The notes below the pieces were generated by a model. That model worked only from the letters and a program-made list of their open reading frames with translations, did not search any database and was not told the origin of the DNA. Below, one piece after another: positions 1 through 64,000 of a stretch of 64,000 bases of DNA. The translations under genes and the position numbers were made by a program. This DNA is from Chthoniobacterales bacterium (GTDB lineage Bacteria; Verrucomicrobiota; Verrucomicrobiia; Chthoniobacterales; DASVRZ01): the NCBI GenBank assembly GCA_039930045.1, contig JBDSQB010000003.1, forward strand, positions 124,001 to 188,000. Direction: 5' to 3'. Numbering within the stretch: position 1 is the first letter of the stretch; each line of letters starts with the position of its first letter.

Positions 1-1646
1 CGCCAGCCCCAAGTGATGTTGCTTTGCAACTGGTTGAGCTTGGCGTGGGAGGATTCAAATTTTCCAATTCGAGTTAGATCAGAATGGAGCACAACGCCAG
101 TCACCCAATCCTTTTGCGGGTGGACGCCGGCAGGGAGACCGGAGAGTTCCACGTAACGGAAGCCATGGAAGGTGAAGTGCGGCTGCCATTCGATGATGCC
201 GTTCGTAGCTGCGGTGTAGGAGTCTGTGGATTTGGCGCTCCGATAGTTGGCGGTGTAAGGCGTGCCGTCGGCCAGAAGCATTTCCGCAAAGCGAATCTGG
301 ATTGTTTGATCCTTTGCCACCGGAAGTTTGATGCGTGCCCAGCCGACCATGTTCTGGCCAAGATCAAAAATGAAGTGACCCGGCACCGGCTCCGTGATGG
401 CCTGCACGGCGAGTGTTTCCTTCTCCCGCACAGGCGCAAAGGGCTTCGGGGTGAGCTGTTCCTTGCCGAGATCGGCTTCCGTCACGACAGGTTTCCAATC
501 CGTGATCACTTTCCGCGCATCGTAGTCTTCGCCATCATAAAGGCTGGACGACACGATGGGGCCGGCATGGCTGCCTTCCCATTTTTCATCCGAGGGAATG
601 ATGTCGCTGGAGCCATCCTGATACGTCACTTCCAACTGCAGCAACAACTCGGGTATTTCTCCGTAACGTCCATTGGGCTTGCGGCTATCGTAGCCAATGC
701 GCCCCGCATACCAGCCCTTGCCGAGCAGAGCCTGGATCGTGTTGTCTCCTTGGCGTAGTTGACGGGTGACATCGTAAGTCAGGGTATCGAGACGCTTGGC
801 ATAAGACGTCCAGCCATTGGCAAAGTGGTCACTACCGACTTTCTCGCCATTGAGTTCGAGTTCAAACAACCCGCGCGCCGTCACATAGACTCGCGCCCGC
901 GCCACGGCCTTGTTTACGGGAAAACTCCGGCGCAGCACGCCGACTGACTCGGCCACGTGCTGGACAGGTAGCAGGGACACCACTTTTTTCTCATCGTAAA
1001 CGCCGGCTCTTTCCTCACCATTGATCGTGTAGTTCAGTCTTAGTTCCTTCACTTCATGGGGAGCGGGATCGCTGCCCAACGTCTCATTGCCAACGGTAAA
1101 CGCGCCCGGTTGCTTCTGGACTATATCGGTAACATCCCGAGCTAGTTCGGGATGTGCCTTGGAGCGATAAATAGCCCTGGCCACTTTGCATTCCACTTGG
1201 GGCACTTGTGGCATATCCACGGGCCGAATCCAGTGGGCTTTCCAATCCAGCGCAGAAAGCAATCCCATCTCGAAATGAGCGAACTCGCTCTGGCTGGACT
1301 CATGGCCATTTTCGTCGCGAAAACTCACCCTCCATTCGACTTGCTGGCGCGAGTTCAACGGGGCTCCGCCGTAGGGAACAAACGACGATTGGTCGGAGTT
1401 CACCCACCCACTATCCCAAGTTTTGTCCCCTGCTCTCGCCTCGATATGGTAAGCCGTTTGTTTTTTGACACCGTCCGGCAATTGCCACGAGAAGACCGGC
1501 TTGCAATCGTGGAAACCCAGCGGGTTCACAAATCCCTCGCCGACTGTGAGCGAATGGGCTGGCTCTCCAGAGGCTTGGAGGGAAGCCATAACCAACGCTG
1601 CCATGCTGAAGAATAGGAATTTTAGTTCAAAGGGGGGATATTTCAT
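1..1646 (-). CDS. alpha-L-rhamnosidase, GH78 type (3' end cut by window)
   Basis: Probable secreted alpha-L-rhamnosidase that removes terminal L-rhamnose from glycans outside the cytoplasm. The frame is open from the ATG at 1646 to the window edge, so the C-terminal part with the catalytic barrel is not visible. The N-terminus is a signal peptide (hydrophobic FLFFSMAALVMASLQASG). Family modules seen include LGKGWYAGRIGY of the N-terminal jelly-roll domain and DLGQNMVGW of the concanavalin-like domain; the visible part ends in a conserved LNQLQSNITWG stretch. It lies 109 bp downstream of, and on the same strand as, the sugar-nucleotide genes, so it may share their transcript. Assignment rests on these motifs; substrate specificity is inferred from the family. 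Confidence 0.85.
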   Translation of the reverse strand, partial: MKYPPFELKFLFFSMAALVMASLQASGEPAHSLTVGEGFVNPLGFHDCKPVFSWQLPDGVKKQTAYHIEARAGDKTWDSGWVNSDQSSFVPYGGAPLNSRQQVEWRVSFRDENGHESSQSEFAHFEMGLLSALDWKAHWIRPVDMPQVPQVECKVARAIYRSKAHPELARDVTDIVQKQPGAFTVGNETLGSDPAPHEVKELRLNYTINGEERAGVYDEKKVVSLLPVQHVAESVGVLRRSFPVNKAVARARVYVTARGLFELELNGEKVGSDHFANGWTSYAKRLDTLTYDVTRQLRQGDNTIQALLGKGWYAGRIGYDSRKPNGRYGEIPELLLQLEVTYQDGSSDIIPSDEKWEGSHAGPIVSSSLYDGEDYDARKVITDWKPVVTEADLGKEQLTPKPFAPVREKETLAVQAITEPVPGHFIFDLGQNMVGWARIKLPVAKDQTIQIRFAEMLLADGTPYTANYRSAKSTDSYTAATNGIIEWQPHFTFHGFRYVELSGLPAGVHPQKDWVTGVVLHSDLTRIGKFESSHAKLNQLQSNITWGW

Positions 1647-1755
1647 TCTTGGTTGGTAGAGCAGAAAAGCCGGAGGAAGGCAACGCAGTTCACTTCCATA
1701 CCCTTCAGACTGCCACCATAACCGGATCGGGAAGCTTAGGCGGATTGGAGGGATT

Positions 1756-2592
1756 TCACAGGAACAGCAGGCGGGTAAAATCCTCGGCGGTGGGGATGGC
1801 GGGACGATAGCCGATGAGGCTGGCCAGACGGTCGTTATTGCCGATGCAGCAACGAACGTCGGACGCAGAAGCGGAAGGGGTTTCGATAATGGGATGCTTT
1901 CCCTGCGCGAGGATCTCGACGATTTCCCGCAGGTTCCAGCCGTGGCCGCTGCAGAGGTTGATGATTTTTTCGTTGCCATCTGTTTGGGCGAGTCGGGCGA
2001 GGACTTGCATGGCGATGTCGGCGTGGAGGAAATCTCGAATTCGGTCGAGCGGGCCGGTGCGGATGACTTCGTTTCCCAATTGTGCGAGCACGGCACCAGG
2101 CATGAGTCGAATGGACATGTCGGCGGCGAAAACGTTGAAAAGCCGGACGACAGTGACTCGTAACTGGGAGTGGCGAGCCATCTCTGTGACGCGAAGTTTG
2201 CTCCGACCGTAGGCGCTGACGGGTTGGGCAATTTCTGCCTCTGATATAGGTTGTCGTTCATTTGGGACGAGTCCGTATTCCGCCACGCTGCCAAGCAGAA
2301 AAAGCGGGATGTCGTTCCACGCCAGATCGGTCAAGGCTTGCATAAGAGCCAGGGTCGGATGCCAATGAGCCGCGTCGAAAGCAGCTTCATCGGGTGCATG
2401 AAAAGTGCCCATGAGATGAAAAATGACTGTGGGCTGCGAATCGACTAAGTGTGTCTTCCAATTGACTGGCTGGGTGGCGTCGCCAAGTTCGGTGCGCCCA
2501 ATGCTTGTCACGGAGAAGCCTTCGTTGCGCAGTTGGGCCTGGAGTTTCCGCCCCAGAAAGCCACTGCCACCGGTCACCACGGCTCGTTTCAC
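1756..2592 (-). CDS. NAD-dependent epimerase/dehydratase (extended SDR)
   Basis: Extended short-chain dehydrogenase/reductase acting on a nucleotide sugar. The start is read as the GTG at 2592, which overlaps the TGA of the upstream nucleotidyltransferase (GTGA), so the two are probably translationally coupled; the longer open frame upstream duplicates the neighbour's sequence in another frame. The 278-residue product opens with the Rossmann motif VVTGGSGFLG and has the YxxxK catalytic motif as YGRSK, with a serine-bearing LLGSVAEYG stretch before it. Third gene of a three-gene operon that makes a modified sugar nucleotide. The exact reaction (epimerase, reductase or dehydratase) cannot be read from sequence alone. 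Confidence 0.8.
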   Translation of the reverse strand: MKRAVVTGGSGFLGRKLQAQLRNEGFSVTSIGRTELGDATQPVNWKTHLVDSQPTVIFHLMGTFHAPDEAAFDAAHWHPTLALMQALTDLAWNDIPLFLLGSVAEYGLVPNERQPISEAEIAQPVSAYGRSKLRVTEMARHSQLRVTVVRLFNVFAADMSIRLMPGAVLAQLGNEVIRTGPLDRIRDFLHADIAMQVLARLAQTDGNEKIINLCSGHGWNLREIVEILAQGKHPIIETPSASASDVRCCIGNNDRLASLIGYRPAIPTAEDFTRLLFL

Positions 2593-3308
2593 GTTTCTAA
2601 AGGGAGAAATTCGTGGCGGTATTCCGCGAACCATTCGTTCGCCAACAGGTGATCTTCGGGACGGCCGATATCGAGCCAACGACAGGCTTGGGAATGGCAG
2701 CGGACGTTCGCTCCCGCGTCGTGCAGGCGCAAAATGAGCGCGGGCATGTCGAGCGGCTCGCCGGGCTTGAGATGCGGCAGGAGGGCGGTGCGTCGAAAGG
2801 CGTAGCAACCCATGCTCACGACGAAGGTTTGCACGGGTTTTTCGTGGTAACCGATGAGCAGCCCGGTGTTGTCCTGCTCAATGACTCCGAACTCGGATTT
2901 CATTTCGCGCGGAAAGACGGAAACCGTGGCGTCGGCCTGCGTCTCCCGATGGGCTTGGAGCAATTTTGCGAAGTTGAGCGTAGTCAGCAAATCGCCGTTC
3001 AGCACCAGGAAATCTTCACCCAATTCGGGCAGGGCAGTAGTCAGTGGACCTGCGGTGCCAAGCGGCTGATTTTCGCGTAGATAGCGAATGGAAACTCCGA
3101 AAGCGGTCCCGTCTTGGAAAAAAGCCTCGATCAGCGAGCCTAGATGGCCGATAGCGACTAATATCTCTGTAACTCCGCTGGCGCGAAGCTGGCGCACGAG
3201 GAGTTCCATCACTGGCATATCGCCAATCGGCATGAGCGGCTTTGGAATGATCGTCGTGTAGGGCAGGAGCCGGGTGCCTTTGCCGCCGGCGAGCAGGAGA
3301 GCTTGCAT
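2589..3308 (-). CDS. sugar-phosphate nucleotidyltransferase
   Basis: Activates a sugar 1-phosphate with an NTP to give an NDP-sugar. The 239-residue protein has the nucleotidyltransferase signature LLAGGKGTRLLPYT at its N-terminus, the KPLMPIGDMPVMELL stretch that follows it in this family, and a VLNGDLLTT metal-binding motif near residue 100. It resembles mannose-1-phosphate guanylyltransferase/HddC-type and glucose-1-phosphate thymidylyltransferase-type enzymes; base and sugar specificity are not determined. It sits 4 bp after the LegB-like dehydratase gene and overlaps the next SDR gene by 4 bp, so all three are likely one operon. Confidence 0.85.
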   Translation of the reverse strand: MQALLLAGGKGTRLLPYTTIIPKPLMPIGDMPVMELLVRQLRASGVTEILVAIGHLGSLIEAFFQDGTAFGVSIRYLRENQPLGTAGPLTTALPELGEDFLVLNGDLLTTLNFAKLLQAHRETQADATVSVFPREMKSEFGVIEQDNTGLLIGYHEKPVQTFVVSMGCYAFRRTALLPHLKPGEPLDMPALILRLHDAGANVRCHSQACRWLDIGRPEDHLLANEWFAEYRHEFLPLET

Positions 3309-3312
3309 GGGT

Positions 3313-4332
3313 TTAGACAGCGTAGCGACTCGCGTCGGCGAGCGCGGGTTGAGTGCGAAGAAAAGAAATCACGCGGTCGATTCCGTCACTGAGGCTGATT
3401 TGCGGAGTCCAGGCAAGACGTTCGCGGGCAAGGCGGTTGTCGGATTCCAAATCCAAAACTTCGCTGCCTTCAGGGCGCAGGCGATCAGAGGAAAGGACAA
3501 TGGGTTTTTCGAGGTTCATGCGTTCGAGGATGAGTTTCGCCAGATCGCCGATGGCGATGCGTTTACCGACGCCGAGGTTGCAAATCAACCCATCGATGTC
3601 GGGCACGAGCCCCGCCCGGAGCAACCCGTCGCAAGTGTCGGTGACGAAAGTGAGATCGCGGGTGGTGGTCAGATTTCCCAAGCGAATTTCCGGGCTGTGC
3701 AACGCTTGAGAAATAATGCTGGGAATGATCGCCCGCGCTGATTGGCGAGGCCCGTAAGTGTTAAAAGGACGAACCGTGACGGCGGGTAGGCCGAAGGAGC
3801 AAACGTAACTTTCGGTGAGCTTCTCGGCGGCGATTTTCGAGGCGGAATAGGGCGACTGGCCTTGCAATGGGTGCGTTTCGTCAATTGGCACGCGTTGCGC
3901 CGAGCCATAAACTTCCGAGGTGCTGGTGATAACGAGCCTCTGAATCTGGGCACGGCGGGCGGCTTCGAGGACGTTGAAAGTGCCTTCTATGTTAGAACGC
4001 AAATAACTTCGGGGCGCGTGATAGGAGTAAGGAATGCCTATGAGAGCCGCAAGATGGAAGACAGCGGTGCAGTTTTCAAACATCCGTTGCAAGGATTCCG
4101 AGTCCTCGATATTTCCGGCGACAATTTCGATTTGCGAGAGAATATCGGGCGGTAAAAAAGCCAGGTTTCCGATGCTGCCGTGAGACGAATAACGAATCAG
4201 CGCCCTAACATTTGCGCCCGCGCGAACGAGTGATTCGCAAAGGTGGCTTCCAATAAAACCGCCCGCGCCCGTAACCAAGACTTGGGCTCCGGCAAACTCG
4301 GGATTGGCGGCAGAGGGAAGTGGGCTTGACAT
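3313..4332 (-). CDS. legB: NAD-dependent 4,6-dehydratase, LegB-like
   Basis: Extended SDR that most resembles the LegB group of nucleotide-sugar 4,6-dehydratases, which start legionaminic-acid-type and related amino-sugar pathways. Seen in the 339 residues: VLVTGAGGFIGSHL near the N-terminus, the LAALIGIPYSYHAPRSY stretch typical of this subfamily, TSTSEVYGSAQ, and the catalytic YSASK, followed by RPFNTYGPRQSARAIIP. First gene of the minus-strand sugar-nucleotide operon. No neuraminate synthase or cytidylyltransferase homologue follows, so a full legionaminate pathway is not shown here. The ATG at 4332 is only 30 bp from the divergent glycosyltransferase start. Confidence 0.75.
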   Translation of the reverse strand: MSSPLPSAANPEFAGAQVLVTGAGGFIGSHLCESLVRAGANVRALIRYSSHGSIGNLAFLPPDILSQIEIVAGNIEDSESLQRMFENCTAVFHLAALIGIPYSYHAPRSYLRSNIEGTFNVLEAARRAQIQRLVITSTSEVYGSAQRVPIDETHPLQGQSPYSASKIAAEKLTESYVCSFGLPAVTVRPFNTYGPRQSARAIIPSIISQALHSPEIRLGNLTTTRDLTFVTDTCDGLLRAGLVPDIDGLICNLGVGKRIAIGDLAKLILERMNLEKPIVLSSDRLRPEGSEVLDLESDNRLARERLAWTPQISLSDGIDRVISFLRTQPALADASRYAV

Positions 4333-4362
4333 GGTGAATGCAGAAATTTATAGGCATTCGGG

Positions 4363-7300
4363 GTGTCGCCAGCAAGCCAGCAACCTGTATTACCTGCTGC
4401 GACCTTGTGTCTGTCTCTTTCTGGGCGTGCCTGGGCATGGCCGATGACGGCGCGTTTTCTGGAACAGCAAACTTTCTCTCACTCGGAAATCCGTTTGCGG
4501 ATTCTGACGACTTCGCAGGACTCCGCCTTTCAAAAAACAGTGCGCGAATGGCTGGCCGCTTGCGATTACCCGAAGCCCGATTTCGAGGTTGTGAATTTTG
4601 CCCCCGCCGGGTTGGCGGATCGGCATCGCCCCCACCACAGTGACGCTGTGCGAGATGTCTGCTCGCGAATTTATGCCCGATTTGCTGAGAAGATCACGAC
4701 TCGCCTTGTTTTTACCTTGGAGGACGACGTTTTGCCTCCGGTGGATGTCTATTCGCGACTTGAAAAATGGGTGCGAGACGATGTCGTTAGCGCGTCGGCG
4801 TTGTATCTTGGACGTTACGTAGCCGACCCGATTGCCTGGGATTGGAATGCAGAAGGAAAACCCGTCACCTGTGTACCAGGAAACGGAATGCAAAACGTGG
4901 GGGGGCACGGGATGGGCGCGGCGGTAATTGCGGGCGAGATTTTCCAGTCGGAGCGCTTCCATGCCGGATTGCCGCATTACGATTTTGATTACAATTTTTT
5001 CCATCGCCTGGTCTTGGAGGAAAAAAAACAGGCATTGCTAGATGTCGATTGCCTCTGTCGCCATTATTCAACTGAGGGCCAATGGATTCAAACTCCAGAA
5101 ACCGCTCTATCCCTACGATTGCTTTCGGGAGTAAAAACACCACTCTCCATCGTTCATCTCAATGCCTACGATCATCACGGTGGAGTGGAACGACTGGCCA
5201 ACGACCTTCTTGTTACTCAGAGAAAAGCGGGCCATCGCAGCGAGATGCTCGTGGGTCGCAAGATCGTGCCAGATTCCACTGCAATTTTGTTCCCTCGACA
5301 AGCGGATGTGGCCCGTCGCGAGCGCTTGCGGGCCGAAGGTTGGCCGGACTACGAATACCTAGGGAGCCATCGTCTGCCCGAACATCCGGCGGTGTGCGAG
5401 GCGGAATTGATCCATCTGCACAATATACAGGGTGGGTATTTTAACCCATTTTCGCTGATCGCGCTGTCGCAGAGTCGTCCGCTCGTCTGGTCGATCCACG
5501 ACATGCAGCCGCTAACCGGTTACTGCTCGCACGCGCTCTCCTGCCGTCGCTGGCAAATCGGTTGCGGAGAATGCCCCGACCTCACTTTGCCGGGTCCACC
5601 GCTTCCTTTCGACAACACCGCCGCTCTTTGGCGCGATAAAAAACTCATCGCCGACAACAGCCGCCTCTGGATCGTCGGCGCATCGGATTGGATGGTAGGT
5701 AACCTGAAACGCAGCCTGCTTTCAGAGCATCCGATTTACAAAATCCCCAATGGCATCCATACGAAAGTCTTTCACCCCACGGATCGGCTCGAAATGCGCG
5801 CAAAGCTGGGTCTGCCCGCCGATGCGCTCATCGTCGGCAGTCTGGCGCGCTCCGGTGTGCTGGCGCATCCTTGGAAAGGTGGTCCCCATGCCCGCGTCGT
5901 GCTCGATGCCTTGCGTTTGGAATATCCAGAATTGATCTATCTCAACCTCGGCTCCACGCAGGCCACAGGTGAACCGTGGATTCGCGATATTGCCCCAGCC
6001 ACCGATGAAAGTCTCCGCGAACATCTCGGTGCGCTCGATTTTTTTCTCCATCCATCGATCGCCGACACCGCTCCGCTCGCCGTTCTGGAAGCTCTGGCCT
6101 GCGGATTGCCCGTGGCGGCTTTTCACATCGGCGGCATACCCGACATGGTGCGTCCAAACGTGGAAGGTTTCCTCGCTCCCGAGGGTGACACCGCCGCGCT
6201 TGTCGAAATTGCGCAGGTGCTGGCTCGCGACCCGGAACTCCGCCATCGCCTGGGTGCCTCGTCACGGGAACGCGCCACGACTGTCTTCGACGTGCAACAC
6301 ATGGCCGATGGCTACGAACGGCTCTACCACGAAGTCATCGTGGCGCATGCAGGAAAAAAACTGCCCCGTCATACCGCCATCAATCCGCCTAATGTGAGCC
6401 AAAAGTCCGTCTCTAAAAAAGCGGATGCCAAGTTGCAGGAGGTGGTTAAAAAACTACGATCAGAACGGAAAAAGGACGAAAAACAACAGCGTCAACTCGT
6501 CCGGCATCCTTGGGTGCGCCTCGGCAGATCGCTCCACATTTTTCCTGGTTCCATTCGTAAATGGCTAAAGCAACGGAATGCCGAATTCTTTCCCAAAGTC
6601 AAACCCGTCCCGGCCAATCAGCGCGTCCTCGGTGTTTACCTGCGCACCCCCGCGTTATGGGAAAAATATCCCCTCGCCTTGCTCGATGTCGCCGACAAAC
6701 CCTTCCATCGCTGGCTTGAAACCGCTAGCCAGAAGCATTACGCCTTTACCGAATTGGAGATCGCCGCGTTTCAGCAGGAAACTGCCGCTCATCCTGTCGA
6801 GCGCCTCGTTTTCACCTACCTCATCCAGGCCGACTGGCAAAAGCTTTACCCCCAAGCCCTTCAATCCGTCGGCGCAACCGCGTTTCTGCAATGGATCGAT
6901 GCTCAGAAAATCACCGCTCCGCCCCTTTCCGCGTTCCTCTCCGAAGCCGTTCGATGGCAGAGTGCCGCCGCGAGCCATTTTCTCGACAAATCGGAGCCCA
7001 TCCAACCTGATTCTCGCGGCATCAACGTCCTCGGCCACTTCTGTTATCCCTCCGGCCTGGGCGAAGTCACCAACCAGACAGTTCGCCTCGCCCGTTTTGC
7101 GGGTTATGCCGTCAGTTGCCGCGATATTCCTGTTCGAGAAAAACCCTCCTTGCTCGATCGTCGCGCCTATCTCGGCCTCGAGATTTACCCCACCAGCATC
7201 ATCCAACTCACCCCCAACTCTTTTTACGAAACCGCTTACGAACGTGCCGGATTGCATCGCGCCCCCGGCATTCGTCGTATTGGAGTCGTTTCTTGGGAAC

Positions 7301-8109
7301 TCCCCAATCTCCCGTGGCCCTGGCTGGCGCAGCCTAACTGGCTCGACGAAATTTGGGCACCCACCCGGTTTATCAAAGACACCCTCGAACGCGCCGGAGT
7401 CGCCAACACCCATTTTGTTCTGCCAAGTGTAAATCTCTCTCCATTTACCCCACTTCGCCGCAGCGATTTCGGATTCGCCGAGAAGGAGTTTCTCTTCCTC
7501 TTCATGTTCGACATTAGCAGCTCACTGGGTCGCAAAAATCCGTTGGGCCTCATTCACGCTTTTCGGCTCGCCTTTCCCAAGAAAAATACCGGCCCTCGAC
7601 TCGTTATCAAAGTTTCCCATGGCAGTAGCGACCCGCTCGGACTCGAAAAACTCCGCCAAGCCGCCAGCGAAAACAATGTCATCCTCATCGACGAGGTGAT
7701 GACCCGTGAACGCTCCTATGCCCTCCTCGACCTTGCGGACGCCTACATTTCCCTGCATCGCAGCGAAGGCTTTGGCCTCAGCCTCGCCGAAGCCATGCTG
7801 CTGGGAAAACCCGTCATCGCCACCAACTATTCCGGCAACCTCGATTTCATGAATTCCGGCAACAGTCTGCTCGTGGATAGCCTCGGACTCATCGAAGTCG
7901 GGCAAGATGCGCAACCCAATTACCCGAGCCAGGGCCGTTGGGCGGACCCCGACTTGGAACAAGCCGCCGCCCATCTACGCTGGGTGGTTGAAAACCGTGA
8001 GGCTGCCAATGCTCTCGGAAAAAAAGCCCGCATTGAGACGCGGTCGCTGCTTACGCTCTCCGCCGGTGCCGCCCGATTGCACGAACAACTAGCTAGAGCC
8101 GCCACCTAG
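4363..8109 (+). CDS. three-domain glycosyltransferase (GT2-like + GT4 + GT4)
   Basis: Very long (1248 residues) putative multifunctional glycosyltransferase for a surface glycan. Residues 1-250 look GT2-like with an acidic EDDVLPP metal-site motif at 120-126. Residues about 260-660 form a complete GT4 module, with GGVERLAN in the N-lobe, SIHDMQPLTGYCSHALSCRR, and the C-lobe signature TAPLAVLEALACGLPVAA. A lysine-rich, probably coiled linker (about 665-720) and an unassigned 720-885 segment follow. Residues 885-1245 form a second GT4 module with YPSGLGEV and SEGFGLSLAEAMLLGKPVIA. The GTG at 4363 is chosen because the preceding LCLSLSGRAWAWPMTARFL stretch looks like a real N-lobe; the ATG at 4444 is the alternative. 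The 3' end overlaps the convergent sulfotransferase gene by 17 bp. No membrane segments were seen. Confidence 0.85.
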   Translation: MSPASQQPVLPAATLCLSLSGRAWAWPMTARFLEQQTFSHSEIRLRILTTSQDSAFQKTVREWLAACDYPKPDFEVVNFAPAGLADRHRPHHSDAVRDVCSRIYARFAEKITTRLVFTLEDDVLPPVDVYSRLEKWVRDDVVSASALYLGRYVADPIAWDWNAEGKPVTCVPGNGMQNVGGHGMGAAVIAGEIFQSERFHAGLPHYDFDYNFFHRLVLEEKKQALLDVDCLCRHYSTEGQWIQTPETALSLRLLSGVKTPLSIVHLNAYDHHGGVERLANDLLVTQRKAGHRSEMLVGRKIVPDSTAILFPRQADVARRERLRAEGWPDYEYLGSHRLPEHPAVCEAELIHLHNIQGGYFNPFSLIALSQSRPLVWSIHDMQPLTGYCSHALSCRRWQIGCGECPDLTLPGPPLPFDNTAALWRDKKLIADNSRLWIVGASDWMVGNLKRSLLSEHPIYKIPNGIHTKVFHPTDRLEMRAKLGLPADALIVGSLARSGVLAHPWKGGPHARVVLDALRLEYPELIYLNLGSTQATGEPWIRDIAPATDESLREHLGALDFFLHPSIADTAPLAVLEALACGLPVAAFHIGGIPDMVRPNVEGFLAPEGDTAALVEIAQVLARDPELRHRLGASSRERATTVFDVQHMADGYERLYHEVIVAHAGKKLPRHTAINPPNVSQKSVSKKADAKLQEVVKKLRSERKKDEKQQRQLVRHPWVRLGRSLHIFPGSIRKWLKQRNAEFFPKVKPVPANQRVLGVYLRTPALWEKYPLALLDVADKPFHRWLETASQKHYAFTELEIAAFQQETAAHPVERLVFTYLIQADWQKLYPQALQSVGATAFLQWIDAQKITAPPLSAFLSEAVRWQSAAASHFLDKSEPIQPDSRGINVLGHFCYPSGLGEVTNQTVRLARFAGYAVSCRDIPVREKPSLLDRRAYLGLEIYPTSIIQLTPNSFYETAYERAGLHRAPGIRRIGVVSWELPNLPWPWLAQPNWLDEIWAPTRFIKDTLERAGVANTHFVLPSVNLSPFTPLRRSDFGFAEKEFLFLFMFDISSSLGRKNPLGLIHAFRLAFPKKNTGPRLVIKVSHGSSDPLGLEKLRQAASENNVILIDEVMTRERSYALLDLADAYISLHRSEGFGLSLAEAMLLGKPVIATNYSGNLDFMNSGNSLLVDSLGLIEVGQDAQPNYPSQGRWADPDLEQAAAHLRWVVENREAANALGKKARIETRSLLTLSAGAARLHEQLARAAT

Positions 8110-9850
8110 AAATCCATTTTTCCCATCCCCCTCGGATCAGTCCCTTTTTCTGTTCCGGCTTAGTTAGATCGCGTTTCTGGGCTTTGGTTTTCCACTTCTC
8201 CGCCCTGGCTTTTTCTTTTTGTAACGAAGCCAGCGCAACCACCAAATCCTGTTCTGTTTTTTCCGAGAATTGATTCCTCACCTCTGTGTGTGGAATCAGT
8301 TTCAGCAAAGCCTCCGGGGAGGGAATGATTTCAATGGCTTCCAGCCAGCCGTCGAGCGTTTTGCGCGGTGGCAGACACATGCCTAACTGCAAAGGCGGCA
8401 ATGGTCCATTTGAACAAAGCGCCAGGCAAAAAACCGCCTCACCTGGTCCTAACGTGAAAGGCATCGAGTCATAATCCGCAGTTAAAACACCTCTGCTTGA
8501 ACCCTCTGGAGCAGCACTACTTTCCAGCCACGAACCTGCCACGTAACGCTGACCTGCCATGCACACATTTTGAAAATGATCTTTCAGTAAATCATGAAAC
8601 TCCGACCGAGTTAGCTCCCGCAAGTGATGCGGATTTTTCAGTCCGGCACGATCAGAATATTCCGACTTGTCGGGCGTGGACATTAGTAACAAACCATCCT
8701 TCGCCAGCACCCGGCGGATCTCATGGAGAAAGCTCTCGTGATCCAGTAAATGCTCAATCGTCTCAAAGCTAACCACCACGTCCACCGAGGCGTCGGGAAG
8801 AGGAATCGCAGTCGCTCTGCCTTCGAGAAAAGTCAGATTGGGACGTTCATAAAGTTCCCGGGCCCGAACCACGGTTTCCGGCGAAATATCCACCCCGGTG
8901 ACCTGCATGGCCTCCCCTGCCAGCAGCGCACTGCCATAGCCGTCGCCGCTGGCTATATCGAGCACCCGACGACCCGAGCAGAGCGGCAGGGCAGTCGAAT
9001 AGCGATGCAAATGCTCCGTACTAACCCGCAAACCCGGCGGCAGGCTTCTCACCAGCCGTTCGCCTGAAAATTCAACTGCATCCCGCTTTGTTTTTGGCAA
9101 GGTTTTTTTTATCGCGTCGTCATGATCGGCGGGATCTAACATCGTATATCCAAACAACTCGAAGTCGGCGGCAAACAGTCGGTTGATCTTCTCAATCGAA
9201 CGCGCATTCATCCGATCTACATAGCGGTATGCGGAAACATGGCCGCCAGTCTCCAGTTCCTCGACATTAGCATTTAGTTTCGGCACATCCGTCAGCTCGT
9301 TTTTGGTTAGAAAGGTTTGGAAGTCGTCCTCGAAGTTTTCCACCTTGCCGATGAAATCCACGGCTTGCCGACCGGCGATGTGCGTCCAGTAATGCGCGGG
9401 ATGCAGCAGAAAACTGGTGTTCCGTCCCAGTTCGAAAATCTGCTCCTCTGTCACGCTATTTAGCCAGCGATCAAACTGGAAGTTGGCCCTTTGCAGTTGC
9501 AGAAAATTTTCCCCTATTTGTTTCATCACCAAATCGCGAATCCACGGTTCGGGAAAAGTCATGGCGGGTTGCGCACGAATGTCTTTTTGTAACTGGCGAA
9601 ATCCCGAATAGACCCGGTCGTAGGGGTTGCGCACGAACGCCGTAATCGGATAACCCAGTGCGCTTTCCGGCAGACTGGCAAATTCCACGCGGGTAATGTG
9701 CTGGTTGGCCAGACGATTAAGGTAAGGATTAAAATAAAAAAAAGCGGCGTAGGGGCTCTCGTTGTAAGACGCCAAACGCACCGTAGCCGACTGGCTCGCT
9801 GTCTTCCATGGGAGTAAGAAAACAAATCGTTTCCGATGAGAAAGGATCAT
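8093..9850 (-). CDS. sulfotransferase-methyltransferase fusion protein
   Basis: A 585-residue fusion. Residues 1-240 resemble carbohydrate sulfotransferases (Sulfotransfer_2 type): a 5'-phosphosulfate-binding loop PWKTASQSA at 14-22, a 3'-phosphate-binding stretch FVRNPYDRVYSGF at 72-84, and an FAADFELFGY ending typical of the domain. Residues about 265-450 are a class I SAM-dependent methyltransferase with motif I VLDIASGDGYG (296-306), TGVDISPETV, and SFETIEHLLDHESFLHEI. The last 60 residues are charged and may be coiled. The APS kinase gene lies 65 bp upstream on the same strand and could supply PAPS. Likely role: sulfation and O-methylation of a surface glycan. The substrate is inferred from neighbours only. 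Confidence 0.82.
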   Translation of the reverse strand: MILSHRKRFVFLLPWKTASQSATVRLASYNESPYAAFFYFNPYLNRLANQHITRVEFASLPESALGYPITAFVRNPYDRVYSGFRQLQKDIRAQPAMTFPEPWIRDLVMKQIGENFLQLQRANFQFDRWLNSVTEEQIFELGRNTSFLLHPAHYWTHIAGRQAVDFIGKVENFEDDFQTFLTKNELTDVPKLNANVEELETGGHVSAYRYVDRMNARSIEKINRLFAADFELFGYTMLDPADHDDAIKKTLPKTKRDAVEFSGERLVRSLPPGLRVSTEHLHRYSTALPLCSGRRVLDIASGDGYGSALLAGEAMQVTGVDISPETVVRARELYERPNLTFLEGRATAIPLPDASVDVVVSFETIEHLLDHESFLHEIRRVLAKDGLLLMSTPDKSEYSDRAGLKNPHHLRELTRSEFHDLLKDHFQNVCMAGQRYVAGSWLESSAAPEGSSRGVLTADYDSMPFTLGPGEAVFCLALCSNGPLPPLQLGMCLPPRKTLDGWLEAIEIIPSPEALLKLIPHTEVRNQFSEKTEQDLVVALASLQKEKARAEKWKTKAQKRDLTKPEQKKGLIRGGWEKWISRWRL

Positions 9851-9915
9851 CGCGAAAGTCTAGTCAAACCACAGCGCATTTGGCGATGCGAAAGCCGTTT
9901 GGTGTCGTCGGTCAT

Positions 9916-10458
9916 TTATGGGAAGTATCCCGCGATAATGCGGGAAATGGATTCCTCAATCGTCTCAATGTTAGTGTGGAGGATCAGCTCACAATTCTCC
10001 GGCTCCTCATACGGGGCGTCTATCCCTGTGAACTGCTGGATCTCACCGGCACGGGCTTTTTTGTAGAGATTCTTGGGATCGCGCTCCTCGCACACACTCA
10101 GAGGAGCATTAACGTAAATCTCAATGAACCGACTGCCGCTGTCAGTAATGATCTTCCTAGCTCGCCCGCGATCGATTCGATACGGAGAGATGAGAGCGAC
10201 AATCGTAATAACGCCCGCATCCGCCATCAACGCCGCCATCTCGGACACCCTGCGAATGTTCTCTACGCGGCCCTCGGGCGAGAAGTCGAGGTCCGAACTC
10301 AATCCACACCTGATGTTGTCTCCGTCGAGCACGTAGGCATGCATCTTACGCTGGGACAATATGCGTTGCAGTGCGTGGGCCAAGGTCGATTTACCCGATG
10401 CGGACAGTCCGGTCAGCCAGATCACCGAGCCATTATTGGACCATTGTGTTTGCTGCAT
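9916..10458 (-). CDS. cysC: adenylylsulfate (APS) kinase
   Basis: Phosphorylates adenosine 5'-phosphosulfate to PAPS, the donor for sulfotransferases. The 180-residue protein has the family P-loop GLSASGKST (17-25), the LDGDNIRCGL motif, and the FIEIYVNAPLSVCEERDPK and LYKKARAGEIQQFTGIDAPYE blocks near the C-terminus, so it appears complete and active. It is not fused to or beside ATP sulfurylase subunits in this window. Its position 65 bp upstream of a sulfotransferase on the same strand argues that its PAPS goes to glycan sulfation rather than to cysteine synthesis; this is inference from context. Confidence 0.93.
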   Translation of the reverse strand: MQQTQWSNNGSVIWLTGLSASGKSTLAHALQRILSQRKMHAYVLDGDNIRCGLSSDLDFSPEGRVENIRRVSEMAALMADAGVITIVALISPYRIDRGRARKIITDSGSRFIEIYVNAPLSVCEERDPKNLYKKARAGEIQQFTGIDAPYEEPENCELILHTNIETIEESISRIIAGYFP

Positions 10459-10575
10459 TGAATTAGGATCTGTCTGTTTGAACTTGGCCCAAACTCCATC
10501 GGTGGAAAGCAGATGCCGACGCTATGGTTTATGTCAGAACGCACACGCTCCCGGACAAAAGAGTCTGCGATGTTT

Positions 10576-13500
10576 CTAGGCCAACACGGGATTGGGGGTG
10601 CCTGGGATGATGGATTTTCCTTTGGAGGCGGCGTTGCGTTCTCGGTCGTGGGTGTGGTCTTTGGCTAGCACAACGTAGATGGCAGGCACCACGAAGAGAG
10701 TAAACAATGTCCCGATGATCATGCCGCTGACTAACATGATACCGATGCTGTTGCGTGCACCAGCTCCAGGGCCGCGGGCAAGAACGAGCGGGAAGTGTCC
10801 GACGACGGTGGCGACGGAGGTCATGAGGATCGGGCGGAGACGGGTGCCGGCGGCTTCGATGGCGGCGCGGAGTTTATCCATCCCCTCCTCTTGCAGCTTG
10901 TTGGCGAATTCGACGATGAGGATGCCGTTTTTCGAGACAAGTCCGACCAGGGTGATGAGGCCGACTTTGCTGTAGATGTTGATCGTGGTGAAGCCGAGAT
11001 GCGAGAAGAGCAGCGCACCGGCGACGGCGAGCGGCACCGAGCCGAGTAAGATAATAATCGGGTCGGTGAAGTTGTTAAACTGCACGGCCAAAACCAAGAA
11101 GATGAGGATGACGGCGAGGATGAGAGTGTAAACGAAGGTGTTTGCCTCCTTGCGCAACTGGCGCGATGAACCCGCGTAGTCGATGACGTAGTTTTTCGGC
11201 AGTATCTCGGCGGCTTTGGCTTCGAGGACTTTGAGGGCCATGTCGGGCGTAATGCCGGGTGGGAGCACTCCCTGTATCTTGGCGGAGTTGAGCTGCTGGA
11301 AGCGGTTCAAGGCGCGCGGTTCGGTGGTGGTGCGGGTGGTGGCAAAGGTGGAAACCTGCACGAGCTTGCCGCCGGGGCCGCTAACGTAGAGATCTTTCAG
11401 TTGATCGGCATTCAGCCGCTCGGTGCGCTTGATCTGCGGGATAACTTTGTAACTCCGGCCTTGAATGGAAAAGCGGTTCACGTAGTTGCCACCTAACATG
11501 GTGCCGAGGTCGGCTCCGACTTGTTGTAGATTGAGCCCGAGTGAGGCGACTTTATCGCGGTCGAAAACGATTTCCGTTTGAGGCTGATCATATTTCAAAT
11601 CCGTGTCGGCAAAGATGAAGATGTGACTCTCAAACGCGGCCTGCACGAGCTTGTTGGCAAACTCCAGGAGTTCCTTGGGTTCGGCGGTCGAAGCAATGAC
11701 GAAATCGACCGGAAAATCACTACCGCCGGGAAGAGGTTCGGGTGTGGTGGCAATCAGACGAATGCCGGGAATGGTGGAACCCGCGAAGAAAGCTTCACCG
11801 GCGAGTTCCTTGGTCGTCTTGGTGCGTTCCTTGAAGGGCTTGGTAATCATGCCGGAAAAGCCGCCTGTCGGGTTCGTAATCTGGAATGTTGTGGCCGCTT
11901 CTGGAAACGAGAGAAACAGCTTGTTAGCCAGCTCCGTGTAGAGCGTCGTCTGCTCGATGGTCGAGTTAGGAGCGGCTTGCACGATGCCGAAGACCACGCC
12001 CTGATCCTCAGTGGGAGCTAGTTCTTCCAGTGAAAACATCCAGAGTGGGATGATGAGAATGGAGAACGCGATCCAGACGAAAAGCGTAACGGGCCGGTAT
12101 TTCAACGTGCCATCGAGCCAGCGCAAATAAGTGCGGCGAACGGAGTCGAACCGCTTGTTCACCCAACCAGCGAAACCTTTATGCGAATCGCCTTCGCGCA
12201 GCATGACGGAGGACATCATGGGCGACAACGTAAGCGCGACGACGCCGGAAACGACAACCGCTCCAGCCAGAGTGAAAGCGAATTCGCGGAAGAGCGTTCC
12301 GGTGAGTCCGCCCTGAATGCCGATCGGCGCATAGACAGCGGCGAGGGTGATCGTCATGGCGATGATCGGACCGAAGAGTTCGCGCGCGCTGAGGATGGCG
12401 GCGTTGAAAGGAGTCATGCCCGCCTGCAAATGGCGCTCGACGTTTTCCACAACAACGATGGCGTCATCGACGACCAAGCCGACTGCAAGCACGATGGCTA
12501 GAATAGTGAGCAAGTTGATCGTGAAACCGAAAAGAAACATTAGGAAAACCGCGCCGATGAGTGAGATCGGAATGGCGACAATCGGGATGATGACGGACCG
12601 AATCGAACCGAGGAAAAGGAAGATGACGACGATGACGATGAAGAGCGTTTCGCTGAGCGTCTTGAAGACTTCATGCAACGCGTCGTTGATGTATTCCGTG
12701 CCGTCGTAACCAATGCCGACTTTCATTCCATAAGGCAGCGCCGCCTCGATGTCGGGGAGGATTTTTCTAACATCCTTGATGACGTCGATGGAATTGGCCG
12801 TGGGCAAAACCCAGATACCCATGAAAGTCGCGGTCTGGCCGCCAAACCGCACGTCGGTGGTGTAATCTTCCGCGCCGAGAACGACTTCGGCGATGTCTTT
12901 GAGACGAACGATGGCGCCGTTTTCCTGACGAATGACGAGCTGCTCAAACTCGGCTTTGTTGTTGAGGTTGGTATTGGCGACGAGATTCACAGCGATCATC
13001 GAGCCTTTGGTCGCGCCGATGGCGGAGAGATAATTGTTCGCCTGCAAGGCTTTGCTAACCTCGACGGGTGTGATGTTCAGCGCCGCCATTTGGTCGGTCT
13101 TCAACCAGATGCGCATCGCGAAGGTGCGGGCTCCTAATATGTCGGCGCGCTGCACGCCCTTAATGGCGGCAATCTTCGGTTGAACGACGCGAGTTAGATA
13201 GTCGGTGATCTGATTTTGATCGTAGTCTTTCGAGAAGAAACTGAGATACATCGAAGCGAAACGTCCGTCGCTCGTTTCGACATTGATGATGGGGCTTTCG
13301 GCCTCGGGCGGCAGGTCGTTTCTAACCTGGTTGACCTTGCTCTGGATTTGCGTGAGCGCGGCGTTGGTGTCGAAGTTCAACTTGAGGTGAACCGTGATCG
13401 CGCTGAGTCCCTGCGAACTGGCCGACTCGATGTAATCAATGCCGTCGGCGCTGGAAATGACGCGCTCCAGTGGCGTCGTGATGAACCCGCGAACGAGGTC

Positions 13501-13668
13501 CGCATTTGCACCGATGTAAGCCGTGGAAACGGTGACGACAGCACTGTCACTGCGCGGATATTGCCGGATGTTGAGCAGCTTGATCGCCTGGAAACCGGCC
13601 AGGAGAATGATCAGGTTCAGCACGATCGCGATGACCGGGCGTTTGACGAAAAGATCGGTGAATTTCAT
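10576..13668 (-). CDS. RND efflux permease (AcrB/HAE1 type)
   Basis: Inner-membrane proton-driven multidrug exporter, about 1030 residues, the usual size for AcrB-type pumps. It begins MKFTDLFVKRPVIAIVLN and has the usual twelve membrane-segment layout; the loop between TM3 and TM4 includes VGLVVDDAIVVVENV, which holds the proton-relay aspartates. The second half repeats the fold (VGLVSKNGILIVEFAN). The ATG at 13668 is preferred over an upstream TTG at 13704 because AAGGAA lies a suitable distance before it. It follows the adaptor gene by 32 bp. No outer-membrane factor gene is present here, so a TolC-type partner must be encoded elsewhere. Confidence 0.95.
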   Translation of the reverse strand: MKFTDLFVKRPVIAIVLNLIILLAGFQAIKLLNIRQYPRSDSAVVTVSTAYIGANADLVRGFITTPLERVISSADGIDYIESASSQGLSAITVHLKLNFDTNAALTQIQSKVNQVRNDLPPEAESPIINVETSDGRFASMYLSFFSKDYDQNQITDYLTRVVQPKIAAIKGVQRADILGARTFAMRIWLKTDQMAALNITPVEVSKALQANNYLSAIGATKGSMIAVNLVANTNLNNKAEFEQLVIRQENGAIVRLKDIAEVVLGAEDYTTDVRFGGQTATFMGIWVLPTANSIDVIKDVRKILPDIEAALPYGMKVGIGYDGTEYINDALHEVFKTLSETLFIVIVVIFLFLGSIRSVIIPIVAIPISLIGAVFLMFLFGFTINLLTILAIVLAVGLVVDDAIVVVENVERHLQAGMTPFNAAILSARELFGPIIAMTITLAAVYAPIGIQGGLTGTLFREFAFTLAGAVVVSGVVALTLSPMMSSVMLREGDSHKGFAGWVNKRFDSVRRTYLRWLDGTLKYRPVTLFVWIAFSILIIPLWMFSLEELAPTEDQGVVFGIVQAAPNSTIEQTTLYTELANKLFLSFPEAATTFQITNPTGGFSGMITKPFKERTKTTKELAGEAFFAGSTIPGIRLIATTPEPLPGGSDFPVDFVIASTAEPKELLEFANKLVQAAFESHIFIFADTDLKYDQPQTEIVFDRDKVASLGLNLQQVGADLGTMLGGNYVNRFSIQGRSYKVIPQIKRTERLNADQLKDLYVSGPGGKLVQVSTFATTRTTTEPRALNRFQQLNSAKIQGVLPPGITPDMALKVLEAKAAEILPKNYVIDYAGSSRQLRKEANTFVYTLILAVILIFLVLAVQFNNFTDPIIILLGSVPLAVAGALLFSHLGFTTINIYSKVGLITLVGLVSKNGILIVEFANKLQEEGMDKLRAAIEAAGTRLRPILMTSVATVVGHFPLVLARGPGAGARNSIGIMLVSGMIIGTLFTLFVVPAIYVVLAKDHTHDRERNAASKGKSIIPGTPNPVLA

Positions 13669-13700
13669 AAGTCGCGTTCCTTTTTTGATACGACTGAAAC

Positions 13701-14822
13701 TCAAGTGTCCGAGGGAGTCGGAGCCGGGTTGTTGCTCGGGACGGTGGAATTATTCACCATCACCGCGCCGCCGGGACGCAGCTTGAAGACGCCCGAGGTG
13801 ATGACTTCGTCGCCCGTTTTCAAACCAGAAATCACGGAGACTTGATCGCCGCGGCTAATGCCGAGTTTCACCGGCTGGATGCGAACGATTTTGCCGTCTT
13901 TGCCATCCATCGTTTTGCCATTGATGGCGACATAAACCGAGTCGCCATACGGCGCATAGCTGATCGACGACGCGGGAATAGCGACGACTTTTGTGGTTTC
14001 CTGCATCTTCACATTCACCTTGGCAAACATCCCGGGAATCAGTTTTCCCTCAGGGTTTTTCAAGGTGGCCTGGACTTCGATGTTGCGCGTGGCGGCATCG
14101 ACGATGGAGTTGAGCGCGGTGATCTGACCTTGATAGGACTCTGTGTTGACGCCCTCGATCTTTACCTCGACATCGTGGCCCGGTGTGAGCGCGGAAACGT
14201 ATTGCTGCGGCAGCGAGAAATTCACGTAGATCGGGTCTAGCGCGGTGACATCGACCAGCGGAGTGCCGGGGTTGACGAACTGGCCCACGTTGACTTTGCG
14301 AATGCCCGCCGAGCCGTCGAAGGGAGCGCGAATCGTCTTGCGATTGATGAGTGCTTTCTGTTCATCGACAGCGGCCTGCGCCTGGCGAAACTCCGCGACC
14401 GCATTATCCAGATCGGACTTCGAGGCGGAGTTTTTCGAGAGCAAATCTTGGAAACGGGTCTTGTTCAGATTCGCCAGATCGGCGCGAGCCTGAGCCGAAC
14501 GCAAGGCGGCTTCCTCCTGCGTGATGTCGAGTTGCACGAGCAAGTCGCCTTGTTTCACCGGTTTGCCGGATTCAAAGCCGATCTGCGAAACGATACCGCT
14601 CAAGTCGGTGCTGACTTCCACGCCTTTGACGGGTTTTAGAGAACCCACCGCGCTCAAGACCGGCGACCATTCCTCCTCGCTGGCGATAACGGTCGTGACG
14701 GTATCGGGGGGAGGAATGAAGACCTGAGCCATCTGCCCTTTAATCTTGGCGACTTGATGATAAACCAGTGCGCCGACAAAGAGGACGAACAGGACGATGA
14801 CGATAACGAAGCGTTTGAACAT
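13701..14822 (-). CDS. RND efflux periplasmic adaptor (MFP family)
   Basis: Membrane-fusion protein linking the RND pump to an outer-membrane channel. The 373-residue product starts at the ATG at 14822 with an N-terminal membrane anchor (RFVIVIVLFVLFVGALVY). Then come the lipoyl-type half-motifs VSTDLSGIVSQIGFESG and RAPFDGSAGIRKVNVGQ, an alpha-helical hairpin of about 60 residues between them, and the beta-barrel and membrane-proximal domains. It starts 4 bp after the marR stop codon, so the regulator, adaptor and pump form one operon. No Shine-Dalgarno is visible; CTCCTAATC precedes the ATG, as at the marR start. Confidence 0.93.
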   Translation of the reverse strand: MFKRFVIVIVLFVLFVGALVYHQVAKIKGQMAQVFIPPPDTVTTVIASEEEWSPVLSAVGSLKPVKGVEVSTDLSGIVSQIGFESGKPVKQGDLLVQLDITQEEAALRSAQARADLANLNKTRFQDLLSKNSASKSDLDNAVAEFRQAQAAVDEQKALINRKTIRAPFDGSAGIRKVNVGQFVNPGTPLVDVTALDPIYVNFSLPQQYVSALTPGHDVEVKIEGVNTESYQGQITALNSIVDAATRNIEVQATLKNPEGKLIPGMFAKVNVKMQETTKVVAIPASSISYAPYGDSVYVAINGKTMDGKDGKIVRIQPVKLGISRGDQVSVISGLKTGDEVITSGVFKLRPGGAVMVNNSTVPSNNPAPTPSDT

Positions 14823-14826
14823 AAGA

Positions 14827-15342
14827 TTAGGAGTGGATTGGTTCGACAAAGGCGGATTGAATTTTCTGAAGTAAAGTGACGAAAGTTTTACGCTCGGCGG
14901 CATCCAAGGGGCTGATCATTTCCTCCACACGGGCGAAGTAGCCGGGCAAAATCGCATCAACCAGTGCCTGGCCTTCCGCAGTGAGCTCGACTTCCACGGC
15001 GCGTCGATCCGAGGCCGAGGTCGTGCGCGTGACGAGTCCATCGCGTTCCATCGTGTCGAGCAAACCCGAGATCGTGGCGCGGGTGACGCAGGATTTTTCG
15101 GCCAGTTCCGCTGGAGAAACGGACTCCTCGCACATGCGGTTGAGCAGCATGAGAATCGTGAACCGACCCTGACTCACCCCAAACTGGCTGAGATACAAAC
15201 CTTCGGCCTCGAAGACGAGGTCGCCGGTCCTGAGCAAGTTCAGGAACGCCTCCGCCGAAGACGGATTCAGCGTGGGATATTTTTCCGAAGCCGCCAGCAA
15301 ACACTCGTAGCGAGGCAGTTCTTGAAGGAGCAGATGAGGCAT
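14827..15342 (-). CDS. MarR-family transcriptional regulator
   Basis: Winged-helix regulator of the efflux operon that it heads. The 171-residue form from the ATG at 15342 contains the MarR core: VSPAELAEKSCVTRATISGLLDTM split across the helix-turn-helix, and the wing DGLVTRTTSASDRRAVEVEL, with dimerisation helices at both ends. An in-frame ATG at 15369 is possible, but it would lie inside the predicted promoter. The promoter places the transcript start only 2-3 nt before the 15342 ATG, so the message may be leaderless. A perfect palindrome overlaps the -10 element, which suggests autorepression released by a pump substrate. Confidence 0.88.
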   Translation of the reverse strand: MPHLLLQELPRYECLLAASEKYPTLNPSSAEAFLNLLRTGDLVFEAEGLYLSQFGVSQGRFTILMLLNRMCEESVSPAELAEKSCVTRATISGLLDTMERDGLVTRTTSASDRRAVEVELTAEGQALVDAILPGYFARVEEMISPLDAAERKTFVTLLQKIQSAFVEPIHS

Positions 15343-15343
15343 G

Positions 15344-15357
15344 ATTAGGAGGCTAAT
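15344..15357. promoter_or_regulatory. candidate MarR operator palindrome
   Basis: Perfect inverted repeat ATTAG, spacer GAGG, CTAAT, next to the marR start codon and overlapping the proposed -10 hexamer. Its place and symmetry fit an autoregulatory operator for the MarR dimer. No binding data; the half-sites are short. Confidence 0.5.
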
Positions 15358-15381
15358 AATCAACGACATTAACGGCGTCAA
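15353..15381 (-). promoter_or_regulatory. sigma70-like promoter of the marR-MFP-RND operon
   Basis: On the minus strand, TTGACG (15381-15376) and TATTAG (15358-15353) are separated by exactly 17 bp. Transcription would start about 2-3 nt before the ATG at 15342, giving a leaderless or nearly leaderless mRNA, which fits the absence of a Shine-Dalgarno sequence there. Confidence 0.55.
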
Positions 15382-15432
15382 GCAAAGTTCATCTTTGTTT
15401 CTACGCAGGATGTGGTTTCCAAAGTCCCGTCG

Positions 15433-15783
15433 ATGGACTTAGACTGCGGCATGATCAAAGACCAGATTGCGGCCATTCAGTCCAAACTCCAGAGCGCGGA
15501 AAACATCCCGAGCGACACCAAGGCCGAGCTGGCGCAGTTGCTGGCCGAGCTGGAGGCGGAAGTTTCCCTGCTCTCGCAAACGCACGACGAGCAGGCGCTG
15601 CGCATCGCGCGTTCCACCGATGCGACGGCCGAGGAAGTGACGCGTTCTGAGAATCAGCCAGAAGTCGTGGAAGCCGCCCTCGATGAGCTGCGAGCCTCGG
15701 TACAGGAATTTGAGACGTCGCATCCGAAGATGACCAGCATCGTGGGCCGACTGGCGACCACGCTCTCTAACATGGGAATCTAA
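15433..15783 (+). CDS. DUF4404-like small protein
   Basis: Small, acidic, mostly helical cytoplasmic protein of about 116 residues. The C-terminal half matches the feel of DUF4404 proteins, ending FETSHPKMTSIVGRLATTLSNMGI when read across two short blocks (FETSHPKMTSIV and GRLATTLSNMGI). The N-terminal half is a predicted coiled region rich in Q, E, A and L. Function unknown. The start is uncertain: ATG at 15433 or 15451, or GTG at 15412; none has a convincing ribosome binding site. It is transcribed divergently from marR and ends with an ACTCGACTC motif right after its stop. Confidence 0.65.
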   Translation: MDLDCGMIKDQIAAIQSKLQSAENIPSDTKAELAQLLAELEAEVSLLSQTHDEQALRIARSTDATAEEVTRSENQPEVVEAALDELRASVQEFETSHPKMTSIVGRLATTLSNMGI

Positions 15784-15934
15784 CTCGACTCAAAATATTC
15801 TGCGTGTCGGCAGATCGTCACTTGCAGAAGTCGGAGGCTGTTAGAAAATTATTCCGTCCAACAAACTCCTTACATCCACATCGGGCGTATTATTCGTTAT
15901 TCGCTCAATCGGATCACCTTACTCGCGCACGTTT

Positions 15935-16414
15935 ATGCCTGACTCTCTCCAGACAGTTCCAAGCACCTCCAGCCAATCCATTTTACCCGCGCCCGACTCA
16001 TCCGTTCCGCGAACCCGGATTCTCCCCGGCACCAACCGGGAACTCATTCCGCGTCGCCTGCTCGTCGTCGAGGATCATGAAAGCACGGCGACTGTCATGC
16101 AACGACTCCTCCAGCGGCACGGCCACGAGGTCTGGGTGGCATTAAATTATCATCAGGCGTTGGAAATGGTCCGCGAGCACGCCATCGAGGCGGTGATTTG
16201 CGACTTGGAATTACCCGACGGCGACGGCTGCGATCTCTTGCAGGAGTTGCAAAAACACGCGCCAATCCGTGGCATCGTGGTCAGCGGTCATGGTAGCGAG
16301 GAGGATGTGCGGCGCAGCCGAGATGCCGGATTTGCGGCGCATTTGGTGAAGCCGTTCGACATCAATCAGATCGAGCACACGCTCACGGACGTTTTTCGGA
16401 CGACCGACGCGTGA
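15935..16414 (+). CDS. single-domain response regulator
   Basis: A stand-alone receiver (CheY-like) protein of 159 residues with no output domain. After a 40-residue proline/serine-rich extension it shows the acidic pair in LLVVEDHES, the phospho-acceptor aspartate in VICDLELPDGDG, the switch serine in IVVSGHGSEED, and the lysine in HLVKPFD. It presumably relays phosphate or acts by protein contact with a histidine kinase partner that is not in this window. Interestingly its convergent neighbour is sixA, a phosphohistidine phosphatase family member, but a functional link is only a guess. Confidence 0.88.
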   Translation: MPDSLQTVPSTSSQSILPAPDSSVPRTRILPGTNRELIPRRLLVVEDHESTATVMQRLLQRHGHEVWVALNYHQALEMVREHAIEAVICDLELPDGDGCDLLQELQKHAPIRGIVVSGHGSEEDVRRSRDAGFAAHLVKPFDINQIEHTLTDVFRTTDA

Positions 16415-16430
16415 GTTACATCTGACTCAC
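16411..16430. terminator. weak hairpin between convergent genes
   Basis: Inverted repeat GTGAGT (16411-16416) and ACTCAC (16425-16430) spans the adjoining stop codons of the response regulator and sixA. There is no T-run, so intrinsic termination is doubtful. Confidence 0.25.
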
Positions 16431-16898
16431 GTTCACATAGCTCTCCAACACACCAGCGCCGGCCGCAGGCTGCAGCATGGTGATCGACATGAGTGAGGCT
16501 TTGTGGAATTCCAGCTCGAATGAGCGATCCCGCGTAAGCAAAAATGCCGCGAGCATCCCTAGATCGGGCTGGTGGCCAACCAAGAGAACATCGTTAAAAC
16601 TGCTGTATTCCTGAATGATGCTGAGCCCCGTCTGCGGGGATAATCCGCAGCCGAGACGGCGATCTTCCACGGGTGATTCCTGGTCGAGTTTTTCCGAGAC
16701 GATCCGCGCGGTCTCCGCAGCCCGCAGATAATGGCTGGTAAGAATGAGGTCGATCGGCTGCCGGGTGCGCACGAGAAATTCCCCGACTCGCGCTGCTTGT
16801 TCGCGTCCTTTCGCCGTGAGAACTCGGGCGGCATCCGAGGTTGCAAAGTCCTCCGCATCAGCGTGGCGCAGCAGATGGATTCTCACAGGCTCACCCAC
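16416..16898 (-). CDS. sixA: phosphohistidine phosphatase SixA-like
   Basis: Histidine phosphatase superfamily member of 160 residues, the size of SixA. The catalytic RHG-type motif reads LLRHADAEDF near the N-terminus, followed by LTAKGREQAARVGEFL, TSHYLRAAETARIV, and a second histidine in LLVGHQPDLGML. In other bacteria SixA removes phosphate from histidine residues of phosphotransfer proteins. Its start overlaps the 3' end of the upstream oxidoreductase gene by 16 bp on the same strand. Substrate here is unknown. Confidence 0.85.
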   Translation of the reverse strand: MGEPVRIHLLRHADAEDFATSDAARVLTAKGREQAARVGEFLVRTRQPIDLILTSHYLRAAETARIVSEKLDQESPVEDRRLGCGLSPQTGLSIIQEYSSFNDVLLVGHQPDLGMLAAFLLTRDRSFELEFHKASLMSITMLQPAAGAGVLESYVNVSQM

Positions 16899-18037
16899 CG
16901 TTTCTCGGAGGCACTTTGCGAAATTGCGGAAAGGACGCGCTCATTTTCCAAGCCATCGCGGAAAGTCGGCTGCACGCTTTCGCCAGCGACGACAGCGGAA
17001 ATGAAGTCCGCAAACGTATTCGTGAACGTGTGCTCGTAGCCAATGATGTGACCCGGCGGCCACCAGGCTCCGGCATAGGGATGCGTGCTCTCGGTGACGA
17101 GAATATCGCGGAATCCACGGGTTCCCTCGGGGTCGCGAGCGTTGTAATATTGCAGCCGGTTCATGTCTTCAAAGTTAAACGCGAGCGAGCCGCCGCTGCC
17201 GTTGACTTCCAATGTGATGTGATTTTTTCGGCCATAGGCAAAACGCGTCGCCTCCAGGTTTGCGATGGCTCCGTTTTTGAATTTTCCGATCCATGAGACG
17301 GCGTCATCGACAGTCACCTCGCCCATTTCCTGACCCGCAGTCGCCTGCAACCCGGCTCCAAAACCCGCCTCTAGCGGACGCTTTTTGATGAAGTTTTCCA
17401 TTAGGCCGCAGACCTCGGCGAGTTCGCCCACCAGATAACGCCCCAAGTCGATAATGTGGGCATCGATGTCTCCGTGCGCGCCGGAACCAGCGATCTGGGA
17501 TTGCAGCCGCCAAACCATGGGAAACTGCGGATCGGCGATCCAGTCCTGGGCATATCGCGCCCGGAAATGGTAAATGCGGTCGCCGATGGCACCTTCGCTG
17601 ATCATTTTCCGCGCCAGCGCAATGGCCGGGATGCGCCGGTAATTGTGGCAGACCATGTTAACGACCCCCGCTTTTTCCACAGCCTCGACCATGGCCTCGC
17701 ATTGGGCGAGATCCATCCCGAGCGGCTTCTCGCAAAGGACCGCTTTTCCCGCAGCCGCCGCCGCGATGGCGATCTCGGCGTGGGTATCATTAGGCGTCGT
17801 AATGTCCACGATGTCTATCTCCGGATCGGCGATGACTTCGCGCCAGTCCGTGCCGGCGTTTTCCCATCCGAGTTGCATTGCCGCCTCCTGTACGCGCCCG
17901 GCGGATCGGCCGCAAATCGTCTTCATCCGAATGCCGGCAGGCAGATCAAAAAAGCGCCCTGCCTGCCGCCACGCATTGGAGTGGGCCTTGCCCATGAAGT
18001 TGTAGCCGATGAGACCGACGGATAGATTCTTTTTCAT
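16883..18037 (-). CDS. Gfo/Idh/MocA-family oxidoreductase
   Basis: NAD(P)-dependent sugar or cyclitol dehydrogenase of 384 residues. The N-terminal Rossmann domain has VGLIGYNFMGKAHSNA, then the family hallmark LCEKPLGMD with its lysine, and a C-terminal alpha/beta substrate domain with the AHGDIDAHIIDLGRYL histidine block. The ATG at 18037 is used; a TTG lies two codons upstream. It overlaps sixA by 16 bp. Substrate cannot be assigned, though myo-inositol-like or glucoside substrates are common for this group. Confidence 0.88.
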   Translation of the reverse strand: MKKNLSVGLIGYNFMGKAHSNAWRQAGRFFDLPAGIRMKTICGRSAGRVQEAAMQLGWENAGTDWREVIADPEIDIVDITTPNDTHAEIAIAAAAAGKAVLCEKPLGMDLAQCEAMVEAVEKAGVVNMVCHNYRRIPAIALARKMISEGAIGDRIYHFRARYAQDWIADPQFPMVWRLQSQIAGSGAHGDIDAHIIDLGRYLVGELAEVCGLMENFIKKRPLEAGFGAGLQATAGQEMGEVTVDDAVSWIGKFKNGAIANLEATRFAYGRKNHITLEVNGSGGSLAFNFEDMNRLQYYNARDPEGTRGFRDILVTESTHPYAGAWWPPGHIIGYEHTFTNTFADFISAVVAGESVQPTFRDGLENERVLSAISQSASEKRWVSL

Positions 18038-18133
18038 GGTCAAGCGAGGTGGGGATGTGTCAGAAAGCAGTTTCCCTAAATGAAATGCCGCGTCTTGTAA
18101 ACAGCCCGCGCCCCGAATACTTTAGCCCGAACC

Positions 18134-18742
18134 ATGCGCTGCCCCTCTTGTCTCACCGTCCTCCAGGGAGCCGTGGAGGCTTGTCCAGACTGCGGGTTTA
18201 CCCTCGCAACACTCGATAAAAAATTTGGCACCGTCCCGAAAAACTTCCGCTCGCTGACCGATTACAGCGGGCTTTACACCGGGTCTGAGCAGAATCTGCT
18301 GGAGAAAAAACTCATCGAAGCCGAGCGCTTTTTTCCCGGCCTCTATCTCTCTGTGATGAGCATGGAAGTCCACCCTTCCTTCAAGCCGCGCGAGTATCTG
18401 TTCTGGCTGGTGAACCGCTGTCATTTCAGTCCGATGGAGACTCGCATGGAGCGAAACTTTTCCGTGGTCCTCTTCTTTGATTCCGCCTCGCGCACCGTTC
18501 TGCTCACCACCGGCTACGGACTGGAAAAAGCCCTGCCCGAGGACAAGTTGCAGGTCATTCTGAATGCCGCCCTGCCCGATTTTCACCACGAACATTTCTA
18601 TCGCGGCACGATCGGCATCCTGCAAGAAGTCAGACGGCATCTGAAAATCTATTGCTCCACGGGTTACCCTGCGGAAGCGCCGGAGTTGAAGACTGCCGTG
18701 CAGCTTGGCCATGAGGCGAAAACGCAGGAGGATTTGTTTTGA
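18134..18742 (+). CDS. zinc-ribbon TPM-domain protein
   Basis: Cytoplasmic-looking 202-residue protein with an N-terminal zinc ribbon (CPSC at 3-6 and CPDC at 17-20 pairs) followed by a TPM (TLP18.3/Psb32/MOLO-1) domain: the block ending FSVVLFFDSASRTVLLTTGYG and LEKALPEDKLQVIL read together is characteristic. TPM proteins are poorly understood; some act in membrane-protein quality control or have phosphatase activity. It overlaps the next TPM gene by the TTGA of its own stop, so the two are coupled. Confidence 0.75.
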   Translation: MRCPSCLTVLQGAVEACPDCGFTLATLDKKFGTVPKNFRSLTDYSGLYTGSEQNLLEKKLIEAERFFPGLYLSVMSMEVHPSFKPREYLFWLVNRCHFSPMETRMERNFSVVLFFDSASRTVLLTTGYGLEKALPEDKLQVILNAALPDFHHEHFYRGTIGILQEVRRHLKIYCSTGYPAEAPELKTAVQLGHEAKTQEDLF

Positions 18743-19425
18743 AACGTTGGCTCATTCTCCTTCTCGCCCTGCTTCCGCTGCTGGCCAGCGCGGAGACGAT
18801 CAGTCTCCCGAGCAAACCGAACAATCGTGTGTCCGACGAGGACGATATTTTCGATCCGAAGACGCGGACTTTTCTCTCCCAAAAATTGAAGGAGGAATAC
18901 GCCAGGAACAAGATTTCGACTTACATCGTGGCCTTGTCGCAGACGGAAAAAGGACAGGAAACCGCCACCGCCAACAAACTGCGCGACGCCTGGATCAAAG
19001 AGCCGATTGGCTTGCTGGTCCTCTTCAATCGCGGCTCCGATAAAATCGCCATCAGCCTCACCGATGGCGCCTACAAACGGGTTGCCGCCGGAGGCCGGCT
19101 GGAGCAACTCGCGAGCGAGATCGACGATTTCAACGAGGATGGTCCGTCTCGCGGAATGCCAAAGGTGATCGACCTCTTACTGGAGCGACTCCGCGTGGAC
19201 CGCAAGCCCATCGTCATCATTCAGGAGCGGGAGATGCCTCGCGCACTCATCTTCATTCCCATCGGACTCGTCCTCGTTTTCTGCGGCTGGGGCCTGTTCA
19301 AGCTCTATCGCTACATGGCGGTCCAGAATGTCTTCACGCCGGTTTACCAATTGAAGCCAGAGCCGGTCACCCCCGTGCTGGGCTCAACCACCGGCGGGGT
19401 AAATACCGCCGAGGGCAAGTTCTAA
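18739..19425 (+). CDS. membrane-anchored TPM-domain protein
   Basis: A 228-residue protein with an N-terminal signal peptide (WLILLLALLPLLASA), a TPM domain of about 130 residues (VSDEDDIFDPKTRTFLSQKL, then TEKGQETATANKLRDAW and DKIAISLTDGAYKRV), and one membrane helix near residue 175 (ALIFIPIGLVLVFCGWGLF). The TPM domain should face the periplasm. The TTG start at 18739 overlaps the previous stop codon. The tandem of a zinc-ribbon TPM protein and an exported TPM protein suggests partners on either side of the inner membrane; function is unknown. Confidence 0.72.
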   Translation: MKRWLILLLALLPLLASAETISLPSKPNNRVSDEDDIFDPKTRTFLSQKLKEEYARNKISTYIVALSQTEKGQETATANKLRDAWIKEPIGLLVLFNRGSDKIAISLTDGAYKRVAAGGRLEQLASEIDDFNEDGPSRGMPKVIDLLLERLRVDRKPIVIIQEREMPRALIFIPIGLVLVFCGWGLFKLYRYMAVQNVFTPVYQLKPEPVTPVLGSTTGGVNTAEGKF

Positions 19426-19437
19426 CTCCCCATCAAA

Positions 19438-20718
19438 CTATAATTGGCTCTCCACCGGAGTTGTCGCGAGTTGCAGAGGAGCCTCCGTGAGATGACCGGC
19501 GGCATTCACTCTCACCTCGCGGCTTTTCCTCAGGTCGCGCTGGAAGATTTGCTCCTGCGAACGGGCGAAGGCGCGGTCGATGATGTTCACATTGGCCTCG
19601 TCGTTGATGCGCAACGATCTCGGGTCCAAGTTCGTCGAGCCGATGGAGACAAACAGGCCGTCCACGACCAGGAGTTTGGTGTGATTCATGGTCGGCTCAT
19701 ACTCGTAAAGGCGGACTCCGGCACGCAACAAACGAGGGAAGCGTTTCCGCGAGGCACGGCGGACGTTTTTCTGGTCGTTGTGTTTGCCGGGCAAAATGAC
19801 CTGAACCTTCACGCCGCGCTGCGCGGCATCGCACAAAGCCTGCATGAGGACTTTGTCGGGAAGGAAATACGGGTTCTCGATGCACACGGTTTGCCGCGCA
19901 CTCGCAAGGCTAAGGTGATACATCAATTCCGAGGAATAGCGCGACCGAATCGGCGAACTGGAAAATGCCGTCGCCATCATCGGCCCTGCAGATTTCAGCT
20001 CTGGAAAATAGGCCGGACCCTGCACCAGTTCACGGGCGACTTTGAGCCAGTTGTCTAGGAACGCCGACTGCAATTGCGTTACGACCGGGCCTTGCAACCG
20101 GTAGTGCAGATCGTGCCAGTGCTCGGGCTTTTCCGCATTGCCCTGCCACTCGTCGCCAATGCCGACGCCACCGATGAAACCGACGCGCCCATCGACGATC
20201 AACAGCTTGCGATGCGTGCGATGATTTGCGCGAAACGGATCGATCCAGATCAGCGGATGATAGACTTGGACATCGACTCCGGCGGCCTTCATTTCGCGGC
20301 GATATCTGAGGGATTTGTTGCCGCCGACCGCGTCGATGATCACTCGCACCGGGACACCGGCACGGGCTCGCTCGATCAGCGCGTCGGTGAAAATACGGCC
20401 CGTTTCGTCGCCGTAATAAACGAAGGTCTCGAAGTTCACACTCCGCTTCGCGCTATGAATCGCGGCTAGCATGGCGGGGAAAATCTGGTTGCCATTTTCC
20501 AATGTCTCGATGCGATTTCCCGTCAGAAAACCGCCGCTGAGAGTCGCGCCGATATTTTCCTGAAACGACGGTTCGCCAACGTGTGCGACAGACGGGAGCG
20601 GAGCTTTCAGCGGGCCTTTCGACGAGCAGCCGCCCGCCAGCACCGCCATTAAAATGAAACTCCAATGAAGACAACGACGGCGGAAGGAACCGGGGGGTAG
20701 AATGTTCATGCTACCCAT
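19438..20718 (-). CDS. phospholipase D/cardiolipin synthase-type lipoprotein
   Basis: A 426-residue PLD-superfamily protein, most like cardiolipin synthases but with a lipoprotein signal (ILMAVLAGGCSS, lipobox LAGGC), so it is probably membrane-anchored on the periplasmic side. Both HKD motifs are present: HRKLLIVDGRVGFIGG and HTKLLVVDGLFVSIGS. The reaction would be transphosphatidylation or phosphodiester hydrolysis of phospholipids. Start codons at 20718 and 20709 are both possible. A 14-bp palindrome GTCGCGCGCGCGAC lies at 20722-20735 just upstream, of unknown meaning. Confidence 0.85.
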   Translation of the reverse strand: MGSMNILPPGSFRRRCLHWSFILMAVLAGGCSSKGPLKAPLPSVAHVGEPSFQENIGATLSGGFLTGNRIETLENGNQIFPAMLAAIHSAKRSVNFETFVYYGDETGRIFTDALIERARAGVPVRVIIDAVGGNKSLRYRREMKAAGVDVQVYHPLIWIDPFRANHRTHRKLLIVDGRVGFIGGVGIGDEWQGNAEKPEHWHDLHYRLQGPVVTQLQSAFLDNWLKVARELVQGPAYFPELKSAGPMMATAFSSSPIRSRYSSELMYHLSLASARQTVCIENPYFLPDKVLMQALCDAAQRGVKVQVILPGKHNDQKNVRRASRKRFPRLLRAGVRLYEYEPTMNHTKLLVVDGLFVSIGSTNLDPRSLRINDEANVNIIDRAFARSQEQIFQRDLRKSREVRVNAAGHLTEAPLQLATTPVESQL

Positions 20719-20783
20719 GAAGTCGCGCGCGCGACCTCAAAAGGATGCACGTTATTTCTCAGGAACTAGACGCAACTGTGCGC

Positions 20784-23573
20784 CTAACCAGTCGTCCGTA
20801 GGCCGGCCGCAATGGCGTTGATCGAGAGCATCACGTCGGGCAGCAATGCGTCGGACTCCGATGTGTCCCCGGAGGAACGCAGCTTGCGCCAGTCTCGAAG
20901 CAGCACGATTTGCTGCTCGTGCAGCATCTGCAAGGCGTGGGCGCGCACGGCCAGCGTCTTGAAAAAACGCGGGCGGCGTCCGGTCAGCTCTGAGCCGAGG
21001 ACTTTCTCGATCATCGTTTGCGTGAGGAGAAATTCATCCCGGATGATGCCAAAAACCTTGTCGCGCATCGCCGTGTCGGGGACCAGGGAGGCGTATTTTT
21101 CCATGAGCGGAAGATCGGCGCTGGCGAGATTCGTCTCGACATTCGTGAGAGTGAAACGAAGAAACGGCCAGTTTTTTTGCTCCTTCGACAGCCAGATAAA
21201 ATTCTCCTCGTCCTCCTTTTCGACAACTGCCAAAGCCGAGCCGACTCCGAACCAGCCGGGCAGATAATAACGCGACTGGTTCCAGGAAAAAACCCACGGA
21301 ATGGCGCGCAAGTCGCTCAGTTTGCGCTGGCCGGTGCGACGACTCGGGCGCGAACCAATGCTGCTGCGTTCCAGCGCGTCGATCGGCGTCGCCTGGCTGT
21401 AGAAATCCATGAATTCCGGCAGCTTGAGGAAGGCTTGATACGTGTCGCGGCTGATGTTGGAGAGGCGATTGACCACGCTTTTAAGCGGACGTTTTACCTC
21501 GCCGACTCGCGCCTGTCGGGCCGTGACCCCGGTAACGCCGGCGAGAAGCAACTCCAAATTGTAGGTCGCCGTGCCGAGGTTGGCGTATTTCTGGGCAATG
21601 GTTTCGCCCTGCTCAGTCAGGCGGATGTCGCCATTAAGTGTGTTTGTCGGCAGCGCATCGAGGAAGCGATGCGTGGGTCCCGCGCCCCGGCTGATCGTGC
21701 CACCGCGCCCGTGGAAAAACCGAATCCGGCAGCCCAGTTCCGTACCGATGGCGGTCATGGATTCCTGCGCCATTTGCAGCGCCCATTGACTGGCCAGAAT
21801 GCCGCCTTCCTTGTTGCTGTCGCTGTAGCCGACCATCACCTGCTGGACGGGCAGCGGATGACGCGACGGGCGCAAGGCATGTTGCCGGTGCAGGCTGCGG
21901 CGAGTTACATCGTGATCGAGAAATTCGCGGATGATCCCCGGGCTTTTTTCCAGATCTTCAGTGGTCTCGAAAAGCGGCACGACTGCGAGCAGACACGCCA
22001 AACCTTCGGGGGAATTTTCAACTAATCCGGCCTCGCGGCAGAAAAGATAAATCATCAGCAAATCGGAGACGCTGCGAGTCATGCTCACGATTAGCGCGCC
22101 CAGACCATCGGCTCCGAACCGTGAGCGATGATCGGCCAACACGCGATAGCAATCGAGCAGCGCGTCGGCCTCGGTACCAGCCTTCACACCGGGCAAAAGA
22201 AACGGGCGCGGACTCTTCAGTTCCTTGTTCAAAAACTCCAGCCGCTGGGCTTCATTCCACGCAATGAATTCGTGACCCGGCAGCCCGGCCTTCGACATCA
22301 TTTGCGAGAGCGCCGCCTCGTGAAACGCGCTGTTTTGGCGAATATCGAGAACCGCCGAATGGAAGCCAAAAACCTCCAGCGTCCGCATGATCGGACGCAC
22401 CTCGATCTTGGCCAGTCGAATCGCACCCACCTCTAGAAGCGAACCGTAAAGAATCCGCAGATCGGCCCGCAACTGCTGCGGAAACCGGTAGCGATTCTGG
22501 TCGTCGGCGCTCAGGCGGGCGTCATCAACGACCGAACGCTCCAGCGGGATTTTATTCTGCATCAGCCGCACAAATTGGCGCCACGGTTCATCGGGATAAT
22601 GGCGGAAAATCGGTTCTGCCACAGCCGGCCCGACTTCCTTGGCCAAAGCCTGGATCGCCTCCATGAGAAACCCTGGAGCCGGATAGACGTATTGAGAGAG
22701 CCCCAGCTCGTGCGCCGTGCGTTCGAGTTGGCTGTCGATCACCGTCAAGGCATTGCGCCGCAAGTCGAGCAATGTCTCGCGCGTAACCTCCGCCGTGACG
22801 AAGGGATGGCCATCGCGGTCGCCGCCGACCCATGTGCCAAATCGCAGCGCAGGCAACGTCCCCTCGCCTTCCAACAGAGCGGGATCGAACCCAAACTCAG
22901 CCCAGGAAAGTTCCAGATTCCGATCCAAGCGCGGAACGACTTTGGGAAAAACCTCGTGGAGGTAATGCATCACATTGCGCCGCTCATCGGCGACCTCCGG
23001 CTTCTGGCGCGGGATCTCGCCCGTCCGCCAGAGACGCTCGAGAGTCGCCTTGCAGTCCTCGCGGATTTTCTGGAGTTCGCGCGGCGTCCACATGCTGTTT
23101 TCGCGAGATAGCATGAGCTGATACAATTCGCGAAGCTGCTCCAGCACCGTGGAGCGTTTCGCCTCCGTCGGGTGCGCGGTCAGGACAGGTTCGACTTCCA
23201 CTTCTCTCAGGATTCCGGCGAGGTCCGCACCGCTGGTTCCCAACCGCTGCAAACGCTGGAGTTCCGCCGCCCACAAGCCAGGTTCGCTGGCTGCGCCGAG
23301 TTCCGATTCGCGCAACCGGCGAATCTGCGACGACGTGTTTTCCTCAACGATGTTCAGCAACTGAAAGGCGATGGAATAGACCTGCGCCATGCGCTTCGGA
23401 AACGGCTCGTGAATCTCCGAGTCCTCCAGCCAGGGAACGCATTTGGCGAGTTCGGTGTCGCCCAAACCGACGAGAACCTCGCGGAAGCATTCGACTAGAA
23501 ATCGAAGGTCGGTGCGGATTTTTTCAAACCCGATGGTGGTGAAATCGGACGGCTCTGCGTGGCTGTTTTCCAT
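20784..23573 (-). CDS. ppc: phosphoenolpyruvate carboxylase
   Basis: Anaplerotic enzyme that makes oxaloacetate from PEP and bicarbonate. The 929-residue length is normal for the bacterial enzyme. The catalytic histidine block VLTAHPTEAKRSTVL and the glycine-rich PEP-binding loop GRGGTISRGAGPTHRF are both intact, as are GDRDGHPFVT and the DIRQNS region. The C-terminus reads AAGLRTTG, close to the usual GMRNTG ending. A good promoter candidate lies upstream (23615-23643). Monocistronic by spacing. Confidence 0.97.
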   Translation of the reverse strand: MENSHAEPSDFTTIGFEKIRTDLRFLVECFREVLVGLGDTELAKCVPWLEDSEIHEPFPKRMAQVYSIAFQLLNIVEENTSSQIRRLRESELGAASEPGLWAAELQRLQRLGTSGADLAGILREVEVEPVLTAHPTEAKRSTVLEQLRELYQLMLSRENSMWTPRELQKIREDCKATLERLWRTGEIPRQKPEVADERRNVMHYLHEVFPKVVPRLDRNLELSWAEFGFDPALLEGEGTLPALRFGTWVGGDRDGHPFVTAEVTRETLLDLRRNALTVIDSQLERTAHELGLSQYVYPAPGFLMEAIQALAKEVGPAVAEPIFRHYPDEPWRQFVRLMQNKIPLERSVVDDARLSADDQNRYRFPQQLRADLRILYGSLLEVGAIRLAKIEVRPIMRTLEVFGFHSAVLDIRQNSAFHEAALSQMMSKAGLPGHEFIAWNEAQRLEFLNKELKSPRPFLLPGVKAGTEADALLDCYRVLADHRSRFGADGLGALIVSMTRSVSDLLMIYLFCREAGLVENSPEGLACLLAVVPLFETTEDLEKSPGIIREFLDHDVTRRSLHRQHALRPSRHPLPVQQVMVGYSDSNKEGGILASQWALQMAQESMTAIGTELGCRIRFFHGRGGTISRGAGPTHRFLDALPTNTLNGDIRLTEQGETIAQKYANLGTATYNLELLLAGVTGVTARQARVGEVKRPLKSVVNRLSNISRDTYQAFLKLPEFMDFYSQATPIDALERSSIGSRPSRRTGQRKLSDLRAIPWVFSWNQSRYYLPGWFGVGSALAVVEKEDEENFIWLSKEQKNWPFLRFTLTNVETNLASADLPLMEKYASLVPDTAMRDKVFGIIRDEFLLTQTMIEKVLGSELTGRRPRFFKTLAVRAHALQMLHEQQIVLLRDWRKLRSSGDTSESDALLPDVMLSINAIAAGLRTTG

Positions 23574-23614
23574 AAATATCCCTGTTGCGCGCGTTTTGGC
23601 TGAAACGCCCCCGT

Positions 23615-23643
23615 GATATGCCGATTGGGGCGCAAGGTGTCAA
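23615..23643 (-). promoter_or_regulatory. candidate ppc promoter
   Basis: Minus-strand TTGACA (23643-23638), 17-bp spacer, then CATATC (23620-23615). The -35 is consensus and the -10 is weak. It would give a leader of about 35 nt before the ppc ATG at 23573. Confidence 0.4.
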
Positions 23644-23698
23644 CGCTGCGCGGTGCGAATGTAGTTTTCGACCTTGCATCCACTGCCGGCCAACACCC

Positions 23699-24418
23699 TT
23701 ACGGGATCGGCGTGGGAGTCGGATCGGACTCGGGTGTCTCGCCGGGGTTCGGGGTAAACTTAAAGCCAAACAGACGCAGCACGCGACGCTGAGCCGGACC
23801 CGACTCCTTGCGGAGCGCATGGCTCAGATCGCTCTTCGCGTCGTCGATCAACTCATCCGCCATCGGGCGCAGGTCGGCCGCTGCTTTTTCCGCCTCGCGC
23901 ACGGCCGAATCCGCCGGCACCACCTCGCCCGACTCTTTTACAAAACTTGCCAGCACTGCCGCCACTTCCGCCGCCGTGGGGTTCGACATGGGGCCGAAAC
24001 CCGCCGCCACCGCCGCCGTCTCGCCATTGACGATTTTCGTAGCCGCATCGACCACATCCGACGCACTACGGACCGCAGGCACATCGCCGCTTTGGGGCAA
24101 TCCGTAATGCACCAGCACGGCCACATTCTGCTGCAGCCGCGTTGCGCGCCGTTTCAGCACAATGTAAAAATCGCGCACATAAGTCTCGAGGAGGGCTTGC
24201 GCCTTGTCTTTCTCGCTCACCTCCTGGGCGCGATCCGCCATTTTGTCGCTAAGAACATGGATCACTGGCGTATAAGTCGTCAGAAAAGTGACGATTTTAG
24301 CGCGGGTGGCCGCCGGAAGCAGAGACGCTTCTACGATGGCTTCCCCGGAGGTTTTCACGATTTTCTGCAGCGTGGAGTGGCGGTCTTCGTCGGAGTTGGC
24401 AGGTGCGTAAGTAGGCAT
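23699..24418 (-). CDS. conserved hypothetical protein with Pro/Thr tail
   Basis: Protein of 239 residues, from the ATG at 24418, rich in Ala, Val and Glu with a predicted helical fold. Recognisable blocks are YVRDFYIVLKRRATRL, VHYGLPQSGDVP, FGPMSNPTAAEVAAVL and the near-terminal GPAQRRVLRLFGFKF, which I recall from widespread uncharacterised proteins of Bacteroidota and Verrucomicrobiota. The C-terminus is a short Pro/Thr-rich tail (ESDPTPTPIP). No signal peptide or membrane helix. Function unknown. The upstream leader has short inverted repeats (24448-24460 and 24462-24480). Confidence 0.7.
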   Translation of the reverse strand: MPTYAPANSDEDRHSTLQKIVKTSGEAIVEASLLPAATRAKIVTFLTTYTPVIHVLSDKMADRAQEVSEKDKAQALLETYVRDFYIVLKRRATRLQQNVAVLVHYGLPQSGDVPAVRSASDVVDAATKIVNGETAAVAAGFGPMSNPTAAEVAAVLASFVKESGEVVPADSAVREAEKAAADLRPMADELIDDAKSDLSHALRKESGPAQRRVLRLFGFKFTPNPGETPESDPTPTPIP

Positions 24419-24588
24419 AGTTTTCAGTCTTCCAATAAACCACCCGGCCTGCATGGCAGGGCGTGTCGGCAAAAGACACGATTCCGCACCCGTCTCGCAA
24501 GCCAAAAATGGCAACAAAGTGTAACAAATCGTCTTTTTCGGGATATTTGGAATCCACGCCGCGATTTACCGCAGGATTTCCCCACGGT

Positions 24589-24756
24589 TTTCCTGAGCCC
24601 GAAAAGCCTTCGGAGAATCCTCCGCTCCCATTTCTGTCAGCGAAAATGCCTCCGGGGAAACGTCCGCACCCATTTTCACCCCCAGAAAACCGCCCGGAGA
24701 TCCGTCCGGCCCGATTTCTGCCCTCAGAAAAGCACCCGGAGAAGGGTCCGGGGCGA
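24589..24756. repeat. 42-bp tandem repeat, four units
   Basis: Four consecutive imperfect units starting at 24589, 24631, 24673 and 24715, each exactly 42 bp. A shared core is GAAAA, then a CCGG-like block, then TCCG and a trailing ATTTC. Because 42 is a multiple of three, frames stay open on the plus strand, which explains the apparent ORFs here. The period equals about four helical turns. Confidence 0.8.
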
Positions 24757-24852
24757 TGGACGACCCATTGGACGCCCCATTTGTAAGACGCCTGCTGTAT
24801 AAAAAGGTTGCCTGCCCACAGGCCGTTCCCTATAAAAGGCGCGGTTTTGCTG

Positions 24853-24877
24853 GCCGCTTCACGGGTAGGGAAGCGGC
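24853..24877 (+). promoter_or_regulatory. leader hairpin before the secreted repeat protein
   Basis: Perfect 8-bp stem GCCGCTTC / GAAGCGGC with a 9-nt loop, flanked by a weaker outer TGCT/AGCA pairing, about 60 nt before the ATG at 24937. It would sit in the 5' untranslated region of that gene if transcription starts near either upstream TATAAAA box. Confidence 0.4.
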
Positions 24878-24936
24878 GGACAAAGCAGATGTGCCTCTTA
24901 TTTGTTGTCCACCGCTGCCCGTTTTTTCTGAATTCT

Positions 24937-27153
24937 ATGAAAACACGTCACATCCTCACCTGCGCGGTCCTTTTATCCACTTGGGCCGCTCCCCTCTCCA
25001 TCTATGCCGCCGGGTTGGTGGCCTCGGATGGCGCACCCAACGACCTTTTCGGCTATGCCGTGAGTGAGTCGGGGAGTGGCGGTTTGGTGGGGGTTTACAA
25101 CCCCTCGCCGGGTTCTGCCTATGTCTTTAACAATCTGGATGGCGCGACTGGCACTGTGACGCAGAGTGCGACGCTGACTGCCTCCGATGGCGAGGCCTTG
25201 GATATCTTTGGCTATTCCGTAAGCAGGTCCGGCAGCATCGGCTTGATCGCGGCCAGGGGGGATGAGAGCAGTCGAGGTTCGGCCTACGTGTTCCGCAATT
25301 TGGGTACCGCGACCGGTAATATCCACCAGAATGTGAAGCTGACCGCCAGCGATGGCGTAGCTGGCGATGGGTTCGGCTATGCGGCAAGTCTGTGGGGTAG
25401 CATCGGCTTGATCGGAGCTGTCGCGGACGACATCGGCACTAACACCGATCAAGGTTCGGCCTATGTGTTTCGCAATTTGGATACCGCCAGCGACAATGTT
25501 TACCAAAATGTGAAGCTGACTGCCCTCGATGGCGGAGCCGATGATCTCTTTGGTTTTTCCGTAAGTCTGTCCGGTAATATCGGTCTGGTCGGGGCTGGCG
25601 GAAATAACGACAACCACGGCGCGGCTTACGTCTTCCGCAATCTGGATACTGCGGTGAACGCTGTTTACCAGAATGTGAAACTGATTGCCTCCGACGGTCT
25701 GACCTCTGATGGCCTTGGCTATAACGTAAGCCTATCCGGGAGCATCGGCCTAGTCGGGGCGACTGGGAAAAACAACTCCCAGGGTGCGGCCTACGTCTTC
25801 CGTAATCTGGATACCGCGATCAACACCATCTACGAGAGTGTCAAACTAACCGCCTCCGATGGCACGACGGGGAATTTTTTTGGCATTTCAGGAAGCGTAT
25901 CCGGGAGCATCGGCTTGGTTGGGGCTAATAACGCCCAAGTGGGTTCCAACATCGGTCAGGGCGCAGCCTATCTGTTCCTCAACTTGGATTCCGCAGTTGT
26001 TAATGTGACAGAGAACCTCAAGCTGACTGCCAGCGACGGCGCGTTCACTGATCAGTTTGGCACTGCCGCGAGCCTCGACGGCGACCATTTCCTGATCGGT
26101 GCTTCTAACAAAAACTCCTCCCAAGGCAAAGCCTATAGCGGCACGGTCAGCTCCATGACCACGCTCGATGTGGGCAACGCCAACCGCCGGATCGACGGTC
26201 TCAATTTCATCTCGAAGGACGACTGGATCATCGGCGAGACGACGACCCGTAATGTGGTCAATCTCGCAAGTGGTAGCGCGAACGTCACCGCCGATGGCAA
26301 ATCCATCTACGTCGGCAGATATGACGGAGCCGATGCGAATATTCTTTATGTTTTTGGCAACGTGACGGCGACCACCGTCCAGGTCGGTTCGCCGCAAGGC
26401 ACCACGCGCAACAGCCTGGTCTTCGACAGTGGCGCGACCTTCAGTTTCTCCAATCTGCGGCTGGCTCCGAATAATTTCCTGACCATCCTCGGCACTTACG
26501 CTACTGCGAACGACCTGATCAATCTCCTCGGTGCCGGGACGTTGCAAACCTGGAATGGTTTCGGCTGGGAGGCGGTGACTGCTGCAATTGCACCCACCAT
26601 GATTACGATCGAAACGGACGGCGATTACACCTACGTGACCTCCACCGGCAGCGTGCTCTCGCTCAGCGGCGACCTGAATTTCGGGAGTGTGCTCGTCGGC
26701 AGCAGCAAGTCGGCCACGTTGACCATCGCAAACACGGGCAACCTGGATTTATCGGTGTATTCGATCCAATATCCGTCGGGTTTCTCGGGGAATTTTAATG
26801 GAACGATCGCGGCGGGTGCCTCGCAGGATGTCACGGTGACTTTCACGCCGACCGTGGGGATCGCCTACGCGGGAAGCGTCTCTGTTTCCACCGACGCGAT
26901 CAGCGGTGGGGCGACGATGCTGATCTCGGGGAATGGCCTGTTTGCCATCTCCCTGCGGGCCGCTCCCTCCTACAAGGGAACCATCTCGGGAGCCGGGAGC
27001 TATGCGGCGGGCCGACGCCTGACGGTGGTGGCCAGACCGAGGGCGCATAAGAAATTTGTCGCCTGGAAGGAAGGCAGCCGGATCGTGAGCCGGCGTGCGC
27101 GCTACACTTTTACCGTCACGAGGAACCGGAGCCTGGTGGCCACCTTCAGATAA
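24937..27153 (+). CDS. large secreted beta-propeller-like repeat protein
   Basis: Exported protein of 738 residues from the ATG at 24937, with signal peptide (HILTCAVLLSTWAAPLSIYA). Residues about 27-415 carry six to seven FG-GAP-like repeats of 60-65 residues, each with LTASDG, D.FGYSVS.SGSIGLVGA and GSAYVFRNLDTA blocks, as in beta-propeller surface proteins. Then comes a region resembling the beta-helix proteins with autotransporter-like repeats. Residues about 610-690 are an ASPM/Hydin-like choice-of-anchor domain (LNFGSVLVGSSKSATLTIAN). The end is a bacterial immunoglobulin-like repeat of the InlB B type (FVAWKEGSRIVS...RSLVATF). No sorting motif or anchor is visible. Probably cell-surface or matrix associated. 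Confidence 0.82.
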   Translation: MKTRHILTCAVLLSTWAAPLSIYAAGLVASDGAPNDLFGYAVSESGSGGLVGVYNPSPGSAYVFNNLDGATGTVTQSATLTASDGEALDIFGYSVSRSGSIGLIAARGDESSRGSAYVFRNLGTATGNIHQNVKLTASDGVAGDGFGYAASLWGSIGLIGAVADDIGTNTDQGSAYVFRNLDTASDNVYQNVKLTALDGGADDLFGFSVSLSGNIGLVGAGGNNDNHGAAYVFRNLDTAVNAVYQNVKLIASDGLTSDGLGYNVSLSGSIGLVGATGKNNSQGAAYVFRNLDTAINTIYESVKLTASDGTTGNFFGISGSVSGSIGLVGANNAQVGSNIGQGAAYLFLNLDSAVVNVTENLKLTASDGAFTDQFGTAASLDGDHFLIGASNKNSSQGKAYSGTVSSMTTLDVGNANRRIDGLNFISKDDWIIGETTTRNVVNLASGSANVTADGKSIYVGRYDGADANILYVFGNVTATTVQVGSPQGTTRNSLVFDSGATFSFSNLRLAPNNFLTILGTYATANDLINLLGAGTLQTWNGFGWEAVTAAIAPTMITIETDGDYTYVTSTGSVLSLSGDLNFGSVLVGSSKSATLTIANTGNLDLSVYSIQYPSGFSGNFNGTIAAGASQDVTVTFTPTVGIAYAGSVSVSTDAISGGATMLISGNGLFAISLRAAPSYKGTISGAGSYAAGRRLTVVARPRAHKKFVAWKEGSRIVSRRARYTFTVTRNRSLVATFR

Positions 27154-27166
27154 CAGAAAGTCGCCG

Positions 27167-28642
27167 CTACAGTTTCTCGGGAACGAGGCGGCCGGTTTTG
27201 TCGGGCTCGTCGGCGTTGCCTTCCTCGTGGTATTCGGCGTCGGTGTTCACTTTCCAGATGTTGAAATGGCCGCCGCTGGTGATGTTTTTCGCCGCGAGTA
27301 TGGCAGTCATCATGGAGTGATCCTGGTTGTTGTATTTGTGCATTCCATTGCGACCGACGGGCTGGATGTTGGTGAGCTGGGTGAGTTCCTCGCGGATGAT
27401 GCGGACGTCCTCGTTATAGCCAGGGCCATAGACCGGGTAAGATTTTTCCATGCGGACGACGCAGCCGTCGAGGAAGTCGTCGGCACGGGCGAGGCCGAGC
27501 TGGACGAGTTCGCGTTTGCCGAGGGCGATCAAACTCGCATCACTTTGCGTCCAGACGTCGTCGCCTTCGAAGCAGAAATATTCGAGTCCGAGGCAAGTCG
27601 TCGATTTGTCGGCGACGAGGTCCATGCTCCAGTTGTTGAAATTCTGGATGCGGCCCAGTTTCACACCGGGATCGTGGACGTAGATCCAGTTGTCGGGGAA
27701 AAGTTCCGTCCGCTTGAGCATGAGCGCGACGGTGAGGAAATCGCGGTAGGTCAGACGCTTCGCTGCCGCTTGGGCCGCTTCACTGAGAGGCGGATCGAAG
27801 GCCAGAACGGTGTCGCGCAACGGCATCGAGATGATGAAATTCTCCCCCGCCCATTCGGATGTAACTCCGCCCGGACCCTGAGAAGTGACGGAGACCACGG
27901 TATCTCCGACCCGGTTGATTTTCGTCACTTCCTGAGCCATCAAAATCTCGCCGCCGAGCCGCAGAATGTCGTCGCGAGTCTTCTCCCACATCATTCCCGG
28001 ACCCAGCTTGGGGTATTCAAAGGTGTCGATCAGCGTCTTGATGACCTCGCCTCCGGTTCCCTGTTTTTTGGGAAAGAGCGCGTTCATCACCGCGCTGAAA
28101 AGAGACAAACCCTTGATGCGTTGCGCCGCCCAATCGGCGCTGATTTCGGAGCAAGGCATGCCCCAGACTTTCTCGGTGTAGGTCTTGAAGAAGATGTTGA
28201 AGAGTTTCTTCCCAAAGCGATTGCTCACCCAATCCTGAAACGATTTCTCGGGTGTGATCGGAAAGATCCGCGACTTGATGTAACTCAAGCCACACAGGAA
28301 CGAGGTCCACACGCCGAGCCCGAAAAGTGCATTGGCGGCTTTCAGAGGATAGTCGAAATAGACGCCGTTGTAGAAGATGCGCGACATGCGGCGGACGCTG
28401 ATGAATTGATCCCCCAGCCGCTTTTTCCACCATTGCGTGATCTCATTGCTTTTGGAGAAAAACCGATGACCGCCAATATCGAACCGATAACCATGGTACT
28501 CGACTGTGCGGGCGATGCCGCCGACATAATGCGGGTCCTTGTCGAGGACGAGGACGAGCACGCCATTTTCGATCAGTTCGGCAGCAGAAGTGAGTCCAGC
28601 AGGGCCGGCCCCAACGATGACGGTGCGTTTATTTTCGGACAT
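27167..28642 (-). CDS. FAD-dependent oxidoreductase (amine oxidase/UDP-galactopyranose mutase-like)
   Basis: Flavoprotein of 491 residues with the dinucleotide-binding motif VIVGAGPAGLTSAAELIENG and the downstream VEYHGYRFDIGGHRFF block typical of protoporphyrinogen-oxidase-like and UDP-galactopyranose-mutase-like proteins found in polysaccharide loci. The KTYTEKVWGMPCSEISADW stretch is characteristic of that group. Only 13 bp separate its end from the convergent repeat-protein gene. The substrate is not known; a sugar nucleotide or isoprenoid is plausible. Confidence 0.82.
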   Translation of the reverse strand: MSENKRTVIVGAGPAGLTSAAELIENGVLVLVLDKDPHYVGGIARTVEYHGYRFDIGGHRFFSKSNEITQWWKKRLGDQFISVRRMSRIFYNGVYFDYPLKAANALFGLGVWTSFLCGLSYIKSRIFPITPEKSFQDWVSNRFGKKLFNIFFKTYTEKVWGMPCSEISADWAAQRIKGLSLFSAVMNALFPKKQGTGGEVIKTLIDTFEYPKLGPGMMWEKTRDDILRLGGEILMAQEVTKINRVGDTVVSVTSQGPGGVTSEWAGENFIISMPLRDTVLAFDPPLSEAAQAAAKRLTYRDFLTVALMLKRTELFPDNWIYVHDPGVKLGRIQNFNNWSMDLVADKSTTCLGLEYFCFEGDDVWTQSDASLIALGKRELVQLGLARADDFLDGCVVRMEKSYPVYGPGYNEDVRIIREELTQLTNIQPVGRNGMHKYNNQDHSMMTAILAAKNITSGGHFNIWKVNTDAEYHEEGNADEPDKTGRLVPEKL

Positions 28643-28709
28643 TTCCCTGAGACCATAGGGGCTCGGAAAGATTGCTCAAGCCTCGGGTGAATAAAGACGC
28701 GACCGCGAA

Positions 28710-31700
28710 CTAGATCAGCCAGCCGTTGAGCGCGAGGCGAAGTTCCTCGCTGTCCTGAACGTGGTATTTCGTGCCGGTGCGCATGACCACGCGCTCGCCC
28801 GTGCCGAACTGGAAATTCAGGATCACAGGCGTCTTTCCGGGGTAGCGATGGAGCGTTTCGCGGAGGCGGGCGAGTTCTTCCACTTCGAGAAGTTCGTGCT
28901 GCATGGTGAGTCGAATGGAACTCCCCTTGGTTTCTTTGATGACTTTGAATTCGCTGGCGACGAGCCGCGGCTTTTCCTCCCGCTTGTCGAGTTTGGCCGT
29001 AATCACGAGGACTTTTCCGACTTCAAGGAGCTGGCCGGATTTGGAAAACGTCTCGGGCCAGACCATGATTTCGGCCTGCCCGGTGAGATCTTCCATCTGG
29101 CAGATGGCGTAGGGTTTGTTCTCTTTTTTGGTGAAACGCTTCTCGACGCTGGTCAGCATTCCGGCGGCTTCGATGATGGATTTGTCCTCCATTTCGCGCA
29201 TCAAAGCCGTGGTGACATAGCCGCCATTTTCGAGCGTCTCGCGCCAGGAATCGAGCGGATGGCCAGTGACGTAGAAACCGAGAAGTTCCTTTTCGGCAGA
29301 AAGACGTTCGGCCTGGCTCCAAGGTTCGACGTGCGGCATTTCGGCCAAAGTCGTCGGAGCCGGAGCGGACGAAAACATGTCGAAGAGCGAGACCTGGCCC
29401 GAGGCTTTGTCGCGATGAGCAGAGGCCGCGGAGGCGAGAGTCGATTCGACGCTGGCGAAGAGGACGGCGCGGTCAATTTTTGTAAAATCGAAAGCACCGC
29501 AGCGGATAAGACTTTCGATGACGCGCCGATTAGCGGACTTCGAGTCGATGCGACTGCAAAAATCCTCCAGTGATTTGTAACTCCCCTCTTTTTCGCGTTC
29601 AGCGATGGCGGCTTCCATGGCGGCTTCTCCGACGTTTTTGATGGCGGCGAGTCCGAAGCGAATGGCCGGTTTTCCCTCAAAGGTGGAGGGGCGGAATTTG
29701 AGCAGACTGCTATTTAAGTCAGGCGGCAAAATGGTGATCTTCATCCGCTGGCATTCGGCGACGAAAATGGAGATTTTGTCGGTATTGTTGACTTCGTTGC
29801 TGAGCAACGCGGACATGAATTCGAGCGGGTGATTCGCTTTCAGATACGCCGTCTGATAGCTGATCCAGCCGTAAGCGGCGGCGTGGGATTTGTTGAATCC
29901 GTAGCCGGCAAATTTCTCGAGCAAGTCGAAGATTTCGTCGGCAAGTTTGGAATCGACGTTGTGATGCTCAGCGCAACCGGCGACGAAGAGTTTGCGCTCC
30001 TTGGCCATTTTCTCGACGTCCTTTTTGCCCATAGCGCGCCGGAGATTATCGGCACCGCCAAGGGTGTAGCCAGCCATCACGCGAGCGGCCTGCATGACCT
30101 GTTCCTGGTAGATCATGATGCCGTAGGTGTCGCCGCAGACTTGCTGCAAAAGCGGGTGGGCGTATTTGATTTTTGTCTGCCCTTTTTTCCGCTTCACATA
30201 GTCGGGAATGAACTCCATTGGGCCAGGCCGGTAGAGCGCACTGAGCGCGTAAATGTCGTCAATCGTCTGGAAGTCGAATGAGCGGCACCACGACGCCATG
30301 CCGCCGTCCAACTGGAAGATGCCGATGATTTCCGCGCGGTTGAGGAGATCGAAAGTCGGCTGGTCGTCGAGCGGGATGTTGGCGATGCGGAAGCTGTCGT
30401 CGCTCTGGCGGATGAGGTCCTCGGCGTCACGAATGATCGTGAGCGTTTTCAGGCCGAGAAAATCCATTTTTAACAAGCCGAGATCGGTCAGCGGACCCAT
30501 GGCGTATTGACTGACGATTTCGCCGTCGCTGCTCTTGGAAAGCGGGATGTAATCGGACAAATCGCGGTCGCTAATGACGACTCCTGCCGCGTGAACGCCG
30601 GTGTTGCGCGAGAGGCCCTCGAGCGTGGTGGCGTATTCCCAGAGCTGCGCGGTGGCGGGCTCGGTCTCGATGGCTTTTTTGAGATCGGGATTTTTTTCAG
30701 CGGCTTTTTTTAGAGTCATCCCCAAGTCCAGCGGGATCATTTTCGCAATCCGGTCGCCGTCGCCGTAGCTGTAACCAAGGACGCGACCGACATCGCGCAC
30801 GACAGATTTCGCTCCCATCGTGCCGAAGGTAATGATCTGGGAAACGGCGCGATGGCCATATTTGTTGCGGACGTATTCGATGACTTCCCCGCGCCGCTGC
30901 TGGCAGAAATCGATATCGATGTCGGGCGGGCTGACGCGCTCCGGGTTCATGAATCGCTCGAAGAGGAGTCCGAATCGAATCGGGTCAATATCGGTGATTT
31001 TCATGACGTAGGCGACCATCGCGCCCGCAGCCGAGCCGCGTCCGGGTCCCACGGGAATGCCGTTTTGCTTGGCGTAATGAATGAAATCCCAAGTGATGAG
31101 AAAGTAGTCGATAAAACCGGTTTTGACCAAAATGGTTAGCTCATATTCGAGGCGCTCACGCAGCTCGGGAGCGGCGTTTTTGCCGTAACGATCCTCGAAG
31201 CCTTCCCAGCAAATCTTGCGCATGGTTTCCTCGGCGGTCATGCCATCGGGGCACTTGTAGGCGGGATATTTCGTGCTGGTGTCGAGGGTGACGTTGCAGC
31301 GCTCGGCAATGGCCAGCGTGTTGCTGATCGCCTCCGGCGTGTCGGCAAAAAGCGCGGCCATTTCGTCGCCGCTCTTAAAGTAAAGCTCGGGCGAATAGTG
31401 CATCCGTTTCTCGTCCTGCACCATCGACTGGGTGCCGATGCAAATCATCACGTCATGCGCCTCGTGCTGGGCGCGGGTGAGAAAATGGACGTCGTTCGTA
31501 GCGACCAGAGGAAGATCAAACTCGGCTGCAAACTGCTTCAGGATCGGGTTGCATTTGGCTTGCGCCTCGATGCCGTGATCCTGCAATTCGATGTAGAAAT
31601 TCTCCTTCCCAAAAATACCGATGAACTCCTGAACCGACTGCCGTGCCTTGGCCGGATTTTCGGCGATGAGCGCCTGGTTGATCTCGCCTTTAAGGCAGCC

Positions 31701-32117
31701 GCTCAAGCCGATCAAGCCCTCGCTGTGTTTGGCGAGGAGTTCCTTGTCGATGCGCGGCTTGTAGTAGAAGCCATCGATGTGCGCGGCTGAGACGAGTTTG
31801 AGAAGATTGTGGTAGCCGGTGTTGTCCTTTGCCAGGAGGGTGAAGTGATAGGTTTCGGCGCGAGCCGTGGCGGCCTGTTTGTCGAGCATCGATCCCGCGG
31901 CCATGTAAACCTCGCAGCCCACGATAGGCTTGATGCCGTATTTTTTGGCAGTTTGGACAAATTCGACGACGCCATACATATTGCCGTGGTCTGTGATGGC
32001 CACTGCGGGCATGTTCAATTCCTTCGCCTGCTTCATCAGGTCTTCGATCCGAATCGAGCCGTCGAGCAGCGAATATTCGGTGTGTTGATGAAGATGAACG
32101 AAGGGCGCGGCAGACAT
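28710..32117 (-). CDS. dnaE: DNA polymerase III alpha subunit
   Basis: Replicative polymerase of 1135 residues, near the usual length of DnaE. The N-terminal PHP domain starts FVHLHQHTEYSLLDG; the polymerase catalytic aspartates lie in PDIDIDFCQQRRGEVIEYV; LSALYRPGPMEFIP and GYGFNKSHAAAYG are conserved DnaE blocks. The C-terminal OB-fold and tau-binding region are present. Single-copy housekeeping gene; nothing odd in the reading frame. Confidence 0.97.
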   Translation of the reverse strand: MSAAPFVHLHQHTEYSLLDGSIRIEDLMKQAKELNMPAVAITDHGNMYGVVEFVQTAKKYGIKPIVGCEVYMAAGSMLDKQAATARAETYHFTLLAKDNTGYHNLLKLVSAAHIDGFYYKPRIDKELLAKHSEGLIGLSGCLKGEINQALIAENPAKARQSVQEFIGIFGKENFYIELQDHGIEAQAKCNPILKQFAAEFDLPLVATNDVHFLTRAQHEAHDVMICIGTQSMVQDEKRMHYSPELYFKSGDEMAALFADTPEAISNTLAIAERCNVTLDTSTKYPAYKCPDGMTAEETMRKICWEGFEDRYGKNAAPELRERLEYELTILVKTGFIDYFLITWDFIHYAKQNGIPVGPGRGSAAGAMVAYVMKITDIDPIRFGLLFERFMNPERVSPPDIDIDFCQQRRGEVIEYVRNKYGHRAVSQIITFGTMGAKSVVRDVGRVLGYSYGDGDRIAKMIPLDLGMTLKKAAEKNPDLKKAIETEPATAQLWEYATTLEGLSRNTGVHAAGVVISDRDLSDYIPLSKSSDGEIVSQYAMGPLTDLGLLKMDFLGLKTLTIIRDAEDLIRQSDDSFRIANIPLDDQPTFDLLNRAEIIGIFQLDGGMASWCRSFDFQTIDDIYALSALYRPGPMEFIPDYVKRKKGQTKIKYAHPLLQQVCGDTYGIMIYQEQVMQAARVMAGYTLGGADNLRRAMGKKDVEKMAKERKLFVAGCAEHHNVDSKLADEIFDLLEKFAGYGFNKSHAAAYGWISYQTAYLKANHPLEFMSALLSNEVNNTDKISIFVAECQRMKITILPPDLNSSLLKFRPSTFEGKPAIRFGLAAIKNVGEAAMEAAIAEREKEGSYKSLEDFCSRIDSKSANRRVIESLIRCGAFDFTKIDRAVLFASVESTLASAASAHRDKASGQVSLFDMFSSAPAPTTLAEMPHVEPWSQAERLSAEKELLGFYVTGHPLDSWRETLENGGYVTTALMREMEDKSIIEAAGMLTSVEKRFTKKENKPYAICQMEDLTGQAEIMVWPETFSKSGQLLEVGKVLVITAKLDKREEKPRLVASEFKVIKETKGSSIRLTMQHELLEVEELARLRETLHRYPGKTPVILNFQFGTGERVVMRTGTKYHVQDSEELRLALNGWLI

Positions 32118-32179
32118 GCCGTCAATCTATCAGAGATTTAGCGGGCGGAAAAGAAAACCCCTCTCGTTTTCCGATCCGG

Positions 32180-32620
32180 CTAAGGCACGATGGCCGGAGA
32201 AACACCCGTCGCAGCGACTCTTTGGCTCGCCCTGCGTTTCTCGATTTGCGCACGAATCTGTTCGGTAATCAGCTTCTGCAAATGCGGGCGGACTGCCTGG
32301 AAAACCAAGCCTAACAACGCAATGGCGAGCCCGCCTTTCGCCTTTCCCGCAGATTCTGCTTCGGCTTTGGTGCCTTTGCTGGCACCCGCTTTGATGTAAA
32401 TTTTTTTCTTCCGCGCTGGCAGCTTGGCCAGTACCAGTCCAACCAACGCTGCGGAACCCAGCCACGTGGTCAGATTGCCACGAATCGAAGTCTGTAGGCG
32501 GCGGCTGACATTCGCCGACGCTGCCAGGCTGCGTCCCGCATGGGCCAGACTGTGGCGCGATGCGGCGGCACGATCGGAGAGTTGTTTTAAACGGTGGTTG
32601 TAGTGCTCTGCTTCAGCCAT
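32180..32620 (-). CDS. YqjK-like hypothetical protein
   Basis: Basic protein of 146 residues, third gene after yqjD- and yqjE-like genes and overlapping the latter by 34 bp. It has a helical N-terminus, a hydrophobic stretch about 48-64 (TWLGSAALVGLVLAKL), a lysine-rich linker, a second hydrophobic segment (GGLAIALLGLVFQAV) and a basic tail. The layout suggests a small membrane-associated protein working with its two neighbours. I do not recognise a defined family beyond that. Confidence 0.6.
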   Translation of the reverse strand: MAEAEHYNHRLKQLSDRAAASRHSLAHAGRSLAASANVSRRLQTSIRGNLTTWLGSAALVGLVLAKLPARKKKIYIKAGASKGTKAEAESAGKAKGGLAIALLGLVFQAVRPHLQKLITEQIRAQIEKRRASQRVAATGVSPAIVP

Positions 32621-33012
32621 TGGGAGTCTTTCTTCAATTCAGCGATAGTCGCGGGGAACCAAGCGCCGGTGAGAGATTTTTTCGCAAAAAGCAATCCGCC
32701 AACGGTGATCAGCAGCATTGCAACGCCACTGGCGAGCAACGCCAAACCCCAGCCCCAGCCAGCTTTGACGGCCAGCACGTAGATCAGGCTCAAACTCAAA
32801 TAGAGAAACCCGGACGACAGACACATCAGCGCCACTGCAACAGCGATCAGTGCGGCGACCACTTTTTGGGAGGCTGCCTTGGACTCCAGCCCGGCCAATT
32901 CAAATCGAACCGACGCGTATTCCGTAATCGCGCGAAGGATCAATTGAAGCGACTCGATCAACCCAGGCTGACGGTGTGCAAACTCGCCCGGCATACCAGA
33001 ATTCGGGGCCAT
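32587..33012 (-). CDS. phage-holin-family membrane protein (YqjE-like)
   Basis: Protein of 141 residues with two adjacent membrane helices (VVAALIAVAVALMCLSSGFL and GWGWGLALLASGVAMLLITV), the signature layout of the YqjE/DUF1469 group often named phage holin family in databases. Despite the name these are chromosomal stress-related membrane proteins. It follows the YqjD-like gene by 24 bp and overlaps the YqjK-like gene, giving the same order as the Escherichia coli yqjDEK set. Confidence 0.75.
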   Translation of the reverse strand: MAPNSGMPGEFAHRQPGLIESLQLILRAITEYASVRFELAGLESKAASQKVVAALIAVAVALMCLSSGFLYLSLSLIYVLAVKAGWGWGLALLASGVAMLLITVGGLLFAKKSLTGAWFPATIAELKKDSQWLKQSTTTTV

Positions 33013-33036
33013 GTCGCAGTGTGTTTGCGAGTTGTC

Positions 33037-33453
33037 TTACTTGCGGAGAACGAGGCCGAGAACGAAACCGGCCGCCAGCGCGCTGAGCACAGATTTTGTC
33101 GGATTCGCGCGAATGTATTCCTCGCTGTCCTCTTGGAAGGTGCGGGTTTTCTCGCGAGCCTCCGTCCATTTCTCGGTTGCTTTTTCGCGAATCTCGCCGG
33201 CTTTTGCGGTCGCGGTTTGTTTGAATTCCTGCGCCTTGGCAGTGGCCGTCTCCTTCAACTCAGTCGCTTTCGCTGTGGCAGCTTCCTTGAGTTCGCCCGC
33301 TTTTTCAGTTGCGGCTTGCTTGAGCACACCGGCAGCCGACTTCAATTCGTTTGCAGCGGCGGCAGCGTGATCTTTGCCAGTTTCAAATTTGCTTTTGGCC
33401 TCGGCGGTGGCTTCAGGATCGAGGATGGGTTCGTTGATTGGATTGTTGGACAT
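33037..33453 (-). CDS. YqjD/ElaB-like DUF883 protein with 11-mer repeats
   Basis: Protein of 138 residues. Its middle is five 11-residue repeats such as AATEKAGELKE, AATAKATELKE and TATAKAGEIRE, an amphipathic pattern like group 3 LEA proteins. The C-terminus EYIRANPTKSVLSALAAGF plus VLGLVLRK matches the DUF883/YqjD membrane anchor with a glycine-rich helix. In E. coli YqjD is an inner-membrane protein that binds ribosomes in stationary phase. A strong Shine-Dalgarno AAGGAG precedes the ATG. Likely stress-induced first gene of a three-gene operon. Confidence 0.78.
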   Translation of the reverse strand: MSNNPINEPILDPEATAEAKSKFETGKDHAAAAANELKSAAGVLKQAATEKAGELKEAATAKATELKETATAKAQEFKQTATAKAGEIREKATEKWTEAREKTRTFQEDSEEYIRANPTKSVLSALAAGFVLGLVLRK

Positions 33454-33567
33454 AAAATTAGCTCCTTTTAACTTGGTTTAGTATGAAACTAAGCCGCGTC
33501 GGCTGCCGTTGGCAAGCTTCGACTGTCAATTTCTTTCAACGATACGCACATGATTGCGCACCCGGAT

Positions 33568-33786
33568 TTACTTTGCTCGAAAAACGATGCGGGCCTTCGT
33601 CAAATCGTAGGGCGACATCTCGACTTCCACTTTGTCGCCGGGAACGATGCGGATGAAATGTTTCCGCATTTTGCCGCTGATATGCGCCAGGACATTCACC
33701 CCGTTGGGCAGATCCACGCGGAACATCGTCCCGGGTAGAACGTCCGTTACCATACCGTCTGTCTTAATTGCTTCTTCCTTGGCCAT
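33568..33786 (-). CDS. infA: translation initiation factor IF-1
   Basis: S1-like OB-fold protein of 72 residues, the exact usual length. It contains the conserved blocks [35 protein letters not shown] and [19 protein letters not shown]. Binds the 30S A-site during initiation. It lies 56 bp downstream of the LuxC-like gene on the same strand, so read-through is possible. Confidence 0.97.
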
Positions 33787-33842
33787 AGCCGCCTAATCAA
33801 GAGAGAAAGCGCGTCACTGCAAAGGAAAAACGTGTGACTTTC

Positions 33843-34886
33843 TCATCCAGCACCCTGACGCCGCACTAATCGGCCCAGTGCCGGAAACCCATCCTGCTGC
33901 CATGTCGGCTGGGGAAATTGCATGTCGCCGACCGCGCACAGCCGCGACGCACCTGAGGATTTCAGTTGGATTCTATTCTTCGAGGAAAAGGGCCAGAAAC
34001 CCAGCGTGCTCACACTTGAAGCTAGTTCTCCCAGATCGGGGACATCCGAAAAAATCTGCAAACTTACATGCCGGTGCAGGCAGCTCAGCGGCGGCGTTTT
34101 TTGCCGACTGAGTTGCACGCCCCAGACGGGATCGTCCGTGCTCAGCCAGACGCGATTTCCCTCGTGCTCGACCGTCTGCCACTCCGCCGACAAGCGCCAG
34201 CGCGCCACGCTCGCCGCGTCCTCGAAGCTCAAGGCCGCCGTGGGATTTCCCTGCCCATAACGCCCCAACTCCGCTGTCAGCCGAGTTCCATATTCCTCAA
34301 CGTCGATGGAGTCATGGAGCCAGACGATCTGCGCGGAGAGGCAGCCCATTTGATCGTAAAGGCAGACGTCGCGAACCAGCGAAGGAATACTGGAAAAATC
34401 ATCATCTGAAAAAATGACCGCGCCGCTCCAGCGGTTGCCATAACCCGCAAAAATCTGGCCGGGTTTCGTTTCGTTGCGAAACTTCTCCACTGTCGCGTCG
34501 CTGCCGAAAACAACCACCGCATCCGCCATTTCCAGCCAGTGCGGCAGCAACGTCGGCGAAACCTTCACCAGCATCCGCAACGGCTCTGGCAGTGCCTTCA
34601 CAAATTCCTCAAAACGCGGCAGCCCGGCACCCGGCGTTTTGCACCAGTTCAGGCTGCCCAGAATCAGGCCGCGGACGAGCGATTGCATCCCAGCCATCGC
34701 GGTGTTTGCGCTGATGATGTGCAGCAGCCGGCGCGGCGGCAGAACGGCTCCCGTTTCCAGTGCGTCCTCCGATCCGAGTTCCAGTCGGATCAGTTCCAAT
34801 AACGCAGCCTTGTCTCCGAAGGCTCCCATCTCAGGAAACCGGGCCACCACAGGCACGAGCCACGCCACTCTTTCGCACGCCGTCAT
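33843..34886 (-). CDS. acyl-CoA/acyl-protein reductase, LuxC-like
   Basis: Reductase of the LuxC family, which reduces enzyme-bound fatty acyl groups to aldehyde with NADPH. The 347 residues are shorter than Vibrio LuxC (about 480), with the N-terminal part reduced. RRLLHIISANTAMAGMQSL and VVFGSDATVEKF are visible family blocks, and the candidate active-site cysteine is C182 in YDQMGCLSAQ. The gene overlaps the LuxE-like gene by 4 bp (ATGA), so it is the last member of the ABC-M23-LuxE-LuxC operon. No LuxD thioesterase or LuxAB luciferase is nearby, so bioluminescence is not implied. Confidence 0.78.
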   Translation of the reverse strand: MTACERVAWLVPVVARFPEMGAFGDKAALLELIRLELGSEDALETGAVLPPRRLLHIISANTAMAGMQSLVRGLILGSLNWCKTPGAGLPRFEEFVKALPEPLRMLVKVSPTLLPHWLEMADAVVVFGSDATVEKFRNETKPGQIFAGYGNRWSGAVIFSDDDFSSIPSLVRDVCLYDQMGCLSAQIVWLHDSIDVEEYGTRLTAELGRYGQGNPTAALSFEDAASVARWRLSAEWQTVEHEGNRVWLSTDDPVWGVQLSRQKTPPLSCLHRHVSLQIFSDVPDLGELASSVSTLGFWPFSSKNRIQLKSSGASRLCAVGDMQFPQPTWQQDGFPALGRLVRRQGAG

Positions 34887-35896
34887 CGGTTCAGTTGATC
34901 GTCCGCGCTGCGGGAACAGCCCCGCGCCAGCGCAGCCGGATCGCGCCCGAGTAGAATGAAACCCGACTCCTGCCGCACAGCCAGATCCTCCGTCTGAATC
35001 GCTAGTACCGAGCCGATATTCGCCAAGTCGAAGAGTTGCAGAATCCCCGTTTCACCCACCGCGACTTCGCGACCGGTGAGCGGATGCACCACGCGCTCGC
35101 GAATCCACGGACCTGAAAGATGCGGACGCCCCAGCCCGTGTGTGTAAAACTGCGAGGAAAGCTCGGTCATGCCGTATTCGTTGAGAATGGAATCTAACTC
35201 GACTCCAAAAAACTCCGACAGTTGCCCGTAAAAATCCTCCTTCGACAAGCTGCGTCCACTTCCTTTGTAGCCGCCCGTTTCCAGAATGTGACTGACCGCT
35301 GGCAATGTTAGTGCCATGTTAGCTTTCTCCATGAGATTAAAGAAGGCGAGCGCGGTTCCTAACAAGAGAACGGGCTCGCTGCCGATGTCGTTGCGCAGCC
35401 GTTTTTCCTCCAGGATTCCGCAGCGCATATAAAAGCAACTCGACTCATTTTGAGCCAGACGCCCCATCATATGACTGAGGGACGAATGGGGCGCTTCCTC
35501 TGGCGATGGTGTTAGCACGAGCTTCGTGAGGTGATCCACTTTCAATGCGCTCCAACCCGCCTCGATGGCAGCGTCATAAAGTGTTAGATCGCGAAAATAA
35601 TGGCTGCCAAAACCTTCGCCCGTCGTTCCGCTAGTGCGGAACTCGCGCACGGCCATTTCCATTGGAAAAGTGGTGAGTCGCGAGGACTTGAAAGCCTGCT
35701 GCGGCACAGCGGGAATTTGCGTCCAGTCAGCCAGTGCTTCATCCACTCCACGCAGACGGCAGAATCGCTGATACGGCGCATTTTTTCGAAACTGAAACGC
35801 ATGAATCGCCAGCGCCAGTTCCTCAAAAGTCCCCTCGCCTTTCTGGATAAAACTGAGGACGGCTTCCTGTAGTTTTTCGTATTCGTCCGCGATCAT
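34883..35896 (-). CDS. acyl-protein synthetase, LuxE-like
   Basis: Adenylate-forming enzyme of the LuxE group, 337 residues from the ATG at 35896. It activates a fatty acid as acyl-AMP and passes it to itself or its reductase partner. The AMP-binding motif reads REFRTSGTTGEGFGSHYF; the block LNEYGMTELSSQFY is also typical. A longer in-frame extension upstream only mirrors the M23 gene. It overlaps both neighbours by 4 bp: ATGA with the M23 gene's stop, and with LuxC. Joint presence with LuxC suggests production of a fatty aldehyde or acyl transfer to a surface molecule. Confidence 0.8.
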   Translation of the reverse strand: MIADEYEKLQEAVLSFIQKGEGTFEELALAIHAFQFRKNAPYQRFCRLRGVDEALADWTQIPAVPQQAFKSSRLTTFPMEMAVREFRTSGTTGEGFGSHYFRDLTLYDAAIEAGWSALKVDHLTKLVLTPSPEEAPHSSLSHMMGRLAQNESSCFYMRCGILEEKRLRNDIGSEPVLLLGTALAFFNLMEKANMALTLPAVSHILETGGYKGSGRSLSKEDFYGQLSEFFGVELDSILNEYGMTELSSQFYTHGLGRPHLSGPWIRERVVHPLTGREVAVGETGILQLFDLANIGSVLAIQTEDLAVRQESGFILLGRDPAALARGCSRSADDQLNR

Positions 35897-36894
35897 TTTT
35901 CTCCGAATAGCGCCAGATACTTCATGCCCTCCGCTGTGAGTCGCAGGGTTTTCCCAGAGCCTTGCAGATAGCCTTTGGTATAGAGCCCGACCGGTGCGCC
36001 AGCGGGCCGCGCCCAAGATACGAATGGAACTCCTATCTGCTGCTCCACGCTGGTGATTTTCACGGGCAGACCCGAGCGCAGAAACGAGATCTCCGCCGCC
36101 TGTCCCGAACGAAAGCCTTGTGCCATCCACGGATAGCGTCGCGCCAGTTCCACGGGTCCGGGCGCTGGCACTTTCACACGATAAAAAACGTCTTCTTTGG
36201 CCAGAAACGCCGGGATGGTGAGCGTCTTGTCCTGATGCGATTTGGTTAGGAAATTTCCGACGTCGATGCCGGTGAGATTCATTCCATTGTAAACTCCATG
36301 CGGGTTGGGCTCGCCTCTAAAATTGGCCGAATGCCAGGCGTCGAAGTTGTTGGTTAGAAAGAGATTGATCTCGAAATGAACGTGGGCGCGAACGATGTCG
36401 ATCCCATCGCCGGTGAAACCTAACAATCCAATCGTTTGCCCTTGGCGCACGTGGTCGCCAGCTTTTACATCGGCGCGGTTGAGATGGGCGTAGAGCGAGA
36501 AATACGGACAGCCGTCCCAGTCGTGTTTGATAACAATATAGCGGCCATAGTTAGAAGCGCCGGGGCGCTCGTTAACATACATCACCACGCCATCGGCAAC
36601 GGTTCTAACCAAGTCCAGAGGGACGCCTTTTCCGTCGCGGTGCAGCGGCTTGATGTCCACGCCTTCGTGCATCCGTTTGAAGAGGAGCCCGTCGCTTGTC
36701 CGCACGGGATCGCGCACAAAACCGTATTGGCCGCCCTGCCACGGATAGGAGATCGCGCCCTCGAAGTTGCGCTGCACATATTGATAGAAGTCCGCTCCGC
36801 CGCCGCGATAGATGGCGTCGTTTTCCGTGGGCAAAACCAAGTCGATGGCTCGCACGGCGGTGATGGTTAGGAAAAAGAAAAGGAGGAGTTTCAT
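35893..36894 (-). CDS. M23-family metallopeptidase, exported
   Basis: Periplasmic LysM-free peptidase of 333 residues with a signal peptide (LLLFFFLTITAVRA) at the ATG at 36894. The zinc ligands of family M23 are seen as H and D in MHEGVDIKPLH and the HxH in RAHVHFEINL, with SLYAHLNRADVKAGDHVRQG between. Such enzymes cut peptidoglycan cross-links or act as scaffolds. The C-terminal 120 residues are an unassigned domain. It starts 1 bp after the ABC ATPase stop and overlaps LuxE. Confidence 0.85.
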   Translation of the reverse strand: MKLLLFFFLTITAVRAIDLVLPTENDAIYRGGGADFYQYVQRNFEGAISYPWQGGQYGFVRDPVRTSDGLLFKRMHEGVDIKPLHRDGKGVPLDLVRTVADGVVMYVNERPGASNYGRYIVIKHDWDGCPYFSLYAHLNRADVKAGDHVRQGQTIGLLGFTGDGIDIVRAHVHFEINLFLTNNFDAWHSANFRGEPNPHGVYNGMNLTGIDVGNFLTKSHQDKTLTIPAFLAKEDVFYRVKVPAPGPVELARRYPWMAQGFRSGQAAEISFLRSGLPVKITSVEQQIGVPFVSWARPAGAPVGLYTKGYLQGSGKTLRLTAEGMKYLALFGEK

Positions 36895-36895
36895 T

Positions 36896-37615
36896 TCAAT
36901 CTCCGACCAGTTCGAGAAACACTTTTTCCAGCGCGCCTTTTTCGGTGCCAAGTCCCTTCAATTCGTCAACGGTGCCCAGCGCGATGACCTGGCCGTGATT
37001 GATGATCGCGACGCGGTCCGCGACTTCCTCGGCGACACTGAGTTGATGCGTCGAAAGAAAAATCGTCGTGCCAGCAGCGGAGCGTTTTTTGAGTTCCTGC
37101 TTCACGATGGCGGCGTGGCGCGGATCGAGCCCGACCATCGGTTCGTCGATGATGATCACCTTCGGATCGTGCAGCAGCGCGGAGGAAATTACGACGCGCT
37201 GGCGGGTGCCGTGGCTGAGATTTTCGATGAGCTGATCGCGGTGCTCATTGAGATGAAACTGCTCGAAAAGGGCCTCGGTTTTTTCGCGAATCGACGCGCG
37301 ATCCATCAGGAAAAGCTCGCCAACGAAACGCATGAATTCGACCGGAGTCAGCTTGTCGTAGAGAAATGGAAAATCGGGCACGTAAGCGATGACTTTTTTC
37401 GCCTCGGCGGGATCGATTTGCATATCGAAGCCGCCGACGATGGCACGGCCCGCAGTCGGTTTGAGCAGACCGGCGAGCATCTTGATCGTGGTGGTTTTGC
37501 CCGCGGCGTTGGGGCCGAGAAAGGCGAAAAATTCCCCCTGCGGAATGTCCAGATCGATCCCGCGCACCGCCTCCAGCCGGCCATAATTGCGGGTGAGCCC
37601 CTCGATCCGTATCAT
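36896..37615 (-). CDS. ABC transporter ATP-binding protein
   Basis: Single ABC ATPase of 239 residues from the ATG at 37615. Walker A GPNAAGKTT, signature LSHGTRQRV, Walker B VIIIDEP and the switch histidine in LSTHQ are intact. It resembles ATPases of ABC-2-type exporters. No permease gene is adjacent, so the partner is elsewhere or is missing. It heads the operon with the M23, LuxE and LuxC genes; the tight spacing argues for a shared envelope function. Confidence 0.9.
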   Translation of the reverse strand: MIRIEGLTRNYGRLEAVRGIDLDIPQGEFFAFLGPNAAGKTTTIKMLAGLLKPTAGRAIVGGFDMQIDPAEAKKVIAYVPDFPFLYDKLTPVEFMRFVGELFLMDRASIREKTEALFEQFHLNEHRDQLIENLSHGTRQRVVISSALLHDPKVIIIDEPMVGLDPRHAAIVKQELKKRSAAGTTIFLSTHQLSVAEEVADRVAIINHGQVIALGTVDELKGLGTEKGALEKVFLELVGD

Positions 37616-37721
37616 GCTGCAAGACTTCACACCAAGTCGCTTTCAAGCAAAGTCATTTTGCCAAAAAACATGCTTGCGCCGCTTTTGTTTTGGTTCATAG
37701 TCCTGCTCTGCTTCAAAAAAA

Positions 37722-37796
37722 GCGGGCGTAGCTCAGTGGTAGAGCACTTCCTTGCCAAGGAAGACGTCGAGAGTTCGAATCTCTTCGCCCGCTCCA
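37722..37796 (+). tRNA. tRNA-Gly (GCC)
   Basis: Complete cloverleaf: 7-bp acceptor stem GCGGGCG (37722-37728) with CGCCCGC (37786-37792), D-arm GCTCAGTGGTAGAGC, anticodon stem CTTCC/GGAAG with loop TTGCCAA and anticodon GCC at 37754-37756, T-arm with GTTCGAATC. Discriminator T at 37793 and an encoded CCA at 37794-37796. Confidence 0.97.
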
Positions 37797-37821
37797 TTTC
37801 TCCTTGAGAATGGCGACACAA

Positions 37822-37847
37822 AAAAACGGCTCCGAAGAGCCGTTTTT
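37822..37847. terminator. bidirectional rho-independent terminator
   Basis: Strong hairpin ACGGCTC, loop CGAA, GAGCCGT with an A-run on one side and a T-run on the other. It separates the tRNA on the plus strand from pyrG on the minus strand and can serve both. Confidence 0.9.
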
Positions 37848-37882
37848 ACATGCGACTTTGAGTCGTATCTGACGGAGGAAAT

Positions 37883-39499
<1,617 letters not shown>

Positions 39500-39543
39500 T
39501 TAAATGCGCTATCGCACCGGCAAGTTCAAGCCATTCCCCGGAT

Positions 39544-40275
39544 TTATCTGCTCCAACCCAAGGCGCGCTCGACGATGGCCACGTCTTCGGGCGAATCGAC
39601 GCCCTGTGCTTCGTGTTCCGTGATCAAAACCCGGATGCGCGCACCGTTTTCGAGGGCACGAAGCTGCTCAAGCTGCTCGGTTTTTTCGAGGGTGGATTGC
39701 GGCCAACGGACGAATTGCAGGAGAAAATCGCGCCGATAACCGTAGATGCCTTGATGCCGGTAAACGACCGGACTTGCACCCAGATCGCGCTGATACGGGA
39801 TGCGGCTGCGCGAGAAATAGAGCGCGTCGCCATTCTGCGCGAGGACGACTTTGACGACATTCGGGTTATCCAACGCCGCCGGGTCGGCGCTAACCGTCGC
39901 AGCGGTGACCATTTCCAGAGTCGAGTTGCATCGTAATGTGGCGGCCAGTCGGTCGATCAAATCCGGGTCAATCAGCGGTTCGTCGCCTTGGATGTTGAGA
40001 ACGGCCTCCGCTTCGAGACCTTGCGCCACTTCCGCCAGACGGTCGCTGCCGCTGGGATGATCGGGGCGCGTCATGGCCACCTCAGCTCCGAAATCAGCAG
40101 CCGCGTCAGCAATTCGCTCGTCGTCGGTGGCAATAATCAACCGGTCGAGTTCTTTTGCCTTGGCGCATTGCTCCCAGACTCGCTGCACGAGCGGTTTTCC
40201 CGCGATCAAGGCGAGCGGTTTGCCGGGGAAACGAGTCGAGTTCCATCGCGCTGGGATGATTCCGACAATGTTCAT
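39544..40275 (-). CDS. kdsB: CMP-Kdo synthetase (KdsB)
   Basis: Activates Kdo with CTP for lipid A core assembly. Product of 243 residues with the conserved start IVGIIPARWNSTRFPGKPLA, the nucleotide-binding EVAMTRPDHPSGSDRLAEV and NIQGDEPLIDP blocks. The ATG at 40275 overlaps the gmhB stop (ATGA), so translation is coupled. A longer frame upstream is only the gmhB gene read in another frame. Confidence 0.96.
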   Translation of the reverse strand: MNIVGIIPARWNSTRFPGKPLALIAGKPLVQRVWEQCAKAKELDRLIIATDDERIADAAADFGAEVAMTRPDHPSGSDRLAEVAQGLEAEAVLNIQGDEPLIDPDLIDRLAATLRCNSTLEMVTAATVSADPAALDNPNVVKVVLAQNGDALYFSRSRIPYQRDLGASPVVYRHQGIYGYRRDFLLQFVRWPQSTLEKTEQLEQLRALENGARIRVLITEHEAQGVDSPEDVAIVERALGWSR

Positions 40276-40889
40276 TTCACCACGATCCAATCGACGGCCG
40301 CTGCGACGTCGCGCACTCGGTAATCGGGCTGGCATTCCTGGTCTGCACCGTAACCCGTCGCGACGAGGATCGTCTTCAAGCCCGCCGCCTTGCCACACTC
40401 GATGTCGCTCGCCTTGTCGCCGATCATCCACGAGCGAGTTAGATCGATATGGAAGTCGCGCACGGCCTCCTCGATCATCCCGATGCAGGGCTTGCGGCGC
40501 GGCGTGGGCCGGTCTGGATGATCCGGGCAAAAATACGTCCAATCGACCAGTTCTGGGCCGACCTGAAGAAGAAATTCGTTGTGAACTTTCTGGTAGTCCT
40601 CCTCAAGAATCAAGCCACGGCCGATGCCGGATTGATTCGTGATGATGATGGTCAGATAACCATCTTTGCGCAGCCGGTGCAGGCTGTTGGAAGCATTGGA
40701 AAACACCCGGACGTGCTTTGCCTTGGTGCAATAACCGACCTCCTCCATGAGAGTGCCGTCGCGATCCAGAAAGATGGCGGGCTTCGCTGTATCGAAGTCG
40801 GGGCGTTTGGGGGGATCAGCGCGAAGATTGTACTTAAAGAGTGGCGGGGGGATGCGTTTTTTACGCAGTGAGGGGATGTCAGGGTTCAT
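40272..40889 (-). CDS. gmhB: heptose bisphosphate phosphatase (GmhB, HAD family)
   Basis: Removes the 7-phosphate of D-glycero-beta-D-manno-heptose 1,7-bisphosphate in LPS-core heptose synthesis. The 205-residue HAD protein carries the nucleophile motif FLDRDGTL, IIITNQSGIGRG, the zinc-loop-like CPDHPDRPTPRRKPCIGM, and MIGDKASDIECG. Its N-terminus has a 40-residue extension before the catalytic motif. Start at the ATG at 40889, with a TTG at 40898 that overlaps the rfaE1 stop as an alternative. Confidence 0.92.
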   Translation of the reverse strand: MNPDIPSLRKKRIPPPLFKYNLRADPPKRPDFDTAKPAIFLDRDGTLMEEVGYCTKAKHVRVFSNASNSLHRLRKDGYLTIIITNQSGIGRGLILEEDYQKVHNEFLLQVGPELVDWTYFCPDHPDRPTPRRKPCIGMIEEAVRDFHIDLTRSWMIGDKASDIECGKAAGLKTILVATGYGADQECQPDYRVRDVAAAVDWIVVK

Positions 40890-40894
40890 GGGAT

Positions 40895-41902
40895 TCAAGG
40901 AGAATGACGCTCGAAGCTGGCGAGCAATTCAGCGGGCGTGAGTGTGGCGGTGCCGAGTTTGCCGACGACGACGCTGCTGGCGTGATTGGAAATTTCCGCC
41001 GCCTCACGGGCGGTCGCACCGGAGGCCAGCGCGAGGGTAAAGAGCGCAATCGCCGTGTCCCCTGCCCCCGAGACATCATACACTTCCTGCGCGCGGGTCG
41101 GGATGTGATACGGCTCCGCGTCGCGCTCGAAGAGAACCATGCCATTCTCACCCAGCGTGATGAGCAGATGCTGCGTGTGCCATTTTTCGAGCAACTTTCG
41201 GCTCACTTCGGAAAGGCGCGACGACGCAGTGAAATCGAAGTCGGGATCGTTTTCCTCGATGCCGGCGCAGCGAAACGCCTCGGAGCGGTTCGGCTTGATC
41301 GCCGTCAGCGAGTTCCAGTGCAATGGGTTTTTCGGATTCGGATCGGCGGTGACGATTTTCCCCGCGTCCACGATCAATGCCGTCGCGCGGGTGACAAATT
41401 CCTGCCCCAGCAATCCCTTCGCGTAATCCTCGAAAATCACCGCATCCACCTCGGGTAAAATCTTCTCCAGGCAACTTAACGCGTGCTCCATTTGTCCGGA
41501 AGCGGGTGCCGTCAGTTGCTCGCGATCCACCCGCACCAATTGCTGCTGACGGGCCACGATCCGGGTTTTGACAATGGTTTTGTAGTCCGCGTCCTCAAAC
41601 AAACAACGCAGGTCGAGCCCCAACTCGAGCATAAGCTGGCGAAGCTGCGCGCCATGCCGGTCCGTGCCGATGATGCCCATTACGTGGGCCTCGTCGCAAA
41701 ATTCCTTGAGATTGCGGGCCACATTCGCCGCGCCGCCGGGATAGGCCGATTCGCCGCTCACCTCCACCACGGGAACGGGTGCCTCGGGCGAAATGCGGCT
41801 CACTTTCCCCCAGATAAACTCGTCGAGCATCACATCGCCAATGACGAGAAGTCGCTTTTTGCGAAAAGCCTGCAACAGCTCCCCGATCCGTTTCATTTCC
41901 AT
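40895..41902 (-). CDS. rfaE1: heptose 7-phosphate kinase (RfaE domain I)
   Basis: PfkB-family sugar kinase of 335 residues matching the kinase domain of HldE/RfaE, which makes heptose 1,7-bisphosphate. Motifs seen: RISPEAPVPVVEV, GGAANVARNL, DPNPKNP and the catalytic DVSGAGDTAIA. The adenylyltransferase domain found in HldE fusions is absent, so that step must be encoded separately. First gene of an rfaE1-gmhB-kdsB-pyrG run covering two LPS inner-core precursor branches. Confidence 0.93.
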   Translation of the reverse strand: MEMKRIGELLQAFRKKRLLVIGDVMLDEFIWGKVSRISPEAPVPVVEVSGESAYPGGAANVARNLKEFCDEAHVMGIIGTDRHGAQLRQLMLELGLDLRCLFEDADYKTIVKTRIVARQQQLVRVDREQLTAPASGQMEHALSCLEKILPEVDAVIFEDYAKGLLGQEFVTRATALIVDAGKIVTADPNPKNPLHWNSLTAIKPNRSEAFRCAGIEENDPDFDFTASSRLSEVSRKLLEKWHTQHLLITLGENGMVLFERDAEPYHIPTRAQEVYDVSGAGDTAIALFTLALASGATAREAAEISNHASSVVVGKLGTATLTPAELLASFERHSP

Positions 41903-42327
41903 ACGAAACAGTGTGCAAAGAGCCGGGTCAGCAAGTCAACACACAACCTGTGGCTCCGTTGCAAACTCCTTTGCCCCAGCGACTTTCCGACTTTCAGCGC
42001 AGATAACGCCTCGTTGCCTGCCGGGTGTATTTGTCCGACGTGTGGAGCCGATACGCCTCCTTCAACGCCTTCGCGGCCGAGCGGTCCGATTTCTTTTCTA
42101 AACTAATGCGGGCCACATCTGTGGAAAGTGGAGTCGTATTCAAATGTGTGGAGCTTGTCCTAACCATATATCGCAGCGTGAAGTCCCCTTGCTTTAGCAA
42201 TTTCTCAGCCAGATAACCCCCGGAATTGGCCAAGGTCGCGAAAATGTTACATTCGAGGCCGGTGACGACGCCCTGACGCCAGTTTGCACTGGAAATACTC
42301 CGCGATTGGTGCAATCTCCACGTCCCC
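41903..42327. other. 425-bp gap upstream of lysC and rfaE1
   Basis: Region between two divergent genes. A minus-strand frame without stops runs to 41994 and its last 90 codons look protein-like ([18 protein letters not shown]), but it lacks a convincing start and ribosome binding site, so it is left uncalled. No riboswitch motif or clear promoter recognised. Confidence 0.4.
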
Positions 42328-43554
42328 GTGAGTCTCATAGTCCAAAAATTCGGCGGCACATCCGTCGGCACCACTGAACGCATCCGCAACGTCGCCCAGC
42401 GCGTCCTCGCCACCCAACGCGAGGGCCATCAAGTCGTCGTCGTCGTCTCCGCGATGTCTGGCGTCACCGACAATCTCATCAAACTCGCCCGCGACGTTTC
42501 CACTTCGCCCACTGAGCGCGAGATGGATGTCCTCCTCGCGACCGGCGAGCAGACCACCATCGCGCTCACCGCCATGGCGATCAACGCTCTCGGCGGTAAG
42601 GCCATTTCCCTGACCGGTGCGCAGGCTGGCATCACGACCGATGGCGTGCATACCAAGGCCAAGATTTCCAACATCACCCCGCGTCAGTTGCATCAATATC
42701 TTGATTCGGGCCACATCTGCATCGTCGCCGGCTTTCAGGGCGAAACGGCGGAACGACTCATCACCACGCTGGGCCGTGGCGGCTCCGATCTCACCGCCAT
42801 CGCACTCGCGGCGGCGACCAAGGCCGACCTTTGCCAGATTTTTACCGATGTGGATGGCGTTTATACCGCCGATCCGCGCATTGTCCCGACCGCGAAAAAG
42901 ATCCCCGAGATCAGCTACGACGAAATGCTCGAAATGGCCTCCACGGGCAGCAAGGTCATGCAATCGCGCAGTGTCGAATTCGCGAAAAAATTCGGCGTCC
43001 TCTTCGAAGTTCGCAGCAGCTTCAACAACAACCCCGGCACCCTCGTGAAAGAAGAAACTATGAGCATGGAAAATGTCGTCATCCGCGGCGTCAGCGTCGA
43101 TCGCAATCAAGCCAAAATCACCATCACCGGCGTGCCCGATCATCCCGGAGTCGCCGCGCGGCTCTTCACCGCGATTGCCGACGCCACGATCAACGTCGAT
43201 ATGATCGTCCAAAACGTCTCCAGCTCCGGCGCGACCGATATTTCATTCACCGTCCACAAAGACGAACTGCCGAAGATCGAAACCACCCTGCGCCCGCTCG
43301 TCGCAGAGGTCGGCGCCAAGGGATTCACCGCCGTCGATGGCATCGCCAAGCTTAGCGTCGTCGGAATCGGGATGCGGAATCATTCCGGCGTTGCGGCGAA
43401 ATTGTTCGAGACCCTCAGCAAAGGCGGCATCAACATCCAGATGATCTCCACCAGCGAAATCAAAATCTCCGTCATCCTCGACGAAGCGAAAATCGTCGAA
43501 GCCGCCAACCTCGCCCACGAAGGCTTTGGCCTGGGCCAGTCAGCCGCCGCCTGA
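42328..43554 (+). CDS. lysC: aspartate kinase
   Basis: First step of the aspartate-family pathway to lysine, threonine and methionine. The 408 residues start at GTG 42328 with [13 protein letters not shown]. The kinase domain includes [21 protein letters not shown] and [15 protein letters not shown]. Two C-terminal ACT domains are present ([15 protein letters not shown] and [16 protein letters not shown]), the usual site for feedback control by lysine or threonine. No attenuator or lysine riboswitch was recognised upstream. Confidence 0.96.
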
Positions 43555-43628
43555 GTTTCAGGCGACTTCCATTTCTGAACTCGAATAATGGGTTGAAGAA
43601 GCCTCCGCTGCGCGAAAAGAAGTCTTGG

Positions 43629-43880
43629 CAGAGCGATAAATAAGGAAGTCAGAGCGTTAAAACTAGTAGTTAGATTGGTAAAACCTGGACTCAGACAGCC
43701 AAAACTTAGCGTCAGACCGCTAAATATTGGAGTCAGACCACTAAAACTTAACGTCAGATCGCTAAAACTTGGCGTCAGGCGGCTAAAACTTATAGGCAGA
43801 GCGCTAAATCTTAACGTCAGATTACTAAATACTGGCGTCAGCTTCATAAAATTGGCCAGTAGATGCCTATACATCGTCAG
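43629..43880. repeat. 21-bp phased tandem repeat array
   Basis: Twelve units with a strict 21-bp period (CAGA or TAGA starts at 43629, 43650, 43671, 43692, 43713, 43734, 43755, 43776, 43797, 43818, 43839 and 43860); the last unit is degenerate. Core is GTCAGAnCGCTAAAA, with A-tracts on the same helical face each two turns. Frames stay open on both strands because the period is a multiple of three: heptads of the type FSxLTxS on minus and VRxLKLx on plus. No spacers, so not CRISPR. Confidence 0.85.
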
Positions 43881-43963
43881 CAAATGGCCAACGACAGGCG
43901 GCATTTTTCTAAATCTGAGCGTCAGGCGATCCAGCTACCATGACCGCCTGCCATTCCAGCCCA

Positions 43964-44120
43964 GACCCGTAGGGTCGGCCTATCTATAGCCAGTCGAGTT
44001 CCAATGCATTCAGGTCCGTAGGACCGGCATGGGCCATTGACGACGCTTACCGATGCCGCACCTACGGCGCTCCGGCTTTTCTCCCGTCGCATTTTCTATA
44101 GATAGGCGACTCCTACGGAG
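43964..44120. repeat. palindromic multi-hairpin (REP/BIME-like) element
   Basis: Symmetric element of about 157 bp. From outside in: hairpin GACCC-GTA-GGGTC (43964-43976) opposite CTCC-TAC-GGAG (44110-44120); inverted repeats CCTATCTATAG (43979-43989) and CTATAGATAGG (44096-44106); hairpin GGTCC-GTA-GGACC (44013-44025) opposite GCACC-TAC-GGCGC (44058-44070); inner GGCAT/ATGCC. The stems differ but keep a GTA/TAC loop, which suggests selection for folding. Looks like a dispersed extragenic repeat. Confidence 0.75.
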
Positions 44121-44224
44121 CCCATGGCTATCCGCAGCGCTCGCTCCCGGCGGCGATTGGTCTTTATTGGTCAATCTTTCAAAAAATCCTGTTCAACGCA
44201 GCTGCCATGCTGCATTCTCCGCAC

Positions 44225-45007
44225 ATGACTGATCCTGCTTCTCCTTCCGACCCCGCTCCCGAACCCAAAAAACGCAAGGCCCGCGGCGTGCTGAGTACCC
44301 GGTTGCTGAAACAATTGACCTCCGATGAGGAAATCTTTCGCGCCACCATCGACGAAATGAGTGGCGACGCTTCGTTGACCACCAAACTCGCCCAGCATTG
44401 CATCGACCGCGATAATACCGTGCCGATTACCCCGGCGAGCCTCGCCGTGGTCCTCAAGCAAGTCGCCGACGCCCGTCAGGACGGGGCCAACACCACCTCC
44501 AAACGCGCCGCCCTCAACAGCATCACCGGTGGCGAAAACACAGATGCCAAGACGGCCATCGCCGCCATTCGCAACGTGCAAAGCCGGGCCAAGGGAAAGT
44601 ATGAAGAGGCCAATCCGGCGCGTCTTACCGCCTATTACGTGGGCAAACCGCTCAAGACCCGGCCGCAAATCACCCAGGCCGGCGCGGCGGTCTTCACCCT
44701 GCTGCGCACGAAGGACGATGACGGCCAACCGGTCGAGCCGCAGGACACTTTGCCGGGCTTCGACCAGTCAAAAATCGACCAGTTGGAGGCCGACTTGGGG
44801 AGTTATGGTGGAGTGCAGACGCGTCAAAGCGGAGCGCGCAAAGCCGCTAGCGATGGACGGCTGACGTTCGAGGAAAGTTGCGCCCAGGTGGGCCGTCGCC
44901 GCCGCAAACTGCAACTAGCCATCGATGCCGAGCGCCCTCACACCGACCCGAACAACGCCCCCCTCCGCACCCGCCTCGGTCTGCCCACTGACGGGACCGT
45001 TGCGTAA
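44225..45007 (+). CDS. hypothetical protein, basic tail
   Basis: Protein of 260 residues from the ATG at 44225 (an ATG at 44207 is possible). The first 25 residues are Pro/Ser/Lys rich; the middle is helical (TTKLAQHCIDRDN, ITPASLAVVLKQVADA), and the C-terminal part has CAQVGRRRRKLQLAIDAERPH and ends LRTRLGLPTDGTVA. I recall similar tails from uncharacterised Verrucomicrobiota proteins, but no domain is recognised. No signal peptide. Its neighbours are repeats and an AT-rich orphan, so it may belong to an accessory island. Confidence 0.6.
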   Translation: MTDPASPSDPAPEPKKRKARGVLSTRLLKQLTSDEEIFRATIDEMSGDASLTTKLAQHCIDRDNTVPITPASLAVVLKQVADARQDGANTTSKRAALNSITGGENTDAKTAIAAIRNVQSRAKGKYEEANPARLTAYYVGKPLKTRPQITQAGAAVFTLLRTKDDDGQPVEPQDTLPGFDQSKIDQLEADLGSYGGVQTRQSGARKAASDGRLTFEESCAQVGRRRRKLQLAIDAERPHTDPNNAPLRTRLGLPTDGTVA

Positions 45008-45111
45008 GGAGAGAATGGAAGTCGCATCCGTCGGAAGGTGGTAAGCTCTTCGTTGCAGATGAAATTTTCCGTCTATAACCTGTTAGGCCACTCGACATCC
45101 TCAAAATTTTA

Positions 45112-45630
45112 ATGAAACCTAAAAAAGGTGAGCTTGAAGCAGCCGTAGAATTTAGCTTACACGTTTGCCAACGTGGAGAAGCTGACTGGCCTTCAATATG
45201 CCAAGAGCTATGTGTGTTTGACCAACAGTTTGCTTCGTTCGTAAGTAGCAAAAAAGCAGCATACGAATTTACTCTTTCAATAGTCTCAGTCCAATTACAT
45301 GCCGTTACGAATCTGTTTGAGTCGGCACAAAGCGGAAGGATTCGCTCACATGTTTTGGAGTGTTTTACCAATGAGGAAGTTGGGAATTATCCTGTAGAAG
45401 CAATCGCTGCTTACGATGCAGCTTGGGATGAAGCCTTTGCTCAGAGAGAAGCACCTTTTGGAGCAGTTGCTGCCGTTCTTTCTCATAAATTGGGATTGAA
45501 ACCTAACCTTATTTTCGCACGTGTAACTTTATTTAATCCGATTATTCTATCAACACTTGGCATGGTCATTTTTAGATTTGAGGCTGGTTGGTGGAAGAAA
45601 CACATTGAAGCGTATGACACCGTGGCCTAA
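45112..45630 (+). CDS. AT-rich orphan hypothetical protein
   Basis: Protein of 172 residues that I do not recognise. It has no signal peptide; the C-terminus includes a hydrophobic stretch (NPIILSTLGMVIFRF). Its base composition and codon use are visibly more AT-rich than flanking genes (for example frequent TTT, AAA, GAA, CTT), which points to recent acquisition. It is bracketed by a palindromic element on one side and an inverted hairpin element starting 30 bp after its stop on the other. Confidence 0.6.
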   Translation: MKPKKGELEAAVEFSLHVCQRGEADWPSICQELCVFDQQFASFVSSKKAAYEFTLSIVSVQLHAVTNLFESAQSGRIRSHVLECFTNEEVGNYPVEAIAAYDAAWDEAFAQREAPFGAVAAVLSHKLGLKPNLIFARVTLFNPIILSTLGMVIFRFEAGWWKKHIEAYDTVA

Positions 45631-45659
45631 CCCCTATGAAAAGTGTCAAGTTAAGGTTT

Positions 45660-45821
45660 CCTCGTTCCCAAGTTGCACTTGGGAACTCACTTGTCGGTGC
45701 AGTTGCACTGCCTTTGAGGGGATAAAGCGGTAGCCGGTGTTGTCGCGGACTGTGTTTGTCTTTCCCGTAGGAGCCAAGCTACCGGGACACTGGCATTACC
45801 AAGTGCAACTTGGTAACGAGG
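45660..45821. repeat. inverted-repeat element with hairpin ends
   Basis: About 162 bp. The left end carries CCTCG then a perfect hairpin GTTCCCAAGT, loop TGC, ACTTGGGAAC (45664-45686). The right end carries TTACCAAGT, loop GCA, ACTTGGTAA (45796-45816) followed by CGAGG. The ends are inverted copies of one motif (CCTCGTTnCCAAGTTGCA), so this resembles a REP doublet or a small MITE. No transposase in this window. Confidence 0.7.
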
Positions 45822-45979
45822 AGAAGAGCATTGCCGATGCAGCGAACCGGCTCCGCGCATGACGGCATCTGCGGCACACGTTGCGAAAAGACTTCCTCTC
45901 ATTTCCTCGCTGTCTAATCTACAGGAGTTCATTTGAGTTCCATCGCACTGGTCTCACCAACTTCAGCCATCCCCTTCTT

Positions 45980-46603
45980 ATGCCTCTCCAATCTGACGAC
46001 ACTTTGCTCTTTATCGGTGACAGCATCACAGATTGTGGCCGTGACAGGCAATCGGACGGCCCGGACAGTCTGGGCGGCGGCTATGTGAATGAGATTGCCA
46101 GGCAACTGGCCATGCGCCAGCCGCCCCACGAAGGGTGGATTCGCAATCGGGGGAATTCCGGCAACAGAATTTACGACATCGAACAGCGGCTCGACGCGGA
46201 TTGCCTCTCGCTCCAGCCGTCGGTGGTATTTATTTTGGCTGGCATCAACGATGTGTGGCGGAAGTTCGACAGCGGGGTGGTTTCCGAGATCGCGGAGTTT
46301 CAGGCGAGCTTTCAGCGCATTCTGGAGCGGGTCCGTTCTGAAATCGGCGCGCGAATCGTGATTCTGGAGCCGTTTCTATTGCCCGTCCCCGAGGACCGGC
46401 GCGCGTGGAGAGTGGACTTGGACCCGAAGATTCATGGCATCCGCGAACTGGCTGCGAAATATGCCAGCGTCTATGTGCCTCTCGATGGATTGTTTGCCGC
46501 CGAATGTTGCCACAGCCCTGCCGCTCATTGGCTGCCCGATGGCGTTCACCCCTCGGAAGCGGGTCATCAATTGATCGCGCAGGCAGTGCTTTCGAGGCTT
46601 TGA
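45980..46603 (+). CDS. SGNH/GDSL-family hydrolase
   Basis: Esterase-like protein of 207 residues from the ATG at 45980. The four SGNH blocks are visible: FIGDSITD with the nucleophile serine, a glycine block LGGGYVNEIA, LAGINDVWR with the asparagine, and PDGVHPSEAGH with the catalytic Asp and His. No signal peptide, so probably cytoplasmic. Such enzymes deacetylate sugars or hydrolyse esters; the substrate is unknown. Convergent with the ferritin-like gene. Confidence 0.85.
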   Translation: MPLQSDDTLLFIGDSITDCGRDRQSDGPDSLGGGYVNEIARQLAMRQPPHEGWIRNRGNSGNRIYDIEQRLDADCLSLQPSVVFILAGINDVWRKFDSGVVSEIAEFQASFQRILERVRSEIGARIVILEPFLLPVPEDRRAWRVDLDPKIHGIRELAAKYASVYVPLDGLFAAECCHSPAAHWLPDGVHPSEAGHQLIAQAVLSRL

Positions 46604-46616
46604 GCCGCGGCTTCGG

Positions 46617-46644
46617 GTCGGAGAACTCTCGAGTTTGATCCGAC
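46617..46644. terminator. hairpin between convergent genes
   Basis: Nested stem GTCGGA (46617-46622) with TCCGAC (46639-46644), enclosing AACTC/GAGTT. It lies just after the SGNH gene and touches the stop of the ferritin-like gene. No T-run, so a terminator role is probable only by position. Confidence 0.4.
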
Positions 46645-46959
46645 TCAGTCGGCCTTTTCCTCGGCTTCCTCGCCGAGTGCGACGATGTCGCCGTCCTTAA
46701 AGAGGATGCCCTGCAAGACTTCGCGCCAGAGAGGTTTCTTGCGCAGGAGAAATTCCAGATCCATCCCGAAGTGTTTGAACTCCTCCTTCTGCGCGTTGGC
46801 CATGATGGCCTTGGCGGTCTTGTCTTTCTCCAGCGACATCCGCTGTTCATACCAGCCGATGGCCTCCGCCTCTTCGGTGAGCGAGACTAACATGCGGGCA
46901 AAAGTGCGGGTTTCCTCGGACAATTCCGACGGCGGCTCGTGATATTGGTCAAATCCCAT
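46645..46959 (-). CDS. encapsulated ferritin (EncFtn)-like protein
   Basis: Protein of 104 residues that aligns by eye with encapsulated ferritin of Rhodospirillum rubrum. The ferroxidase ligands of EncFtn (E32, E62, H65) correspond to E30, E60 and H63 here, and the metal-entry and tryptophan positions (E31, E34, W38) to E29, E32 and W36; the stretches EEAEAIGWYEQR and EEFKHFGMDLEFLLR carry them. EncFtn forms a decameric ring that oxidises ferrous iron. The C-terminus is short and acidic and lacks a shell-loading peptide, and no encapsulin shell gene lies nearby, so this is probably a free-standing homologue. It is divergent from the cold-shock/DUF1294 gene. Confidence 0.78.
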   Translation of the reverse strand: MGFDQYHEPPSELSEETRTFARMLVSLTEEAEAIGWYEQRMSLEKDKTAKAIMANAQKEEFKHFGMDLEFLLRKKPLWREVLQGILFKDGDIVALGEEAEEKAD

Positions 46960-47072
46960 GGAAGTCTTATGGACTGGACGAACGGGATGTCAATTTTTTG
47001 GCGGCGTTCGCTTGCGGGAACACGGAGTTTTTTCGTCTGGTTTCCAGAGAGGTTTCTGATGAAATATGGCCC

Positions 47073-47720
47073 ATGTCGGAATTGGAGACGGCTCGGTTAA
47101 TCGAATGGGTGCCGGGGAAAAGCTTCGGGTATCTGCTTCTCGAATCGAGGCGGGTGTTTCTGCATAGAAACGACCTGGCGCGGGGTTATCTGCGACCAAA
47201 GCCGGGCGATCTGGTTCGGTTTACGCTGGGCGTGGATGAGCTGGGAAGAGTCTGCGCGAAGAATGCGTTTCCCCTCGGCAATCGCGTCGCGGAGGTGCCG
47301 GAACCACGTTCGAGCCGGGCGCATCGACTGCATCCCGATACGGTGGGATTTCTCCTCATCCTGCTGTTTGCGCCGGTTTGGGCGGTGTATCGACTCGATT
47401 TCCACCGCGACCTCGCGGCCATTCTGGCAGTGGCGCTTTCGGGGATCACTTTTCTAACTTACCTGCTCGACAAGGGACGGGCCAAGTCGGGCGACTGGCG
47501 AATACCAGAGGCGACGCTGCACCTTTTAAGCTCGATGGGCGGCTGGCCCGGAGCGTTTCTCGGACAGCAATTTAGCCGACATAAAACGGCCAAGGTGAGT
47601 TTCCAGAGCGTCTTCTGGCTGACGGTGCTCGTTTACGAGTTTGCAGCGATTGATTTCCTGCTCCATTGGAAAATTTCCCGCGCAACCGCTGCGCTGGTCT
47701 GGAGCTACCTCGGTAAATGA
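47073..47720 (+). CDS. cold-shock-like domain plus DUF1294 membrane protein
   Basis: Protein of 215 residues from the ATG at 47073. The first 60 residues look like a cold-shock/OB fold (ARLIEWVPGKSFGYLLLESR and RVFLHRNDL, with phenylalanine and histidine at nucleic-acid-binding positions). The rest is a DUF1294 module with about four membrane helices and its hallmark LDKGRAKSGDWRIPEATLHL and GGWPGAFLGQQFSRHKT. This fusion is known in proteobacteria; function is unknown. Its stop codon is followed at once by a GAGTCGAG motif and the convergent HMA-like gene. Confidence 0.8.
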   Translation: MSELETARLIEWVPGKSFGYLLLESRRVFLHRNDLARGYLRPKPGDLVRFTLGVDELGRVCAKNAFPLGNRVAEVPEPRSSRAHRLHPDTVGFLLILLFAPVWAVYRLDFHRDLAAILAVALSGITFLTYLLDKGRAKSGDWRIPEATLHLLSSMGGWPGAFLGQQFSRHKTAKVSFQSVFWLTVLVYEFAAIDFLLHWKISRATAALVWSYLGK

Positions 47721-47726
47721 GTCGAG

Positions 47727-47987
47727 TTAGACCGAGGTCGAACCCATTTCGCCGGTCTCGGAGTCCTGGAAGAGGCTGGCTTTGTAGCCGCCCTTTTGCA
47801 GGGCGTCGATGATAGCGTCGTGATGGATGGTGGCGGGGCGGAAGGAAACCCAGATGCCGCGTTCGATGATGCGGACGCCTTCGACGCCGCGCAGTTTCTG
47901 AAGGATTTTGCCCGCCTTGGCCTCGTCCTCGGCGGTGTTGAGATTCGGAACGGCGAGATCGAGTTCCTCGAATGCGTGTGTGCTCAT
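47727..47987 (-). CDS. HMA-like small protein lacking the metal-binding cysteines
   Basis: Protein of 86 residues that follows the heavy-metal-associated fold: VPNLNTAEDEAKAGKILQKL, GVEGVRIIERGIWVSF, and IIDALQKGGYKA. The usual CxxC of the first loop is replaced by NTAE, so copper binding by that site is not expected. It lies 72 bp downstream of the class II aldolase gene. Role unknown; a partner-binding version of the fold is a fair guess. Confidence 0.6.
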   Translation of the reverse strand: MSTHAFEELDLAVPNLNTAEDEAKAGKILQKLRGVEGVRIIERGIWVSFRPATIHHDAIIDALQKGGYKASLFQDSETGEMGSTSV

Positions 47988-48059
47988 GTGTCTAGGAAAC
48001 GTCCGGTCCGGTGGGGGCGGTCTTGGCTTTCATTCGAGTTCCAATCGACTGTAACTCGC

Positions 48060-49028
48060 CTATTTTCCGAGCGCGGCGCGAATCTCGGGGATGCGGCCAG
48101 CGGAGCCGAGCTTCTCGCCACGGCTGACGATAAATTTGCGATATTCCTCGATGAAGATTTTGCCGGGAGGGCGGAAGTCAAATTCTTCGGGTTTGTCGCG
48201 GAAGAATTCGCGGTGCACGCGGGTCCAGACGAGGCGTCCGTCGGTGTCGATGTTGACCTTGGTGACGCCGAGCTTGGCGGCGGGGAGGTATTCATTTTCG
48301 TCCACGCCGACGGCGGAAGGATCGAGTTTGCCCCCGGCGGCGTTGATGCGGATGACTTCGTCGTGAGGAACGCAGGAACTGCCGTGCATGACGATGGGAG
48401 TCGGAGGCAGGCCGGCGGCGGCGACTTTGTCGCGAATGGCTTCGATGACGTTGAAGTGGAGCGATTGGTGGCCCTTGAATTTATAAGCGCCGTGGCTGGT
48501 GCCGATGGCGGCGGCGAGCGAGTCGCAGCCGGAGCGCTGGATGAACTCGACGACTTCATCGGGGTTCGTGAGGCAGGCGTGGCCCTCATCGACGACGATG
48601 TCTTCCTCGACGCCGCCGAGTTTGCCGAGTTCGGCTTCGACGCTGAGGCCCTTGGCATGGGCGCGGTCAACGACGCGCTTAGTGATGGCGATGTTTTCCT
48701 CAAAGTCCTCATGCGAGGCGTCGATCATGACGGACGAATAGAAGCCGGAATCGATGCAGTCGTAACAAGTCGCCTCGTCGCCGTGATCGAGATGCACCGC
48801 ATAGATCGCCTCGGGAAAAATCTCTTCTGCTGCGCGAATGATGCCCTCGATCATGCGTTTGTCGGTGTAATTGCGAGCGCCTTTGGAAAGCTGGATGATG
48901 AAGGGCGATTGAGATTCCACGCAGCCTTTGAAGAGGCCCATGGTTTGCTCGGCGTTGTTAATGTTGTAGGCACCGATGGCATATTTGCCGTAAGCGAGTT
49001 TGAAGAGTTCTGCGGTCGTAACGATCAT
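48060..49028 (-). CDS. fba: class II fructose-bisphosphate aldolase
   Basis: Zinc-dependent aldolase of 322 residues from the ATG at 49028, for glycolysis and gluconeogenesis. Seen are [15 protein letters not shown], the zinc histidines and catalytic aspartate in [40 protein letters not shown] and [13 protein letters not shown]. The longer frame to 49070 only adds unconserved residues. Divergent from trxB with 101 bp between. Confidence 0.95.
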
Positions 49029-49129
49029 GGACGGAGTCTCATTGGCTGCGTGCCGCAGGGCAAGCCGCAATTCGCTTTTTTCTAGGGCGGTGCTTTATTC
49101 CCCGTCCTCACTCCTGCCTTAAAAACTTC

Positions 49130-50059
49130 ATGGAAAATGTCATCATTGTTGGAACCGGTTGCGCCGGTCTCACCGCCGCCATCTACACCGCCCGCGCCAA
49201 TCTTTCGCCACTCGTCCTTGAGGGCAAGGAACCCGGGGGACAGCTCACGACGACGACGCTGGTGGAGAATTTTCCTGGTTTCCCCGAGGGCATCGACGGT
49301 CCGCAACTGATCATGAACATGAAGGCGCAAGCGGGGAAATTCGGCGCGCGATTTGAGTATACGCTGGTGACGGATTTTGAGCCGGGTGATGGCCATGCGA
49401 CGCCGCACAGGGTGAAAATCGACGACGAATGGGTGGAAACGAAAACGCTCATCATCGCCAGCGGAGCGTCCGCGAAATGGCTCGGTCTGCCCGGAGAAAC
49501 CAAGCTGGTCGGCCACGGATTAACTTCGTGCGCGACCTGCGATGGAGCCTTTTATCGCAACGTCCCCGTGGCGGTCATTGGCGGCGGTGATTCGGCGGCG
49601 GAAGAAGCGATTTTCCTCACGCGCTTCGCCTCCAAAGTTTACCTGGTGCATCGCCGCGATGCCTTGCGCGCCTCGAAAATCATGGCCGACCGCGTGCTGG
49701 CGAATGAAAAAGTCCAGCCCGTCTGGAACACCGTTCCGCTGGAGTATCTGACCGACGATCAGGGCGAAATGCGCGCGCTGAAAGTCCGCGACACGGTCAC
49801 GAATGTGGAGAGTGAACTGGAAGTCGCCTGTGTTTTCGTCGCCATTGGGCACAATCCGAACACGAAGCCTTTCCTCGGCAAACTGCCCACGGACGACGCT
49901 GGTTATCTCCTGCAAACAAAGGGAACCGCGACCGCCGTTCCCGGTGTTTTCGCCGCCGGGGACGTGGCGGACACAGTTTACCGGCAGGCGATCACGGCCG
50001 CTGGCCAGGGTTGCGCCGCCGCCATCGAAGTCGAGAAATTCCTCGCTGATCAGGAATAA
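49130..50059 (+). CDS. trxB: thioredoxin-disulfide reductase
   Basis: NADPH-dependent flavoprotein of 309 residues that keeps thioredoxin reduced. FAD motif [19 protein letters not shown], redox-active CATC in [15 protein letters not shown] motif [15 protein letters not shown] and the C-terminal [10 protein letters not shown] block are all present. The following glycosyltransferase gene starts 15 bp later. Confidence 0.96.
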
Positions 50060-50074
50060 CGCGGCTCGCCGATT

Positions 50075-51250
50075 TTGAAAATCTGCGACCTCACCCAGTT
50101 TTATTCGCCGGTCAGCGGCGGGGTGAAGCGTTACGTGCAGGAAAAGGTCGATTACCTGCGCCGGGAACGATCCGACTGCGAGCACATCCTCATCATTCCA
50201 GGGGAACGCACCGAGCGCATCGTCGAGCCGCAGCGGCGGATTTACACGATCAAATCGCCGCTCATTTCAAAGACCTCACGCTATCGCATGTTGCTCAATC
50301 TGGGAGCCGTCGAGAGCGTGATCGAACTCGAACGGCCCGACATCATCGAGAGCGGCGACCCGTATCAAGTCGCTTGGAAATCTCTCGCGACCGGCGATGC
50401 GCTGCGCATTCCAGTCGTGGCGTTCTATCATTCCCATTTTCCCGAAGCCTATCTGCGCAGTGTGGAAAAATATCTCGGCCACACCGCCGGCGACGCGCTG
50501 ATGGAGGCCGCCGAGCGCTATGTAAGTCATCTCTACAACAAGTTTGCCCACACGCTCGTCCCCTCGGCGGGTCTCAGGCAATTGTTAGTCGATTGGGGCG
50601 TCAGCAACACCGCGCTCGTCGAACTTGGAGTAAACACGAGCGTCTTCCAACCCGGTCCGCGCCAGCCGGATTTTCGGGAGAAACATCAGATTCCCGCTCA
50701 GGCAAAACTGCTGCTCTACGTCGGGCGTCTCGCTCCAGAGAAGAACGTGAAGACGCTCTTCTCCGCCTTCGAACTTCTCACCAGAGAACACCCTAACTCC
50801 TATCATTTGCTCGTTCTCGGCGAGGGCACGACGCGCGACAGTTTGCTGCGGCTCTCCATTTCGACGAATGCCGTTACCTGGCTGCCGTATTGCGGCGACT
50901 CCATGGATCTCGCCAAAATTTACCGCGAGGCCGATCTGTTCGTTCATCCCGGCGTGCAGGAAACTTTCGGGCTCGTCACGCTGGAAAGCCAGTCGTGCGG
51001 AACTCCCGTCGTCGGCATTCGCGGCAGCTACATGGACCGGATTATTTTCTCGAACCAGCGCCATTGGGCGGCGGAAAATTCACCGGAAAGTCTAGCAGCG
51101 GCGATCCGGCAAACCTGCCGCGAAGACCTGCGGGAAATCGGCGCGCTCGCCTCGCAGCAGGTGCGGGCCAGATACGATTGGAACTCCGTTTTCCGCAAGC
51201 TGCTCGGCATTTACCAATCGTGCATTGCGCAGCCTGACCGCGTCCGGTAA
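50075..51250 (+). CDS. GT4-family glycosyltransferase
   Basis: Cytoplasmic retaining glycosyltransferase of 391 residues. The N-lobe glycine-rich stretch reads YSPVSGGVKRYVQEK, the C-lobe nucleotide-sugar block YVGRLAPEKNVKTL, and the EX7E region VQETFGLVTLESQSCGTPVVG. It starts at TTG 50075, and the weak start may limit expression. Acceptor could be a lipid or surface glycan. Middle gene of a trxB-GT-GNAT run with 14-15 bp gaps. Confidence 0.88.
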   Translation: MKICDLTQFYSPVSGGVKRYVQEKVDYLRRERSDCEHILIIPGERTERIVEPQRRIYTIKSPLISKTSRYRMLLNLGAVESVIELERPDIIESGDPYQVAWKSLATGDALRIPVVAFYHSHFPEAYLRSVEKYLGHTAGDALMEAAERYVSHLYNKFAHTLVPSAGLRQLLVDWGVSNTALVELGVNTSVFQPGPRQPDFREKHQIPAQAKLLLYVGRLAPEKNVKTLFSAFELLTREHPNSYHLLVLGEGTTRDSLLRLSISTNAVTWLPYCGDSMDLAKIYREADLFVHPGVQETFGLVTLESQSCGTPVVGIRGSYMDRIIFSNQRHWAAENSPESLAAAIRQTCREDLREIGALASQQVRARYDWNSVFRKLLGIYQSCIAQPDRVR

Positions 51251-51264
51251 ATTGCCTCTCTCCC

Positions 51265-51948
51265 ATGTTAGATGACCGCCAGTTTTTGATTCGCCCCTAT
51301 CAACCTTCCGACCGCGCCGAAGTGCGCCGGCTTTGTTGTGAAACGGGATTTCTAGGCAACCCGATTGATCCGATTTTTGAGGATCGCGAGTTGTTCGCCG
51401 ATTACCTCACGCAATATTATCTCGACCACGAGCCGGAGTCGTCGTTCGTCATTCTGGTTGATGGCGAGTTAAAGGGTTATCTGCTCGGTTCGCGCCAACC
51501 GAAACGCCAGCAGTTTCACAGTTTTTTTCAGAACATCAGCCTCGTCACGCGCGGGCTCCTGCGTTATCCGCGTTACAGCGCAACCTCCAAGAAATTCGTC
51601 CACTGGATTCTTTGCAATGGCTGGCGCGAAGTGCCCGCGGCACCGCGCAACATTCCGCACTTCCATATCAATCTGCTAGCCGAGGCGCACAGCGTTCCCA
51701 CGACTCGCGCGCTTATGGATGCCTATCTAACCTATCTCACCAAGTGCGGTGAGAAACAGGTTTATGGTCAGATGACGACCTTCCACAACCGGCGGGGCAC
51801 GAAGATGTTTGAGCGCTACGGTTTTAGGGTCATCAATCGCGCGGAAATCACGAAGTATCGTGACCTGCATCCAGAGCCGGTCTATCTCAGCACGGTGCTC
51901 AAAGATTTGACTGAAAACAGTCAGCTCTACGGCAGCCGGGTTGGCTAG
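51265..51948 (+). CDS. GNAT-family N-acetyltransferase
   Basis: Acyltransferase of 227 residues. The N-terminal FLIRPYQPSDRAEVRRLCCE and the central SSFVILVDGELKGYLLGSR resemble the GNAT fold; the C-terminal KQVYGQMTTFHNRRGTKMFERYGF covers the acyl-CoA-binding region in two blocks. Target unknown; the adjacent glycosyltransferase suggests a sugar amine, but that is speculation. Its stop is directly next to the stop of the convergent pilP-like gene. Confidence 0.75.
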   Translation: MLDDRQFLIRPYQPSDRAEVRRLCCETGFLGNPIDPIFEDRELFADYLTQYYLDHEPESSFVILVDGELKGYLLGSRQPKRQQFHSFFQNISLVTRGLLRYPRYSATSKKFVHWILCNGWREVPAAPRNIPHFHINLLAEAHSVPTTRALMDAYLTYLTKCGEKQVYGQMTTFHNRRGTKMFERYGFRVINRAEITKYRDLHPEPVYLSTVLKDLTENSQLYGSRVG

Positions 51949-52434
51949 CTATTTGCGGCTGATCGGGATTTTTCCGACCAGGGCTTTGTATTGCACGGTG
52001 ACGACGCCGTCCTCGATGTTAGTGATGAGGAGTTTCACTGTTCCGGTCGTTGTCGCCAGAGGCAGAAACTGGCCGCGCGTGTAGTCCTTGCCGTTGATCA
52101 CCGCGATGCTCGGTGTGTCCAAAATAATGGAAGTCACCTTGTACTGCTCGATGGGAATGCGGAGGAGTTGCTCCTCGTTCACCGCCGTTTTGGCACGCGG
52201 TGTGAATCCAATCGGCCAGAATGGGTTGCGGCCTTTTTCCGGCGGCACAAACGTGGACTTGGTGTGGGCGCGGTATTGGTTGACCACCGGAGTAGCCGCA
52301 GGTGTGGCAGCAGCGGGAAAGACGTGGGCGGGCTCAGAAACCACAGGCGCGCTGGGCTTCGGCGGAGGCACTTCTTGGGCGCCCGCCACAGTCACCAAAG
52401 CCAGCAGACAGATAGCAGGGAAAGTCGTTTTCAT
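51949..52434 (-). CDS. PilP-like pilus assembly protein
   Basis: Exported protein of 161 residues with a signal peptide (FPAICLLALVTVAGAQ), a proline/alanine-rich segment (20-60), and a small C-terminal beta domain (ITNIEDGVVTVQY). Position after PilM-, PilN- and PilO-like genes and layout fit PilP, the periplasmic link between the inner-membrane platform and the PilQ secretin. It lacks the lipobox cysteine of classic PilP lipoproteins. It overlaps the PilO-like gene by 4 bp. No pilQ follows; the next gene is convergent. Confidence 0.62.
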   Translation of the reverse strand: MKTTFPAICLLALVTVAGAQEVPPPKPSAPVVSEPAHVFPAAATPAATPVVNQYRAHTKSTFVPPEKGRNPFWPIGFTPRAKTAVNEEQLLRIPIEQYKVTSIILDTPSIAVINGKDYTRGQFLPLATTTGTVKLLITNIEDGVVTVQYKALVGKIPISRK

Positions 52435-52988
52435 TTCAGCAAAGTTCTAAATTCACAGACGATCCGCTGGTCCTCGGGTGCGCCGGGATTTGCGTCCACT
52501 TTGATGGAGCGAACGGAGAGCAGCGGCATTTCATTTTCAAACTCCGAGAGCGCGGTCATCACGGTGACAAACGACGAGGGCGGAAAACTAACATCCCACA
52601 GGAAGTATTTGAAACGCTCCAGTCCCTCGCCGGGCACTGCCTCGGTGGTGCGGAGTTGCAGTGTTACCTTCGGCACGCCGCGCTTGGCAAAAAACTGATT
52701 CACCAGCGGCGGAAACCACGCGATGGCGGCCTCCTTCGGGATCATGCCCTCGATGGTCTGCATAGTGGCGACGGAAGTGGCGGCGCGCTCGACGGCATTT
52801 TTACCCAGCTTGATCTGCTTTCTGGAGTCCTCCAGTTTCGTCTGCAAGTCGGCAATCGCAGCCGTGTTGGTCTTCTCTTGGGAGTTGAGCGGCCCAAGCA
52901 GAAATTGGAAATAACCGTAGAGCAGAATGGCAAACATAATGCCACTCAGGACCATTTTTTGGATCTGATCTTTGTTGAACTTGGCCAT
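52431..52988 (-). CDS. PilO-like pilus assembly protein
   Basis: Inner-membrane protein of 185 residues with one N-terminal helix (MVLSGIMFAILLYGYFQFLL), a coiled segment (QEKTNTAAIADLQTKLEDSR), and a C-terminal ferredoxin-like domain with the VRSIKVDA strand. This is the plan of PilO, which dimerises with PilN in the periplasm. Two bp follow the PilN-like stop. Confidence 0.68.
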   Translation of the reverse strand: MAKFNKDQIQKMVLSGIMFAILLYGYFQFLLGPLNSQEKTNTAAIADLQTKLEDSRKQIKLGKNAVERAATSVATMQTIEGMIPKEAAIAWFPPLVNQFFAKRGVPKVTLQLRTTEAVPGEGLERFKYFLWDVSFPPSSFVTVMTALSEFENEMPLLSVRSIKVDANPGAPEDQRIVCEFRTLLK

Positions 52989-52990
52989 GA

Positions 52991-53596
52991 TTATTTCGTT
53001 TTGAGGGTGATCTCGAATCCGATGGAGAAGTTCGCCGTGGCGAAGCTTTTTCCACCGATGATGAGAGGCGTTTCGCTGTTTTCGAGGGAGGCAAATTGCG
53101 AGGTGACGGTGCCGTAGGTTTTGCTCAGGCGATCTTCCATGCTTTGGCGGAATCGCTCGGCCACCGCACGCGGTTCGCGTCCTGCGGAGACGCCGACCAC
53201 GGTCAGCGTGACGCTTTCCTTGGTCCGATTGGCTCCATCAAATGCGCTGATTTGAATCTCCGGGCCGGTCCCGGCGACAATTTCGCTGAAAAGCGGGCCC
53301 CAGTAGAAACGGTCATCGATGAGTTTTTCCACCGCCGAGGTGGCGGCCAGAGTCTGGCTGGAGGTGGTCTCGTCGGCCTTGGCCTGGGTGGCTTTGGGCG
53401 CGATCTTGGCGAGATCGGCTTCCAGATTGTTTTTTTCCGCGGTGATCTTGCCGACGCTGGCGGATTTGACCAGATAGTAGCCGTAGAAACAAACGGCCAC
53501 GATGAGGAGTGCGAGGATGCCGAGTTTGAGAGGATCGCGTTTTCGCTCGACGATCTTCGACTGTTCTTCGTGTAGGAGATTGATGTGCAGGGGCAT
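52991..53596 (-). CDS. PilN-like pilus assembly protein
   Basis: Protein of 201 residues starting MPLHINLLHEEQSK, close to the cytoplasmic INLLP-type motif of PilN that contacts PilM. One membrane helix follows (LGILALLIVAVCFYGYYLV), then a coiled region and a ferredoxin-like domain. It lies 6 bp after the PilM gene. Assignment rests on order, motif and topology. Confidence 0.72.
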   Translation of the reverse strand: MPLHINLLHEEQSKIVERKRDPLKLGILALLIVAVCFYGYYLVKSASVGKITAEKNNLEADLAKIAPKATQAKADETTSSQTLAATSAVEKLIDDRFYWGPLFSEIVAGTGPEIQISAFDGANRTKESVTLTVVGVSAGREPRAVAERFRQSMEDRLSKTYGTVTSQFASLENSETPLIIGGKSFATANFSIGFEITLKTK

Positions 53597-53602
53597 GATA
53601 TT

Positions 53603-54637
53603 TTACTCCGGAAACATGGCTTCGAGGGCGGCTCCGTAGGCGATGGTGAGGTTGCCCATTTCGAGGTCAAACGCTTCCACGCGGTTTTTGCCGATGGCTG
53701 TTTCCACGTTTTCAAACGGGTCCCACAGCTCGAAGGGAATATTCGTCTCGTCGCTCAACAACTGGAGCACCTGCTCCGACTTGGCGAGGCCGCCGGAAAT
53801 GTAAATTTTATTGACCACTTCTTCGCGCTGACCCTCTACGAATCCAATGGAACTCCGGAGTTCGCGGGCGATGGCGATGAGTTCCTGGTGGGCGATCTCG
53901 ATCATGCCTGCGTCGCCTTGATTGAAGAGAAGCATGGCCGATTGCGCCTCGATGCCGCCGCCTCTGGTGAGCGCTTCAGTGAGAATTTTTCCGCCAAATT
54001 CGACCGAGCGCACGAGCAATAATTCCCGGCGGCTGCCGACCATCACAGTGGACTGGCTGTGGCCGATATCGACCAGCATGAAGGTCTCATTCTGGAAGAC
54101 CTCGGGCTGACAGTATTCAAAGGCGTTCAGTAGCGAAATGGGCGCGAGTTGGAGAAGGCCGACATTCAGGCGCAGCTTGCGAAATGCCTCGTCGAGCATG
54201 GTGACTCGGCTCCGTGGAATGCCGCAGACGAGGTATTTTAACTGCGCCTTGGGGTCGAGCGTAGCGGTGTCGGTTTTTAGAATTTGATCGCAGTCCACGA
54301 CCATTTCGCTGATGTCCTGGTTCAGCAAATTGAGGCCGTTGATGAGCAATCCCCGGCGCAGCAAATCGGGCGGCGTGGGATATTGGTCGATGATTTTCAG
54401 AAAGGCGTCGGGCGAGGAAGTGGCGACGCCGATGGCTTTGGTTGGGCCGCCGAGTTCCGCGAGAATGAGCTTGAGGTGATGCACCAGCTCGTCGCTGTTT
54501 TCCAACGGGCCACCGAAGGAGCGCACGGCGAATTTGTTAACGACGGCCCTGTCGGTGCCGCGGCGTTGCAGGGCCAGCCCCTTGATGGAGTGGGTGCCGA
54601 TGTCGATGCCGATGCTGGTGGAGTGAGATTTGGCCAT
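53603..54637 (-). CDS. pilM: type IV pilus assembly protein PilM
   Basis: Actin-like ATPase of 344 residues that sits under the inner membrane and organises the PilNO platform. The phosphate-1 motif GIDIGTHSIKGLAL, phosphate-2 LVDIGHSQSTVMV and the adenosine-binding IYISGGLAKSEQV are in the order expected for PilM. Starts 15 bp after the kinase gene. Together with the next three genes this is a pilMNOP operon. Confidence 0.88.
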   Translation of the reverse strand: MAKSHSTSIGIDIGTHSIKGLALQRRGTDRAVVNKFAVRSFGGPLENSDELVHHLKLILAELGGPTKAIGVATSSPDAFLKIIDQYPTPPDLLRRGLLINGLNLLNQDISEMVVDCDQILKTDTATLDPKAQLKYLVCGIPRSRVTMLDEAFRKLRLNVGLLQLAPISLLNAFEYCQPEVFQNETFMLVDIGHSQSTVMVGSRRELLLVRSVEFGGKILTEALTRGGGIEAQSAMLLFNQGDAGMIEIAHQELIAIARELRSSIGFVEGQREEVVNKIYISGGLAKSEQVLQLLSDETNIPFELWDPFENVETAIGKNRVEAFDLEMGNLTIAYGAALEAMFPE

Positions 54638-54652
54638 GATTGGGGTGCGAGC

Positions 54653-55816
54653 TTAAATAAACATGTTTTTCTGCTGACTAAGCCAGAGATAAAGATCGAT
54701 CTCCTGGCCGCATTTCATCAGCAGTTCAATGGGATTCTCCTGCCCGGCGCTGGTGGCGACGCTGACGAGGAAGATGCGCAGGATTTCCGAGGGCAGGCGC
54801 TCCCGTTCGTCGCGAGTGAGAGGCAAATGAGTGGTCTCGTCGTAGAGATCGACCCAGAGGCGGAGGTTTTGCCATGCTTGTTTGGGAACGAGCTCGACCA
54901 CGGAGCCGTGGACCCGCGTGAGGTGCGTGATGACGCTCTGCATGGCATACGCGATGTCGAAAATGCGCTCGCGCTCCTGCATGAAGTCGTAGTCCACGAC
55001 GGCGGCGATCTGGTCGGCTTTGTAGAGTAGATTCCAGAAATGATAATCGCCGTGAACGGTGAGCCAAGGGAGGTTGCCGACCATGCGTTCGTAGTTTTCC
55101 GCCAGCGGTTCGAGAGCCTCGCGGGCTCGGGTCAGCACCGACCGGGCCGCGTTGGCATTTGGGTCGTGCCCGATGTATTGGGCGATGACGTAGAAGCCCT
55201 CGTCGATTAATCCCATGCAATGCGCGGGGCCGATGTCGTTGCGCATTTCCGGTGGCACAGGCGTGCGCCGGCGCGAGGCTTGGTCCAGACAACGATGCAA
55301 GTCCCCCAGCATGCTCGCGGCGGAATTCATTCGCTGCCAGTCGCGATGACTGCCCAAGTCGTGCGGCACGAAACGATGAATCTCGACCAGGCGCTCGCCC
55401 CAGAGAGTCCAGGTCTTGCCGTTGCGTTTGCGCATGACCTCGGGCACGGGGAAACCCTGCTCGATCATGTCGTTGATCATGCCGTGAAGATATTCCACGC
55501 GCTCGATGTATTCCTCGCCGTGTCGAGCGCGCAGGAGAAACGTCCCCTGCCCCGTGCGAAACGGATCGGTCGTGTTGCATTGCGTCTGCGTCGGCACATC
55601 CATCTGGATCATGCGTCCGAGATCGAAATCATCGACGAGCTTTTGCAGTTGCGACCAGCTTAATTGCACCGAGGTCCGCTCGTGGCTGCGAACGCTGGAG
55701 TCGAGTCGGATCGTATTCAGAAAGTTCTCGTTGTCCTGAATCAGGCTCGCGGCCTGGGCACGGCGGCGGGCTTTTTTTCCCTGGCTCTCCTGGCTGATGT
55801 GAGTGGTGCCCGACAT
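54653..55816 (-). CDS. APH-family phosphotransferase (choline/aminoglycoside kinase-like)
   Basis: Protein-kinase-like small-molecule kinase of 387 residues. The catalytic loop LTVHGDYHFWNLLY and the metal-binding VVDYDF after it match the APH family; a basic N-terminus of about 50 residues precedes the fold. It is the first gene of the pilMNOP run with only 15 bp to pilM. Family members phosphorylate homoserine, choline, sugars or antibiotics; target here is unknown. Location hints at a pilus- or envelope-linked substrate. Confidence 0.8.
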   Translation of the reverse strand: MSGTTHISQESQGKKARRRAQAASLIQDNENFLNTIRLDSSVRSHERTSVQLSWSQLQKLVDDFDLGRMIQMDVPTQTQCNTTDPFRTGQGTFLLRARHGEEYIERVEYLHGMINDMIEQGFPVPEVMRKRNGKTWTLWGERLVEIHRFVPHDLGSHRDWQRMNSAASMLGDLHRCLDQASRRRTPVPPEMRNDIGPAHCMGLIDEGFYVIAQYIGHDPNANAARSVLTRAREALEPLAENYERMVGNLPWLTVHGDYHFWNLLYKADQIAAVVDYDFMQERERIFDIAYAMQSVITHLTRVHGSVVELVPKQAWQNLRLWVDLYDETTHLPLTRDERERLPSEILRIFLVSVATSAGQENPIELLMKCGQEIDLYLWLSQQKNMFI

Positions 55817-55948
55817 ATCGCTTAAACTCGAATCAGGCCGCCGGCGCGCTTGCTCCGCCCTTGCAAAAACGGGAGTCGGCCTGCGTCGAAATCATGGGTT
55901 GGAAAGTCATTTTGCAATCTGGAAGCCGGAATGTAGGATTCGCGACCC

Positions 55949-56671
55949 ATGAATAGTCTAAGCACGCGCAATGCCAGCCAGTCGCCCATTTTCGCCTACA
56001 CGGCGGCGTTTGTGGTTTTCATGATCCTTCTCGCGCTCGTTCCCATGGTGGAAAAAATCCTGCCTGCGACGGGGAATCCGTGGTTTGCGAAAGGCGCGTT
56101 TCTTGTCTACCCGCTGCAGACGATTCTTTGCGGGGCGCTGCTGCTTTACGTGCGACGCCGGGTGGAATTTCGCGGAATTGCATATCTTTCGGTCACATTT
56201 GCGCTCGGCTTTTTCGTTTTTGCGATGTGGACCTCGCCTCAATTTTTCCATTGGGCACCGCCGCGCACAGACGGATTTAACCCGGATGTGTTTGCCCCCG
56301 GCTCGACGTCTTACTGGGTGACGGTCGTCCTGCGTTTTCTGCGGCTGGTCGTCGTGGTGCCATTTCTGGAGGAGATTTTCTGGCGCGGATTTCTCATGCG
56401 CTATCTGATTAGCGAGTCGTTTGAGAAAGTGCCGTTCGGCAAATACGACGTCAGGGCCTTCTGGATCACCGTGATCGCATTTGGCCTCGCCCATTACGGC
56501 AACCACGCGCTACCTGGTCAGGATTTCTATGCGGCCCTGCTCACCGGGGTGATTTACAATGCAGTGGCCTGCCTCACGAAAAGCCTCGGCACCTGCGTCT
56601 TCGTCCATGCGGTGACAAATCTTTTTCTCGGGCTCTATATCATGTTCACAAAGCAATGGGGCTTCTGGTAG
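55949..56671 (+). CDS. CAAX-prenyl-protease-related intramembrane protease
   Basis: Membrane protein of 240 residues with about seven helices. The ABI/CPBP motifs are complete: EEIFWRG (glutamates and arginine), FGLAH with the histidine, and HAVTN near the end. It resembles the CAAX-protease-related group often found beside exosortase genes in PEP-CTERM systems. No exosortase or PEP-CTERM protein is present here. Eleven bp separate it from the following small membrane gene. Confidence 0.8.
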   Translation: MNSLSTRNASQSPIFAYTAAFVVFMILLALVPMVEKILPATGNPWFAKGAFLVYPLQTILCGALLLYVRRRVEFRGIAYLSVTFALGFFVFAMWTSPQFFHWAPPRTDGFNPDVFAPGSTSYWVTVVLRFLRLVVVVPFLEEIFWRGFLMRYLISESFEKVPFGKYDVRAFWITVIAFGLAHYGNHALPGQDFYAALLTGVIYNAVACLTKSLGTCVFVHAVTNLFLGLYIMFTKQWGFW

Positions 56672-56682
56672 CCTCCGCGCTC

Positions 56683-56847
56683 ATGGAATCTTCGTTTCTC
56701 CAGAAGCTGGTCTTTACGATTGTCTTCGCCGCCATCACCGCAGGCATCATTCAGGCCGCCCGCCACATGGGATCGAGCGTGGAGCAATCCATGGACGCCG
56801 ACACGCTCAAGGCCCGCACTCCGAAGCCCACGCCACGCCGTTTCTAG
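56683..56847 (+). CDS. small single-helix membrane protein
   Basis: Peptide of 54 residues from the ATG at 56683, with one membrane helix (LVFTIVFAAITAGIIQAA) and a short basic tail ending KPTPRRF. It lies between the protease gene and nadE with 11- and 12-bp gaps, consistent with an operon. No known family. An upstream start at 56656 would overlap the protease gene. Confidence 0.55.
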   Translation: MESSFLQKLVFTIVFAAITAGIIQAARHMGSSVEQSMDADTLKARTPKPTPRRF

Positions 56848-56859
56848 CGTCCCTCGCCC

Positions 56860-58488
56860 ATGAAAATCGGACTGGTCCAGATGAATTCGACAGTGGGCGA
56901 TTTTTCGGGCAATACCGCCTTCATCACCGCCGCCTACGAACAATTGGTCGCCGATGGTGCGCAGCTTGTCATTACACCCGAACTCGCGATTCCTGGCTAT
57001 CCACCGCAGGATCTGATTTTTAAATCGCAGTTCGTCCCGCTCAATCTCGAATCGCTCCATCAACTCGCCAAAGTCGTCGGCGACGTTCCCCTGCTCGTCG
57101 GCTATCTGGAGTTCAACGAAAAACTCACCGGCCGCCCCTTTCGCAACGCCGCCGCCCTGCTCCGCCGGGGAAAAATCGTGGATCGTTTCTTCAAAACGCT
57201 CCTGCCGACTTACGATGTGTTCGACGAGAGCCGCTATTTCGAGCCGTCCACCGGCTTGAATCTTTTCAACCTCGGCAACGCCAAGATCGGCGTCACCATC
57301 TGCGAGGACATCTGGACCGAGGAATATCTCAGTCGCAATCTCTACGATCAGGACCCGGTCGAAAAACTCATCGCCGCCGGTGCCAGTGTGATCGTAAATT
57401 TGAGCGCGTCACCTTTCCAGATTGGCAAGCCGCTCATCCGGCAGCAGATGATTTCCGCGCTCGCCCGGCAGCACCGGATTCCGGTTTATTACTGCAACGC
57501 CGTGGCCGGAAACGACCAGCTCATTTTCGACGGCAACTCGCTGGTGATCAATCATCGCGGAGACGTTCTCGCTCATTTCGCCGCCTTCGCGGAGCAATGC
57601 GCTGTCGTCTCCGCCGATGCTTCCAGCCTTCCTACGCGGACGCCATCCGAGTCTGAAGAACTTCACGGCGCGCTCGTTCTCGGTGTCCGCGATTATTTTA
57701 GAAAAACCGGCTTCCATACCGCGATCCTCGGCCTTAGCGGCGGGATCGACTCCGCCGTGGTGGCCGCGATTGCGGTGGCCGCGCTCGGGCCCGAAAATGT
57801 CACCGGCGTCGCCATGCCCAGCCAGTTTTCCTCCCAGGGCAGTCTTGATGATGCCTACGCTCTGGCCAAAAACCTCGGCATCCAATGTCTCACGCTGCCG
57901 ATCCAGACGGAGTTCGAGGCGATACGACTGCAACTCCAGTCTGTTTTTGAAGGGCTTGCCGAGGACACGACCGAGGAAAACATCCAGTCGCGCCTGCGCG
58001 GCGTCACCCTGATGGCGCTCTCCAATAAATTCGGCCATCTTGTTCTCAGCACGGGCAATAAAAGCGAACTCGCTGTCGGTTATTGCACGCTCTACGGCGA
58101 CATGTGCGGTGGGCTGGCGGTGATCAGCGATGTGCCAAAAATGAAAGTTTACGAACTCGCCCGCTGGATCAATCGCGAGCAGGAAATCATTCCCGGCAAC
58201 ACCATTTCGAAGGCTCCCAGCGCCGAGTTGCGGGCCAATCAGACGGATCAGGACTCGCTCCCGCCTTATGAGATTCTCGATGAAATTCTTTCCCTCTACG
58301 TCGAAAGCAAGCTCGGCATCCGCGACATTATCGCCCGTGGGTTCGACGAAAAAACCGTGCGCTGGATTGTTCGCAAGATCGATCTCAACGAATACAAGCG
58401 CGCCCAGGCCGCTCCCGGTCTCAAAGTTACCAGCACCGCTTTCGGCATGGGCCGGCGAATGCCCATCGCCCAGCGTTTCACCGAATAA
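56860..58488 (+). CDS. nadE: glutamine-hydrolysing NAD+ synthetase
   Basis: Last step of NAD synthesis, 542 residues. The N-terminal nitrilase-type amidase has the catalytic Glu in ITPELAIPGYP, Lys in FKTLLPTYDVFDE and Cys in GVTICEDIWTEE. The C-terminal synthetase has the ATP-pyrophosphatase loop LGLSGGIDSAVVA and STGNKSELAVGYCTLYGD. Complete and typical. The prenyl synthase gene follows after 4 bp. Confidence 0.96.
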   Translation: MKIGLVQMNSTVGDFSGNTAFITAAYEQLVADGAQLVITPELAIPGYPPQDLIFKSQFVPLNLESLHQLAKVVGDVPLLVGYLEFNEKLTGRPFRNAAALLRRGKIVDRFFKTLLPTYDVFDESRYFEPSTGLNLFNLGNAKIGVTICEDIWTEEYLSRNLYDQDPVEKLIAAGASVIVNLSASPFQIGKPLIRQQMISALARQHRIPVYYCNAVAGNDQLIFDGNSLVINHRGDVLAHFAAFAEQCAVVSADASSLPTRTPSESEELHGALVLGVRDYFRKTGFHTAILGLSGGIDSAVVAAIAVAALGPENVTGVAMPSQFSSQGSLDDAYALAKNLGIQCLTLPIQTEFEAIRLQLQSVFEGLAEDTTEENIQSRLRGVTLMALSNKFGHLVLSTGNKSELAVGYCTLYGDMCGGLAVISDVPKMKVYELARWINREQEIIPGNTISKAPSAELRANQTDQDSLPPYEILDEILSLYVESKLGIRDIIARGFDEKTVRWIVRKIDLNEYKRAQAAPGLKVTSTAFGMGRRMPIAQRFTE

Positions 58489-58492
58489 TTTC

Positions 58493-59371
58493 ATGCTCTC
58501 TGCCTACCTCCAATCCACTCAGCGCGCCGTGGACGCCGCGTTGAAAATCTATCTCCCGCCCTCCAGCACCAAGCCAGCCACGATTCATCAGGCCATGCGC
58601 TACAGCATTTTTGCCGGTGGAAAACGGCTGCGTCCGATCCTCTGTATTGCCGCCGCTGAGGCTTGCGGCGGTCGCCTCGAAAACGCCTTGCCCGCCGCCT
58701 GTGCCGTGGAAATGGTTCACACCTATTCGCTGATTCACGACGATCTCCCGGCGATGGACAACGATGATTTTCGCCGTGGCAAACCGACGAACCACAAGGT
58801 TTACGGCGAAGCCATTGCCATTCTCGCGGGTGACGCGCTGCTCACCCTGGCTTTTGAAGTCTTGGCCGCAGCCGCCTCGACGCGGCGCTATTCGATTGCG
58901 GACCAAATCCGCGAACTCGCCCAAGCCAGCGGGAGTCGCGCCCTGATCGCCGGCCAGGTCGCTGATCTGGAAGCCGAGGGAAAAAAAAATACCGTGGCTC
59001 AGTTGCGTTACATTCACGGGGCCAAGACGGCCGCGCTCCTCACGAGCAGCATCCGACTGGGAGCCATTAGCGCGAACGCCACAGACTCTGAATTAGTCGC
59101 GCTCACCACGTTTGCCGAAAACCTCGGACTCGCCTTCCAAGTGATCGACGACATTCTCGATGTGACCCAAACGAGCGAGAAACTCGGCAAAAGCGCGGGC
59201 AAGGACGTCACGGCCCAAAAAGCCACCTATCCCGCGATTCTGGGCTTGGACAAATCCCGCAAAGAAGCGCATCGACTGACGGATCTTTCGTTGGCGGCCC
59301 TGGAGCCGTTCGGTCAAAAAGCCGACCGCCTGCGCACGCTCTCCGGACATCTTCTGCAGCGCGATTATTAG
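58493..59371 (+). CDS. ispA: polyprenyl (farnesyl/geranylgeranyl) diphosphate synthase
   Basis: Short-chain trans-prenyltransferase of 292 residues from the ATG at 58493. The first aspartate-rich motif lies in LIHDDLPAMDNDDFRRGKP with the two-residue insertion typical of bacterial FPP synthases, and the second in FQVIDDILDVT. GGKRLRPILC is also conserved. Product chain length is inferred as C15 from the type of first motif. Upstream longer frame duplicates the nadE end in another frame. Confidence 0.9.
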   Translation: MLSAYLQSTQRAVDAALKIYLPPSSTKPATIHQAMRYSIFAGGKRLRPILCIAAAEACGGRLENALPAACAVEMVHTYSLIHDDLPAMDNDDFRRGKPTNHKVYGEAIAILAGDALLTLAFEVLAAAASTRRYSIADQIRELAQASGSRALIAGQVADLEAEGKKNTVAQLRYIHGAKTAALLTSSIRLGAISANATDSELVALTTFAENLGLAFQVIDDILDVTQTSEKLGKSAGKDVTAQKATYPAILGLDKSRKEAHRLTDLSLAALEPFGQKADRLRTLSGHLLQRDY

Positions 59372-59414
59372 GCCGCGCTGAGTCGAGTCAGAGTCGAATG
59401 GAACTCAACCCGGT

Positions 59415-60941
59415 TTAAGCCGCGTTTTTGTTGCTGATAAACGTCTTCAGCATGATCTGGAAATCGAACAGTGGGTTCCAGTTTTCCAAATAGTAGAGAT
59501 CGCAGTTGATGCGCTCGCGCAAATCGGTGTCGCCGCGCAGCCCCAGCACCTGAGCCCAGCCCGTGATGCCGGGCTTGACGCTGTGGCGAGCGTTGTAATG
59601 TGGAATCTCCTCCTTGAAATTCTGGATCAATTCTGGGCGCTCTGGGCGCGGCCCGACCAAGCTCATTTCGCCCACAAGCACGTTCCAGAACTGCGGGACT
59701 TCGTCGATATTCCAGCGGCGCATGAAGGAGCCGATCTTGAGACGGCGTGGATCGTTCTTTGTGCTCCAGCCAGGTTTTTGACCGACTTCCGCGTCGAGGC
59801 GCATGCTGCGAATCTTGAGAATGTCGAAGATCGCTCCGTTGCGGCCCAAGCGTTTTTGACGGTAGAAAATCGGGCCGGGCGACTCGCGGTAAACCAGGAA
59901 TCCAAAGATGGCGATTAGCGGAGCGGAGAGGATCAGACCCACGATGGCTCCGACCACGTCGAGTGCACGTTTGAAGATGGCGTTGCCAAATTTGTCGAGC
60001 GCCAGTTGGGAAACACCGAGAACGGGAATGCCGCTGACGGTCTCCAGCCGCAGGCCCGAGACCAAAATCTGGAAATACGATGGGATGATTTTGAATTGGA
60101 CCAGCTCTTTTTCGCAGAGGTTCGCGAGTCCGACGATCTCGTCTTTTACGCAATCGACGTCGGACATGATGACCATGTCCACCATGTGCTCATGAATAAG
60201 GCCGGAGAGCTGCTGCACGTTGCCCAAGGTCGGAACGTCGTCCGGCATGGTCTCGCAATGTCGGCCATGCGAGGCGGTCACGCAGCCGACGAAATGGTAG
60301 GCGGAGTGCGGGGCGTTCGCGAAGGAATCGACAATTTTAGCGGTTTGCTCATTCCAGCCCACGAAGAGAATGCGCTGGCGGAGATTTTCCACGACGCCTG
60401 TTTTCAGAATCAGGCGGTGAAAGAGGGCGTGCGACAGAAACAAGGCCCCAAAGATCACTCCGCCGGCCAGCAGGCCATACATCCGCGAGATCGGCGGCTG
60501 GGCATTGATGAGAAGCGTGGCGCTGAGGAATCCGACCGTCCAAAAGCAGGTGGCTTTGGCGAGAATAGTGACGAGATGTTTGAAGCGCAGGAGCAGATTG
60601 CGCTCGTAGAATTTCAAGTGGGCCAGCAGCAGGACCATGGTGAAGGTTCCGAAGGCGAAGTAGTTGATGTATTGGCCAAAAGCCATCTCACCTTGGATGC
60701 CCAAGTGGCGAAGCGGAGAATGGAACCTGAGAAAATAGGCTCCGATCATCGCCGCCAAGATGACGACGGAATCGATCACCAGCGTCAGGGCGACGAGATG
60801 TTCTTGAATCCGCGGGTCGATGCGGCGGGTTTTACGACGATGGTTAATTCCGACCATTGGGCGTCCGAAAATACCCGAGGCGTCAACGAGTGAAGTTTTC
60901 AACAACGCCCCCTGATTTTGATAAGTAAGATCTGCTTCCAT
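59415..60941 (-). CDS. undecaprenyl-phosphate sugar phosphotransferase (WcaJ-like)
   Basis: Initiating enzyme for exopolysaccharide or O-antigen synthesis: moves a hexose 1-phosphate onto undecaprenyl phosphate. The 508 residues have four N-terminal membrane helices, a central CoA-binding-like domain (ILFVGWNEQTAKIVDSF), one more helix, then the C-terminal catalytic domain with FLVYRESPGPIFYRQKRLG, MRRWNIDEVPQFWNV and SLVGPRPERPELI. This would be the natural start of the glycan made by the transferases in this window. It faces a 533-bp upstream gap. Confidence 0.92.
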   Translation of the reverse strand: MEADLTYQNQGALLKTSLVDASGIFGRPMVGINHRRKTRRIDPRIQEHLVALTLVIDSVVILAAMIGAYFLRFHSPLRHLGIQGEMAFGQYINYFAFGTFTMVLLLAHLKFYERNLLLRFKHLVTILAKATCFWTVGFLSATLLINAQPPISRMYGLLAGGVIFGALFLSHALFHRLILKTGVVENLRQRILFVGWNEQTAKIVDSFANAPHSAYHFVGCVTASHGRHCETMPDDVPTLGNVQQLSGLIHEHMVDMVIMSDVDCVKDEIVGLANLCEKELVQFKIIPSYFQILVSGLRLETVSGIPVLGVSQLALDKFGNAIFKRALDVVGAIVGLILSAPLIAIFGFLVYRESPGPIFYRQKRLGRNGAIFDILKIRSMRLDAEVGQKPGWSTKNDPRRLKIGSFMRRWNIDEVPQFWNVLVGEMSLVGPRPERPELIQNFKEEIPHYNARHSVKPGITGWAQVLGLRGDTDLRERINCDLYYLENWNPLFDFQIMLKTFISNKNAA

Positions 60942-61474
60942 ATTTTTGAAATGTTCGAGTTGCGATGAAGTGGGGAGAACTCTGGGAAGGATCGTCGAGC
61001 ATCACACCAGTTTCTGTGCCATAACGCCAGACGTAGCTAAAATAACTCAATTTATTTTATGAACCTCTCCCGTTGAACCACATTGGTAACTCGCCGGGAT
61101 TTTTTCACGGGCCATTGATAGACTCTCAAACTCCCTCTGCAAAGAACTGATTTTTGGAGCAGAAAGTTAGCCATTTCAGCATTGAGGGAACTTTCCTAGA
61201 TGCTGGAAATTAGGAAGCCTAAAGTCTTCGACGCAATCGCGATTCTGAGAGTATTCCGTCGCAAAACTAAGAATGGAGTTCTGAATAAACCGATTTGAGT
61301 GGTTTAAAGCTGTAACAAAACCTCTTTGGAAGGTTTAGAGTCATTGCCCGACGACTATTCAAGAGTTGAGGATTCGTTTAATTATTGACCCAACTCAGAT
61401 AATCGCTTGCATGATCTAAACTCCTGCTCGTCCTACGAACTCTATCTGCGACTGTCTTCTTTTGTTCAGGCTGA
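60942..61474. other. 533-bp non-coding gap upstream of the WcaJ-like gene
   Basis: No gene recognised on either strand. It is more AT-rich than its surroundings and holds two tandem short inverted repeats at 61287-61336. It lies 3' of the TSUP gene and 5' of the sugar transferase gene, both on the minus strand, so leader or terminator signals would be expected. No clear promoter could be picked. Confidence 0.6.
61287..61336. repeat. two tandem short inverted repeats
   Basis: AAACC (61287-61291) with GGTTT (61301-61305), then AAACCT (61318-61323) with AGGTTT (61331-61336). The inner GGTTT and AAACC can also pair with each other, so alternative folds exist. Weak stems and no T-run; meaning uncertain. 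Confidence 0.4.
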
Positions 61475-62254
61475 CTATTTCAATTGCCTAAAGAAGAGAT
61501 AGCCTGTGATACCCAAGCCGACTGCACTGATGATTCGGCGGACCCAGACGTGGGGGAGTTTCTGTGAATATGTGGAGCCAAAAAGATAACCCGCCAGCGC
61601 TCCGATGGTCATCACGCCAGCCTTGGGCCAGTCTATCAGGCCGCCGCAGATGAAAATGATGGCAGCAACCACGTTAATCAAAGACCCGAGAACGTTTTTC
61701 AGGGCATTCATCTCATGAATATGGGACAGCCCTAAAAATCCGAGCGAAGCCAGCATGAGAATGCCGATGCCCGCGCCGAAATAGCCGCCGTATATCGCCA
61801 CGGCAAATTGCGCCACGATGGAGAAGATCAGAAATTTCGGCGCGATATGATGCGTTGGCTGGTCCCTTATTTGTTGAGTAGCCACGGCTTTGAAAAGGCT
61901 TTGCGCCAGAAAAAGTAACGTCGCAAAGAGCAGCAAAAACGGCACGATTCGAGTGAAAGTCGTATCGCTGGTGTGCAGTAAAAGCACACTGCCGACCCCG
62001 CCGCCCACGAGACTCACGGGAACGAGACGCGCGAGCCAGGGCTTGATCTCGTCGATGTGTCTGCGGTAGCCAAAAATGCTCCCCGCCGTGCCGATCACGA
62101 GCGCGAGCGTGCTGGTGGCATTGGCGACAATGGCGGGCGTCCCAAAAAGGAGCAGCACCGGAAAAGTGATCATCGTGCCGCCACCGGCGACGGCATTGAT
62201 GACACCGGCGGCAAAGGCAGCACCGAGCAGGCTCAGAATTTCTTGAACGGACAT
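61475..62254 (-). CDS. TSUP (TauE/SafE) family permease
   Basis: Membrane protein of 259 residues with about seven to eight helices, typical for TSUP exporters of sulfite or organosulfur anions. The family repeat is seen in AAGVINAVAGGGTMITFPVL near the N-terminus and FGAGIGILMLASLGFLG in the second half. Substrate unknown. The following small gene on the same strand ends 3 bp before its start. Confidence 0.88.
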   Translation of the reverse strand: MSVQEILSLLGAAFAAGVINAVAGGGTMITFPVLLLFGTPAIVANATSTLALVIGTAGSIFGYRRHIDEIKPWLARLVPVSLVGGGVGSVLLLHTSDTTFTRIVPFLLLFATLLFLAQSLFKAVATQQIRDQPTHHIAPKFLIFSIVAQFAVAIYGGYFGAGIGILMLASLGFLGLSHIHEMNALKNVLGSLINVVAAIIFICGGLIDWPKAGVMTIGALAGYLFGSTYSQKLPHVWVRRIISAVGLGITGYLFFRQLK

Positions 62255-62257
62255 CGC

Positions 62258-62764
62258 TTAGAAACCTGCATCGCGATTGGGCACATTCACACTGGCGTTA
62301 TCGACCTTCTCCAACTGCCAATCCCATGGAAGTCGGCTCTGTTTTCGCCAAGTAAAAACCCAGGGTGTGGGCAGTCGATTCACCTCGCTGGTGATCCATT
62401 CCGTCGCTCCGGTTCCGGTGCCGGAAAGCGTGAGATTGGTGGTAATCGTCGCCGTTTCCGACATGAGAACCATCTGACTCCCCTGCGTGTGAATTGTTAC
62501 GGCGAAAAACTGCCGCAGCACCTCGCGCAGATCGTTCAAGGCCGTTTCGCGATTGTGCCCGAAGCGATCTGAGTAATTGGCCGCGAGCTTGCCTTTGATT
62601 CGACTCCAATTTCTATCTTCCAGCGCCGTGAGGAGATTTTTCTGGTGAAGTTCGATTTGCCGCCGTGGCTGCCAGAGTTTAAAGCAATAAACGGCGATAA
62701 AAACGGTCGCGAATATCATCAGCCGCCGTCCCCAGGCGTGCACTTTGAAGGTAGGCAGTGACAT
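62258..62764 (-). CDS. membrane-anchored hypothetical protein
   Basis: Protein of 168 residues from the ATG at 62764, with one N-terminal membrane helix (RLMIFATVFIAVYCFKLW) and an exported domain that could be NTF2-like (HQKNLLTALEDRNWSRIK, then strands such as ETATITTNLTLSGTG). Unrecognised. It is upstream of the TSUP gene by 3 bp and divergent from rppH by 10 bp, so its promoter must overlap the rppH 5' region. Confidence 0.6.
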   Translation of the reverse strand: MSLPTFKVHAWGRRLMIFATVFIAVYCFKLWQPRRQIELHQKNLLTALEDRNWSRIKGKLAANYSDRFGHNRETALNDLREVLRQFFAVTIHTQGSQMVLMSETATITTNLTLSGTGTGATEWITSEVNRLPTPWVFTWRKQSRLPWDWQLEKVDNASVNVPNRDAGF

Positions 62765-62774
62765 AAAAACTCCC

Positions 62775-63233
62775 ATGAATAGCATCAAATACCGCCCAAA
62801 TGTAGCGGCAATTCTCCAGCGTGAGGACGGTCAGATCCTCGTGGGCGAACGGCGCGACTATTCCGGCGCGTGGCAGTTTCCCCAAGGCGGCGTCGATGCC
62901 GGGGAAAGCCTCGAGCAGGCCCTGCGGCGCGAAATTTGGGAGGAAATCGGACTCGAGTCCGATGCTTATGAGGTCGGCGAAATGCGCGGGCCGTATCGCT
63001 ACGAGTTTATGAGGAAGCGCAAAAACTGGGGCTTCGACGGACAGGAACAGCATTATTTTTTGCTCCATGCCCAGCCGGGCTGCTCGCCGAAAGTCGAGGT
63101 GCGGCATCCGGAATTTCAAAAGCTGCGCTGGATCTGGCCGCCGGAATTTCAATTGGTCTGGCTGCCGGAAATGAAGAAGCCGGTGTATCGCCAGGTCTTT
63201 CTGGATTTCTTTCAGGTCGATCTGAACGACTAG
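62775..63233 (+). CDS. rppH: RNA pyrophosphohydrolase (Nudix)
   Basis: Nudix hydrolase of 152 residues that removes pyrophosphate from mRNA 5' ends to start decay. It matches RppH: YRPNVAAILQREDGQILVGE at the start, WQFPQGGVDAGES, and the Nudix box with REIWEEIG. The ATG at 62775 is 10 bp from the divergent gene's start, which leaves no room for separate non-overlapping promoters. Confidence 0.93.
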   Translation: MNSIKYRPNVAAILQREDGQILVGERRDYSGAWQFPQGGVDAGESLEQALRREIWEEIGLESDAYEVGEMRGPYRYEFMRKRKNWGFDGQEQHYFLLHAQPGCSPKVEVRHPEFQKLRWIWPPEFQLVWLPEMKKPVYRQVFLDFFQVDLND

Positions 63234-63285
63234 CGCCGCGCCGATTTGCAAAACGAGTCGAGTCGCTTAGAATTGGCGTCCATTT

Positions 63286-64000
63286 ATGAGTATTATTAGT
63301 CCCGACCGGCTGGAGAAAATCCAGTTTAGCAACGATGAGATCGCCCGTTATTCCCGGCACCTCATCATGCCGGAAGTGACGCTCGAAGGTCAGAAAAAGC
63401 TCAAGGCCGCTAAAATTCTCATCATCGGTGCGGGCGGACTCGGTTCGCCCATTGCGCTCTATCTCGCTGCGGCGGGCATTGGAACAATCGGCCTCGTTGA
63501 CTTCGACACCGTGGATTTTTCCAATTTGCAGCGACAGATTTTGCACGGAACAAAGGATGTCGGCCGCAAAAAAATCCTCTCCGCCCGCGACCGCATTCGC
63601 GACGTGAATCCTAATGTCCAGGTCGTTATGCACGACACGATGTTCCGCTCGGAGAACGCCATGGAGATCGTCGCGCCCTACGACATCGTGATCGACGGGA
63701 CCGATAATTTCCCGACTCGTTATCTCTCCAACGACGTTTGCGTTTTCCTGAAAAAACCCAACGTCTATGGGTCGATCTTTCGTTTCGACGGCCAATGCAC
63801 TGTTTTCGCGCCGCATCTCGGCGGCCCCTGCTATCGCTGCATGTTTCCCGAGCCGCCGCCGCCCGGAATGGTCCCAAGCTGCGCCGAAGGTGGCGTTTTG
63901 GGGATTTTGCCTGGCATCATCGGCGTCATGCAGGCGATCGAAGCCGTGAAGTTGATCATGGGCATCGGCGAAACGCTAATGGGCCGATTGATTAATTTCG
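63286..64000 (+). CDS. moeB: MoeB/ThiF-type adenylyltransferase (3' end cut by window)
   Basis: E1-like enzyme that adenylates the C-terminal glycine of MoaD- or ThiS-type sulfur carriers. In 238 visible residues: RYSRHLIMPEVTLEGQKKL, the ATP-binding GAGGLGSPIALYLAAAGIG, DTVDFSNLQRQIL, the first zinc-binding pair in CYRC, and SCAEGGVLGILPG. The window ends before the second CxxC and any rhodanese domain, so MoeB versus MoeZ type is undecided. Confidence 0.9.
   Translation, partial: MSIISPDRLEKIQFSNDEIARYSRHLIMPEVTLEGQKKLKAAKILIIGAGGLGSPIALYLAAAGIGTIGLVDFDTVDFSNLQRQILHGTKDVGRKKILSARDRIRDVNPNVQVVMHDTMFRSENAMEIVAPYDIVIDGTDNFPTRYLSNDVCVFLKKPNVYGSIFRFDGQCTVFAPHLGGPCYRCMFPEPPPPGMVPSCAEGGVLGILPGIIGVMQAIEAVKLIMGIGETLMGRLINF

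Follow-up and report, generated by a model that had tools for sequence, protein, structure and literature searches.

Tandem repeats between bacterial genes normally come in many unit lengths. Among the described systems closest to the array treated here, the bacterial minisatellites (VNTR) consist of non-coding head-to-tail units of 10-100 bp placed between genes, with an interior more uniform than the edges and with higher-order periods; all of these traits recur in the present case. The heptameric SSRs (GGGAATC in Xanthomonas, GGGGAYT in Nostoc) are likewise intergenic, present at many loci and bound to one preferred step; heptameric repeats are over-represented in bacteria, and a polymerase-slippage hypothesis has been proposed for them (PMC4692102). 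The tandem repeats of Borgs share with the arrays described below a pervasive head-to-tail arrangement, occurring in and between genes (PMC9879509). Prokaryotic phased A-tracts and the 10-11 bp periodicity of prokaryotic DNA are comparable in having a period matched to the helix (PMC3431218, PMC7537859); in the second of these papers, periodic motifs that leave DNA unbent are reported to be under selection.

The array in question follows lysC in a stretch of 64,000 nucleotides, the whole of which is referred to as the window. On balance, it is best read as a non-coding minisatellite belonging to a genome-wide intergenic population that shares a 21-bp step, with a mutational origin favoured. 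The features concerned are, in window coordinates:

42328..43554, + strand: lysC, aspartate kinase (Pfam AA_kinase and ACT domains), upstream neighbour of the array
43548..43564, + strand: hairpin resembling a terminator, placed at the stop codon of lysC ahead of the array, a consensus match only
43627..43857, + strand: non-coding 21-bp tandem array of 11 units, consensus GTCAGANCGCTAAAACTTGGC (+ strand as written)
43858..43925, + strand: decayed continuation of the array, with traces in 21-bp phase (CTAAA at 43909, GTCAG at 43921)
43963..44122, + strand: dispersed element whose inverted ends lie at 43967-43989 and 44096-44118, separate from the array
44207..45007, + strand: downstream gene with no Pfam family (its start may be 44303)
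24571..24787, no strand assigned: another intergenic array of the window, with period 42 and between divergent genes, belonging to the same population though to another unit family

The reality of the 21-bp repeat, claimed in an earlier note on this DNA, is borne out by the agreement of strict register, lag-21 self-match and independent detection by TRF. Over 150-base stretches, the lag-21 self-match peaks at 0.71 in the lysC array against 0.43 or less elsewhere in the window, while the array as a whole reaches 0.685 at lag 21 and 0.67 at lags 42 and 63. The location given in the note was right, whereas its twelve units from 43629 are better counted as 11 clear in-phase units, with a period of exactly 21 bp, from 43627. 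A wraparound alignment, decayed units included, spans 43627-43925 with one base inserted and one skipped. Elsewhere in the window, a 33-bp repeat (33190-33340; self-match 0.68) lies within the ORF 32560-33471.

Conservation of the columns is uneven beyond uniform mutation (p 0.0005), the GTCAG and TAAA columns standing out. Positions 4 and 5 (AG) and 12-14 (AAA) are invariant across the first ten units. The TAAA tracts reported earlier are present in 10 of the 11 units (CAAA in the remaining one), but the GTCAG box, said to be constant, is exact in only 7 of the 11 and otherwise reads GGCAG (twice), GTTAG or CTCAG. Unit-to-unit identity is about 0.67 for neighbours and falls only to 0.58 for distant units; interior units are nearer to the consensus than edge units, both here and in the array at C3:77681. 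At lags 7 and 14 the 21-bp units do not match themselves, and the absence of a 7-bp sub-period sets them apart from the 7-bp unit of heptameric SSRs.

The genome comprises 3.52 Mb in 23 contigs. The family Verru_Chthon_A matches in it with E 2.8e-35, although under its curated cut-off, and has no match in 14 control genomes, which suggests Verrucomicrobiota. Of the genome, 843 kb (24%) was scanned in stretches: the window, almost the entire remainder of contig C3, contig C16 and the 20-kb ends of eight contigs. Arrays were detected by gap-free tandem self-match at lags 10-70, and a home-made score of codon usage served to call genes. Every intergenic array with a period of 10-70 bp in this sample, 17 in all, falls at 21 bp (13 arrays) or 42 bp (4 arrays), and the equation of the period with two helical turns, proposed earlier for the lysC array, extends to the set as a whole. 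None of these 17 arrays has an odd-turn period (31-32 or 52-53, for instance), and the intergenic DNA of the same sample yielded zero arrays in 20 rounds of dinucleotide shuffling. Arrays within genes of the 843 kb have periods of 12, 15, 18, 21, 24 bp and so on, in mixed multiples of three. Misclassification of genes and intergenic DNA is an unlikely source of the 21/42 pattern, because an array whose period is not a multiple of three disrupts the reading frame and would be scored as intergenic. When the lags were widened to 5-149, four further arrays appeared, with periods of 7, 9, 105 and 120 bp. The five top peaks of the summed intergenic autocorrelation are 21, 42, 63, 84 and 105, and a weak lag-21 residue persists after the arrays have been cut out. 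The density of about 20 arrays per Mb extrapolates to some 70 per genome. The gaps that hold arrays are divergent, convergent and tandem, about as gap lengths predict (p 0.16), with no orientation bias; a role as terminator or promoter was rejected, arrays occurring in all gap orientations alike.

In profile comparisons most pairs of arrays are unrelated in unit sequence, and therefore no single sequence is being read. The few related pairs are the lysC array with C16:65907, the window array at 24571 with G000:C3:33473, and two neighbours on C3. A two-unit pattern search with mismatches allowed located a second array of the GTCAG...CTAA family in the genome, with four units. This second array, the ribE array, occupies a 76-bp gap, directly after the stop of a gene that we take, from reading its translation, to encode riboflavin synthase (ribE) and before a convergent gene presumed in the same way to encode an M20-type peptidase. 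At C5:8351, GTCAGAG and CTAAAA occur together at a spacing unlike that of the lysC array. Units are dyad-symmetric in about 9 of 16 arrays (combined p 3e-9), though the lysC unit has no dyad (p 0.51). Across the same number of arrays 1099 mismatches stand against 28 indel bases, so that indels are rare in a set for which gap-free lag detection favours arrays without them. Several arrays show higher-order self-match at 42/63, and the halves of the 42-bp arrays are unrelated to each other, yet 42 is kept exactly.

In about 1.55 Mb from seventeen genomes of the class, 40 intergenic arrays were counted. Period 7 accounts for 16 of them and periods 21 and 42 together for 7, and the remainder are scattered; no fewer than three of those at 21 bp had been selected by pattern and are hence biased. 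In the relatives sampled, no other kind of intergenic array is as common as the heptamers, whose unit changes from array to array; examples are L138:13821 (G120), L132:8374 (G058) and L153:740 (G004), with AGGCAGT, GTCCATC and CAATCCG. In a member of the same order (G004), L113:9062-9813 is a 750-bp intergenic array of period 42 with GAAAAGGGA every 21 bp. In other families, pattern searches found arrays that are likewise long, degenerate, nearly gap-free and of 21 bp. The lysC gene is present in 37 of 37 relatives, the nearest of which belong only to the same order, and none of the GTCAG-type pattern matches obtained lies beside it, which is a weak test of conservation. A wide two-unit GTCAG/CTAA scan gave matches only in a Cyclobacteriaceae MAG and one Flavobacterium, and none in viral contigs or plasmids; no homology is claimed for these matches, because about two chance matches are expected from the pattern. 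The Cyclobacteriaceae MAG carries real 21-bp arrays (unit GTCAGACTTCTAACTATCTCT) on three contigs (L021, L023, L024), twice at a contig end. No paper on 21-bp arrays in Verrucomicrobia was found in the literature.

Several known classes can be set aside, in agreement with the earlier note: the units are contiguous, degenerate and without spacers, unlike CRISPR; they lack the dyad of REP/BIME, and the family occurs at two loci by pattern; and the neighbours, lysC and a gene without a Pfam family, include no replication initiator, as an iteron origin would have. The note had offered as its alternative a coding heptad repeat, that is, a short repetitive peptide from one strand, on the ground that both strands stay open. 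One frame per strand is indeed open (43675-43989 on +, 43380-43904 on -), but each of the remaining four is interrupted by 5-14 stops. The length of 21 bp is a multiple of three, and the array set has fewer stops (189) than column permutations (262, sd 21.5), for which TA avoidance may be another cause. Against a peptide, the codon scores of the two open frames are negative (per-codon values of -0.26 and -0.12, against a median of +0.21 and a 5th percentile of +0.10 in real genes), there is no Pfam match, none of the six frames is free of stops in the sister arrays C5:8351 and C3:104778, and the arrays with an open frame number 14 against 12.5 expected. No codon-position effect was seen in the lysC array, a weak test in which a coding control likewise showed none. 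The array is almost certainly non-coding, and the peptide reading extremely improbable. An element acting at the RNA level, with repeated hairpins serving as terminator, 3' stabiliser or sponge, would suit an array that follows lysC and another that directly follows a gene end; it is nevertheless highly improbable, since lysC already has its terminator-like hairpin ahead of the array, folding is unremarkable on the two strands (z -1.45 and -0.91), no Rfam match was obtained, and gaps of every orientation are used alike. It is also very unlikely that the array and the dispersed element at 43963-44122, with its inverted repeats, make up a composite mobile element. This element of about 160 bp has CTATAGATA as its inverted ends and carries short hairpins inside; 12 copies at E below 1e-10 are present in the genome, and those other than itself are 72-84% identical. 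At two loci, the window and C5:8351, a copy lies immediately downstream of a GTCAG-like array in the same orientation, but 4 of the 6 copies examined have no array in the preceding 350 bp or within 800 bp, and the gap of the ribE array is too small for the element.

A more substantial alternative is a helically phased binding ladder, in which an architectural or regulatory protein would occupy one site per two turns, the register being selected while unit sequences drift. It accords with periods of exactly two or four turns, with the absence of odd-turn periods, which are unable to hold phase over many units, with the rarity of indels, with the conserved AG and TAAA columns and with the dyad-symmetric units of about half the arrays. 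The strong intrinsic bending predicted in the earlier note is not supported: in a wedge-angle model with dinucleotide shuffles as the control, the predicted bend of the lysC unit is equalled by 18% of shuffles (rank 0.18), and the mean rank is 0.42 across 16 arrays (KS p 0.19), which places the lysC array and its 15 sister arrays within the shuffles. Nor does AA/TT phasing at 10.5 bp exceed that of dinucleotide shuffles, and the curvature beyond composition that marks phased A-tracts is not predicted for the lysC array. The ladder is further weakened by the want of a common sequence to bind, by the non-dyadic lysC unit, by a column pattern that neutral block duplication reproduces in 7-33% of runs, and by the 7-bp arrays of relatives, which are out of helical register; it is possible but unlikely. 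Less probable again is a bolder version, according to which the roughly 70 extrapolated arrays share only an exact two-turn register, either selected through an architectural protein that reads spacing and not sequence, or made by a dedicated 21-bp duplication process.

The 21-bp quantum may be mutational, through whole-unit duplication, or selected, through helically phased binding, and the minisatellite of mutational origin is the reading favoured here. Each array would have started as a local 21-bp duplication. Copying of one to three whole units at a time, by slipped pairing or unequal exchange, would then have lengthened it and made its units partly uniform. Block duplication would also give rise to 42-bp and higher-order periods, while edge units would decay. 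The step could stay at 21 bp if slippage or looping proceeds preferentially by full turns of the helix or by multiples of a heptamer, and no product or binding partner would be required. In simulations, single-unit duplication fitted the lysC array poorly (joint P 0.02 or less), whereas neutral duplication of one to three units fitted it, column pattern included (joint P 0.07-0.33). The mutational reading is favoured by this fit together with the 17 of 17 arrays at 21/42, the mostly unrelated units, the higher-order self-match at 42/63, the edge decay, the lack of orientation bias, the occurrence of 7- and 21/42-bp arrays in relatives and the published excess of heptamers with its slippage hypothesis. 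Rare indels, conserved columns, 42-bp arrays with unrelated halves and the missing 7-bp sub-period count against it, as does the fact that we know of no established slippage process with a 21-bp step.

A quantum of 21 bp, equal to two helical turns and to three heptamers, is unusually strict. The combination of a single step with mostly unrelated units separates period from sequence, and raises the testable question of whether bacterial non-coding DNA is shaped by helical register or by a slippage quantum; if the cause is only mutational, the arrays still offer a clean natural example of the way in which unit length gets set. In comparison with the known systems, minisatellites normally show many unit lengths per genome, whereas here all 17 arrays keep to 21 or 42 bp. 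Heptameric SSRs repeat one sequence with a 7-bp unit at many loci, in contrast to 21-bp units whose sequence differs by locus. Borg repeats have perfect units that come in many lengths, only 14-38% of the intergenic ones being divisible by three (PMC9879509), while those described here are degenerate and all multiples of 21. The 10-11 bp periodicity of prokaryotes is a weak genome-wide dinucleotide signal, whereas the present population consists of discrete arrays at exactly 21 or 42 bp.
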